Made by a program: the position numbers and the translations under genes
Origin: Warburgia ugandensis
Lineage: Eukaryota > Streptophyta > Magnoliopsida > Canellales > Canellaceae
Assembly (NCBI GenBank): GCA_035236585.1
Contig: CP141126.1
Location: forward strand, 15,327,001 to 15,391,000
Direction of reading: 5' to 3'
DNA length: 64,000 nucleotides
Notes under the pieces: generated by a model
What the model was told of the DNA's origin: nothing
The model's input: the letters and a program-made list of their open reading frames with translations, nothing else
Databases searched by the model: none
Shown here: in pieces, positions 1 to 64,000 of the stretch
Layout: each line of letters opens with the position of its first letter
Position numbering within the stretch: position 1 is the stretch's first letter

Positions 1-1
1 G

Positions 2-229
2 AGCGATGATGCACCTGTTGAGAGTCACCCTGAAGATGATGCTCAGGATATCCCAGATGGGGAACTGTGTGTCGTCTGTCTACAGAGACGTAGGCGGTCT
101 GCATTTGTTCCCTGTGGTCATCTTGTGTGCTGTCCAAGCTGTGCATTGTTAGTTGAACGTGATTCAAGTCCAAAATGCCCTGTCTGTAGGCAGACCATTC
201 GGACTTCCGTCAGAATTTATGCTTCTTGA
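2..229 (+). CDS. SPL2/SP1-like RING E3 ubiquitin ligase, C-terminal end (partial)
   Basis: Only the end of the last coding exon is in the window. It is open in frame from base 2 to the TGA at 227-229 (75 residues). It reads an acidic linker, then a C3HC4 RING: CVVC, then PCGH, then CCPSC, ending with CPVCRQ and a short tail SVRIYAS. In plants, the SP1/SPL2 (MUL1-like) ligases have two N-terminal membrane spans around a GIDE/BAM domain and a C-terminal cytosolic RING of this kind. They ubiquitinate proteins at organelle outer membranes. The duplicate at 5412-7640 carries the matching membrane-span and GIDE-domain exons, which supports the assignment. All zinc ligands visible here are intact, so the gene looks functional. 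SPL2 rather than SP1 is a judgement from the RING and tail; the upstream exons lie outside the window. Confidence 0.85.
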   Translation, partial: SDDAPVESHPEDDAQDIPDGELCVVCLQRRRRSAFVPCGHLVCCPSCALLVERDSSPKCPVCRQTIRTSVRIYAS

Positions 230-730
230 ACTGCAGGAGCAACAGATCTCTAGTGTCAGAATTATTGTAAAGTTACATGCCGGGAATCATACAAGCTAAG
301 CTGATTCAGGTGAGTGCCAGCCCTCTTTATTCAGTAGATTTATTTTCGGGTCGTGTGGCTGTTCTTTCCGTCGTCATTACCGAAGGCCCCAGTGCTTGTA
401 AATAGGTACTGCCTTTTATCTCGCCTAGTATCGTCTTAACATGTAGTATAACATGGGACTTTGTTGTCAACCCACATTGTTCGCAATGTTGTTATATGCT
501 TTCCCATTATCTGTATTAGTTTAGGTACAGAGAGTGATCTGGACTGCTCATCCTGGGAGAAAATTCGTCTCTGGTAAAGAGCTGAAGCAAGCAATGCGTC
601 TATATCCAGAAGGCAGAAGTGATGGTCTAATTGACTGTTAATTAGCGACCTGGGCTTGCGCTTCTGATTCTTTCTGTAACTAGGAAGTGGTGCAGTTAAT
701 TGCCAAAGCTCGTCAGCCGTATGACCTGCT
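230..730 (+). other. 3' UTR of the RING gene with a probable UTR intron
   Basis: Homology to the downstream duplicate continues past the stop codon to about base 730 (pairing with about 7640-8150). A consensus donor, CAG followed by GTGAGT at about 309-315, and an acceptor TTTAG at about 520-524 both have counterparts in the duplicate (GTGAAT at about 7721 and a TATAG at about 7950). This suggests an intron within the 3' UTR. No ORF here looks coding. Confidence 0.5.
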
Positions 731-1663
731 ATAAGATAGAAGCCCAGCCTGTCTACTGGCTATCTCAATGGGCTGGTGCTCTCTGGTATTTTATGATTTG
801 CGCGTACCAATTCTCTCTTAGCCATCCTAATAATTGGTGGGCAAACAAAAGGGAGATGAAAATATTATCGAGCCAATTCACCCCTCTAATGGGCCATTCA
901 GGATCAAATGGACTTGTTTAGCAGTTAATTTATGGTGCCGTTGTCAGTCGGAGTACAATCGACCCATCGATGGGGGAGTCGGCAAATATAATAAGAGAAA
1001 TGCTGTACTGACCAAGTGAGGCGCTGTCAAACGACCACAGTTTGTGTGCACATTTGCACTCGCTGTCTTGTTCATGCCATTGGTCTAGCTTTAGATATCT
1101 AATAGATAAAAAGGCATGTGGAGTGAATGTATATTAAGCCTTGTTTTCCACAGCCATACTTTTTAAATGCTAAAATGAATCAAGAGCTTTATTTTTCTCA
1201 TTTCTTGTTTAAAAATTGTGTCACTTTTGCATGCCATATCAAACTTTAAAAAGACATCCGTTTCAATGTAACTTTGTAGTTAAATAGGATGCGATTACCC
1301 TCTCTCTCGGAATGCTAAACTGACTGCATTATAAGTGCGGTTTAGTGACCACATTTTATAAGGCCTATCCATGAATGATCTGACATGTTCATCACATTGC
1401 TCTAGATTTAAATGTCTTATAAATAATGTGATTTAGATGATTCTAGAATCTAAAGAGTACATGAAAAGTTATATATAGAAAAGAATAATTTAAAAACTTT
1501 ATAAATAATACACATTTTTTAGTAGCTAGAATCATACAAACTCTATTGTTTTTGATCTATAAGATATCCAAGTCTTGCAAGGAGATGAATGAGTCTTATC
1601 ATTCATATATGAGCCCCATAAAATATATATGGTTGGTAGATCGCACCTTAGTGCAGTTAGTAT

Positions 1664-1667
<4 letters not shown>

Positions 1668-1740
<73 letters not shown>
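1668..1740. repeat. (CT)n-(TA)n compound microsatellite
   Basis: About 25 CT units pass directly into about 12 TA units. It is a likely length-polymorphic locus. Confidence 0.95.
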
Positions 1741-1741
<1 letters not shown>

Positions 1742-2417
1742 GGGTGTGTGTATATGTATATATTATATCTTTTTTAATTTTTAAATTACCATTTTTTCTT
1801 GGACTTTTTCCCGACTCTTTTCTAAATTTTTCCTTATTTTGAACTTTGCAACTATGCTAATTGTTATAAAATGCTAGACATGACTCACATTCACGTTCTA
1901 CTATTCCCATCTAAATAACGCCTCTGGCTTTATACACAAATGCCCCCGATTTTATTTCTTTTTTAGATTTAATTCATTCATCTTGTTCGTTTCCTTTGTT
2001 TTGGTTATCATGCCCAATGCCCAATGGATGATCCTAATAACAAAAATTTTCAGCTATAAGATTCAATGAAACAATTGCTTAAAACTCAAAAAAGGCTAAG
2101 ATCATCTTATTGGAGAGATTTTTCTAAGTGGTACAATATGCAATAGACCGAAACCAATTATTATAGTGATAGTGTAAACGAGTATCTAAATTTTTTTCGC
2201 AGCACCCAAGTGTGTGTGTCTATATATATATAGTAGAAGTCCAATAGATTAATGACTAACAAATTGATAATCACGTTAAGAGAATATAATGTCTCCAATC
2301 CTAACTTGCTCTACTATGTTAAATTGATAATTTAGCAAATTTATAAGATAATTAATTTTCAAAATTTTCTTTGGGGCCGAATGAATATATAAATTAATAT
2401 CAAGTGAAACCTTTTAG

Positions 2418-2419
<2 letters not shown>

Positions 2420-2464
<45 letters not shown>
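2420..2464. repeat. (GA)n microsatellite
   Basis: Uninterrupted run of roughly 22 GA units in AT-rich intergenic DNA. Confidence 0.95.
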
Positions 2465-2468
<4 letters not shown>

Positions 2469-3134
2469 CTTGGTTAATGAGAGAAACTTAGAAGGTTACA
2501 GGAAAACTAGGCACTAAAGGCACACACATATATATAGACTCAAAAATGAAAGAAAGAGAGTGATATATTTGGTAGTTTATAAAAAAAGGAAAAAAATTGA
2601 AATTTTTTATAAAATAACAAGGACAATATGGTTTTCATAGATATTAATTTATAGAAATTTCTTGATAAGGAAAAAGCATCGACTCGGTGAGTTTGAACCT
2701 GTGATCAATCAGAAAGAGACGCGAATTGTTTGCAACCAACTGCCACTTGTTGGAAACATGCCTGAGATGATAATTACTAGTACTAGCGGGCGTTATTTCC
2801 TGCAACCAAGACAACTAAACGGGTAAACCCGCGCCTTCATTCTCGTCATAATCATCAAAGCCTCCCTAGACCCGTTATTTTCAGACCGGGTTAACATGTG
2901 ACCCGCCTTAGATGGGGGTTTGCAGTTTCGGCCAAAATTGACGCGTCTACCTGTAGGTAATGGAGGCCACAAGGCGGACGTTTCTTAGCAACACCATGTA
3001 GCCTCCTTACTTTGCTCGGAAACTTGAGGTTTCATTGCAGCCTACTTTTCTTTGACAGACTGAGTTATGTACTTTCCATGTTTGTTCATTTCCCTCGGTG
3101 GGTCTAACTAGTAACGGTGGCCAATATGTTTGAA

Positions 3135-3301
3135 GGGGAGTCTCGGTGCAATAGAGTTGTCATCATGTGACCTTGAGGTCACGGGTTAGGGCGTGAATAT
3201 AGCCTTATGCAAAAATGCAAGGTAAGGCTGCGTACTGTAGATCTAGTGGTCCGCCCCTTCCCCAGACTACACATAGGCGAGAGCTTCGTGCACTGAGGCT
3301 G
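3135..3301 (+). mobile_element. Au-like tRNA-derived SINE
   Basis: The tRNA-like head is recognisable, with a degraded A box around TCTCGGTGCAATAG and a damaged B box around GGTTAGGGCG. It is followed by the family body (AAGGTAAGGCTGCGTACT) and the GC-rich 3' part ending CACTGAGGCTG. Nearly full length but diverged. Confidence 0.9.
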
Positions 3302-4745
3302 AGTCTGAACTTAATTGTTGAAACTTGCGAAGGTTATGAGATCCACAGGCATCAGGCCCTGCAGAATTATTAGAAGCAATTGTAACCTTTTAAGATTATC
3401 TTTTGGATCTTCTTCTTCTTGTTCTCACTTGTTTTTTAGCAACTGAAAGGGTAGTTTTATCAGAGCAATACCCAAGCATTCCATGAACAAAACATAAAAT
3501 GGAAGTTTTCCATCAGGATTTGATGCAAGGTCTTTGCCATATTAAGAGGCAACAACCCTTTTTTAACCAATTTAAGTACTTTGTGTTGGAGTCAAGTGAA
3601 GATGAAAGATGTCACCGATTTTACATGATTGGTTGACACCTTTCATGCAGGGCCCTTCTCTTGTCTAGGAAATTTAATTATAATGTGATAAGATGTGTGT
3701 TGCATTCAGTACTGGAACTGTAGCTCATTTTCTGCATTTTACTAGTTTGTTTTCCGTAGGAATCTTTGTGTCAGTATTATCTAGACTAATGCAACATCCA
3801 TGAGCTCTTTGAGTTGATTGGTTGCTTTGTTTGTAAGGTTCTTGATACTTTCTACCTTCTAAAATTTCATCTGGAAGAAACTCACAATGGCAATTAGGCA
3901 TCTAATGATCTTCTAGCCTGTTGCTGTGAGCAGTGCCGTTCATGTTTGCTTTTAGAATTGAATTTCTTATTAGAATTCTGATGCTGTGGTAATGGATGTT
4001 CTGTGCATCAAGTCATCAACCTACAAATAAAAAGAGAAGATATTTTGTGCATCTGTGTGGCATCAGAGGGTGAAGGCTGTATTCTCAAAGCGTCATAGGT
4101 TATTAAACCCAGGTGAAGATAGAGTGGCTGATTTTAATTGTTAGTAGAATAGCCCTTATGAAGGGATTAAAACTTTTTGTATTCCTTTTTTCTTTTAAGA
4201 TATTTGTTGCATTTTTATTTTTATTTTCTAAAAAGTGAAGGAGATATGGGATATGTTCTTTTATTCTTAGTAACCATGTTGGATGAAGGAATATTGGCAA
4301 AGTGGCATGATGGTGGTACTGGGAATTCTGGGCTTCTTAGCTTTTCCTCCTGCTGTTTGCACTGCTCTCATTTGCCTTGAATTTCAAATAAGAGGGCAGA
4401 GACAAGATGGTAGATGTATATGGAGGCTGTTGAAATGCTTCCTATGATTGTTTACAATTACTACACCATGCTTATATATTAATTTTGAAATTTTTATGCA
4501 GTTGGTTAATTGGGTTGTTGGGGAGCTACTCTCTAGTTACATTTCTCCTTGCGACCAGCACTTGGTTTCTTGGGGTCCACTGGCGTTTCCCTTTAGGTCC
4601 ATTGCTGTGATGGCTTGTTTCATGATATATTTTTAATTGCTTTCAGTCAAATGCTGGGAAAGATTTTCGAGGTCACGAAATCTTGTTCGAAGTATCCCTT
4701 TGTCACAATGTATTGCGCAAAATATCATGTTTCTAACCTTTCAAT
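3302..4745. other. Intergenic DNA, no gene recognised
   Basis: Several short ORFs exist but none shows a domain or codon pattern I trust. A stretch at about 4648-4745 follows a TTTCAG acceptor-like site and stays open for about 30 codons. It could be an unidentified exon of the RING duplicate interrupted by the MITE, but I could not match it. Confidence 0.4.
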
Positions 4746-5334
4746 TAGGCTTGACAATTCGGGTTGGTGGGTCATGTTCGTGTCATGTCGAGACTAACCC
4801 ATTATAGTATATGGGTCGACATGAACATGACTCGCTTAATAATAGTGTCAAGAACCGGTGAATTGAACATGACACAATTATTAAATGAGTCGACACGACA
4901 CGACTTGTGTAACACGATTAAATGAATGTAAAATAACTAATATATAACAGTTTTTAAAGAACCGTCCTACATTACTATAGTAATATAGGACTGTTTTTTA
5001 AGAACCGTCCTACATTACTATATTAATATAAGACTGTTTTTTAAGAACCGTCCTACATTACTATAGTATTATAAGACTGTTTTTTATGAACTGTCATATA
5101 TTTTCAACCCGATTGGTTAACAGCTTGTGGGTTAGATGGGTCAACACGATGAATTAATAGGTCGTGTGTCAAACAGTTTAATATGACGGGTCAACATTGA
5201 TTGACCCGAACGTGACAAGATTTTTGGCATGTACCCGAAAATGACACGAACACGATAAGATTCGACCCCAACCTGTTAAATCCGTGTCGGGTTCAAGTTG
5301 TGTTATCGTGTCGGGTTATATTTTGCCACTCCTA
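4746..5334. mobile_element. hAT-type MITE (copy 1) with internal hairpin repeats
   Basis: The ends are inverted: TAGGCTTGACAA at the left and the complement of TAGGAGTGGCAA at the right. They are flanked by diverged 8-bp target duplications (CTTTCAAT at 4738-4745, CCTTCCAT at 5335-5342; 6 of 8 match). The subterminal regions are rich in GACACGA and GGGTCAACCC words. Three tandem 43-nt units (4958-5086) each contain a near-palindrome built on GAACCGTCCTA. There is no transposase. It is 589 bp and related to the copy at 57858-58666. It lies directly upstream of the first recognisable exon of the RING duplicate. Confidence 0.85.
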
Positions 5335-6205
5335 CCTTCCATGACATGGTAGATTTGGTTACTTTTGTGCTTCAAAAATGTGATTCTGATTTTCTTTCTT
5401 TCTCTTTCTAGATTCCATTTGTTCTCACTGAAGGTGGTAATTGGCCATATTTTCGTTATGTTGCAGTTGATTTGAAAGACTCGGTCCATCCTTTACCACT
5501 TACAACAGTTAATCATCAGTTCCTCCCCGTTTATGCTAAGGCATACACTTTTGACAGGCTTTGTTTGGTCATGAATATCGAGTAAGTACAGACATTGAAT
5601 TATATGTTTGATTGGCTGCTGGAAAGTTTGAGGGAAATTATAATAGCTTACTAATTCTCTTGCTTTCATATTTTCTTCTGAAGATCCCAACCTCCATCAT
5701 GGGATTGGTTAATTTTCTCCTTATTTATACCCATATTGCTAAGATTGGTTCGTTGGATGAGGAAAAAATCCTGCCGCTTGGCAAGGAGATCACTGCAGTC
5801 TGCGTCTGCAGTTCCCAAAATGGATTTCCTCTGATTAATTCTTGCAAGGATCTTCCCTGATTTTTGTTAAATTTTTTTATTTCCTGACCTCTTGGAAACA
5901 GTTTCTTATTCTTTTCCTGAACAGATAAAATATCATAATAGAAATACATTACAAAAACAACATAGTTAGAGACAAGAACTACAAATAAAAACTATGTGAG
6001 GAATAGAACATGTAAGTATACCCCCGATATGTGAAAAACCACCACACATTCTTGAAGGATACAGGGCAAATTTTGCCCACATCATGGAACCATTGACTTT
6101 ATTCTGAAACAAAAACTAGTATCTCACAGTTATCTGGCTGGTCTGTTTGCCTTTCTACTGTAATCCTAATATTCATTTCTTAATCTCAAAAAGTCGTACT
6201 TCATA

Positions 6206-6641
6206 TTAAAAAGTTAATCTTTAAATGTGGCTAAATGCAAACTTAAGCAATGAAAAAGCCAGGTCAGGAACTGGGTCTCTACCGAAGGTGTGGAAACCCC
6301 AATTGAGGAAAAGGAGATCAAAATATCCCATCAATAAAGTGAGTCGTAAGCTTCCTTCCCCCTTCTCCCCTTAGTTCAGAAAATGCCCTTCCTTTCTCTG
6401 TACAAGAGTCTTTCTCTGGTGCACTAGACACTTTTTTCCATTCAAGCAAGTATGCAAGTCAAGTATGTTTTCTTTCTCCCATGCTTTCCGTTGGTCAACA
6501 ACCAAGCAGGTCTCGTTTAGTTCTTCACTATTCATACAGGAAGGTGCTGAAAAATGGAATAATCCAGCTAACGCGCGACATACTAAAAAGTTAATCTCTA
6601 AATGTGGCTAAATGCGAACTTAAGCAATGAAAAAGCCAGGT
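6206..6641. repeat. 59-bp direct repeat pair
   Basis: A 59-bp segment at 6206-6264 recurs at about 6583-6641 with two or three mismatches; the shared core includes AAATGTGGCTAAATGC and AAGCAATGAAAAAGCCAGGT. The copies are 318 bp apart inside an intron of the RING pseudogene. Neither copy looks like a transposon terminus. Confidence 0.85.
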
Positions 6642-7061
6642 GATTTGGTTATATATGGCAATCAGCGCAGAAACTAACAGAATCAAGAAATGTTATGAGT
6701 GATCTGCCACTTAGAAGTGATAGGTGGCTGATGCTCTTTATGCAGGTCCAATCTGACAGAAGGTCAAATTATAGGAGATCTTGCCTTCAGAACTAAAGTT
6801 TTGTTTTGATGTGGTATTTTACTTTGGAACGGTCGCTTTTGGTATATTGGGCTATGCCATTGTAAGGTATCACACTGACTCTTAACAGTATTAAGTTATC
6901 CACTGCTTTTGCACCACTTTATGTTTGTTGAATCATTATTTCCATGTTTTGGTGCTGGCAATAGTGAGGGATAAGAACAGCATCCACGGGTAAGTTTATT
7001 CATGGTTTCCTATCCATTCCAAAAGCCCCAAAGGGAAATTATCTTTCCATATATGTTTTGG

Positions 7062-7230
7062 TATCAATAGTAGAGTTGTTGTCGTGTGACCTTGAGGTCA
7101 CGGGTTCAAGGCATGGAAACAGCCTCTTGCAAAATGCAAGGTAAGGCTGCGTACTGTTGACCCTTGTGGTTTGCTCCTTCCCCACACCCTGCATACGCTG
7201 GAGCTTCATGCACCGAGGCTGCCCCTTTTT
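7062..7230 (+). mobile_element. Au-like SINE, slightly 5'-truncated, with target duplication
   Basis: The B-box region is intact (GGTTCAAGGC), as are the central body and 3' end. A 12-bp direct repeat TATATGTTTTGG flanks it at 7050-7061 and 7231-7242. The first 14 or so bases of the head are missing. It sits in an intron of the RING pseudogene. Confidence 0.93.
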
Positions 7231-8438
7231 TATATGTTTTGGAGTCAGATCTTATAACAAGTATGAGATAGTCATGTTATTATAGACATAGGGAAACATG
7301 GAGCATGCATTTTGAGATTTGGTTCTAGTAACTGCATATATCTTAAAATCATGATTTTTACAAATAAATAGCTTAAGAAATGCAGGAACTGGTCTAAATG
7401 AAAAGTCTGGATATACAAGAAGCAGAACATTCGGCAGTAGAGGGATGATGCTCCTATTGATGACTCTGATGCTGTCCCTGACGATGAATTATGTGTTATC
7501 TGTCAAATGTGGAGAAAGCAGCCAGCTTTTGTTCCCTTTGGGCATGTCGTTTGCTGGCCAAGCTGCACTCTGTCAATACCGCAGCACAATTCAAACCCAG
7601 AATGGTCTCTGTAGGGAAAAGAGTACAAATTCCATTAGGATTTAGCTTCTTGAATCACTACAACAATGGCATTCTAGTGTCAGATTTACTCCAGGATTCT
7701 CATGATGCTAGGCTGATTCAGGTGAATGCCAGCCTTTATTTTTATGGATTCTTCATTCGGTCCCAAGTTGGGGTTTGTTTCTATCCTTTGTCCAATTTCT
7801 GTGGGCCTTGGTGCCATTAGTCCATATATACCTGCCTTTCATCTTGTCTATACGTGGTGTTAACTTGAACAGGCAAATATGAATATTATTACATGGGAGT
7901 GTGTTGTTAAGCCTAATTTTTTATGCTTCCGCATTATCTCATCCGTATAGGTAGAAAATCTAGCTATCTGGGTTGTTCATCTTGTGAAAAATTTGATGCA
8001 AGAAAGAGAAAGTTAAGTAGGCAATGGGTCTCTATCCATGAGGTAGAAGTAACATTGTTTAATTAAGAAGTAGTGCAATTCATGGCCAGCCAATCTGGTC
8101 CTAAGTGGTGCACTTAATGACCAAAGTTCATCTGCTGTATGACTTGCAGTTTAAATTGGCATACGTAAAGCAGTCATTGAAGACTGAAAGTTTAGTGACT
8201 TAGCAGAGTTGATTGAATGCCTTGTCTGGAAACCAAGAGAATTAAGTCACCGCTCAGCGATCTAGAAGGGAAGAAACGAGAAAAATGACTGGTAGAGTTG
8301 AAATGCGAGATCTGGAGAAGGCTTACCTATGGGAGAGTAGTTAATTTTCCTCAAGGAGATCGACAAAGACACTCCTGTGGCGAGGAATCCTCTGTTATCT
8401 GATCATGTTTTACGAGTGAGGAATGCTAAACTAAAATG

Positions 8439-8571
8439 AAGGAGAGCCTTGGTGCAACTGTAGAGTTGTTGTCGTGTAAACTTAAGGTTGTGGGTTCAAA
8501 GCGTGGAAATAGCCTCTTGCAAAATGTAAGGTAAGGTTGTGTACTATTGATCCTCGTGGTTTAAGCTTCGT
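8439..8571 (+). mobile_element. Au-like SINE with 3' internal deletion
   Basis: Head GAGCCTTGGTGCAACTGTAG and B-box area GGTTCAAAGC are present. The body runs to CGTGGTTT and then jumps to AAGCTTCGT, so the C-rich 3' block is deleted. Confidence 0.88.
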
Positions 8572-8730
8572 ATAAAAACTTGTGGATTGCTAGAATTTGT
8601 TTTTAAGGAAAAGGAAACGTGTTTTGAGTGAAATAGTTTTAAGTTGCTCTAGACCTTACTCAAGACAATCTTTAATTGTATAAGACATGTTCTTCTAATG
8701 CATTTGAGCCTTTATGTACTCTAACTAAAA

Positions 8731-8863
8731 AGGGCAGTTCCGGTGTATGAAGCTGCCGCCTATGCGGGGTCAGGGGAAGGGGGCAGATCACAAGGGCCTA
8801 TAGTAGGCAGCCTTACCTTGCATTTTGTAAGAGGCTGATTCTACGCCTTGAACCTGTGACTAG
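8731..8863 (-). mobile_element. Au-like SINE, 5'-truncated
   Basis: In minus orientation the 3' end (GGGCAGTTCCGGTG) and body (CTTACCTTGCATTTTG) are present. The copy stops near the B-box position (AACCTGTGAC), so the A-box half is absent. Confidence 0.88.
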
Positions 8864-9942
8864 AAGGGCCTGTATACTCTTACTATATAGCTATATATAC
8901 TTAGACCGCAATTGATACAACAACACATGCCTCTCCTTCTCTCTTTACTTCGTTCTTTTCAAAATAGTACATGATCTCCTATTTTATGCCTATTGAGGTG
9001 ATTGATCGAGAATGAGCTCGAGATGTTGAGATTGAGAAGAAAATCAGATAATTTTGAAGGTATTCTTGAAAGTAGATAAAGCACTGATTTTGTTCTAATG
9101 GTGCAAACTAAACAAAAGAAAATTGAGTTAGACTTAGTGGAATCTCAAAGATAGGATTTGCTAGTAATATCTTGCACATTTGTGAGAGTTTAACTATCTT
9201 TAAAAAGTTGCTTTTTGAAGCATGTGAAGCTAAGTTTTAAGGAATTCATTGAAGGTACAAGAAGAATTATTTTACTAATAATTTAAAATTTTATGTTCCT
9301 TTTTTTTTTTTTTGATATTTGAAGATGTTTTCTATTGTCTATGTCTTTAGCTCCAAAAGGCTAAAAACTAAAGAACCTACATACATCTAATGTGAGTGAG
9401 ATTTAGTGTCTAGGAGATTTGAGATGAGGTGAACTGGGCAAACAATGCAAATGATGGAGAATTTTGAAAAAAATGGCCTACCAACCCCTTTTTGTACACC
9501 TATGATGTAGTTTCGATGAGTTCAGTTGCATCATATAATCACTCCTATTAGATGTACTCTTAGAGAGAGAGAGATGTGGGCATATAATTTTAGTCTAAGC
9601 CCTAAAAAGAACCAGTGCGCATATAATTTTAGTCATTACCCAAAATAACCAATTTAGCTAGTACCAGAAGTTTGGACTAGTATTAACTTTTTCATCCAAT
9701 TCTGCTTCCAGTTGCAAGACAAGCTATTTTTTGTACTTCTATTTAATTAAAATACAATATTCTTGATATTTCAGCCTATTAAAATGACACTACTACCCGC
9801 ATGACTACCGAGCAAGGCACTTGCTTTTTTAAAGGAGAAATACAAATAAATGAGTGTCACGTAGCACTTTTTTTCTTGACACTTGTATTTTCTTTAGCTA
9901 TTTATAAAAAAACTATTGATAATCACAAGTCCTTAGAAAGAA

Positions 9943-10118
9943 GGGGAGCCTTGGCGAAACAGTAAAAGTTGCCATCGTGTGACGTTGAGGTCACGGATTA
10001 AAGGCGTGAAAACAGCTTCTTGTAAAATGTAAGGTAACGCTGTGTACTTTAGGCCCATGTAGTCTGCCCCTTCCCCAGACCCCGCATAGGCGGGAGCTTC
10101 GTGCACCGGGGCTCCCCT
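9943..10118 (+). mobile_element. Au-like SINE, full length
   Basis: Head GGGGAGCCTTGGCGAAAC, body, and the 3' block CGCATAGGCGGGAGCTTCG are present. The B box is mutated (GGATTAAAGGC). Confidence 0.92.
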
Positions 10119-10360
10119 ATTTATGTCCCCAGAAAGTACTGGAAAAACTCACAATTCTCAACATAGCTGCTGCCGTGACTCGAATTAGTTTCAAGTCATT
10201 GAGAAGATCTCTTGATGGCATCTCTAAATAAGGTTTTAAACAACACTAGCTTATTGCAAGGGGAATGAGAATCATGAATTAAACTGTTTTGAAGTCATGA
10301 AAATTTTGTCGGTTGTCCACAGGCTTAAAAGTTAAAACATAGGTAAAAGTATGCAAAAAA

Positions 10361-10451
10361 GGGCAGCCCGGTGCACAAAGTTTCTCTGTATCCAAGAAAG
10401 GTACGAATTACAAAGATCAGTAACACGCAGCCTTACCTTACATTTTGCATG
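10361..10451 (-). mobile_element. Au-like SINE fragment
   Basis: Minus-strand 3' half only: GGGCAGCCCGGTGCAC through CAGCCTTACCTTACATTTTG, with a diverged middle. Confidence 0.8.
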
Positions 10452-10869
10452 AAACAATTTATTTTAAAATAAATTTATCTATATTTTGAAGCTGCAAATA
10501 GCAAAATTTCTTTTACCATTCCACAATAGCTCCATCCATGATCCCTGTTCCCGTCACAAACAGCCTTGTGGGTAGCTACTTAAAATTATATTCCCATGCT
10601 CGCGGCTTCGTATTGTTTGCCTGTTCTGAATTTCTCCGAGCAACTATCAATATCCGACGGTTAGAAAGACTCTGATGAGGTGATTTCGGATCATCTATTG
10701 CAGCAATAGACGTTCCAGATTGCCGGGAAGCCAGCGGGTCCTGATGAAGTACGCAGGGCTTGATTATCTCTTGGATTCTTGCCAAAGATTTTCTATGTAG
10801 AGCACCTCTGTTGACACGTAGCTGACGTGAAATCCATTCAAAGCCAACCACACATTGCTTCCTCAACGT

Positions 10870-11018
10870 CTCTCTCTGTCCACGTTGTGGAAGATCAAGA
10901 GAAACAGCCCCGGAGAGAGGAGAGAGGAGAGAGAGAGAGAGAGAGGCAGCAAATCATTCATTTCTTAGATATTGGAATTTATATTGCCTACCAGTTCTTT
11001 CCATTCATTAAGTTCTCA
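10870..11018 (+). promoter_or_regulatory. GA-rich 5' leader of MPH1
   Basis: A purine-rich tract of GAGA repeats (about 10915-10946) lies about 75 bases before the ATG at 11019. Such GA/CT tracts are common in plant core promoters and 5' leaders. The transcription start cannot be placed from sequence alone. Confidence 0.4.
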
Positions 11019-13854
11019 ATGGCTTGTGCTTCTCAGTCAATGATTTCAGCAAGCAGCTGTGCTTTCCCCTCCCATAGGGTCCCTAGGAAATTACTGAAAA
11101 CAAAGGATAGCAACCTTTTCTTAGTTAGAGCTTCTTCTACCTCAGAAGATGACTGCAATGAAGAAGAATGTGCACCAGATAAGGAGGTGAAGTGAGAACC
11201 CTCTTCTTCTTTCTTCTTTCTCCAACCATTTTCGTTTTCAATTCCTTTATTTGGCCTCCCCCCCAAAAGATAATTTCTTACCAGAATCCTAGTTTAGTAT
11301 CTCCTGTTCTTCCCCAGTTTGTCTGAATATGAATTGTGTCTTCTAAATTCTTATGTGATACTTTCTTCCAAGTAAATTTATTTTGATACATAAATTGTTC
11401 TTGATACCTCATCTGTTTCTGAAGTCCATTTTCTGGTTGGTGATTATGTTCAGTATAGAGGATGGCCAAGTGTCCTTTTATCCTCTTTTTCTTCAATATC
11501 TTAGTGTAAAGGTTGTCTTCTTTTTATTTGTTCTCCCATTTTAGGCTTCTCCTATTATGTTGTTTATCTAAATCCTAACGTGGAAGTACTTTTGAGCATG
11601 CAATTCTCTTTGATTTTTTTGTTACCAGAAAAAGAAATAATAAGTCTTCACCGCTGGATTTTGGTTCTGATGTTTGTTTGGTGCTTCTGAAAATACAAAT
11701 TGCAAGTTGGGAGTACACCCAGACATTTCATACCCTGTTCTACATTCTAATGTATGGCATTTGAGCTTATGGTTTTGTACATGAAATGTAGGTAGGAAAG
11801 GTGAGCATGGAATGGTTAGCTGGGGAGAAGACCAAAGTTGTTGGGACATACCCACCAAAGCAGAAGGGCTGGACAGGCTACGTTGAGAAAGATACTGCTG
11901 GGCAAACAAACATATACTCTGTAGAGGTTAGTAGTTAAGCCTGATTGAACTTCAATCTTGTATTATTCAGGACTGAGCAGAATAATCAAAATGAAGCAAG
12001 TGAATAATAAAATTTCCATGAACATTCATTTTAGTAATAATGAAATTGAATAGGCTTAAGATCAACTAATGCTTGGGTTGGTTGATTAAGTCCCCATGGT
12101 TCTTGAGCAAAACAATCACAGTTTCGGCTCTCAGAGATCTTCTGTAACAACTGAAATATCAGATTGTTTATGTAATTAGATTCTGTTACCGATTCTTACA
12201 ACTAAGGGGTAATTGGATATTCATATCAGAATACATAGACCTCACAGCTGATAATTCAATTTAATTGGTATATATAAAATTTAAAGTAGAAGTGGGGAGC
12301 CTTGGTGCAACTGTAAAATTGTCGTGTGACCTAGAGGTCGCTGGTACAAGTTGCGGAAATAGCCTGTTGCAAAAATACAAGATAAGGCTGCATACTATAA
12401 ACCCTTTGTAGTCTGCCACTTCACGGGACCCTACATATGTGGGAGCTTTGTCCATTAGGATTCCCCTTTTATATAGATTTTAAGATAATAAAGGATGTGT
12501 CATGTGTGTCGAAGGAAACAGATTGATTGGAAAATGCCATAACAGTTAGGTAGTGCTCTGACGGAACAAAACAATTTTGTGATAATAGTATGAGGTTCTC
12601 AGATGTCTTGTTTTGCAGAGAAACTAGAAGATTAGACAGTGAAGGCAAAATTCTATGTTGCTCCGGCCTTCTGTACATAACATAATGCTCTAAGCTTGTT
12701 AAATAGAAAAAATTAAGAACAATTTTTTCCACTTATGCTTAGACTGGTTTTATTGATGCGTAATGCCACATATCAACAAGAAATATTGCCAATAGTGAGG
12801 AATACGTAGCTGACCATGCTTGCACTCTGCTAATTACAGCTGACCATTCACCTTCTAGTTCTGTTCTCTGATATCTTTCACATGGCAGATCCGATTATTT
12901 ATTGTGCATCGTAATTTATGTTACTTTAACAAGTTCAACCCAATGATTCTTACCAACAAAAAAGGAAAAAGAAAAAGGAGATGTACTGTCTATTATCCCT
13001 GAACCAAGATTGTAAAGGGCAGCCCCGGTGCACGAAGCTCCCGCCTATGCGGCGTTTGGGGAAGGGGCGGACCACAAGGGCTTATAGTAGGCAACCAGAA
13101 ACCCCTGATTCTCTTTTCCTTTTACTCCAAAATGTTTCATACAATTTCAACCCAAGGATTCTTACCAACAAAAAAGGAAAAAGAAAAAGGAGATGTACAG
13201 TCTATTATCCCTGAACTAAGATTGTAAGAGATAATAATGCTCTATGTTCCTGTTTGTCTGTTGCAATCTAGGATTGTGCAGTTCAGCTTATCTTAATATG
13301 GTCCTAAGTGTGGCATGTTGGTATTCTTTCTTACTGCTAGATGAAACTTCAAATATCTAGTGCTTTTTATGTCCCGAAAGTTGGCGATGTTTCTTATTCC
13401 AAAATGCAACTGGAAACCTCTGATTCTCTTTTCCTTTTTAAGTTCAATAACCGCGGCCTGTATGTTTAACTGGCACTGCATTGTGCAGCCAGCGGTCTAT
13501 GTAGCAGAGAGCGCAATCAGTTCAGGGACTGCAGGCACTTCATCAGATGGAGCTGAAAATACAGCAGCTATCTTTGCTGGTTTGGCTCTCATCTCTGTAG
13601 CTGCTGCTTCCTCCGTACTCATCCAAGTTGGAAAGAACACATCTCCAGTACAAACCTTAGATTACTCAGGGCCATCACTCAGTTACTACATCAACAAATT
13701 TCAGCCATCACAAATTGTGGAAGCTTCAGTCCCAACTACTGAACAAATTTCTCCAACTCTACCAACTGAAACCAGAGAACCAGATGTTTCTGAAGTTGAG
13801 GTTGAATCAAGCACAGCGCTGTCTTTTGATTCAAATACGAGCAACAGTTCCTGA
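11019..13854 (+). CDS. MPH1: Chloroplast MPH1-like protein (maintenance of PSII under high light)
   Basis: Three exons join in frame: 11019-11186, 11792-11926 and 13489-13854, with GT..AG introns in phase 0, giving 222 residues. Residues 1 to about 40 are rich in Ser, Ala and Arg and look like a chloroplast transit peptide. Exon 2 gives a conserved core with VSMEWLAGEKTKVVGTYPP and GWTGYVEKDTAGQTN. Exon 3 gives AVYVAESAISSGTAG, a single membrane span at about 126-147, YSGPSLSYYINKF, and a Pro/Glu/Ser/Thr-rich tail. This layout matches what I recall of Arabidopsis MPH1 (At5g07020), a thylakoid protein that helps keep photosystem II working in strong light. The first ATG after the GA-rich leader is used. 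Intron 2 (1.56 kb) carries two SINE copies and a local duplication. The family match is strong; the symbol is from memory. Confidence 0.82.
12294..12470 (+). mobile_element. Au-like SINE in MPH1 intron 2
   Basis: Near full-length sense-strand copy: GGGGAGCCTTGGTGCAACTG head, diverged B box (GCTGGTACAAG), body, and GTGGGAGCTTTG 3' block ending in CCCCTTTT. It lies between exons 2 and 3. Confidence 0.92.
12940..13227. repeat. Local duplication around a SINE fragment in MPH1 intron 2
   Basis: A stretch at about 12949-13014 (GATTCTTACCAACAAAAAAG ... CCTGAACCAAGATTGTAA) is repeated at about 13157-13228 with few changes. Between the copies lie a truncated SINE and 35 bases that also resemble 13406-13440 just before exon 3. 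Confidence 0.85.
13016..13094 (-). mobile_element. Au-like SINE fragment in MPH1 intron 2
   Basis: Minus-strand 3' half only, GGGCAGCCCCGGTGCACGAA through CTTATAGTAGGCAACC. It is well conserved and so comparatively young. Confidence 0.88.
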
Positions 13855-14072
13855 GCAGATCAATAGCTACAAGCCCGGATTGTTCAGAAGTCGTGAAGAA
13901 TTTTATCTATTACGGTTAGATGCGAATGAGCAATTTTGTATGGGTGAGAAAGGCCTGTTGATCCCCAGATGGAAGAGGTTCCTTACAGAAATACACAGCC
14001 ATTTGCATGTTGTAATCCATAAACATTACATGTTTGGTCATTCAATTACATATTATGCATATCTAATGAAGT

Positions 14073-14248
14073 AGAAGGAGAGCCTTAGCGCAATGATAGA
14101 AGTTGTCGTCGTGTAATCTTAAGATCATGGGTTCAAGGCGTGGAAACAGCCTGTTGGAAAATGTAAGGTAAGGCTGTGTACTTTAGGCCCTTGTGGTCTG
14201 CCCCTTCCCCAGACCCTGCTTCGGTGGGAGTTTTGTGCACTGGGGGGC
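14073..14248 (+). mobile_element. Au-like SINE with 17-bp target duplication
   Basis: Full-length copy flanked by TGCATATCTAATGAAGT at 14056-14072 and TGCATATCTAACGAAGT at 14249-14265 (one mismatch). It lies about 220 bases past the MPH1 stop, so it probably landed in the 3' UTR or just after it. Confidence 0.95.
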
Positions 14249-14890
14249 TGCATATCTAACGAAGTCCTCCCAACTCCAATGGAATTATTGAATACGATGT
14301 GCGGCATCTACCTTCAGCATTGAGTAACATACAAGCAAATCGTTGGATTGTAAGAGAAGTTGACCCCTGGTTGGCTGTCTCTGCAACTCGTGGAACGTCG
14401 GCGAGGATGTTTTCATGTCATCTTAGCTGGGTCGATCGGATGGAACACAACAGAGATTTTTACAAGCCAAAGTTGAAAGACTGAAGTGAACAGACCGAAG
14501 AACATAATTTCAGGATCAAGATTGGGATAGAGACACCTCGATTTGTTCTTGTATACCGAGTGCAATTGCTGATAAACTGCTAATCTTCCTTTATTTCATG
14601 TCTAAATTGCATTTGAATGCACAGGCCTGCATACCCAAGAACACTTAATGATTCAAGGGGAATGCCAAACAGATAGGAGGCTTATGGACCACAAATAAGG
14701 GGTCCTACCTTTGGATGATCCAACTCATTAATCTAATTGCCTCAGCTTTGAATGTCTAGCCTCTAAAATGTTGTACTTTGCTCACATGAAATCAACTGTT
14801 TGAAAACTTAGTAATTTAACTCCAATGATAGTGATTTGTTGTCCATAACACATCCTATGCCCCGGCTAAAGGGTTGGATGATCGGGGGAT

Positions 14891-14941
14891 CCCCTTCTCC
14901 GAATCCTGCATATGTGGGAGCTTCGTGCACCAGGCTGCTCT
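14891..14941 (+). mobile_element. Au-like SINE 3'-end fragment
   Basis: Only the final 50 bases remain (CTGCATATGTGGGAGCTTCG, then CACCAGGCTGC), followed by a TTC run. Confidence 0.75.
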
Positions 14942-15439
14942 TCTTCTTCTTCTTCTTCTATGTTATTTACATGATTAACAAACGGTATTACTCATTTCAA
15001 AAGAAATCATGTACAATTACTCAAAACCAGTTGACTAAAGGGATTTTTTTGACATATTTGGACTTCATAAAAAAGTGAAGCAATTTGCTGGATTTTGCAT
15101 CACCATCTCATCTTTTATTGGGTTGTGATGCAAGCACACTTACAACAGCTCAAAAAGGTCAACTTTCATTATAGAAAAATATAAATAAAGAAAAGAATAA
15201 GAAAAACTGATAAACTTTTGTATGCAACATTGTTTCTTAATAAAGAAACCATTGACCATTTGCACAAATCATTTGAGTTTTCATGCAAAACTATATTCAT
15301 AACAATTACAAATAAAAGTAAGTGTCCTGTCATGTTGAGCTCCCAGGACCATGTCCTGTGAGTTGACAATCCCAATAATGCTACCAAATAGGTTATATAC
15401 TGATTAGGGGTTAGTTACACGAAGCTTGTTCATCTATTT

Positions 15440-15625
15440 TCCTCTATGAAGTGTCATTGTTTTATTAAGTCCAAGAGTTTTTAAATCTTTTTTACCACTT
15501 CTAACCATGCCTTTGGGCCGTTTCCTTGTCCTTTTAGCTCCTTCAACTTAGATTGACCTACTCCTTTTAGCTAGTGTTGTTTTTGGTCTCCGTTGATGCT
15601 TATCTTATTACATATTGTTACCACT
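15440..15625 (-). mobile_element. LINE 3'-end fragment, degraded
   Basis: This stretch resembles the minus-strand LINE remnant at 20292-20733: both read TTTTTAAATCTTTT, then CCTTTGGGCCTTTTCCTTG-like sequence, then CTTTTAG. The reverse complement corresponds to the end of the ORF2 coding region. Confidence 0.6.
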
Positions 15626-16960
15626 TCCTCTAATGTATGGGAACATTTTTTTTTTTAGCATGATCTATCCAACATAAGGATGCATAGATGAATGGTTCCG
15701 ATTGTATTGTTAGCACTAGATGTACTGTATTTGTAGCTCAACAGTTGAATCCTTTGTTGCAAGCCATCCAATTCTAACCCTAGGATAGAAGGGCTTTGAG
15801 CTTTGCAACGAATGTCTGGGGTTGAAGTCGCAATTAGAAGTATTATAAGAAAATTATGCCAAAGTTGATTTATGACTTTCTTGTCTATAGCTTCTTGTTA
15901 CGGACTTGCATTGTGTTTTGCAAAGGAGTTACACACAAGTGCCACGCGGATTTAACAAAGGTGAAACTGTAATCCCATGACATTCTAATCCTACATTGCT
16001 AGTGTTTGAACAAGTGGTTCAATTTGCAAGCCCACCGGTGGGAATGTGGGCCGGACTTGATATATGGATCCAAGGGCTAAGAAGATGATTGATACATGGA
16101 CCCAATCACTTTACATATGTTGAAGTGTGTCCAAGCCCGTGCAAGACCCTCTGGGACATGTTTTGCTTTAGAAAAATATGAGCGGCCGGTCAGCCAAGTA
16201 GGGGTAGCCTGCTTATTTAATAATTCAACTTCATCTAACAATGCTGAGTGGTGAACGATACATATTTTTCTTTTGTTTTTTTTTTTAAACTTTAATGTCT
16301 TCTGATCATAATTTTCCTTGAAGAAAATATGCCCATTCAACGTATGGGATTGAATCTGAAGCTTCAGTTTCAGCAACATTTGGGGATTTTCCTAGGCATT
16401 GTCCACAATAACGACGTATTACACTAAAGATCACTAATGGGGTCTATCGTAGTCCATCAAGGACCAACGGCGGAGATGCGATCGGATAAAATCACAGCAG
16501 CGAGATGAACAATGGTCATTTGTTAGATGGAGATTTTATTTTTTCAGCCTTTTTCGCTCCATTATCAAATCCAAGCTTAAACTGGGCAAATTAATAATTC
16601 CATAAACCAGGCAAAGGTCCTCGACTGTGGGAAGAGGGAGATTGAAGAATGGAGAACCGGATCTGTGGGCGCCACGTGATCTAAAGGCATACCAATAGTG
16701 ATAATCCTGACCATTCATTCGACGGCCTTGAAATAGAAATCACATCCTTGGGATCGCATTAAGATTCCATTTAAGATACAGACTAACAACGCCAGGATGT
16801 TTACATAGCGCAAAAGAAAAACAGGTCCCACAAAATAGACGTCCGCGATCATCTGGGCAAGAGCGAACCGGGCTGCATGTAGGATATAAATATATTATGC
16901 TAGAACTCGCCTGACTCGTCCCAGTCCAACTCGCCGATCCCCAAAAACCAGGGTCATCCA

Positions 16961-18529
16961 TCAATCGGCTTTTCTCCTGGCAGGCGGCAACTTCCACAAG
17001 GAGCAAAACGAAACCGGCTGCCGTCTCCAGCACAAGCTGGTGCACCCTTTCTCGTCCGCTCTGGTCTCCCAATTGGAATCGTGCTTCCTCAAAAGCGCCT
17101 TCCCACCGTCCGTCGCGTCTTCCCCAAATTCCTCCGTCACAAACCCGACCTTCCTCATTCTCTCACACCATTTCTCCTTGCCTTCATTCATTTCCGACGC
17201 GCTCACCAACGCGCTTGCTGCTTCTGCTTCCATGACGCGCCTCTCTTCGCATTCTCTTCCCTTAAACGCAACACTCGTCGAGTCCAGGAACCTCCGTAAA
17301 AACTCGACTCTTCGAGAAAAACCCGTCGCAAAATCTCCACACTTACTGCAACTGCAATCCATTTCATTCTCACTCAAAACCACCAGATCAGGACCCAAAT
17401 CTCTTAATCTCTGCAGAAATTGAGTTCGATCGTCGGAACATCCATTGCCTTCGTGATTTAGCTGGTGAAGTCTGAATTGTGCGCAGATGACTAGAGTTTC
17501 GTCATCTCTTGATACGCCCAGGGTTTCGGAAGTCAGGTTTTGCAGTTGTTGCCCGTCGATCCGATCAATTTGGAGGTTTAGATTGATCTTTTTGGCGAAT
17601 CGGAGAAGGCGAGAGGGAAAATCATCGGTTGGAGTACCGGCGGCGAAAGCTGCCGAAGGGCCGTTGGATCCGACGACGGTGAGACGGACGAGTGGAGGGG
17701 GTCCGCCAGTCCGGCGAGCTAAGGGCTCCAGCATCGTCGGCCATTGAACGCCATGAGAAACGCCAATGTCGATAATGTGGAGGTTTGGTCGGGAATTTCC
17801 CGGCGAGGTTAAGGTTTGGAGGATGGAGGAGTTGGCGAGTTGGTTTGGGAAGGAAAACCAAGGACTATTTTCGTGGAATTTGAGGAGAGAGGCTTGGAAG
17901 GTTCGCGGTTCGGTGGAGATGAACGTCGCCAAGTTTCCTGAGGCCGACGGTGACAGATGATGCGTTAGGGCACGGAGACCGTACGCGGCAAGACGGTGAT
18001 TCGCGTCGCCGGAGAGCGATTCTAGCTCGTGAATAACGTATAACAGGTGTTGTACACGTGAGAGATTGCCGGAAACAATGGCAGAAGCGCAGGGATTCAA
18101 CAATTGCTCTGCCCACCGTGAATCATTGTTATTTCCGCCGCTATTGTTGTTATGGGCAGTACTGTTACTTCTTCCCGATGGTTTTCTGGCAAGTTTTCGC
18201 GGAGGTTCCTCTTCTTCGACTCCGTTATCATCGCTTAATGTAGCAGAGCGATTTCTCCTGCGTTGTTGAGATGGTTTGGATGTTGAATTGTTAGGCTGTT
18301 TCTTTTTCTTGGGCGAATCCGACGATGGTGGGGGAATTTGAATGGTGGTGAGAGAAGAAGAGGGAGTGTTGATGAGATCATGATCATGATCTTGAAATTG
18401 ATCATTTGGTTGGGTTTGCTCAAACCATGGATAGCTGTTGATTTCGTTGGGGTCATAGGGTTCGTCAAGCAAGGACGGAAGGAACCATTCTGTGATGGAA
18501 TTTGGCTCTGGTTCATCTCCAAGAGGCAT
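16961..18529 (-). CDS. NSP1: NSP1-type GRAS transcription factor
   Basis: A single-exon ORF of 522 residues, counted from the ATG at 18529. It opens as MPLGDEPEPNSITEWFLPSL, like known NSP1 N-termini. In-frame ATGs at 18574 and 18658 would add 15 or 43 residues. Residues about 40-138 are a variable Ser/Asn-rich region with basic patches (KKKK, RRRNR). The GRAS domain runs from about 139 to 516: WAEQLLNPCASAI and HRLAAYGLRALTHHL in the first leucine-rich part, LHIIDIGVSHGVQWP as the VHIID motif (250-264), and a C-terminal SAW region ending VSFCSLWKL. NSP1 acts in the nucleus with NSP2 downstream of symbiotic calcium signalling. It supports nodulation and mycorrhizal signalling and promotes strigolactone synthesis genes. 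The missing introns fit the family. No internal stop or frameshift is seen. Confidence 0.94.
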   Translation of the reverse strand: MPLGDEPEPNSITEWFLPSLLDEPYDPNEINSYPWFEQTQPNDQFQDHDHDLINTPSSSLTTIQIPPPSSDSPKKKKQPNNSTSKPSQQRRRNRSATLSDDNGVEEEEPPRKLARKPSGRSNSTAHNNNSGGNNNDSRWAEQLLNPCASAIVSGNLSRVQHLLYVIHELESLSGDANHRLAAYGLRALTHHLSPSASGNLATFISTEPRTFQASLLKFHENSPWFSFPNQLANSSILQTLTSPGNSRPNLHIIDIGVSHGVQWPTMLEPLARRTGGPPPLVRLTVVGSNGPSAAFAAGTPTDDFPSRLLRFAKKINLNLQIDRIDGQQLQNLTSETLGVSRDDETLVICAQFRLHQLNHEGNGCSDDRTQFLQRLRDLGPDLVVLSENEMDCSCSKCGDFATGFSRRVEFLRRFLDSTSVAFKGRECEERRVMEAEAASALVSASEMNEGKEKWCERMRKVGFVTEEFGEDATDGGKALLRKHDSNWETRADEKGCTSLCWRRQPVSFCSLWKLPPARRKAD

Positions 18530-18771
18530 CGTGTTTGATGGAAATGGAGGGGAGAAGGGAAGCGGTTTTAGCATTTTAATATTTGACTTACGGAACTTTG
18601 GGGCAGAGACGAGAAACTGTAAAGGAGGGATTTTTATCTGGTGGCCGACCGACCACAAGTGTGCGTTTATGACTGGCTGGTGTTTTCTGATTGAGCCATG
18701 GTTTGGGCGGTGCGCTCATAGATTAGTGCATTGTAAGGATTGGCATTGAACTCTGCCTTGTCACGCAAGGA
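18530..18771 (-). promoter_or_regulatory. NSP1 5' leader/proximal promoter
   Basis: The stretch upstream of the NSP1 ATG up to the LINE remnant is only about 240 bases. I see no convincing TATA box. The short distance to mobile-element DNA means more distal control elements may lie beyond the LINE. Confidence 0.35.
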
Positions 18772-19510
18772 GATTTATAGCGTACGTTATTACAGATGAT
18801 ATAATTTTAATTAATAAAATAAGAGAGGATATAAAGACAAAGTTAGAGTTGTTGAGAGATGTTATATAGTCAAAATGATTTAATATATGCTGAACTAAGA
18901 CATAGTATATGAAATTCAATTTTAGTGAGGAGAGTAATATAGAAGTGCCGGCTAAATTGATAACCAAGAAGTACCCCAAAGGACTATTTTTTATTTTTGG
19001 GATTGATAATTCACAAGAACAAAAAGTTCCAAAGGGATGTTATCTAAAGAATTTAAGTAAGTTGGGTGCCACTCGAATTAAAAGAAAAATTCTACAAGAC
19101 GACTGTAAGGCCACCCATGTTTTGCGGATCGGAGTGTTGGGCAATTAAGGATCAACATATACACAGGATACGTGGAGTGGAAATAAGGATTTTGATATGT
19201 ATGAGTGACAAGACAAGAATGGATAGGATTAGAAAACATTAAAGAAATGTAATAAGATGAGAGAGGGTAGACTTAGATGGTTTGAACATATCCAAAGAAG
19301 ACTAAGATCGACACCGATTAGGAGCGAGTCAATCTAAGTTGAAGTCTCTAAAAAGGCACGAAAAAGGTTCAAAAGAATGTGGGTAGAAGTGATGAGAAAA
19401 GATTTAAAAACTTTTAAACTAAATGAGGCCATGACATTTGATAGAGGAGAATGGAGGAACAAGTTTCGTATAGTCGAATCCTGAACAAGGCTTTGATGAT
19501 GATGTTTATA
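18772..19510 (+). mobile_element. LINE (L1-type) 3' remnant: end of reverse transcriptase and ORF2 tail
   Basis: A degraded translation follows the plant LINE pattern: DDIILINKIREDIKTKLELL (the RT active-site block, with ADD changed to TDD), then a C-terminal stretch like PTMFCGSECWAIKDQH with HVQRR- and PVRK-type segments. It ends in an ATG/GAT-rich tail (GATGATGATG) typical of these elements. Multiple stops and frameshifts make it non-functional. It is the 5'-truncated end of a non-LTR retrotransposon. Confidence 0.8.
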
Positions 19511-20115
19511 GATTGGTGCATAAGTTTACATGCTATGGAAGTAAGTGGAGATAGGGAATCTCCCGATGGTAATTTTCAAACACATCTGGCGTTAGGCCTG
19601 TATTGAGCCTTGTGGTCTATCCCTTCCCCGGACCTTACATGTGAAAGAGCTTTGTACACTGGAGCAGCCCCTTTTTGTCCACCAGCATACAAACACACTA
19701 AAATATTGGGGCTCTTGTTTTCTTCTTGGGGTAGGGATGCAAAATAAGGCAGGAAAGGGGAAAGAGAAAGGACGGTGGAGAGCATATTCGACGGTTGGTG
19801 GTATTGGGATTATTTGGAAGTTGTGGTGTTGTTTTTGTGAAGCTTTGAACCGAACTTTGTTTCTTCTTGTTATGTCCATTGTCTATTTGAGATCCACATG
19901 ACTGTGAGAGAAGAAAACTGGTGTGCAGGAAAGCGACGGGAAGTTCCCGTCTATTTCCACCTCGATTCAATCGATGCCACTCTTAAAGAACCCTTGGGCA
20001 TTAGAGTTGTAGATGATAGATTGAGATGGCTACTCTATCAGGCTGAATTAGCTCAAATGAAAGCCATAAGTTGGATTTTTGGATCATCCTTTACTCATGA
20101 TTCTCAAGTATAAAT
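19511..20115. other. Intergenic, no gene recognised
   Basis: Holds a SINE 3' fragment and short ORFs without recognisable domains. Confidence 0.4.
19598..19676 (+). mobile_element. Au-like SINE 3' fragment
   Basis: Contains CCTTGTGGTCTATCCCTTCC and the AGAGCTTTGTACACTGGAGC end; the head is missing. Confidence 0.8.
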
Positions 20116-20290
20116 GCCTAGTCCAGTGCACGAAGCTCCCACATATGCAGGATTTGAGGAAGAGGAGGACCGTGAACGATCTATAATACACAGCTTTATC
20201 TTGCATTTTTACAAGAAGTTATACCTATGCCTCAAACCCGTGACCTCCAGGTCACATGGCGACAACTCAACCATTGCACCATAAGTCTCT
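20116..20290 (-). mobile_element. Au-like SINE, full length, diverged
   Basis: Minus-strand copy with GTGCACGAAGCTCCCACATA, the body, ACCCGTGACCTCCAGGTCAC and the head complement CCATTGCACCATAAG. Confidence 0.9.
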
Positions 20291-20291
20291 A

Positions 20292-20733
20292 ATATCATCA
20301 TCATTGTTCCTCCATTCCCTTTTATTTAGTATCATGGTTTCATATAGTATCAAAGTTTTTAAATCTTTTCTCACAACTTTTATTCACATTCCTTTGGGCC
20401 TTTTCCTTGCTCTTTTAGAACTTCTACTTGCATTGCCTCACTCTTTTTGACTGATGCCATTTTCGATCTTCATTAGACACATTCAAACTATCCAAGTCTA
20501 ATCTCCATCATCTTGTTAACTATTTGTGCGACCCTTAAGTTTTCTCTAATATTTTCATTTTTAATTCTATCATTTCTTGTCTTGCCACTCATCTATCTCA
20601 ACATCCTCATTTCTACTATGCTTATCCTATGAACATGACATTTTTAAACTGATACTCTGATCCATTAAGCATGCCCGGCCTAATAGCCATCATTTTCCTT
20701 TTAGTTTGAGTGGCACTCGCTGATCATACAAAA
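20292..20733 (-). mobile_element. LINE 3' remnant on the minus strand
   Basis: The reverse complement shares the C-terminal pattern of the LINE at 18772-19510, including the equivalent of the GRPNMLNGSEYQ and MRMLR-MSGKTRNDRI segments. The plus strand begins with an ATCATCATC tract, which is the element's tail. Heavily decayed. Confidence 0.7.
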
Positions 20734-21135
20734 CTCCTTTTTTATCCGGGCTTGGACTGGTATCAGCAGAGTTACCACATGATTCTCTAGTATGCTATGC
20801 TAATTTGATGTGTTTTCTTCTTCAAGGGTTCTATCTTTCCTTTGTGGCTGCTAGGCCCTTGGGATGCTTGTTTTGTGGCCCTTTCCTTGGGTTTACCCAA
20901 AGCGTCCATCTTGTGGGCTTTATGGTTAGACCCAAATCTTATTACCCAGGTAGTTTTAGTTATTCCGACATGCACGGTCAAAATCACATCAAGGCAACAA
21001 TTCATTGCTTCTAATAATCTTCCTGGGTCTATGGCACCAAATGTGCAGCGTGGTCACATTAGCCTAGTAATGTAATGAGCCCATTATTGGCCTGGACCTA
21101 ACCTTTTCACACAGTTGTTTGTCAAATAGGAAAGT

Positions 21136-21247
21136 GGTTTCAAGGCTGTCAAAATGTAAAGTAAGGCTGCCTACTATAAGCCCTTGTGATCTGCCCTTCC
21201 CCGAACCCTGTATAGGTGGGAGCTTCGCGCACTGAGGCTGCCCTTTT
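21136..21247 (+). mobile_element. Au-like SINE, 5'-truncated
   Basis: Begins near the B box (GTTTCAAGGC) and runs through AAGGCTGCCTACTATAAG to the 3' end GAGGCTGCCCTTTT. Confidence 0.9.
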
Positions 21248-21763
21248 AGTCCAGACTTATTTTTTTATCACTTGGTTCATATTTTCAGCCTGTACTTTGG
21301 ACCAACAGGATCTTTTGAAGGAAAAGAACAGAAATATATATGATGGCACGCTGTTATTTGCATCATTATTGAAAGCAACGCCTATATTTTCTGAAATATT
21401 TAGGTCTTGCTGCCTATTTACAGCACTTATGCTTAGTTACATGAGAGATGCTAATGTCATCCTCCATCCATTGCTAGCAAGTTGAAGTTAGAAGAAAGAT
21501 GAAATGTTTTTCAATCAATGGCTTCTTCGTTTGGCACCGACCTTAATAAGATGTCAGTATGATCATCTAGACCTTCCTTTTGATGGCCCCACAAACGCCA
21601 TAGCCGGGAAGTCAATTCAGATTTAACAATCCTAACATTTCCATCAGTTTGGCGATTAGTTGGCTATACCATCAACCAAATAATTAGTTTCTGCTAATTC
21701 ATGTTAGACGGAGTAGCTCCAAGATTGAAGTTCCATACCCAACTGCATGCGGAAAAGTTATAC

Positions 21764-21919
21764 GCACGGTCAGAAGCGGTGCACCAAGCTCCTGCATATG
21801 TGGGATCCGGAGAAGGGGGTTTAGTACGCAGCCTTATCTTGCATTTTGCAAGAGGCTGTTTCTACGCCTTGAACCTGTGACCTTAAGGTCACACAACGAC
21901 AACTCTATTGTTGCACCAA
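21764..21919 (-). mobile_element. Au-like SINE with 13-bp target duplication
   Basis: Minus-strand copy with intact B-box complement (CCTTGAACC) and head complement (ATTGTTGCACCAAG). Flanked by GGAAAAGTTATAC at 21751-21763 and 21920-21932. Confidence 0.93.
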
Positions 21920-22109
21920 GGAAAAGTTATACACATGTTTAAGTCTAATACATGTGCAGCTGAAATTAATGTTTGTGATGCAAATGTTAATCTTCTTATT
22001 AAAAAACAAAAGGTAAGTTCATTGACTCGAGGAGAAAAGCCCACCCCACAGCCTTACATATCTCATGGCTAAAGCAAAGACAAGTCCTCCTTAGAAATCC
22101 ATGACTTAG

Positions 22110-23024
22110 TGTTTTGTACCTTTAAAAGAAATTAAAAACACAAACCATGCTAATTTTGTTGATGCAGCCACTTCGAGGGGGCCAAAACCTCATGAATGCT
22201 ACTTAGAGGGGGCAAACCTCCTTACAAGACTTTAACATCACTCCAACATCACTTATTTATAGATAAATTTTCCATTAACCTCTTCTGGTAACCGCCATCC
22301 TAAAATAATTACTAAAACTGCTTAAATAACTAACCCAGGACCATTCCACTAAATAACTACCTCAACCATGATCATCTCATATATAGTGTTGTTCAAAGAT
22401 TAAGATCTATAGGCAATTAGATACATAACATTCCATCCCTCGTAAATCAACCTTGTCCTCAAGGTTGTAGTTCAAGGATTCTAAGCACAATTGTCATTAA
22501 TCAGTTGGTGCTGTGAAAGAAGAATCATCTTAGACAAAGATAACCGCTTTAAGGGCGTGATCCTCATAATGATCACTTAGAGGAGATCTTCCTCCACTTG
22601 TTTGGCTGCAACTTTCTTTTCTTTCATAGCACCCGCAATCTTCATCTAGAAAAAGTGGCTCTAATACCAATTGTTATGTACTTGCATTAAAAGAAATTTA
22701 AAACACCATACTACTAATATTTTATTGATGTATCCACTTTGAGGGGGCAAACCTCCTTACACAACTTAGAGTCTTATGTCATTTCTCTTCTCCCTTTCTA
22801 TAGTACTCCAATGTCACTTATTTATAGATAATTTTGTTACTAACCTCTTCTAGTAACCACCCTCCTAAAATAACTACTAAAACTACTTAACTAACCCATG
22901 ATCATTCCACTACAAGAACTAGTCCAACCATGATCGTTCCACTACAATAACTACCTCAATCACGATCATCTCATACGTGGTGTTATTCACAGATTAAGAT
23001 CTATAGGCAATCAGATACATAACA
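22110..23024 (-). mobile_element. TRIM-like miniature LTR retrotransposon (copy 1)
   Basis: Two direct repeats serve as LTRs: 22110-22430 (321 bp) and 22672-23024 (353 bp). They begin TGTTATGTAC or TGTTTTGTAC and end ATACATAACA. The internal region is only 241 bp. Next to the right-hand LTR, on the minus strand, lies TTGGTATTAGAGCC, which fits a primer-binding site for initiator tRNA-Met. A purine-rich GAGGGATGGAA abuts the other LTR as the polypurine tract. The element therefore reads on the minus strand. Flanks are CTTAG and CTTGT (3 of 5 match), so the target duplication is weak. It has no coding capacity and would depend on other elements to move. Confidence 0.88.
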
Positions 23025-23534
23025 CTTGTTTTTTCTGATTGTTCCTTTCATCTTATTTGTTCTTTTGTTTGCCTTGGTAAGTTAGCTTTAGTCTAGATGC
23101 AACTCTAGGTTTATATCTATTAGAATTGAATCAATGCAAGTGCCATTAATTATATTGTTTCTATAATTGTCTAATTTCAAGAAAGATCATCTAATTGTGA
23201 CTCTCTGAAAAAAGAATTAAATTAATGTAAGTGCCTCTAATTATATTTTCTAGGTCAAGAGTATACACTTTAAAAACTCAAATACACTAGATTACGAAGG
23301 GCATAGTTTAAAAACTCAATTAGAAAGTGAAGCAAGCTGACAGAACTTGATTCTACTAAAAAAAAACTCGAGGAGAAATTTAAATAATATTCCTATAATT
23401 TTGTATGCATACATAAACTTTCTTTGGTTTTATGCAGAGTCTAGCACTAAGCAAGTTGGTTAGTATATACTGTATGGTTTAGAAGTTTTCCAAAACCATT
23501 TATTCCGATATTGTTTGTATTGAGGGTCTGTCAA
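23025..23534. other. AT-rich spacer
   Basis: No gene or repeat is recognised between the TRIM and the LTR complex. Confidence 0.4.
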
Positions 23535-26500
23535 TGTGACGACCCAGGTTTCAACACTTTTTAATAAAAATTTTCGAAAGGTGGGGCCCTAATTTTTTTG
23601 AAAACAAACAAAACAGTAGAAAACAATTTCAAATGAAATTCATTTTAAGAAAACCCTCGAGTGTCAACCATCAACTCATCACACAACATTTCACTTTTAA
23701 AACTCAATAAATCTTTCATTTAACTAAGTAAACCTTTTCAAAACAAGTTCACTTCTCCAAAACCGATCCAGTCCACAGCTACATTCCCAACAACAATATA
23801 ATCAAGTCCAATAATACAAATATACATATACAGTTCATGTGGAATTAAAACATACCTCCAAATGAGATATCTCAATCACTATTTGTCTGGCTCCTCATCA
23901 GTCATGTCTTTGTCTCAATATTTGAGGCATTGCAACAATAACACAATGTCTCAGTAAGCAATGCTTGGTAGGTACATTAAATAATAAAATGATGGCATAA
24001 AAAGAATAACTCAAATAGTTAGAGCTTATAAGAGCGTAAAGTTTGATAGTCATAGGATACAAATGCTATAAATCATATCAATACAAGTGGCAAAACATCA
24101 CGTACAATAAAACATAGATCATATGAATGTAAAACATAATATGATATAATCTCAATGAGCATACAATAAACAGGCAGGGCACCCCAAGGTACGTGAGTCC
24201 CACAAGTGTCTCATATACTCATACAACAGGTCATAAGTACTTATACCAATCCTTTGAGTGTTATCACTGCCAGGCACCAACATAATATATCCAATCTCAT
24301 CATGCATACTCACATAATAAGTGTATGGACAGTCATGCTATAGTGGTAACCGTACATCCCGGGTCTATTGACTGATGCTCCTTGTCGACACCGTATCGGG
24401 AGACTCATCGTCCATCCTTATGGGTGGGCCTGGACCAGTAGTGTGGAATACCTATGTAAGAACTTTAAAAAATAAAAACCACTTAAAAAATGGAGGGGGC
24501 CATAATTGATACGGACACCCCCCACCCACTTAAAGAAAGAAAAACAGAGAACCACGCGATTGAGAGAGGGAGAAGAAAAGAAGAAAGAGAGAGTGGGGGA
24601 GAAGGAAAGAGGAGAAAGGAGGAGAGGAAACTACACATCCTCCACCCTCCATTTCTCCCATCAACTAAGGGAGGAGGAGATCGACGGTGGAGAAAAGCTG
24701 ACGGTCACCGGAAAAGACAGAGTGAACGGCGTCATTGATCGACGATCGGTGCCGTTCATTGTCTTCTCCTAGCAACCACGAGCAAAAGGCCTATATTTGC
24801 TCGTTGATTTAGCAAGTTTTTGTGGGGAAAAAAGGATGAAAACAGTACCCACGGTGGGATTTGCCGACGACGGGAAAATAAACGGTAATCGCGTTCTTCG
24901 GTGATGATTAGAGGTTGAAGACACTCCTTAAGGATAAGATCTAGGATACTCATCTCTTGAATTTTGGTAGTTTGCAAAATTTATGCATTTTTAACCTAGA
25001 TATATAATTAGGGATGATCCAACTGTCCAATCCCTAATCCAAGGGTAGGGATGAAAAACTAAAGACTTGATGTAGTCTAAATCACACTAGACTGACAGAT
25101 CTAGGCAGGAAATCGATCGGACAATCTCGGTCGTCCGATCGGGTACTGTTTGCACAGTAAATCCTTGATGTCTGATTGATGATCAGACATTACCGATGAA
25201 TCTTAAGACCTTAAATGAGCTAGGATATGACAAAAATTGGGAATAGATGGATGAACTAACTATCTTGATTTGGAAATGTGTAAATTTACTTGAAATTATG
25301 AACATATGGATTTATATTGACAATAAATTCAAATTTTGATTTGGTTAGGTGATAGCTAAGTGATTAAAGGAAGGATATAGTAAATTTGTGGAGTACAAAA
25401 AGGGAGGTAGGTAGTTTGAACATCAACATGCTTGGAATTTACTAGAAACTTGAGATTTTGATCTTTTTAGTTTATGCAGCTATCAAAAAGGTATATTCAT
25501 GCAATCTATTTAAAATGTCAGGTTTACTTTACTATAAGATTGAAAAAAAAAACCAATGCATGAAATTTTATGGTTTTATCAGTTTTATAGGCATGGGATG
25601 CTGCCTAGTATTATTATATTATGACGGACATATTGGAGCCGGTAGACTCTGTGCTAGGAAGATTGAGGACTGATCATCCTCTTTCTTCTGAAATTATATA
25701 TGTATGGTGGATACCTGGCCTGAGGGCCTAATGCAAGCTCATGTCATCATGGACAGGTCATGGCTTGTGTGCTGTGATTTCCATGAACACGGTGCAAAGG
25801 AGTCTATCTGTTTGGTATCGGCGTGATAGCCACGAACTTGATTGGTTCTTGTCCATCGCACAGAGGTTCCATCATTTTCGGGTTTATATGTATATTGCGC
25901 AATAGCGCAGGTGCATGGCACCATGGTATTTCAGGTCAATAATAAGTACTCATAACCAACGGCAGGTGGCCGAATTTGAGTGGTTTTATACTTGTAAAGT
26001 CTTGATGATATTTAGAGTATGTGTGTGTATGTATATATATGGGTGTGCGTATACACTAGTTGAAATACTCTTTATTTACATTTAAGCATTTCCTAGTTTA
26101 AATGCATTTCTCTATTGGTTTTGAGGCATGCGAAGAGTCGTGACTATCTTCCATATCATCTAAATGTCTTACTAAGGTTATTATCATTATTTGGAAACAG
26201 TAAGCATGGATGTTAAATTGACGATTCAAATTGATTGGACATGGAAACTATTTGAAATGGCATGGTATGAATTTTGAAATATATTATACTACTTATTTGA
26301 CATCAAATGAAACAAAATTTCACATATGATAAATTGTTCCTTTTAAATTTAGAACTGCATAAACTTGTGTGTTGATGATGAAACTACCTACACAAGCAAA
26401 GGCTTGCTGAGATATTGTACTTGTTTACAATATCTTAGGTTCGAAGGACTACAGCAAAGGGAAAGACACATCGTTTTGACTTGGAAGCTACAAGGAAGCT

Positions 26501-28917
26501 ATTTTGAGTAAATGTGAGGTATAGGTAAAGATTTCTGAAGGTTCTTACAACTCTTATGTAATAAAAAAAATTGTTTCATGACTATTAGAAATGGACATGT
26601 GAATGTGTATTCATTACTGTTTGACACGAATGGCTATGACTGGATTGATCTTAGGTATACAGGTCAATTACCTAGCCTTTTTGGCATTACTAAAATGTTT
26701 CATTATTTAAATTAAACGAAAATGTGCATGTTGGTATTTGGAGGGAGACAGAGTATCTATCATGGATATTTATATGTACATGATGATTATCAGGTGTCGC
26801 ATTGTATGCGTTAAATGCACAAGGTCTGAAATACAGGGGAGACTCTGCCAGATTTTTGGTAGGAATGTGATGTTCATTCCTCTGAAAATCATTGTTTTTA
26901 ATGGAAAAAAAAAAGATACTCGGGATTTTTAAAGTATTCTTTTTAAAGTTATTCTTCCGCTATTTGGTTTTGAACAGTTTTATAAAAGTATTGGGGCCCC
27001 ACAAAGAAAAGGATTTATGAAAACGTGTTATAAAAACTCGGGATGTCACAACCTATGTTACCAACTCCTACCGAAAGCTATCTGTGAGTAAGTATCTATC
27101 ATCCCATAAATTCAGAGGGTGGGTGCTCGGCCCTAATCTCTCCTAGCATGACATCCGCCGGATGACATCACCCGTCATAAATCACAAAACACAAAAATCA
27201 CGAATCTCATAAAAACTAGGAGGACTCGTGGCTCACCATCTTAAGGCACTCTCTCATCCCAGGGTTAGGCTCTCAAGGACTAACCACTAAGCCTCTATGA
27301 GTATTGCATAAAACCAACCCTCATCCCGGCATTAGGCTCTCAAGGACTAGTTACCAAGCCTCCACCACCAATTTCAAGGAAATCATCCAAACTCACTGAT
27401 GTAGTAAGGAAAAATGTTTACAATTCATTAATAATAAATATATAAGATCTACAATATCAAAATCCAATAAGAAAGATCGCTCATCAAATGTTCTCAATAC
27501 TCTATCAAATTCTCATATCTAAGATAGCAAAATAAATCGAAAATCATAAGTGCACACATGAAACAATCCATGCTATAATAATCCCAAGCAATCAATATGC
27601 CATGATAGTTCAAGATTTTAGAAAATCAATGTGAAACATTTAAATGTCGTCACCTACTTCGATAAGGAAAAATCACTAGATCATGCTCGTACTCCTCTCA
27701 AATCGTATGCTCTAATGTACCGATCAGTATCACAATACTTTTTCATGTTATTCATTTCTATCTATATATCCCATTATAAATTTTTACTTCCTACTTGTGT
27801 CAATTCATAAGTCAATTTGTCCAATGATCCTCTTATCTAGATTACTTGATTTATCTCTATTAATCAATTTTCATGACATCCTACACTCATCTACTTTATT
27901 TGATCATAAATCCATCACTCCTCATTATATGATCTTATTTACTTAGGTTGTTGGTCCACTTTCCACACATGGATCATCTAAGGCCATTAAAGTTCTAATT
28001 AGTCATTCATCAATGACTAATTACTGGTCAAATATGAGGAATAGTGTCAGATCACCCTTTGATATGTTACTCATTCTCTAGGTTGGTGATCTGACAGCTA
28101 TAAGCCCATAAGTGGTCGAATCTTGGTCTCAGTATGTTATTAAATATTTGAGCTAAAGGATCAATGAAATTTAGCACATCTTATGTCAATTCAAAGTTTA
28201 GGAATATAATGGTAGCATCTGATCATAGATTAGATATCGCCAGGCTCTCATGTCCGATTGAATGGTTAAGATTTTCACTCAATTTTTCATCTAGATCTTT
28301 CAATTTCTACCATATACTAGTTAATTCAATGCTCCAAAACTTATCCATGGCGTCTGATCATCAATCAGGCATTAAGAAGTCACTATGTGAATAGTGACAG
28401 ATCGAATGGCTGAGATTGTTTGATCAATTTTTCAACCTAGATTGACAATCTCACTTGAATCAAAGCTATATCAAGCACTTATTTACCTATTCTTAAGTTT
28501 TGATTTGAAAATAGATGGCTGGATCATCTACAAAACCTAGATCTAGCATAAACAGTGCGGATTTTGCAAAATACATCAAATCATGAGTTGGGTTTTGTAA
28601 ATCTTTTCTTTTGGATGCATTTTCGTGCATTTTTCAACCTTGGATGAGCCGGATTGATCACCATATTCATTGAAACCCTCCAATCTCGTTGCACACACTA
28701 CCTCCCCTCCAATCGACAATCTAGATTATCTTGGATCTCCCAATAAACTGGCTATTTTCATCTTGTTGCTGTGCTAGACAAAATGATCGGCTTGGACCAG
28801 TGATCTGATATGGCGTCATCTCCAGCGACGACCTGTAATTCTGGCAGATTCGTAAACCCCTATTTCTTCTTCGCCAGCAAGCCTACCTCCTATGGTGGCC
28901 TCTCTCTCTCTTTCTTG
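23535..28917 (+). mobile_element. Older solo-LTR-like element, split by a younger insertion
   Basis: The left part is 23535-24454 and starts TGTGACGACCC. The right part is 27056 to about 28917. The two join if the insert at 24455-27050 and one ACCTA copy are removed, giving about 2.8 kb. Its left end resembles the inverted right end of the insert (TGTGACATCCCG, then a shared GGGGCCC block). Its right part, inverted, matches the insert's left half (CTGATTGATGATCAGAC occurs in both, with AATCTAGG or GATCTAGG nearby). No gag or pol sequence is seen. The right end is unclear because a SINE abuts it at 28918. Confidence 0.75.
24455..27050 (-). mobile_element. Younger solo LTR nested in a related LTR, with perfect 5-bp target duplication
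   Basis: The insert starts TGTAAGAAC and ends GGGATGTCACA, the TG...CA ends of a retrotransposon LTR. It is flanked by ACCTA at 24450-24454 and 27051-27055. It is 2596 bp without internal coding domains, which fits a solo LTR left by recombination. The strand is assigned relative to the host LTR and is otherwise undetermined. Short ORFs such as 24490-24738 are low-complexity Arg/Glu/Lys readings, not genes. Long LTRs like this occur in Ty3/gypsy families; I cannot name the family. Confidence 0.85.
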
Positions 28918-29085
28918 CCGCAACGGTAGAGTTGTTGTCTTGTGACCTTTAGGCCACGGCTTCAAGACATGAAAACAGCCTCTTGCAAAATGCAAGGTAA
29001 GGCTGTGTACTATTAACTCTTGTGGTCTGCGCCTTCCCCAAACCCTACATACCCGGGAACTTCAAGCAACGAGGCTGCCCTTTTA
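28918..29085 (+). mobile_element. Au-like SINE
   Basis: Starts at the A box (GCAACGGTAGAG), missing a few head bases. The rest is complete: CTTGCAAAATGCAAGGTAAG, the body, and CGAGGCTGCCCTTTTA. It abuts the right end of the older LTR. Confidence 0.92.
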
Positions 29086-30064
29086 CTGGGCGCTCCTCTA
29101 CAATCAGAAAGACATGTATGGTCTATCAACGTACAACAAAGGATTGCTAGTCATTCGATGAGATCACCTGATAAATAAAGCTAAAAGGAAGTGCTCGGCT
29201 CTTGTGAATATCTTTCATCATTTCCTCTAAGTACTCCTCTCTTGTGCTTCATTTTCCCACCAGAGTATTTATAAGAGAGTGAATTTGTAAGAAAAAGTGA
29301 GCGTCTATAAGAAAGACAGCGAGCAAGATGGGCCGTGTCAAGCCAGAGATAGCGAGGGTGGAGACTGCCAAACTACAGCAAGTTAAAGGCCAAGGAATTA
29401 CTGTTCTTAGAAAGCGAGCTTTGGTGCACAGTAAAAGTTGTTGTCACGTGATTTTGAGAACCTGGGTTAAAGACTTGGAAACAGCTTCTTGCAAAAATAC
29501 AATGAAGCACTTTTTCTTACAAATTCACTTTCTTTTTGTTATCAATGGACCCCATGTTATGCTATCTGATTAAGTGGGAGCTTCTGGGACTACTCTTTTT
29601 ATGTGATATTGTTCTTGAACTTGTTCTGGTTTCCCATCAGGCAGGCCTACAGCTTTCATTAATCAGAACAAGTAATAAAATCTATTGCTTTCCCCACTTT
29701 TTCTGAACGATTATTGCTTTCCTTTTCGACTTATGCTATTCATGCAAGAGAAAAAAAAAAAAAAAAAAAAAAAAAACTCTATATTTTTTACCTTTATAAA
29801 TCCTTTGAGAATCTTTAAGCAACCAATATTGTTATCAATGGACCCCATGTTATGTTATCTGATTAAAAATGGGATTTGGGCCATTATCTTTTTGATCCCT
29901 GTCTTAGGATTTGCTAATAGGATCATATTACCTGCAGCACGTTCATTATCCAATCAGGATAAGAAAAACTAACATAATTATATTGATACACTACAACATT
30001 CGTATAATTTATGGTTCTAATTATAACGATAATTAATCTTCTTCGTTGATTTAATCAAGTTATG
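29086..30064. other. Intergenic; decayed sequences, poly-A tract
   Basis: Contains a SINE head fragment, a poly-A tract at about 29752-29776, and a repeated phrase (ATCAATGGACCCCATGTTAT at 29543 and about 29836). The 81-residue ORF at 29328-29573 opens MGRVKPEIARVE. That recalls the first 12 residues of plant MADS-box proteins but loses similarity quickly. Confidence 0.4.
29414..29502 (+). mobile_element. Au-like SINE head fragment
   Basis: A-box half (GCTTTGGTGCACAGTAAAAG), a degraded B box (GGGTTAAAGA) and GCTTCTTGCAAAAATAC are present; the 3' half is missing. Confidence 0.8.
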
Positions 30065-30079
30065 CTTCCTAAAAAGGAA

Positions 30080-30261
30080 GGGGAGCCTTGGCGCAACGGT
30101 AAAAATTGTTGTCACGTGACCTTGAGGTCACGGGTTCAAGGCGTGGAATCAGCCTCTTGCAAAAATGCAAGGTAAGGCTGCCTACTTTAGGCCATTGTGG
30201 CCCGCCCCTTCCCTGGACCCCATATAGGCAGGAGCTTCGTACACCGGGGCTGCCTTTTATA
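30080..30261 (+). mobile_element. Au-like SINE, full length, with perfect 15-bp target duplication
   Basis: Near-consensus copy: GGGAGCCTTGGCGCAACGGT head, intact B box GGTTCAAGGC and complete 3' end. Flanked by identical CTTCCTAAAAAGGAA at 30065-30079 and 30262-30276. The perfect duplication indicates a recent insertion. Confidence 0.97.
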
Positions 30262-30666
30262 CTTCCTAAAAAGGAAACTCTATTATGAGTCTATAGGTGG
30301 TGACACCATTAATGATTATCTATGTTTCTGATGTTTCCTTGTGATTGTTTTTGTTTATTTTCTTGGTTTAGTTTCTTTTTGGATATAACAAGCAAATATT
30401 AGGAAAAATATATTTACTCTTTTCTATAAAAAAAAGAAGAAAAAGTTACAAGACAAGACAACTGGTGAAGTGCTAAATCGAAGCTTGGATGCAAATATAT
30501 ATATATATATATATATTTTTAATATCAAGAAAATGATCTATTTATTCTCTTATTTGATACTTAATACCACTTCTTAATATCCATGTGGGGAAAATCTTTT
30601 CTCATTGTTTAGACAACTACATGTTCCTAGTTCGTATTATAGCATGTAGATAATTTTTCATGTTAT

Positions 30667-30843
30667 AAAAAGGGCAGCCTCGGTGCACGAAGCTTCTACG
30701 TATGTAGGGTAGGGGAAAGGGCGGACCACAAAGGTTAATACACAACCTTACCTCACATTTTACAAAAGGCTGTTTCCACACCTAAAACCTGTGACCTCAA
30801 GGTCACACAACGACAACTTTACCATTGCACCAAAGCTTCCCTT
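30667..30843 (-). mobile_element. Au-like SINE, full length
   Basis: Minus-strand copy from GGGCAGCCTCGGTGCACGAA to the head complement ACCATTGCACCAAAGC. Confidence 0.92.
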
Positions 30844-31166
30844 CGTAATCTTTCGTGTACGGGGACCATATCATGAATGAACCTTGATATAAAAACATCT
30901 CTTTTCACCCCATTTCACTGTGTCATACGAGAAATTCTCACGCCTGTTCCTCTTTCTATAAGCAGTTCTCCAGCATATGTTGAAAGCTTAGTTGTGGGGA
31001 TTGAGCATAACTTTGTTGGATAGCTCAAATACCCTTGATTCCAAAGGATTAGATGTAATTCAGTCCTTTTCCTTTTTTCCCCTAGAAACTGCTACTAAAT
31101 GCACAAAGATAACTCTCTAAATGATGGAATCTAGAAGAGAAAAGATATACATGTGTTAATATGTGA

Positions 31167-31318
31167 AGGAGAGCCTTGGCGCAACGGTAAAAGTTGTCAT
31201 CATGTGACCTTGGGGTCATGGGTTCAAGACATGGAAACAGCCTCTTGCAAAATGCAAGATAAGACTGTGTACTTTAGGCCTTTGTGGTCCTCCCCTTCCC
31301 CAGAGGGCTGCCCTTTTA
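31167..31318 (+). mobile_element. Au-like SINE with 3' internal deletion
   Basis: Head and B box are well kept. The copy runs CCCCTTCCCCAGA straight into GGGCTGCCCTTTT, so the CGCATAGGCGGGAGCTTCG block is deleted. Confidence 0.92.
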
Positions 31319-32403
31319 TCCTTATAATCTCTGTATCAAATTGCACTATTAGGAACCAAGGAGCTGACAACCTTTGTTTAGTTAGCATTCCAACCAAAGA
31401 TTTCAAGATTGATTCTTGTCATCAACCAACTTTCAGAGAGAGAGAAAAAAAAGAAGAAGAAATTTTATGGTTAAAAAAAATCTTGTTTAGCCAGAGATTT
31501 TGCTTCATGATCTTTGAATCTAAGTGCGTTGATATGGACGGACAAACTCTTCTTCCGGATTACATGCAAAGAATTACAAACCAAATCACTCACACACTAA
31601 AATCTAATTTCCAGCCAAAGAGAAAGAGGTGACACAAACCTAATATGAAGCATAAGGGCTCAAACTAATGAATATGTTTGTTTTTAACATATTGAACCAA
31701 CTAACTTTTAACTCTCAGAATAACAAGATTGTCCAAGCCAGCCCCTAATCAGGATAAGGTCTTGATGATGATAAATAATATTATGATTGTCCATCTTCAT
31801 TAATACTAAGGAAGAATGCTCAAGTCAGCACACAGGTAATGATGCTGGGCCTGCACTTCATCATGGTGAACCTCACCTTTGGTTGATCCGACTCATTCAT
31901 TTGATTTCTCTAACTCAGGATGTCTTACTTGATAAAGCGTCACAAGATTGAATGATTTTAACATCCAAAAAATGTACATTCATCCATTAGGTAAGGAGTT
32001 GAATCATTCTTTTATTTGTGCCTACCTTTTTCTTGGTTGATTCTGTACAACATGTAATTGGGATGGTACGTTTTTCGGTCCATGAGTCTTGTACTCGTTT
32101 AGTTCCGTCTTTCGAGCTGTTGTTGCATTTTCTTTATTCTTGCTTGAGGATGTGATTGACTTATTTCGTTGTTAATGCTTTTGTCCGCTTTCTATGCTTT
32201 CCACGTACCGTGGCTCAAAGTCGTTCATTAAAACCATCATAGTTGTGTGATTGAAAGTACACTTTAGATTCAAACTCATTCAGTCATTATAGTTTTAGGA
32301 TTAATAAGAGAAATAAGATGAATGATCTGATCACCTAGAGGTGGGTCCACCATGTAATTGGCAGGACTCAGGAATTTCTCGTTACTAAGATGCGATGTAG
32401 AAG

Positions 32404-34976
32404 ATGAGCGGTTCAGATGTTTTTGAATCCTTCCGGCAAATCCAATTGCATGCGCACAACCACGTACGTCTATTGACTCATACACTCGACAGAATTACAG
32501 AAACTCGTCCTACCGCCCGCCCTCGTCATTTTCTTCTTCCGGCTGAATTCCATGTCTTGGTCGCTGGGGCGAATTACGGGCACCGGGGTTTCGCCGTCAC
32601 CCCGTCTCGTAAGATCTCGAATTCTTCCCCGATTTCCCTTCTCGGTTTCGTTTTCTTTCTTCTAAAGCGAAATTGCTATTGTACAGAATTGCAGGAGATA
32701 TTCCCCAAAATGGAGCGCTTCCAAGGTTTTTCTCGGGTATTGCTTCCAAACTGGGACGAGAATTTCGGTATTGCAGCATCTCAGACTTCGTCGCTTTTGC
32801 TCAGGGACCGGTGATGGTGAGGTATGTTTGCTTATTTTCCTTGGGAAGTCTGGTCATCTCTTTGTATTTTCTGCTTTTAGACTTTTCTGCAGTTACATTT
32901 CAGACTAGGTAAATGTGAGTGCGTGTTATTTTTCTTTTAGGAGGATGAGGGTTTAGCGAGTTGCTGGACTTACTGGAGGTTGATTATGTGGCATATTCTA
33001 GGAATGTGAGCTCTTGTTGGAATGTGATTGTAGAAAATTGGGGTTTTGTACGAGGTAGTTTCATGTCTACCAGCAGGGTCTATCGAAATCTTTTGTTGAA
33101 CCGATTGCTTTGGCTTTATGAATCTTGCATGTGTGCGTGGAAAATATGGAACTCTGATTCCGTGGAAATGAAGAAATCTCTGAGAATTTGGAGCTAAATT
33201 CTAAAATTAGGGCAGTGCTGAAGATTTGAGGAGTCAGTTGGAAACTAACGGAACTTACGGAAAATGTCCTGTTGATGGCAGTGGCAAAAAGAGTAGCAGA
33301 AGAGGAAGGAAAGAGGGAAACTTAAATTGTTTATGTGATTAACTTTTGCCCGTCCAATGACCCAATGATTTTGGGGTTTGTTAGGGGTGGTAAATGCGAA
33401 TGGTTTTGGACATAGAGATTATGAGCGTACCACATAGTTTCAATTTTCAGAAGTCGCACTTGCTAATTTTCAACTGTTTGTCTTATAAACGAGGGTACAT
33501 TTTTGTTGAGGAACATTATTTTTCATGCTTGATCCTCACGTGGGAGATAGAGCATTTATTTACTATATGGGCGTTTGGAGTTACAAATTTTAAGTCAGTT
33601 GGGTTTGTTTTATCTGATGTTGTCTGGGTTATAAGATTGTTCTATGAAAGCTCACAGAGTGGGGTGCTGTTCTAGGTTCACTATTGAGGAAGAGCTCTTG
33701 CTCTAATATCTCAACTGGGATTTCATGGGTTGTCATACATGACGTCTAGTGCTACTCAAAATCCCTTGCTTGCAAACGATAGGTAATGTTAGTAGTCTAG
33801 TGAGTTAAGGACCAGCAGGAGAGTGGGCCATTTTCAGGTTTACAGCTCTGAGAAATACAAGGCTATGAGCATATCAGTTTTGCATTTCACTTTGACAATG
33901 TAATTCCAACTCTTCTCTTTTGGTGTATTAAATATGAAATAGTTTTATCTTCCCATGTCTATAGTTTTGTAGTTAAGATGACTTTCATAAATTTCATTTA
34001 TCTATAATTACACATCTGGGTCTTGTCCATAAGAAATTTATATCATCTACTTCCAGTTGACAGCATTTGACATATGCAAAATCTGCAGACATGTATATAT
34101 CTGATTTTCTATGTCTCTAATCAAACAGAAAATGGATTGATCTGCTGGTAAGTTTAGTATTTTTGAAAGTTGAGACTTATGTCTGACCTTATTTCTGTTT
34201 CAGGAACACTTTTAAAGTTAAATGAATGCTAGGTTCTTACACAATGATATCTGTTCTCAGCATAATTATCTTACAATATCTTGCTTACATGGTAAGAGAT
34301 TCCTTGTTGATCTCTTACTTAATTTCTTCCCCTTTTGTAAACACCAGGTTTTTGATGTGTCTGATGGTCCAAACAAGTCTTTTGCTGATCCTGAGGGTAA
34401 GATTAAAAGCTACTATAATTTCAATTAGTGAGTATGTCAGCTTTATATCAAGGTGATGTTTAGTTTCTTACACAATCTCATGGCTCACAACAACAATTGT
34501 TGAAGCTTTCATTTTATGTATATCCAGGAACTAACCTGTTTGTGATTCTTATAGGTCCAAAACAGAAAGAGGAAAGCCAAACACCAAAATCATTTACATC
34601 TAGCAAGTACTTACTACTTGCCATAATACAATGTAATTAATTGGAGAAGAATAATGATGCTGATTTTTCTTGTCATATTGTTTGAACTTTTGAATTCCTT
34701 GGTAATAAATAAAAGGTTTCACTAATGTTCTAACGGATTATCTTAAGTTGAAAATTGTTGCTTAGTATGTTATCTTTGCTTTTAATCTAAAAGATTTGCT
34801 TCAGAATTTGTTTCTTTGGATTGTGCAACCATTTTCAGTATAAAGATAAAAGAAAAGAAAAAGGTTAACATTGAGTCCTGAAAACTGTAGTATTTCATGG
34901 ACTTCTAAGCATAAAAGATGATATATATATATATATATATATATGAGATTTGTTGCTTTGGCACTTCAAATCAATA

Positions 34977-35067
<91 letters not shown>

Positions 35068-38000
35068 GCGCTCACGTGTTCATGTGTGTTTATCTCACAC
35101 AAAAGGCACAGGCTGGCTGGGCTGCTGTGTCAATCAATCCTTGGTTGCAAAAATAGATGCCACTATTGGTCCAAGTTGTAAAGAGTTGGTCTCAAATCTA
35201 CCTCGGGCTTCATTTCATTCTCGTAACTCTCTCCAGATGTATGCAATATGCGTGTGTGTAAAGCAGTAAATCTTACACAAAGATCCCACCAATATACTCT
35301 TGTTCTGTACCTGTTGGAAAGTATGGTTGATCTGGAAAACTGATCATAAATCTATTTTATGTATAAGCTCAAGACCAGTGGTCCAAGGGCCATTGACCAT
35401 GTGTTATGATTTTTGAGTATTGGACTGTGTCTAATCTATTCTATTGCCGAGCGGATGGTCAAGATCAATAAAAATGCCCTTTGTGTCATAAAATGGTGGA
35501 ACAGGGCTCCAGAATATTAATCTCCAATTCTTTCTTGAGCTTGAATTGCTTTCCAACTCCCAGTTAAGATGAGAACATGAACAATAGAAAAACTATAAGA
35601 CCAAGATAGTCTAAAGCAAGTACACAACAGAAAGACATTCAGGATAACTCAGATACAACGGAAAGACATCCAGGAGAACTCAGAAGCTAAGAATAGAATT
35701 ATAAATTAAAAAAGATCTCTCTTCATGTCAATCTCAAAGTTTTCCGTAACAGTTTTTTCTTGTTTTCTTTTAGCGGAGTTTCTGACTTACTATATCATGC
35801 ACTTCAGAGCTCAGTTCAATAGCTTTTATATTCTAACATATTGTTTGGAATATAATTCGCTAACATTTCACAGGCTGATGGAAAAGCTGAAGAGATATGG
35901 AGTTTCCGGAGTGTTATCATATGGGCTACTGAATACTGCCTACTATCTTACAACATTTCTCGTAGTTTGGTGAGTGAAAATGATAGTTCCATTAATAGTT
36001 CAGGTGCCGCAAATGAGACACGGTTTGATAATGAGAAGAAGCTTATGGCTGTGCCAAATTTTTCTGTTTATATTTGTTTTCTTTATGCTACTTTTGTTCT
36101 TTAGTAGTCTAGTCGTTGGGGTTGAAATTTATCCATGATTTACTGCCACCTTTCAATAGTTGTTGTTAGATGCCACGTACAGAGTCTGTCTAGAATTGGT
36201 TGTCTCGATGCAGTTATTATATTTGGTATGTCAAGGACTAGTTTGTCTAGGCATGATCGTGTAATTATTGCTGGTCACAGCACTTCTGAACATAGTTAGC
36301 CGAATGGGTTAATAAATTTAAATTTAGTTTTTATGCAATCCGAATGAATTTGATGTTTGTCAGAAAGAGAACAGATTGAAAGCACACTAAGTCTCCTTCT
36401 TCGATAATTTGTTTCTCAGTTAATCCATTGAAAATCATATGGTTAACTTACAAGTGTAAATTAGCAGTATTGGAAGGTTGAAATATTTAGGAATATGAAC
36501 TTTATACCTTTTCTCCCATTACTTGTTTACTTTTCCTGAAAACAGTATATTAGTATTTTGAAATGAAAATACAAGGACATGGGCTGCGCAGGACAAATAT
36601 GCAATGGTTCTACTAATGACTCCTTCAACCTTTACGTTTTTGGTGTATAATATATTCATCTCCCTTTGTCAGTCCTAGCACATCAAAGAAGTACTTGTTA
36701 CCAAAAAACATTAGATGAGAGAATTCCTTGGTCTTTTCTTTGTCAACTACAGAATGTCAGTTTTTGTTTGTTAAATTTCTTAATCTTATTTCACTTTTAA
36801 AATATTGAACTTGTGTATAAATAATTCACCTGATTGCATATCTTGGAAGTGACCCATGACACATTATTTTTCCCTGCATGCCATCATATGTATCCTCGTG
36901 CACCTTTAACTGTGCTATGGTCATTCTTGTTCTTATCCTGTATGTTGTTTAGATCTAGTGCCCCTCCCTAGATGTGAACCTGTGTACTGAAGGACCACTT
37001 GAAAGGTATTAATGTGATCTGCAGTCTACAAATGACATCTCCTCATCTCTGCAGGTTTTATGTTGTTCCAGCTCCTGGAAAGTTGGGATATGCTGCAGCT
37101 GTTGAAAGGTAATAACCATATCATCAGTTGTTGTTGTTGATATCGTTTTAGCATGTCAAAAGTTATCAATCCTTGCTTTGTTGAAATTCAATTGCAGGTT
37201 CTTCAAAGTACTGGCAATGGTTTGGGCAGGAAGCCAGGTTACTAAGCTTGTCAGGGCTGGAGGGTCAGCTCCTAATACCCTAGAATTAATTGTATTCTTG
37301 ATATAGTCACTTGAGTATTTTGGATCAACTTCAAAATGTTCATATGGTTCAGGAGATAATTGCATGTCCTTGAGAACAAGTTGCAACCCAGATTACCTTA
37401 GACTGGTTCTTTTTTACCATCCTGAGGATTTGTTCTGTTCCTGTTTGATGATTCTTAATAAGGCTTGTAATATTCTCTTTCCATCCCTTGGTGATTATAG
37501 ATGAAATGAAGTCCCTTCTGTGTGACGCTTCCAACATTCTGTTGAGATCCCTGAACAGCTGTTTTGAAGAGAAAAAATCCTCATCATCATGCCTGCTAGC
37601 TTTGCCCTTTTCCCCTTTTTCTTGACAGGTTAGCTAAGTCTGAATCTGTGACCTCAAAGATTTGCTAATTTTTCACCTTGCTTTCTTCACTTCTCTTGCA
37701 AGTAACTAGGCTAACCATTTTTGTCCTGGCTAACTGTTTTGTAGTTCTCTATGATATTCCCCTGTAAAAAAATTCAACCGTGGATGTAAATGTTGTTTCC
37801 TGAAATATTTCCAGCATGTTTTTCACTTGTAGAGAGGAATTCTCTAGTTTACCTATAAATTGGCCCTTGATCTGCACATATGAATACAGAAAGCAATTAG
37901 CATTTCCAATCACTATTGGGCTACCGTTCCCATAAAAAGCAACTGTCATTTTGTACCCCTCTCTCGGAGTATGTTTGACCATTGGTTCTGAAGTAAGATA

Positions 38001-38332
38001 TGTCTAAAAAGGTTTCAATCTGTATTTTCACTTCATGAATATTTTGATCATTCCATTGCTTGTTCTTTTGGAGTGCTTAAAATGCAGGGCCCTTGCACTG
38101 GCGCCTATTGTGGATAGAGGGCTATCATGGTTCACCTCAAGGTTCAAATTCAAGTCCCCTGGGAAGGTAAAGAAAACAAATTTTCGCCCGACATTCGGTT
38201 TCAATTCCTCAGTTCTTCTAATCCTCTCCTATTCTCTATTGTGTTTCGCTACAGGCGTTCATGGCAATTGCAGGACTTTGTTTCGGACTGGCCTTTTTGG
38301 TGTTCTTGACGGTGACATTGTTATCCACCTAA
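32404..38332 (+). CDS. DUF1279 / FAM210-like membrane protein
   Basis: Nine exons join with consistent phases: 32404-32608, 32695-32816, 34348-34396, 34555-34606, 35874-35969, 37055-37108, 37198-37263, 38088-38166 and 38255-38332 (266 residues). The C-terminal half is the DUF1279 region: LMEKLKRYGVSGVLSYGLLN, a membrane span around TTFLVVWFYVV, then KVLAMVWAGSQVTKL, PIVDRGLSWF, and a final span FMAIAGLCFGLAFLVFLTVT at the C-terminus (about 243-265). The family includes mitochondrial FAM210 proteins of animals; plant members are predicted plastid membrane proteins of unknown biochemical role. Exons 3 to 9 are secure. The first exon and its 86-bp intron are inferred from phase only (donor GTAAGA, acceptor TTGCAG), so the N-terminus and any transit peptide are uncertain. 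Confidence 0.87.
34919..35066. repeat. (TA)n and long (CT)n microsatellites in a DUF1279 intron
   Basis: TA run at about 34919-34944, then about 43 CT units at 34980-35065, in intron 4 (34607-35873). The ORFs across it are repeat translations. Confidence 0.95.
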
Positions 38333-39862
38333 ATTTTCCCCTTGTTCAATGCCTTTGGGGTTCACACATCTTCTTGCCTGATTACTCGTATCAGTTGTTG
38401 GGTCCAATGTTCCTAAATACATTCAAGGAGCATATTTGGCTTTGTTGACTTAAAAGACACTAACAACATTGATGCAGCAGGACAAAATTCTATCATAACA
38501 GAAGCAAGCGAACCATACAGTAATCTAGGATTTTCATCTGGAGGATCTCACTCTGGTTAGTCATGCTATCAGCGTTTTGAAGAATCTGGTTCTTCAAATG
38601 CTTGGTTCCAGGCATTGGCTTTTTCAAAATTTCGATTTGATTGGTATTACTTTGTGCGGGCTAATGTCTGAAGTGGTCTTTATATTTATATCCTTTTCAT
38701 ACATATCATCTGGATACACCCCTTCTCAATGTACAACATTGCCAAACCTATCCCCGGACACCCCTTCTCAATGTGCAAGCTCCCTACATTTCAAAGGGAT
38801 GATGCACCACCTTGAATCCGTGAGCTACTTATATAAAAGGCACATCAACCTAATATCTTAGATTTTGGCTTATGTGAGAGCATCTCAAGAATAATTAATG
38901 AAGAAAATAGTTTTGATCATAAATTTTTCTGCGGTCGCTGCCAATAAATGAATACTTCTATTATGCTTATTTTTATCTCTATGGGGCTGGGGAATAGACC
39001 AATTATTTGAGCTTGAGACGGTGAAAAATCAAATCCATCAAAAGAGTAGGTTGGGTGGCTGATATCTGTATAACACCAAGCTGTAGTATATTGAGTTAAT
39101 CTTTGCATATTAGAAAGAAAAAAAATGACGAAAAGTACACTTGCTTGCTCAAACAAGTACACTTTTTGAGACCCATATGTGATGTTGGCATGATCTAAAC
39201 TGTTAACATGAAGAAAGTGTGAGCCAACCCATTAAAATTAATATTCTCTTGATGGGCTATTGTTGGCCCCTTCAACCGTGAAGCCCTATTTAGGGATGTC
39301 CCTGCAAATATGAAATATTGGTCTGGTGGCCTGCCAATGAAATATCCGTTTCTCATGATGGTTTGAATTATCAATATACATTCATATATAGATTTTCCAT
39401 GTCCATGTGAGCCAAAAAAAAAGAGGTATTTCTTTTTCTATGGGAAAATGCCTTGCTTGGTAGTACGGCTCTTCTGATATCTGCAAAATCACTAATATTT
39501 ATTTGTCCGTCCTTATTCATATGATTCACATGAGGTTAGGCATGTAAAATTATGAACTGTACTCAGTGTGAGAAGCATGTGTAGGAAGACCATTAGACTT
39601 TCGGGTTACTATTGTGGGGGCCCTCTCTGAATCAACGGCCAAGATGCCCTTATCATTACATCCATCTCCCTCGTCGTTAAGTTGGATTCTGCGAGTGAAC
39701 GCCACAAGCCCACAACACAAACCAACATCGTCGTCTAAAGATCCATGCATATTGTACATGTAAGAGACACACGAGAGTTAAGGCGATCATTTAAGGGAAA
39801 ATTCCCAACCCTCTTCCCGATAAACCGACTTTCCTCCCTCCCACTCAAGTCAAAATCAAATA

Positions 39863-39863
<1 letters not shown>
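38333..39863. other. Spacer after the DUF1279 gene
   Basis: The first few hundred bases are probably the 3' UTR. A short duplicated phrase ACACCCCTTCTCAATGT occurs at about 38717 and 38759. Otherwise nothing is recognised. Confidence 0.4.

Positions 39864-39922
<59 letters not shown>
39864..39922. repeat. (GA)n microsatellite
   Basis: About 28 GA units with one CA interruption. It sits in a context resembling a 5' leader, but no downstream coding region could be assembled. Confidence 0.93.
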
Positions 39923-39925
<3 letters not shown>

Positions 39926-41072
39926 TAATGGCAGTCTCAGTTCATGTCTTCTGAGATTGCAGTGAAATGATATTTTTTCTCGATCCCAAACAACCAACAA
40001 ACAACAGATGCAGAATTTTCCAGTTTCTTCAATTTTTCCGATGGCTTTTACAGATAATGAAGAATTAGATTCTAGAAAACCTCTAACCAACTTTGTAGGA
40101 AGAACGGAAACGCCAGTATCCGGTACATGTTGGAGATGGTGGTGTCTGTGGGTCTGTTCTGCAATAAACATCGGCAAAGTTGTGACACAACTTTTAATGG
40201 CACCTGCTTATTGATTGAGAATTGTGATTCTATTGGAGATGAAACACTTGACATGTTCAACTGCACACATTATGTCGCAGAAGCTGCTATACAGCTAGAC
40301 TAGAAAGAAGTAGACGGGGATGAGTAAGAGATTCGCACAAATGGTAGAAAACAGGAACTTGTTCAGTTATAAACTATTCACAGTTGTTGAGACAATAGAA
40401 TTCGAAGCTTGATGATGATATGCAAAGCTAACAATTTTTGGTTGGCTCCGACTCTGAATGTGGTACTTCTAGTTAACTTGATTTTTGAAGACCCAAACTT
40501 TACTCGAAGATAATATATCTGATTATGGTAGTTTAGCATTAAGAAACTAGAAATTTTGGAAGGAGTCAGGAACATGTTGCTGCAAGGTTTGGGACACTCA
40601 CTTGGTCTAGCTTATAGGGGTTATAGCAATAGAAGAAGTAACAGCACAAACCATTCCCCCATAAATATTTTTACGTTCCGCTTTAATCATGCTTCTCTCT
40701 TGAAGAATACAGATTTGACTTACGACTAAACACTACCAGTTATCGTCCTAATAACTGTTCTTTGCTCTTCCTTCTCGGCTTCCGATTGAATTGCACTTGG
40801 ATCATTGCCAAGAATGGATTCTTTAAGTCTTGATATCCAGTTATTGGCTTCCACGGGGTTAGAAACTTCGGGAGTTGATTAATAGGTTAATGTAGTTAGA
40901 TGTTCTTTAACTTGAAACTTCATGCCAGAATCTTGACTACTTTTCTACAATAATAATTGTTTCATTGACGAACAAAGACAAAAAGAAGAGCAACTTTCGT
41001 GACATTTTATGGCTGGTTATATTTGTTGCATGATGTTTTACTTCTTTGAGTTTTGATGTCACTGCTATGTAA
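39923..41072. other. Unassigned region, possible non-coding transcript or gene relic
   Basis: Downstream of the GA tract several ORFs of 60-110 residues overlap on both strands without a recognisable domain. One plus-strand ORF (40008-40214) opens MQNFPVSSIFPMAFTDNEEL; I do not recognise it. Confidence 0.3.
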
Positions 41073-41231
41073 GGGGAGCCTTGGTGCAACGGTAGAGTTG
41101 TCGTTGTGTGACCTTGAGGTCACAGGTTCAAGGCTGTGGAAACAGCCTCTTTCAAAATACAAAGTAAGACTATGTACTACTAACCCTTGTGGTCCACCCC
41201 ACATGGACGGTCGTGCACTAAGGCTGCCCCC
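41073..41231 (+). mobile_element. Au-like SINE with internal deletion
   Basis: Intact head (GGGAGCCTTGGTGCAACGGT) and B-box area. The 3' block is shortened (CCACCCCACATGGACGGTCG then GCACTAAGGCTGCCCC). Confidence 0.92.
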
Positions 41232-41686
41232 TCTTGGCAATAGTATGCATCATTATCTTGTACAGCAGTAGTCTGACAAGAGTGTTGAAGAAAGGGGACT
41301 AAATGGCATGTGCTCACTTGTGTGTAACAAACTACCGATATCTTGATTTGTTGACAGAGTTGCCTAATTTTATACGCTGTCAAAGGAGACATAAGAAAGA
41401 ATCACTATTGACTCCAAACATATGTAGGGATTATACACAAATAAGGAACATTTTTGTAACGCAGGTTGGAATAGGGCACAGTTTTCAGTGTAATGCAACT
41501 GGATAGAAATAGAAAGCTTTCTTCTTCCTTTGGTGGTGATGGTATTCTCCAGATTCGGAATAAACTAACACTTGGCTTGTTCCCTGGATTTAATTTCTGG
41601 TTTGGTTGCAGGGCTGAATATGTCCTTCCTGAGATCCATGGGTAAGTTTCTCTTGCTTTTAAATTTTTGCGTGAAATTTCAGGTAA

Positions 41687-41785
41687 AAAAGAAGAAGGCA
41701 GTCCCGGTGCACGAAGTTCTCGCCTATGCAGGGTCTGGGGAAGGGGTGGATCACAAAGGCCTATAGTAGGCAGTCTTACCTTGCA
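41687..41785 (-). mobile_element. 5'-truncated Au-like SINE with perfect 15-bp target duplication
   Basis: Only the 3' half is present, ending at CTTACCTTGCA. It is flanked by identical TGAAATTTCAGGTAA at 41672-41686 and 41786-41800. The target duplication around a partial element shows it was inserted already truncated, as expected for incomplete target-primed reverse transcription. Confidence 0.95.
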
Positions 41786-41800
41786 TGAAATTTCAGGTAA

Positions 41801-44704
41801 TACTAAGAAATAAGATATGTAGTAACTGGCTAAAAAGCAAATAATTGTTGAGCAACCACACATTGTATAACCAAATGAGATACTCTCTTGATTTGACAAT
41901 TTTTTTTTATATAATTTGTGCTATAATGTTCAAAGGCATAAAGACCTTATCCCCATCAAGCACTCCTCTTGTTTCTTGCAAACCATTTGTTCTTGATTAA
42001 ACAGCTCAATTTTTCTCTGTCATCTAGATTTTCAAAGTCCACCTTAAGAGTGAATTACATCTAGTCATCAAAAAGTTTTGCTATACCCATAATTGAACCA
42101 AAATATGAGGGTATGATTACTCTATGGGAACCATGGTGTTGTATTTGTTTTCATTTGAAAGATCTAAATTTTATTGGTACTCTACCAGCTTCACACCCGG
42201 GCAATCTGATAGTAACCACACCAAAAAAAAGAAAGAAAAGAAAAGAAATTGTAGACTAGAATGTCCTTATTAATGTTATTTTAAACTTAAGCATTTACCA
42301 GAGCAAAATAGTAATTTAAAATTAAATTTATTAAAAACAATTGTGTTTATATTGCATTCATTTTTAAAGTTATTTTAAAGTATTCTTGGCCCCCAATTTT
42401 GAAACTATTTATGGATATGTACAACTGGGATTTTCTGTAAATAATATTTTAATGGCAAAGGAATTGATAAAATGAGGGCAAATAAAATGCGTACTTCCCC
42501 AAACCTATTGGTTCCTCATTCTCTCTAAAAGCCCTCATTGCAACAAACTTCCAACAAAATCCTCTATTCTTCCTTCTTTCTAGCCAAATCTCTAAATCTT
42601 TCTCTATCTTCCCTCTTTTCTTTCCATTTCATGTTGTATGCTTACCTATTTTTAAATCATGCTATCATTTAGCTTCTTTATACTATAGTTATTGGGTATA
42701 GTTACCGGCATGATATGTACTTAAAGCTTTTTTATCTGTCCCATGTCGTGTTCTTATTTACCTATACACTAGTCAACCAACAAATATATAGTTAACTGGT
42801 GTACAACTAACTAAATAAACTAAAATAATGCATAAAATCTCTTTTAATCTCTTAAATTGTGTCCTTTGCAGTTTTCTCCTTTAGTGTATTGGAACCTAAA
42901 AATACCCACAAAAGAGACCAAACCCCAAAAATTAGGGACTGGATTTTAAATTAGGAACAAAACTAACAGTACAGTACCAAGAAAGCTACATTATAGTTTT
43001 CAGATCCACCGGGAAAGCTAAAATCATAATGTTTCAGTTATAGTTTTCGATGGGTCTAAACTGGTCCTTGGCAATTTATTTTGTTACACCATGGATTTGG
43101 ATACCAAGTAAGGTTGTACTGTGGCAACCGAGTTACACTGGGGAACTGGAAAAGGCTAAAATGTTACAATTTTCCATTAAAGATTTATTAAGCCTTTTCC
43201 TTCGCATCCAGTTAAAATATGGAAATTAAGAACCGCCAGCAGCTATTTTGGAGCGGTGGTTACTATTCAGGACTGAAATCTTCATTTGACAGAGTCATCG
43301 GAACTGGAGAGCCTAACGTCATGGGGTTGGGTTGCCAAGCTGGTCAACAGGATGTACAGACTCCAAAGAAGGGTTGTGTAGCTTTTGGATGTTGGCTGAG
43401 AGACTTTGGCCCGTTATTGAAGATCCATGAAACAAGGCCTCATTCTAGGCAAGAAGTAAAACTCAAATATTTATGTAAAAACTTCTATAAAGTCATAGTA
43501 TAGTCCTCAACCATTAGATGGTGGGCACATTAATCCTCAACCATTGGATGGTGGACACATTAATCCTAACCATCTTCAATCCATTGAAGAAGTGGATGAA
43601 AGAGAACAAGCATAAATAAAGAATAGCTCCGTAGTTGTAAGCAGATTACTCAATTGAATAAGTTCTGGTAAGTGAGTGAATATAGTGGAAGGCTGACTTG
43701 GTTTTACAACCGCTCGGGTTTAGCAATCATCACACATACAACTTGACAGCTGTGTGGACGTTTGCATGCATAGCTAGACAGCAGAAGCAATCATAGCACA
43801 TAAAACTTGACAGCTGTGTGACAGAGGGAATCAGGTTGCATATCTGATATGACGTACCAAGCCAAGATCAATGGGGTAAAAGCTGTATGACTGTTTCTTC
43901 TCCTTCCCATCACAAATGCAGACAAGCCCAGCAAAACCAAGCCAACAACTCTACCGCAAGCAGGAGATGAATGAATCAGTGGTAAATACACACTACTCGA
44001 AAATCAGGACCATTGGCTTTAAACAAGTAGCGGAGAACAACTGAAAAAGACGCTGCAAAAAGATTGTCCCCGTCCCCGTCCCAGCCACAGCCAAACTCTT
44101 TACTAACGACCCCTCCTACCTCTATTTACAACGTCTTCATGTACTCGTACACTGTAAAAAAATGTTTTCTGACTCTCTACTTTAGTCTCAGTTTAAACAG
44201 TCTAGAGGATCATGCTATCCACTCCCACAGTCAATTTGTGCAAGCTGCATGATCTATAGGACCCACCATCAATGACTTACCAACTCAACCTGCACAGATT
44301 TCTTTCAGTGGTGCTGCTATCCACTCCCAGTCCATGCAAATTATACGAGACGACTACACTGCACAAATTGAAAATAAATACAAAACAAATCCAACTCAAC
44401 GAAACTTTTCTTATACCATAAAATGGACCCAGGAACCTAACAAAACCAGGATAAATCACCCATTTCCACTACACGGTCGATCAAAGCCGATACAAAACGA
44501 AATTGCAATATAAGTTATGATGTTGTGCTGTACACAGAACTACACTAATGCATATAGATGCATGTGATTTTCCCCTCTACAGATTCGAGCATGGACAAGC
44601 TATTAAAACTTGGAACCTTCACTTTTGCATTAAAACCTGTAAACTTAAGAGGGAGCAATTGACTTTTGCCCATTTTCATGCTAGCAAAAAATAATATGTG
44701 AGAT
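41801..44704. other. AT-rich spacer downstream of ERECTA
   Basis: No supported gene. A 94-residue ORF at 43219-43503 shows no known domain. Two tandem 30-bp units (CCTCAACCATT(A/G)GATGGTG...) lie at about 43504-43563. The last few hundred bases probably include the ERECTA 3' UTR. Confidence 0.4.
43504..43563. repeat. 30-bp tandem duplication
   Basis: Two adjacent units begin CCTCAACCATTAGATGGTGG and CCTCAACCATTGGATGGTGG, each ending CACATTAAT. Confidence 0.9.
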
Positions 44705-47700
44705 TCACACAGTATTCTGCGATATTACCTCTCCAAATTTGAGAAAGAGGTTGGCATCAGAAGTGCTGCTTAAGGTGGCACAGTTTACCACTTTTGGGTT
44801 GTTCTTGAGATTGTACTCATCTATGTAGCTTGGCAATGATATAGGTGGTGGCAGGGGCAATGGTTGCTTTGATGGTGCTTCTGCTAGTACCAGCGATTCC
44901 AGGACCCGGGTCACCTCATGCATTGTTGGTCGTTCTGAGAGCTGTTTCTTGGTGCACAGGAGGGCAAGCTGGAAAACCTTCTTCATTGCCGCCAGATCTT
45001 TACATGTGGCAGAGATCTCTGGATCCACGGTCTCCATGACTGTATTGTTGGCTGTCTTTGAGAGTATCTGAAGGGTGAAAAATATGGGAACGATGTAAGT
45101 AAAAGAATATATTGGGTCTGTCTTCATACCTATGGAGTTCGGGAAGAAGAAATGTAAACGGCGGGATTTGCTAGTGATTTAATGGCTAGATTAAATTTCT
45201 AATCTGGACGGGCAAATTTGTCTTTAGTACCCGGAAGAACTACATTACTCGGGACTGTTCAATGAAACTGACCTCCACGCACTACGTATTAGTTAGCGGC
45301 TTTGTTTGACATAGGAATAACAAACCAAAGATGAACACATTAGCCACCAATATTTCATGTTATTGGCAGCCATCAAACATGGTTAAAATTATCAAACTGG
45401 AGTAAATCCATGATCCTTATTGCCATTGCAAATAGCCCCTTTAGATTGTCTTTTCTTGAACAACTTTCTATGCATTATAGGACCACAAATAGCAGTGAAT
45501 AAAATTACGACCCATGGATAAATACAGTAGAAAGCACATCAATGTGGGGACCCAATTAGCATATTGTAGACAATAAATCTCACTCATTGGATAACTTTTA
45601 GCATACTCAAACTGATCTTTCCGGCAAATAGTTGCTTGCTTATACCTTCACTCTCCGAGACAGGCAACAACATTGGATGGTTAGGAAACTGATGTAGGAC
45701 AGTATGCAGAGCTCAAAATTAACTTAAATAAGAAAACAAAATTTAAATTATACCAAGCAATTTAACGTTAAAAAAATCAGTCTTAATTAGCATGAAATCT
45801 CTAACAATTAATGTAAGATTGATGTTTGAATCCAGATAGCCCCACTAATTGACGAACGATCCTAATTAAGCTTTGGATCTAAGGTTCAGGAATTTAATGC
45901 AAGATAAGAATTTTGGATTATTACTGACACAAATCACATAACTGTACAGTTCAAAAATCTACTATTAAAAGACAAGGTTAAAAAGTACTGACTTACATAA
46001 TAGGATGAAACAATAATAATTCGACCTCGTATCAAATGCGGCTTTGCAACCACAAAAAGATAGAATTGTCCTTAAGTCCCAACAAACTAAGAAACCTAAT
46101 ACTCTTAGTGGTAAATATTTAAAGTTAACTATAACATAACATTTTAAAAAAAGAAAAGAAAAAAAAGTGGGATGATGGTCCCCATCAGAAGCACTGAGAA
46201 ATGCTGTTCCCAGCCCAGCCCTACCCCTGGACAACTAGTTGGATATCTTTTAGACAAGAAAGCTCACTCATTGGATAACTTTTAGCATTCTCAAACTGAT
46301 CTTTCCGGCAGACAGTTGCTTACACCTTCACTATCTGAGAAAGCCAACAATGTTGGATGGCTAGGAAACATTGAGAAATGCTGTTCACGACCCTAACCAT
46401 GGAAACCCAGCTAACCAGCAAATGCTTGCCAACAGCTTATAGATAAAATTTCAGCATAGAGTACAGGATAACTTTTAACAATATAAAAAAACAGCTGCCC
46501 AGTATAAGTTCCCTCCCCCCCACCCCGCATATGCGGGATCTGAAAAAGGGGCAGACTACAAAGGATGCATTTTTGTAAGAGGCTGTTTCCGCGCCTCGAG
46601 CCCGTGACCTCAAGGTCACATGACAACAACTCTACCGTTGCACCAAAGCTGCCTTCTAACTTTCAACAATATCAAAATGCATAAAAAATTGAAAGCTTAA
46701 AGTCAGGGGAGTAATTACCAGCTGGTGGAGATTGCATTCATTATCTACTGCTTTCTTTCCTGTCAGTAGCTCTAGCAGCACGATTCCATAGCTGTAAACA
46801 TCTGATTTTTCATTGAGGCGGGAGGTCCGAGCATATTCAGGATCTATGTAACCAATGGTACCCATGATGTACGTGGAAGTGTGAGACTTGGATATGCAGA
46901 GGTTTTTTGCTATTCCAAAGTCGGTGAGATGAGCCTCAAGGTCTTTATCCAAGAGTATGTTAGATGATTTCACATCCCGGTGGATTATACGTGGGCTACA
47001 GTCATGGTGGAGATATGCCAATCCATGAGCAGCACCTAAAGCAATCTGCAGGCGGCTATCCCAATCCAATTTCTTCTTCTTTGATGGGCCTGTTAAGGAA
47101 GATAGAACAAGTGTTTCACTTGGGCCATTTAACAGTGATTTTAGAATGGCATGGAATAATATGATATATAAAATTAAAGCAAGATGAGAAATGCCACTAA
47201 ATGTAGGTAGCAGTTGCATACGCCAGTTTAAATGCAGGCTTGTTTAAACATTTATTGGTGCATCCTAATAAATGAGTAAACCATCACCATATTGAAAACA
47301 AACACAACTTCTCAAGAATATGGGTGGTGCACTGATCAAAGGTGAATTTATGGTTTGATGTTCTTGTATTATATTTATTACTTATGCTGAATGCTTATGC
47401 TAGACAGTGAACTACTCCTACTTAACTGTAGCAACAATCTTGTGTCCCAAACTAGCCACTTACCATGCAAGAGATCCCAAAGGCTCCCGTTTTCCATGTA
47501 GTCATAGAAAAGAAGGTTCCCTGCAGGAGATAATGAATATCCTTGGAGGCTAACTAGATTTCGATGCTTGATGCTCCCAACAGTCTCAAGCTCTGTCTGG
47601 AATTCCTTGAGGCTTTGAGGATGATGAGAGTAAATTCTCTTGATGGCCACGGGATTGCAGTTTTTCAGAAGACACTTATACACTGTGCTTGATGCTCCAC

Positions 47701-50700
47701 AGCCAATAATGTACTTTTCATTTAAATTCTCAGTCATTCTCATTATGTCTTCGTACACATGTAAAGCCATGTTCATGTGGAGGATTACCAGTTTGGGTGC
47801 GATATTGGTTACTGCAAAAAGAACATCAGCTAAAATAACGTGATTTTCTTAGATAAAATCCTGCATGACATCACAATTTTAGAGAATCCTATACCATGCT
47901 TAGTGGAAATAATAGAAAACCCACCCGGCTTGCTAGGAGATTCTTCTGAAAATTGTGGAGGATTGTAAGGACGACATGCTGCAACTAAAATCATGAGAAG
48001 TATAGCAAGGGAGCCCAAAGCAATTGCAAGAATTGCAGCTTTAGAGATTGGCGCTGCATAAACAAAGTTCCGGAGAAGTAAAATCAGAGGTTTTATCTCT
48101 GAACTGAAGTTTTTGTAAAATGACTACAAAGATATGATGAAATGACTAGTTTTTCCTCAATAAAATGCAGTACGCAGCAGATTTGAAGACAAATGTTTAT
48201 ATGACTTTTTTACACTACCAGTGACTAGGTTTCTAAGCGAAGAGCTGCTTTTGCACCATAACTTGAAACCATTTTCCATGAAACCACAGTTGGACGTTAG
48301 TTATATTATAAAAGTGAGCTTGTGGCTGTATGATCTGGTAACTAAAATATCCTAGTATTAAGTTGTAAAACTAGTAGAAAACAGTCGATTTTACCTCTCT
48401 CAGGTGAATGAGATGTATGGCATGAAGAACTGAACCAATAGCTACAAAGGCCAGGATTCCCTAAGAAGCTGCATTCAACACAGTCCAATGATCAATCAAG
48501 GTACTGAGAAAATGATTAAGATATTACAGACACCATACACATGATGGAAGGCAAATCTATGTCAAAACTTACTGGTTTCTTAACCAATCAGTTCTTTGGA
48601 TTCAAGTAGCTAACCATGAAATTGCCTAGCGAACATGGGCATATTGCATTCAACGTTAAAGTTTTCTACTAAGTCTGATAAGTAGAATAATCTCCAGCAT
48701 TCTCACCTATCTTGAGAGAACCTTGAGAAGTTGTTGCCCCTGGGAATATCACCAGCTAGATTGTTGTAAGATAAATTTCTGGTTACATACAGCAAATTCC
48801 ATTGTAAGCAATATTTTCCAACTATTGTACAATGAAGTAGTCATACAAGATATCACTATGGCAAAGTGCACTTACAGGACAGTCAGACTGAGGCAGTTGA
48901 CCAATGAGAGTACTTCCCCTGTTAAATTATTATTTTCTAGTCTCCTGCCAAAACGTAACATTAAAGCTTGTGAAAAGTTGGTGTCGGCAAATCCAAACTG
49001 AGCAAACAAAATAGTAACAGTGGGAGCTCGGTAGGTCAAGCTTTCTTCATTACAAAATGATAAAAGAACCATAGCTGAAGGTTCAGGCACTAAGGTGACC
49101 CCATCTGCATTGCAACAACATGAACTTACAGCGAATACAGATTTTGGAGCTGACCAAGTTCCTCAGGAATAGAGCCTGATAGGTGATTATTTGACAAATC
49201 TCTACAAAGAACAATAACCAATAGCTTATGATTGGTATTAGCAAAAGCATTATGCCAGATCAGTATCAACACTGTTAGTTCTCACATTCGGTGAGAAATT
49301 ACTTACATATCCATGATGCTTCTCAGATTTCCAAATTCTGCTGGGATGTATCCAACTAGATGATTTTTGCTTACATTTCTAAAAAGAACACAAATTATAT
49401 CAACAAAATGAAGCCTTTATAGGCCAAGAGGAATCAACTCAATAAAACTTACAGTTTCAGAAGATGCTCCAGGTCACCAATAGAATCAGGGATGGAACCA
49501 CCGATCCTGTTATCTGATATGTCCCTGAAGAAAAACTCAAATTTTAGCAGAAGGTAATTAAAGCACCTAAAATTTGTTGAGATGCTCACACTCACAGAGT
49601 ATCTAAGTTACCAACTCTGGAGAGCTCGATAGGTATTGCACCCCTGAGATGGTTTGATGACAAGTTCCTGGGTAAAGCAATGAAAAAAGGTCACCGAAGT
49701 TGGGAGTAAGCTTGTGTCCACAATTCATAAGTAGACTAACCAAACCCAGAAAAGCAAAATATCAGTTGCATAATAAAAAAAATTTGGGCCAATTTGAAAA
49801 CCAAACCAGGAAAACAATACAATAGAATGTTGCATATGATAATGCTAGCAGAGCATCACCCAAGCAGAAGTTATATTTCATGCCAAATATAATGGATTAC
49901 ATCAGACACACTTAAACAACTGCCCTTCAGGTTTAATAAAACAATAATTTTGCATTGCATAAGGGCTTACAAATGTGCCAAGCTCTCAAGTCTTTCAAAT
50001 GCCCACGGGATAGTCCCATTCAACCTATTGCCATGCACATTGCTGTGACCAAATGAATGTATCAATAAGAACTTCAAATGCATAAACAACAATGCTAATC
50101 ATCAAACAAAGGCTCAATGCTTACAGGCTATTGAGATTGACACACGAGCTCAGATTTTCAGGTATTGGCCCCTCAAGATTGTTGTTAGCAACATTCCTGC
50201 AAGACTATGCTTTAGTAAATTACTCGACTAAGAAACTCAAGGGCCTTGAGCAGATGAATGAAACACTGTTCTGGCTAAGTGAAACAACTCCAAGGGCTCC
50301 AAAGATTACAGGTCAAACAAGTCAGTGAGCCTCCCAAGCTCAGGTGGAATATGCCCAGTGAGCTGATTATCATTCAATTCCCTGAACAAGAGTTAATGTA
50401 TCAGCACCATAATAGCACAGCCCATGCTATATTCAAACGAGGAAAATGACATATTGCTCCTTACAGATAGTGAAGTTTTGTCATGTTCCCTAGATCTGGG
50501 GGAATTGAACCCGTTAGCTTATTACCATGCAAGTACCTATGCAAGGATAGACGCCATCAAGACAATAAGTAATGTCCAGATACTGGTAAGTTAGAAGTAA
50601 TTAAGCGATGTTGCAGCATCATTTGAAATTTGAATTAAAAAAGACAGAGAGAAAATATACTGTAGCCTTTTTCACCCAAAGCACTGATTACGAAAGACAG

Positions 50701-53700
50701 AGACCATAAACTTACAGTTTTTCTGTGTATGTCAAGTTGCCCAATATTGGAGGAATAGGCCCAGTTAGGTGGTTGCAACTCAGATCTCTACATTAAGAAA
50801 AATAACATGAATTCAAATCCCTATCTCCAAAGAATCCATAATAGAGCAGGCCCTGAAAAAGCTTTGCACTATCTGCTAGTGCTTGAGAACTCATTTAGGA
50901 AGTTCAAAATGCATATCTTCATTCATGATTTTGAGACATTTCCACAGGCTAAAAAAAGGGCAGCCCCGGTGCACGAAGCTCCCGCCTATGCGCGGTCCGG
51001 GGAAGGGACGGGCCACAATGGCCTAGAGTAGGCAGCCTTACCTTGCATTTTCGCAAGAGGCTGATTCCACGCCTTGAGCCCATGACCTCAAGGTCACACG
51101 ATGACAACTTTTACCATTGCGCCAAGGCTCCCCTTCTTTTCACAGGCTAAGCACAATATATAATTATCCAGATTCACACGTAGTAAATTTATGGTGCTTA
51201 CAGCACAGCAAGTGCCTGCATCAGACCAATCACTGGTGGTATTGGACCAGAAAGCCGGTTTCCTTGCAAGGACCTGGTATCCAAAAAATATTCACAATTT
51301 TAGTCTCCAAACACGTGTAGTTAAGAGTCAAAGAGTTCCACTAGAACATTAAGATGCTATAAGCAGAGATCAACTTACAGGGTAGCTACTTGGAGAAACC
51401 CAATGTTGAATGGTATCTCTCCTGTCAGCTGATTGTAAGACAAGTCCCTACAAATTGGAGAAAAATACAAAACATTAAGCATTCCTTGTTTCTCTAAGCT
51501 GAAAAGGTTATCTCTACAGAGGTAGACAATATACGTACAAAACCTGGAAACCGGTGCAATTGCCAATGTTCCGAGGAATGCTCCCAGTTAAGCTGTTGTT
51601 TCTTACATCACTGCAGAAGGTGGTGAGTGGGGAACAAGGGAATTATCAACAAATCACAAATAGGCTGGATTAATTGAATATTGGAATGAGAGAGAATGAG
51701 AACTCACAAATACCACAACCCAGTCAACTGGCACATATCAGGAGATAGGGTCCCTACCAAATTGTTACCACGCAGTCCCCTGCATTGATAATGCTTGTTT
51801 AGAAGTAATTCCGGTTTGTGCATGCAATGCAGATGCAATTCTACCCTATAGGAGAAACAAAGTTGGACAATACAAAACCGAAAAGACAGTGCAAAAATAC
51901 GCAAGTCCTGATGCTCACAAATATTGAAGGACTTCATTCCAGAAAATAAGCCTGGGTATGTCACCACTGAGTTTGTTTTGGGCCAGGTCCCTGCGTCGGT
52001 TTTTCACATGTCAGAAGCAATGTGCCTTTAAGTAAAAGTAATAGAATAGGGTAAAAGATAAAAGAAAGACTTACAATATTTTCAAGTTTGGAATTTGAGA
52101 CAAGGTTGATGGAATAGGCCCCATTAACTGATTGTTCTTCAATATCCTTGAAAAAAAAAGAAAAAAAGACCAACAGTGTTTTCAAAAAATATATTTGTGA
52201 ATGATAAAGAGAAAAGGCAGTGGATGATACTAGACTAAAATTGGCATTCTCTTTATTTGCAAATTGAAGGGCATCTTACAGTGATTCTAGTTGCTTCAAC
52301 TTTGAAACTGAAAATGGTATATCCCCATAAATTTCATTGAAGGAAAAATCCCTGGGACATCAGCCAAAAGAGTGAAAATCATTAGGGAGTGAATTCATTG
52401 CTCTAAGCCTTGTAGTACCAATAGGGAAAGAACAAGTAGAATCAACCAAGTTCTACTATGAGGAAGTAAAATGCACAAGCACCACAGCTTGAAGGTCGGC
52501 AGCCAATAGACAACATGACATTACAATCTGCATAAGACTTACAGAGTTTTCAATAATGAACAATCACCGATCTCATCTGGGATCTGCCCTGAGAGCTTGT
52601 TCCCCCTTAGGTCCCTGCTTGATGAGTTGCCATCAAGGAAAAGAAAAAAATTTGTTTCAGTTAGCATACAATTTATTAATGACAGTATCCACACTGTCCA
52701 TGTATGCATTCTTTGCTCAATTAAAGTAGGACAGACAAATTCATAAATGCCAAAAATTAAATCAGAGGTATCAAAGAAGCATACACAGAAAGTAGCCCTT
52801 TTAGATCTCCGATAGCAGGTGAGATCTCACCATCAAGGTTTAGACCTGACAGATTACTGCAATGAACAAAGTAGTCCTAGTTAAACACAAGTGATATTAA
52901 CACTGAAGAAGATACAGGGGTGCCGTCACAAAGCATATTTAATTGAGAAAACTATAAAGCTTTATTCACCAAAGGCAGCAAAATGGAATAAATAAGATCT
53001 TACAGTGCAATGACGTTGAATGTCAGATTATCACAAGTGACCCCCCTCCACGAACAATAGTCTGAAGAGGCAGCGTCTATCCAATCATACAATACATTAT
53101 CAACATCTCGAAATGACTTCTTGATCTCCAATAGGGTCACTCCTAGAATTGGACACAGACAGATATTCATAAATTAATTGCAATCTCAAGTATCACTAAG
53201 TAATACAAACTTGAAACTCAATTAAGACATCAATGCAGGCCAATCAGAGTTAACTGCTTTTGGATGTCTAGATTGATTCTTGCATCATTCACCCCATCAT
53301 ATCCAACCCCCAACCCCTAACGGGTGCCTTTGAGGGGCGGGCTAGGAGTAATGCAGCCTTTAATATCAGAAGGGCTTTCAGCGAGTGGGGTGGAAGGGAA
53401 AAGAGCCCATCAGTTTGTACGACTTCAAGATCATTTCTACAGTGAGTTTAATATCTAGTTGAATGAGTTGTAAGCACTCCAACTATGATTTCTAGGTTAT
53501 GAACAAAATTAGTCAGTTCCTTGACTCCCTCTCGGTTATGATTGAGTAAAGCCAACAACTTTGAGAGAGAGAGAGAGAGTGTGCGGTGGAAGTTCTACAG
53601 AGTCAACCAAGATTATTACCCCTTCAATAGCACGAAAAGAGAAGGTCCAGAAAAGAAAGAAAAATAGAAAGGTTCACAGTTTCTTACATTTGCAACACCT

Positions 53701-54631
53701 CCCAACATACCCATTGCTAAGGAAGAAAACACGAATTCATTCTTAAAACATCTAGTTAACACCCAAAACTTTCAAAAAAAAAGTTGAGAAATGCTATGTA
53801 GAATGAAAAGAGATTCGTTCAAAAATAATTAAAAAAAAAAGAAGAAGGAAAAACAACAAATAACAAAGTTAACCAAAGTTGTTTTTCAAACATTTGCAAG
53901 TCGTCCGCATATAAAGGACTTTGCTCTTAAAAGATGCAGCTAACACTCAATAAGAACAAAAAATACATATACTAGATTTACCAATCATAAGAGACTAACA
54001 GAAACGCAGATTCTGGAGTGCAGACACCCAAACTAAGCAAAATAGTTTAAGAAAGCTCCAAGAGGAGCTACAGATGCTTACAAATTTAAACCAGACCCTA
54101 CATCCAAGAAGAAGCTAAAAAGAGCCAGAGGAAGAACAAAATAAGGAACATAAAAAATAAAATTAATCAAAATAAAACAATCTGCCGGCAAGAAGTACAA
54201 AGAAATTTTTAAAGAAAATATTAATAATCATGCAGTTGGTTAGGGAAACACTCTACAGTCAAATGTCTCAACTAACAAACCAACAAATAAAGAGAAGAAA
54301 ATATAGGAAACGAAGTCAAATCCAACAATAATCGCAAGATGCAGCAACATTATGCAAAAAGAAACCGGCAAAAGCTCCTTTGAAACAGCGAACAGGCAAA
54401 AACAACACTAAACGACATCGACCAGCAAATCCATCCCAGCATTTCAAACTAAAACCGGAAACACCAAAACCTACAAAGAAAACTAAAATGTATCGAATGC
54501 GAAACACGTTTCAAGAAACACTCACCGTCATCAGAATCGGCAAGATCGAAGATGAGAGCAGCGAGAAAGAAGAGCAGAAGTAACACCCGAGCAAATCCAT
54601 CACTCCACTGAGTTCTTCGACAAATTGCCAT
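44705..54631 (-). CDS. ER: ERECTA leucine-rich-repeat receptor kinase
   Basis: I read 27 coding exons, all with matching phases, giving 987 residues. Exon 1 is 54526-54631 and exon 2 is 53004-53142. Exons 3-22 are LRR exons of 72 bp (exons 10 and 21 are 69 bp), lying from 52785-52856 down to 48707-48778. They are followed by 48395-48468, 47925-48053, 47464-47811, 46719-47089 and 44705-45067. The protein has a signal peptide ([12 protein letters not shown]), an N-cap with CSWRGVTC, about 20 LRRs, a membrane span at about 590-611, and a kinase with G-loop G664-C-G, catalytic Lys in VAIK (K685), HRD (780-782) and DFG (800-802). The tail ends [10 protein letters not shown] with VDEY-like YIDEY, which fits ERECTA rather than ERL1/ERL2. 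Its role in the family is as plasma-membrane receptor for EPF/EPFL peptides, with TMM and SERK partners, in stomatal patterning and shoot growth. All catalytic residues are present and no lesion is seen. Two introns carry SINEs. Confidence 0.96.
45580..46370. repeat. Direct repeat pair in ERECTA intron 26
   Basis: About 105 bases at 45580-45690 (CTCACTCATTGGATAACTTT ... GGATGGTTAGGAAACTGA) recur at about 46260-46370 with around 85-90% identity by eye. A shorter phrase GAAATGCTGTTC also repeats at 46198 and 46376. Confidence 0.85.
46485..46656 (-). mobile_element. Au-like SINE in ERECTA intron 26, with 16-bp target duplication
   Basis: It lies in the sense direction of ERECTA. Flanked by TAACTTTTAACAATAT (46469-46484) and TAACTTTCAACAATAT (46657-46672). 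The B-box complement CTCGAGCCC and the head complement CGTTGCACCAAAGC are clear; the central part has a deletion. Confidence 0.94.
50953..51140 (-). mobile_element. Au-like SINE in ERECTA intron 11, with 10-bp target duplication
   Basis: Near-consensus copy in the ERECTA sense direction, between the exons at 50716-50787 and 51202-51273. Flanked by CACAGGCTAA at 50943-50952 and 51141-51150. It ends only about 60 bases from the exon 11 end, yet the exon and its splice site are intact. Confidence 0.96.
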
Positions 54632-55230
54632 CACAACCACTGCAACAAAACCGCTTCTCTTCTCGGGGAATAAACGCAGCTAGTCAGATATTACGAGTCT
54701 AAGAGAGCTCGGAATCTCTTCCCGCCTCTTTCACCGACATGGAAATAGCAGTGGAGAAGGAGAGATTTGACGAGAATCACGACGGAGCGAGCAGGAGCAG
54801 CCGTTCCATCACATCTCGTTCTTGCTGGCGCGTCTCTAAAAAGATGGCAGCTGCTGCAGCAGCAGCTACAGGAGTAGTACACTTTCTCTCTCCTTCCTGT
54901 TATCGTGTGAGAAGAAAAAGAGAGAGAAAATGTGAGGAGAGGAGTGTGGTTGCAGGTTGTGATGCAGAGGTGGCAGAGAGGGTTTTAACTTTACCTTGGA
55001 AATAATTCTCTCCATCTTCCTCCGCCATTACTCTCTCGCTCTCTCTCCTGCCTGTTTTCTTTGTTTCTCTCTCTTCTGCAACATGCAGCAGCAGCAGCAG
55101 CAGCAGCAGCAGAGCTACCAAGTACTAGTAGTCCTTTTCAGGGTGACAAACGGCCAGCGAAAGAGGGTGAAATTTTTTATGGGCCCGCGTTCTACCGACC
55201 CGCTTTTAGCCGCGTCAATTCCCGATTAAT
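54632..55230 (-). promoter_or_regulatory. ERECTA 5' leader and proximal promoter
   Basis: The ATG at 54631 is preceded by a CT/GA-rich region and a GCAGCAGCAGC-type stretch at 54847-54868. A longer CAG run lies at 55084-55112. An in-frame GTG codon upstream is not a credible start. No TATA box is clear. Confidence 0.4.
55084..55112. repeat. (CAG)n trinucleotide run
   Basis: Nine or so CAG units lie about 450 bases upstream of the ERECTA start codon; they are probably length-variable. Confidence 0.9.
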
Positions 55231-57857
55231 CGTCCCTCACCCTCACCGTACAAGGTCTACGGAAAGAAAGCTGGGTCCCACAGGATGCAGCAAATCCTTG
55301 TTCCTACTGGGGCCACTCAATGTGGTGGTCAATCCAGACTATCTCAGCCGTTAAGTGATCAGTTTCCCGATTAGTTAGTGGCTGTGGTCCCTGTCGATTG
55401 CTTCGTCGTAGGTTCGAAACTGCTTGGGGGATCCGATTAACGCCAAGTGCTGTGTTTTTTGCGCCCACGGCGATAACGTTTTGTATACTTAATTCATTCA
55501 TCAAGGTTGGATGGCTTAGATACGTTAGTATTCAAATTTTATACCTGTGGGATACTTTTAACTTAGGTTTTTTTAGTCTGAAATTACGATAAATTTATTT
55601 TTATTAATTTGTTAAAGACATAAATAAGTTATTGGATCATTCAAATGCATTAATTTTTAATGTATTCTTAATTTTTATACGCCAACATGATTAACAGCAT
55701 ATTTACTTTTCCAGTTGCTAACGACAGGATTCTTTGATTAATGGGAGAAAATTTTTGAAGCTGGTGTTGAACCTTTATCAATATGATAGTTTGGTGATAA
55801 GCAAAAACAAGGGCAGCTTGAGGCACGAAGCTCCCGCCTATGCAGGATTCAAGGAAAGGATAGACTACAAGGATTTATGGTATGCAGTCTTATCTTACAT
55901 TTTTGCTAGAGACTATTTTTACATCTTAAATGCGTGACTTCAAAATCACACAACGATAACTTGTACCATTGCACCAAGGCTATCCTTCTTTATTTCACTC
56001 GTTATATTAGAAAATTGATATTTCTTTCTTAAAAAGTTTTCCTAACTTAAACCCTAATTGTTTTTGTAATAAAACCCTACTGTTAGAGAGTAAATAAAAT
56101 TACTCGCACCCTTCCGTCTCTCTTTCTTATTGTTGTAATTCGTATGCAAGGCTCTTTCAATGAAACCACGAAACCATTTTATTCTATACGAAATTTCGTC
56201 CGTCGAACCATCCTAACCGTTAGATCCCAGTCGTACAACGAGATTTGCAAAGACAACCTTATGCCTCCCCGCGGCAACCAAATGGGCCATTTCGAAGACT
56301 AAAAATCGGCAGTGGCTGTAACCAAAGCACGGCTCTGGCAAGTGGCCTACGTCTCAGCTTTTAACCTCCGGAACTGCTTTTCCTTACCTCGGGAAGGTAA
56401 TTTGTCTTATCTCCTGCTGCCTGTGTGGGTCCCGCACGCCGTACCGACGGCGGCACGACGCCGTTAACGTCCCCTTCCACCTCTCCTCTCGCTCTTGCAT
56501 GGTTAAAACGCCGTCAATCGTATGTTTCCCGGTACACGCGCCGATCAAACCATGCTTCCTTGCCAAGGAGCACGTCTTCTAACTACCAACCAATAACGAG
56601 GTGCCACCTGGCACTCGTACGTAGAACGCATTTTGTTTATCTCGCTGCTCCCTCGTAGCAACACAAACGCTTTCGCCAATTTCCTAACATGATCTAGGCC
56701 GTTGGTAACACGGGGAAGACTCGGCAATTAGATGATCTTAATTATCAAAGCTGATGGGCGCTCCTCTATTTTGATAATGGCACTCCTTTTTTAATTCAGA
56801 TTCAAATTGGTAGAAACGAGAAGCGGATGACATCACCGAGGTGGGTTCTCTTACCCAAAATCGAAGCATCCTTTTCCGATCCGTTGTCGTTGTCATTTTA
56901 CTTCGTCAAACATGCTCCGTATTATCGATGGACCGGAAATAATATCTATAGATATCCCACGCCCGTTTTGATACCTGCACTCCTTTTTCTTCCTTCTTTG
57001 AGACTCCTCATGCAGAAAGACGAGTCCATCAGCCTGCTCGAAGAGGAAATGAAATCTCTTTCCCCTCTTTTCAGCACTCCACCCCCTTCTTTATCCTTTT
57101 TTAGGGTAGCTTCTTTTTCCAGAAACGACAAATAAACGGGGGTGAAAAGGGAGGACGAGGGGCAGAATTCTTCGTTATTTGAGGGAAAGAAGTTAAAATC
57201 TCGTTACTTCTCTGTCTACCACGTGTCAGTTGATGGGTTGGTCGTAGCGGGGAAGTGATGAGGTGGCAGTATAAATGTAAAGTGGGGCCGGATCACATGC
57301 AACGCGTTCGTAATGAAAATGCTTCCAACAGCCATTGTCGTAAATCACGTGCCTATTAATGGGAATATTTAAGGTATTTCTTTTTTAATATTGAAAAATA
57401 TACAGCCCAGAAGATCTGCTTCAAAAGGAAAAATAATAAAGAAAATAATTATTTATAATAAAAAAGGGTAATTAATAATCTCGTGTAGAGAGGAGGATAC
57501 GGGAATGGGGATTAGAGCTGGAAAGGGGTCTCGTTGGAATCCCCCATGCAGTCACTTACCTTAAAATGTGGGCCGATTGAGATAAATTAGCTTGACAGGA
57601 TGATCTGTCGGACGCAGTCGTACGCTGCTGTCAATCAACGGTCGGATCGTGATTGTAAGCCGAAAATTCTGGCGGACCCTGCATTTCATCGCTACGGGCG
57701 ATTAGGTAGGATAAGCCCATCCTTGTTACCCGATTAATCTGACAGATTATCAAATTAATGGACGGGGGCATGATGCAATTGGAATATATAGCAAGTACAA
57801 GTGGGACCCACCAATTGAGAGATCATATAATTTATCCGGTAGAGGTTGCCACGGAAC
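55231..57857. other. Intergenic upstream of ERECTA
   Basis: No gene is supported. The region has an unusually GC-rich patch (56380-56560) and a G-box-like CCACGTGTCA at about 57220. The 102-residue ORF at 56827-57135 has no recognisable domain and overlaps an antisense ORF. Confidence 0.4.
55808..55988 (-). mobile_element. Au-like SINE, diverged
   Basis: Full-length minus-strand copy with CACGAAGCTCCCGCCTATGC, an altered body and head complement CCATTGCACCAAGGCT. The many C-to-T and G-to-A differences suggest old age and methylation decay. Confidence 0.9.
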
Positions 57858-58666
57858 TAAGCCTGGCAATTCGGGTTGGCGGGTCGTGTTTGTGTCCACA
57901 CGGACACGACACGCTTCGAGTTTAGATTGACACGAACACGACCCACATAATAATCGTGTCAAAAATCCGTAACCTGAACACGACACGATTATTAAACGAG
58001 TCAACACGACACGACTCGTATAACACGATAAAATAAATAATATAGTAATATAGGACGGTTTCAGAAGAACCGTCCTATATTACTGCTCTAATATAAAAAT
58101 TATGGGGTGACAAAAGATAAATTCAAACTACATAGGTCTATTATTGCAGGGACACTTAATTAGGCGGAGGTATAACTTTATACAAAAGATATTGAGAACC
58201 GTCCTACTCGTTACTCAATCCATAAACTACCTATATTACATGTTACATTATAATAAAGGACGGTTCCAAAGAAACCGTCCTATATTACAGTTATAGTATA
58301 TGACGGTTCCAGAGCAACCGTCCTATATTACATGTTACAATATACTTGTATAGGAGAATGTTCTCTATTACATGTTATATAGATGAACTGTCCTATATTA
58401 CATATCATATTGTAATATAAGACGGTTCCAAATGAACTGTCCTATATTACTGTTAGTTGTTAGTTCATGATAAATAAATAGGTCGCGTGTCAAACAGGTC
58501 AACACGATGGGTCATGTTGATTGACCCGAACATGACACGATTTTTGGCGTGTCGTTTCGGGTTGACCCGAAAATGACACGAACACGATAAGACTCGACCC
58601 TAACCCGCTAAATTCATGTCGGGTTCGTGTCGTGTTATCGTGTCGTGTCATATTTTGCCACCCCTA
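57858..58666. mobile_element. hAT-type MITE (copy 2) with perfect 8-bp target duplication
   Basis: The termini are inverted: TAAGCCTGGCAA at the left and the complement of TAGGGGTGGCAA at the right. Identical CACGGAAC lies at 57850-57857 and 58667-58674; an 8-bp duplication is the hAT signature. Subterminal GACACGA and GGGTTGACCCGAA words match copy 1. Inside are several hairpins built on GGACGGTT/AACCGTCC, including a perfect 17-bp stem with a 7-nt loop at 58044-58084. There is no transposase, so an autonomous hAT would be needed for movement. Confidence 0.93.
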
Positions 58667-58911
58667 CACGGAACAGTACACTGAACAAAACAAAGTGTCT
58701 ATTTTCTATCCGTCCTTCAAAGCTAGAGGTTTCAATGTTCAATGGGGTCCAAATAGAAGGGCTTGGACCTACTAGATGGAGGGTCTGGATCAATCAAATA
58801 AATGGGCCCTATTTATACCCACTCTTGCTTGTTTATCGAATTCTCTTATTGTAATAGCTTTGGTATTAATCTTAGCTAGTTGTTTGACTGTTTTCCATCT
58901 ACATTATAACC

Positions 58912-59096
58912 TTTTTGAAGGGGAGCCTTGGCGTAATAGTAAAAGTTGTCGTTGTGTGACTTTGAAGTCATGGGTTCAAAGCGTGAAAACAGCCTTTTGC
59001 AAAATACAAGGTAAGATTGTGTATTTTAGGCTCTTGTGGTCCGCCCCTTTCTCGAACCATCCATAGGCGGGAGTTTCGTGCACCAAGCCTACCCTT
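58912..59096 (+). mobile_element. Au-like SINE with 10-bp target duplication
   Basis: Full length (GGGAGCCTTGGCGTAATAGT head). Flanked by CATTATAACC at 58902-58911 and 59097-59106. Confidence 0.95.
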
Positions 59097-59106
59097 CATT
59101 ATAACC

Positions 59107-59809
59107 ATCTTAAATTAATAGCTTTAACGTTGAAGGTTTATTGTTGATTTAGAACATTTTTATTTTATTAAATATTTTTTTTATATTAATATGCTTTCTT
59201 ATCATTTTTATTAATTTAGTGGACTTTTGTGTCTTTTCTACTTTTTTTAAAAATATTTTCTCTCTTTAACAACCACAAAAGGTGTCTCTTTTTAACCTAA
59301 AGTCTCTCTTGCCTTTACTTTTTATTTTTCTGACACCTTTTCAATTTTATCTCTAATAGATAAACAAATATCTCTTTTGGTCTAATTTTCTCTCCAATAA
59401 AATGTGAATTGTCTTTGTCTATCCCTTATTTTTCTATAGTCTCTCTCTGTCTTCAAACTTGAAAATATTATTTCATGTAATCAATAGCCCTTTAAAAAAT
59501 TTCAAAATTTTATTCTTTTATTTGTTTAGCAAATTTATTAATTTACAAAATTAGACCAACTTGGAATAGGACACTTTGTATCAGCGTAGTAAAATAGTGA
59601 ATTTATTGAATATTATTTTAAAGGGGCTTTGCTATATTGCACTTGTTGACAAGGTTACTATATTTGCCTTGGCAATTGGGAAGTCATTAACTGTTAGTAC
59701 TTGACTTTGAGCTTGGGATAAGGTTATCCCAATTAAGAGTGTTGTTTAATGAATGATTGTTTGCTTGGTTGGTTGGCAAGAAATGGACAGAAATTAATTT
59801 TTATAGAAG
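59107..59809. other. AT-rich spacer
   Basis: Nothing recognised. Confidence 0.4.
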
Positions 59810-59825
59810 AAGGAATTCTTCATGA

Positions 59826-60006
59826 GAAGGGGAGCCGTGGTGCAAAGGGAAAGGTTGTCGTCATGTGACCTTGAGGTCACGGGTTTAAGATGTGAAATCA
59901 GCCTCTTGCAAAATGCAAGGCAAGCTGCCTACTATAGGCTCTTGTTGGTCCATCCCTTCCCTAGAGCTTGCATAGACGGCTTCATGCACCGGGGATGCGC
60001 TTTTTT
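59826..60006 (+). mobile_element. Au-like SINE with perfect 16-bp target duplication
   Basis: Full-length copy with a few deletions in the body. Flanked by identical AAGGAATTCTTCATGA at 59810-59825 and 60007-60022. Confidence 0.96.
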
Positions 60007-60137
60007 AAGGAATTCTTCATGAAAACTGTTATACAGCTTCAAATTGAAATATGCCAAAGATTCAAAATTATTTCATGGCTTAAACCTTTTTTTTTTTTTT
60101 TGACACAATTCAATTTCAAACCATAAAAATACTTCCC

Positions 60138-60458
60138 ATGGAGACAGTAAAAGGAAGCAACTATCAGAGCCATGAATGGCACAAAGAGGAATTGGTTGAG
60201 CAGATCAAACACTGTTTGTATGGAAGATCACCTACGACCCACTTATTGCTGGTTGATGCGCTCTTAATTCTTCTCACAGTAATCCGGCACATCCAAATCC
60301 CAGGGTCTCATCCTAACTATGCTGAGTTGCTCAGCTCACACCACTGTCTGCAACTGGCTAATTGCCTTAAACTGTGCACTCTCATTATTCAGGACTGTTC
60401 TTCATTAGTCACCCAAGCTTTCCATACTCCTCACATGGAACTAGAGTGGATCCTGTAA
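60138..60458 (+). CDS. Unrecognised 106-residue ORF
   Basis: Starts METVKGSNYQSHEWHKEELV and contains a hydrophobic segment THLLLVDALLILLTVIRHIQ followed by a Leu/Cys-rich stretch. Codon use does not look random, but I recognise no family. It might be a relic of a longer gene, an isolated exon or chance. There is no supporting neighbour, and a SINE lies just upstream. Confidence 0.25.
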   Translation: METVKGSNYQSHEWHKEELVEQIKHCLYGRSPTTHLLLVDALLILLTVIRHIQIPGSHPNYAELLSSHHCLQLANCLKLCTLIIQDCSSLVTQAFHTPHMELEWIL

Positions 60459-60740
60459 CTACTTCTCCTAGAATGTCAGCAACTACTCCCCATAATCCCT
60501 CACTAAGTGGGTCACTCCTACCAAAGGAAATAGACTTGCTGATCTTTTGTGCAGCAAGTAATGGATTTGAGAGAGGAGTTTTTGGGGTTTTTTCATGTTT
60601 ATGTTTATGAAGAAACAAGGTAAAATAGGGCAACTATTGGGGACTCCTCTATGGACCTATAGGGTTGCTTTTTGCTGTATGTGTTGAACTTGGAGGCACC
60701 CATGTACATGCACATTTATCTTTTAAAAAGTAGACAGTGA

Positions 60741-60790
60741 ATCCCTGATCTCCAAGTCACTCGGCAACAACTCAACTATTGCACCACCTA

Positions 60791-60791
<1 letters not shown>
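60741..60791 (-). mobile_element. Au-like SINE head relic
   Basis: Minus-strand tRNA-like head only (TCCAAGTCACTCGGCAACAA, then CTATTGCACCACCTAGA), running into a CT microsatellite. Confidence 0.65.

Positions 60792-60792
<1 letters not shown>

Positions 60793-60836
<44 letters not shown>
60793..60836. repeat. (CT)n microsatellite
   Basis: About 21 CT units. Confidence 0.95.
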
Positions 60837-60838
<2 letters not shown>

Positions 60839-62346
60839 GCTTCAGTGACTGTCTTGCTGGTGTTGTTACCACTTATTTATGAAGAAGCGTCCATATGCCA
60901 CTTTTTGTCTGAAGTCTAAAGAATTTCTATTTGCAAAAATGAAGATGGATGAATTATTGAACAGAATGCAGACGTGATTTTTTATGCTTTTATTTTAAAT
61001 GAAATATTTTTATTGTGCAAGAAAAATGGAATGTGAAGAACAACCGAAGCCATGCAGCCCTCTTACGAGAAAGGGTAGAGGGTGAATAACAATGGAAAAT
61101 TTATTGAGAGAAAGTCAAAGGAAATAAAAGATGTTATCTAGAACAAAAGTAAGTGGCAAGAGATAGGCAACCATGAAACTCCCTGTATCAGTTACCTTTG
61201 CTGCATGGCAATAAGCATGGTGCCTATTACGTGTGATGATTGGAGTGTCGCCAATAATACAAAGAAATAATAGCATCTAAACTATTATGCAAGTAAAGGA
61301 CAGGTTAGAAACCTTGATAAATAATGGACAAGTTATCGCCTTCACAAGGTAAATCAAAACAACAAGATATTTATAGGAACAAGATGCATCTTAAAAATAA
61401 GAGAAAGAAAAGAAAAGACAAAAAAAGATACTTATACAAATGCAATGAGAAGACTTGTCAAATTAGCCATGAACTGGAGGACCTTACCCATACTATACAT
61501 AAAGGGAATACCTGGGTATGAGCAGCTGGACAAAATGACCAATTTATATTGACATAATAATAATATATATATATATATCATTCTTTTTTCTTTTTTTTTT
61601 AATGAAAGAAGCAGAAAATACATGTAAAGTTATGGAAAATAGTAGGAGGGCATTTTTTAAATAGGCCAAAAGGGTGGTTGGGGAATGGCAAAACAAGTAA
61701 AAATAAGACTTTACTGGGCAGTAGCAAATTAATGCTAGAAGTGAAAATTGCTGTTTAACCTATTTTTGCCAGAGGCTTTGCTACTAAAAGTGAAAATTTG
61801 CAGAAATAAATGCTGTTCTAATGGTGCAGCATTCATGACTAGTTGGAGAAAGAAAGTGACTGAAATATCATTGCATGGTCAGCATTTGGGCCAATATGAT
61901 CCCAAATAAGAAGTGGGTGTACAAAATATTCTCACACGCATACAACAAATACAAAAGTCACCATTTGGAATCATTACATGTATGCTCACTTCTTTCATTC
62001 TTCATGTAAACAAGCAGGAAAAATCCAAGTGAAGAATAGTTGTCTCTCTTTCCCACTAGAATTCATACATCATGCAATGCTCTCAGGTAGACTTGGGAAT
62101 CACCTAAAATTGAATTCCCATGGCTGGATTTCAATTCCCTGAATACTTTTTTGAATGGAAAGCAAGGAAAAAGCAGTCCATTCAAGAGAACATTCTATTC
62201 TCCCTTGAATGGATTCTCACCTCAATTGGGGACAGTTCAATTGTTATCTATTTTCACTTGGATTGTTCAAATTGAGCTGCCACCTGATTTTGCTTTGGCA
62301 CAAAATACAACCAACATACTTTCTTTCCTACCTAAAAAAAAAAGAA

Positions 62347-62412
62347 AAAGGGTAACCCAGTGCACGAAACTCTTACGTACACAAGGTCCGGAGAACCATA
62401 GAAGGGGTGGGA
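62347..62412 (-). mobile_element. Au-like SINE 3' fragment, diverged
   Basis: Minus-strand end GGGTAACCCAGTGCACGAAA through AGGTCCGGAGAA. Confidence 0.75.
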
Positions 62413-62622
62413 ATCACTTTTTCAGTGATTCTGAATCAAAATTCATAGTTTTTTCCCCTATTTTTTTACCTTCCAACCCAACGGGCACTACTCTCTCTAG
62501 CTCCCTCTAACTTGCTCTGGCTAATAGGTGCTTCGAGAAGAAGAAATCTTGCCTCCTTTTCCAACTGAAAAGCTCATAAAATTTTATACTTTTGTACTTT
62601 TCTCAAATCAAAAGCTATCTTT

Positions 62623-63407
62623 TGGTTATGTACCCAAATGAAAACTACTAAAATACAATACATACAAATAATACTTTTATTGATAATAGCTAGTTCAAGT
62701 GTGGTTAAACCTCTATTAATGCCTCTTCGAAGGATAAACCTCCTTGCAGGGCTTGAACAATTTATCATTTCCCCTACAAAACTCCTATAATACTTATTTG
62801 TACATGATTATAGAACTTTTCTAATAACTAACTCTTCTATAATAAGTGCCCAAACTACTTCTAGCAACTGCTCATAATCATTCTCTTAAAGTAACTACCA
62901 AATATATATATATATATATATATAGACATCAAATAATCACATTGAATAGATAAAGAAAGTCAATAAATAACATGTCATTCTCTTTAAGTCAACTTTGTAC
63001 TTTAGATTAAAGTTCAAGGATTCCAAACATGTCTTTAGTAACTTGGAAATGTAAAAAAAGAATCATCCTAGTCAAAAGTAATTGTTTTGAAGGGGTCATC
63101 CTCATAACGATCACTCTTAGGCAGTCTTCCTCCAAACTTATGGCTGCAATTTTCTTTTCTTCCACATTATTCATAATCTTAATCTAGGAAAGTAGCTCTG
63201 ATACTAGTTGCTATGTAACTACAAAAACACATACTAGAATAAAATATAAACTAATAATATCTTATTGATAATAGTCACTTCGAGGGGGCTAAAACTCCAC
63301 TATTGCCTCTTTGAGGGAACAAACCTCCTTATAATACTTGAACAATTTCTCTTCTCTCCTACAAGTCTCCCACAACACTTATCCATAATCACGTTGAGTA
63401 TGTAACA
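62623..63407 (-). mobile_element. TRIM-like miniature LTR retrotransposon (copy 2)
   Basis: Related to the copy at 22110-23024. LTRs are 62623-62972 and 63209-63407, the second shortened by an internal deletion. Next to the right LTR on the minus strand is CTAGTATCAGAGCTA, a tRNA-Met-type primer-binding site. The internal region shares phrases with copy 1 (TCATCCTCATAA(C/T)GATCACT, TTCAAGGATTC). Flanks TCTTT and TCTTA match 4 of 5. A TA run lies inside the left LTR. Confidence 0.85.
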
Positions 63408-64000
63408 TCTTAACACCTTTTCCTTAGCATTCAAACAAAAAGGCTTTCCTTTTTTTTTTTCTCAGATTTAGAAAAATTAAGAAAAAGAATTTGCTATGTC
63501 CTATGACCTAAAACTCAACATTCAAATTATAATACTAATGTTTTATTATAAAACAATGTCAAGAAATTGAAAAATGCAAGATTCTTGAAACTTAAGAATG
63601 CAAAAATGGAATCTATGAATGTTGAATTTTAGCCCAAAATTCACGACTGCTGGTGGTAATTTATGAATTTTATGTCATTCAAGAGTTTGGGAACTCTATA
63701 AGGGCCTTAGAAAGAGTTAATAAGTGTTAAGCAAAAAGAAGAAGAAGAAGAGGTATGGACCCTTAATTTAGCATATAAAAATATCAAGATTGAAAAAAAA
63801 ATAAAAAATCAAGTCAATGTGAATAATCTCTTCTTGATTAGAAAGAGTTACTAAAAGGTTACCATTAAAAATAAAAATAAAAATAAAGGAGTTCATAGAA
63901 GTTAAGAGAAAAATTAAGCAATATATAACAAGAGTCATTCAAATTAGTTAATGTGAAATGATCTCCTCTGTCTTAAAAAGATCCATTCAAGAAAGGGGTT
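63408..64000. other. AT-rich end of window
   Basis: Nothing recognised beyond A-rich and GAA-rich stretches. Confidence 0.4.

Follow-up and report, generated by a model that had tools for sequence, protein, structure and literature searches.

A younger chromovirus solo LTR nested in an older LTR of a related but distinct family

The locus described here is a younger chromovirus solo LTR (the insert) nested in an older LTR of a related but distinct family (the host). It lies in a 64,000-nucleotide window, the whole stretch of DNA that was analysed (C1:15327001-15391000; the genome comprises 1.12 Gb in 14 contigs), and positions are counted from the first letter of that window. We consider it very probable that a chromovirus inserted into an older related LTR, that its two LTRs recombined, and that one end of the host was lost later. 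The nesting is an ordinary LTR-in-LTR event; the record is clean, and the kind of event was already known. Within a gene-bearing stretch, the locus preserves in order two retrotransposon waves, the removal of internal DNA and a subsequent erosion. It is usable as a single data point on clade-level nesting and leaves the understanding of LTR elements unchanged. The features of the locus are as follows.

23535..24454, minus strand: host LTR, 3' part; matches of at least 400 bases at about 76-84%, with 5/14 copies starting exactly at 23535
23535..23665, minus strand: host 3' terminal block, homologous (inverted) to insert 26915-27050, 66%
24450..24454, no strand: target-site duplication ACCTA, left copy; target single in 12/12 relatives tested
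24455..27050, plus strand: solo LTR of a chromovirus (probably Tekay/Del), with TG..CA ends, ACCTA duplication and genomic copies
24930..25255, plus strand: insert block homologous to host 28286-28611, 66%; 67% to the host-family LTR L059
26915..27050, plus strand: insert 3' terminal block, homologous to host 23535-23665, 66%
27051..27055, no strand: target-site duplication ACCTA, right copy; target single in 12/12 relatives tested
27056..28913, minus strand: host LTR, remainder; at least 58 genomic pieces; outer (5') ~210 bp missing at the right
28286..28611, minus strand: host block homologous (inverted) to insert 24930-25255, 66%
28914..29084, plus strand: putative Au-like SINE abutting the truncated host LTR; 22 other window stretches match it at E<=1e-4

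The insert is 2596 bp long, with TG...CA ends and identical ACCTA pentamers on both sides, as originally predicted. Solo LTRs form by LTR-LTR recombination, which leaves a single LTR and the target duplication with the internal region gone; the insert follows this general pattern, and no difference was apparent. A genome search with the insert block returned at least 48 matching pieces (the insert itself counted), a lower bound because the best 40 of 5288 candidates were scored. At least 34 other genomic loci match 2400 or more of the 2596 bases at 89-95% identity. The ends were examined in 28 insert-family copies, the window copy among them. Perfect 5-bp duplications stood directly at the LTR ends in nine copies, which are solo LTRs; a polypurine tract (TATAAGGGGAGGAGAA and variants, recognised by eye) preceded the LTR in six; and GTTGGTATCARAGCC, which we take to be a tRNA-Met-type primer site, followed it in five (two sites flagged by a script and three, with one base changed, recognised by eye). 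The other eight copies were truncated, had imperfect duplications or were unclassified. The primer sites and polypurine tracts at the copy ends give an LTR polarity of TGTAAG to GTCACA, which places the insert on the plus strand. Primer-site matches to TATCAGAGC at 3458, 60162 and 63203 lie far from the locus and were rejected as its primer site.

Excision of the insert joins the two halves of one LTR. All 12 relatives tested, drawn from 14 fetched host-family copies and perhaps including paired LTRs of one element (L055, L056), align across the excised junction, each with a single copy of the target stretch (ACCCA or similar). At 23535, where the plus strand reads TGTGACGACCC, the TGTGAC boundary is a true LTR end: the alignment begins at exactly this base in 5/14 host-family copies, and for some of the other nine the fetched locus was cut or the copy truncated. 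Host-family copies with readable ends start TGTAACATCC, and in L059 and L020 the bases before this start, TATAAGGAGGGAAGAA, look like the polypurine tract of the insert family. Together, these observations put the host on the minus strand, so that 23535 is its 3' end; no primer site was seen to the left of 23535, and the host is therefore not a 5' LTR. The junction, the boundary at 23535 and the opposite orientation of insert and host bear out the original prediction, to which the LTR polarity, read from the ends of family copies, is an addition. A search with host piece 27056-28900, in which the best 40 of 7020 candidates were scored, gave at least 58 matching pieces, the window itself counted, and the other pieces had 71-89% identity. 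Among the matches listed, three were near-complete, at 78, 80 and 81%. One host-family LTR, L060, was readable end to end; it is 2924 bp long and ends ...TCATCACA.

Remnants of PR and RT were found beside host-family LTRs (37-52% over 23-63 aa, E 3e-7 to 5e-5). They are badly decayed, and none of the three host-family coding pieces tested matched Pfam. C4:9489500-9492500 (L042) was dropped as a candidate for host-family internal DNA, as it had no pol match. A stronger PR match (L014:206-634, 52%, E=5e-45) was not used for the host family, since it sits where the host-like LTR should continue and may belong to another element.

Terminal branches agree with the nesting in making the host the older unit and the insert the younger (~0.100 and ~0.035 substitutions per site), as had been proposed. 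The exact values come from two trees, one with 15 LTRs of the host family (host 0.0998) and one with 36 LTRs of the insert family (insert 0.0348); they are relative only, because the trees hold best-scoring copies and the lengths include decay of methylated cytosines. The insert tree comprised 35 copies and the insert, four of 39 fetched copies with coverage not above 2200 bases being left out, and was bush-like, as after a burst. The LTR pair L023/L024 differs by 0.047 and the probable pair L038/L049 by 0.046, or ~0.023 per LTR.

Inverted homology between insert and host had been predicted at both ends and was recovered when the excised, joined host was aligned with the reverse complement of the insert. 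Host 28286-28611 matches insert 24930-25255 over 330 columns (66%, 133 bits), and host 23535-23665 matches insert 26915-27050 over 143 columns (66%, 44 bits), against 34 bits for the best of 200 dinucleotide shuffles and 22.6 bits for the best same-strand match. One more reverse match (31 bits) lay inside the range of the shuffles. Of the "large imperfect inverted repeat" described earlier, the inverted homology stands, but the size was overstated, being about 330 + 140 columns at 66%. The host-family LTR L059 aligns with insert bases 13-390 at 70% (E=1e-49) and with bases 476-801 at 67%; much of the block matching bases 13-390 has been lost from the host in the window. L060 aligns with the insert at 63% over 388 columns and 76% over 70. 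In pieces from the two families (L024, L035, L043), the 39-44 bases ahead of the 3' LTR, with the tract counted in, agree at 85-86%. On sequence, both families probably belong to one clade.

The usual threshold for a family is the 80-80-80 rule, with ~80% identity over most of the length; insert and host share 66% in two blocks that add up to about 470 columns. A strict autoinsertion, with insert and host in one family and the host merely older, would fit the similar LTR ends (TGTAA...TCACA), the similar polypurine context and the collinear blocks at 63-70%. We regard it as decidedly unlikely, since the copies fall into separate sets (89-95% for the insert and 78-81% for the host), the 66% likeness between host and insert is confined to blocks, and the host-family LTR L060 measures 2924 bp against 2596 bp for the insert. 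We classify insert and host as two families from these comparisons, and the idea of a family inserting into its own LTR was not supported. The inverted homology within a single locus might also suggest an assembly artefact or an inverted duplication in place of transposition. This is hardly credible, given the exact 5-bp duplication, LTR ends common to other copies and empty sites in 12/12 relatives; an inverted match at 66% is also of far greater age than a recent duplication of this kind would allow. Transposition into an LTR of a related family is the reading that we retain.

At the right, the limit of host homology varies by relative, from 28610 to 28915. Position 28917, previously taken as the LTR end, is an LTR-SINE junction: L058 and L060 continue for ~225 bases past 28897-28901, to ...GATGTTACA. 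About 210 bp of the outer host LTR are absent from the window, as judged from an outer-end measurement that worked in two of the four copies tried (L059 matched elsewhere, and L011 showed no end). The adjoining SINE (~28914-29084) is presumably of the Au type. Other SINE copies in the window begin GGGGAGCCTTGGCGCAACGG or close variants, several with duplications; by eye, the copy at ~28914 has CTCTTTCTTGCCGCAACGG at its start, without the usual first bases or a recognisable (left) target duplication. The 330 bases to the right of the SINE (29091-29420) matched only themselves in the genome, in a search that skipped very common words. A host target duplication was sought in 28600-29700, where the flank GTCAA recurs exactly once (29337-29341), after ...GGCCGT and not after CA. 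That position was rejected as a host LTR end, as was a one-mismatch GTAAA at 29431, which follows CACA but lies within a SINE fragment; host-family homology was not seen to extend to either site. The description of both units as solo LTRs has consequently been demonstrated for the insert alone, the host retaining its 3' end at 23535 and lacking the outer end and a recognisable duplication.

The host may be read as a solo LTR that lost its end or as the 3' LTR or some fragment of an element from which everything else was deleted along with the outer LTR end. The second reading is a compatible variant of our main explanation, and we hold it to be a serious possibility, if the less probable one. 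It is in keeping with the missing outer end, the unrecognisable duplication, the right flank that matched only itself, and the lack of a primer site to the left of 23535, which excludes a 5' LTR. A solo LTR losing its end later, however, requires a smaller deletion only, and the internal pieces compared match nothing in the flanks except simple repeats.

In the main explanation, a younger chromovirus from a related family inserted on the plus strand into an old chromovirus-like LTR on the minus strand, with a 5-bp target duplication; the observations above establish the insertion, its duplication, the relative age, the kinship of the LTRs and the solo state of the insert. The two LTRs of the younger element would then have recombined, removing the internal region and leaving the 2596-bp solo LTR; we infer this route from the form of the insert. 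Separately, the outer ~210 bp of the host would have been lost, most simply by a deletion ending in or next to the Au-like SINE, which may have joined the host LTR to the first bases of the SINE.

A search of the window found internal domains of neither family (tblastn with six insert-family pieces gave a best E of 0.04), and both family assignments consequently rest on genomic copies. One insert-family copy, on contig C9, has two LTRs and chromovirus domains. In this copy, L023 is followed by the primer site, L024 is preceded by the polypurine tract, and GAAAG stands on both outer sides. Between the LTRs, Pfam matches to RVP_2, RVT_1, RNase H and a zinc knuckle occur in separate stop-free frames. 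The integrase zinc-binding domain scored above the Pfam cut-off, rve below it (28.0 against 32.6 bits) and Chromo just over it (25.3 against 25.1 bits); a PDB search with the chromodomain piece gave no match. The chromodomain frame stops ~46 bp before the 3' LTR. The domains lie on the minus strand of C9 in the order PR-RT-RNase H-integrase-chromodomain, by which the insert family is classed as a Ty3/gypsy chromovirus.

Bongo1-3 of sugar beet are Tekay (Del) chromoviruses, i.e. Ty3/gypsy elements with a chromodomain at the integrase C-terminus. They have a tRNA-Met primer site no more than three bases from the 5' LTR, a polypurine tract directly before the 3' LTR, 5-bp duplications and LTRs mostly of about 2.6-3.0 kb, and the distance from chromodomain to polypurine tract has been called clade-specific (PMC3605345). 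The insert family resembles them in chromodomain, primer site, polypurine tract, 5-bp duplications and LTR length. It differs in being another family with decayed copies, and the likeness is one of layout. We probably deal with a member of the Tekay (Del) clade, because the long LTRs, domain layout and primer site match those of the beet Tekay elements.

A survey of 12 plant genomes listed 1491 nested pairs and reported autoinsertions, including those of Tekay in potato, tomato and Gossypium raimondii; "family" there denotes clades such as Tekay, and LTRs are described as not commonly targeted (PMC6911290). The present locus resembles those autoinsertions in that a young LTR element lies within an older one, probably of the same clade in the broad sense. 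It differs in having an LTR as its target and, as its insert, what is now a solo LTR; the word "solo" is absent from the main text of the survey (PMC6911290). If both families are Tekay, the locus is an autoinsertion in the sense of that survey (PMC6911290). We doubt that chromoviruses of the insert family hit targets of their own clade above chance expectation; besides the present locus, one further copy with a perfect duplication (L033) lies in a related element.

Further observations concern other copies of the two families. L033 (C8:71591219-71594240) is an insert-family solo LTR with a perfect AAGAG duplication inside what remains of pol in a related element, in the PR-RT interval, and its flanks on both sides match pol piece L041 at 71-73%. 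Another insert-family solo LTR, L007 (C14:46088360-46093971), has a host-family-like LTR stretch (68-79%) ~660 bases off. At L005 (C5:72446069-72451689), the flank outside the insert-family 5' LTR resembles, by eye, the internal part of a SINE, and a SINE match lies ~670-830 bases away. At 27898-27912, several host-family copies (L015, L018, L020 and L055 among them) carry ~200-300 extra bases that the window host, L059, L060, L011 and L013 do not have; past this point, the copies with extra bases are only 70-76% like the host, and from these sequences the host family may perhaps comprise two subfamilies. Within the host LTR, at 27253-27362, a 43-bp stretch is repeated after 67 bases at 84%.

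Au-like SINEs are very dense across the window: 23 stretches reach E<=1e-4, the query and some short fragments among them, which makes ~1 every 2.8 kb. Clear target duplications accompany several, one example lying around 30060-30275. Scans of the window against Rfam and for tRNAs gave no matches. The window also holds, in keeping with a plant genome, protein-kinase exons on the minus strand (46659-47776, of which 46659-47219 and 47381-47776 match Pkinase) and, at 16961-18655 on the same strand, a GRAS-domain gene in a single frame.
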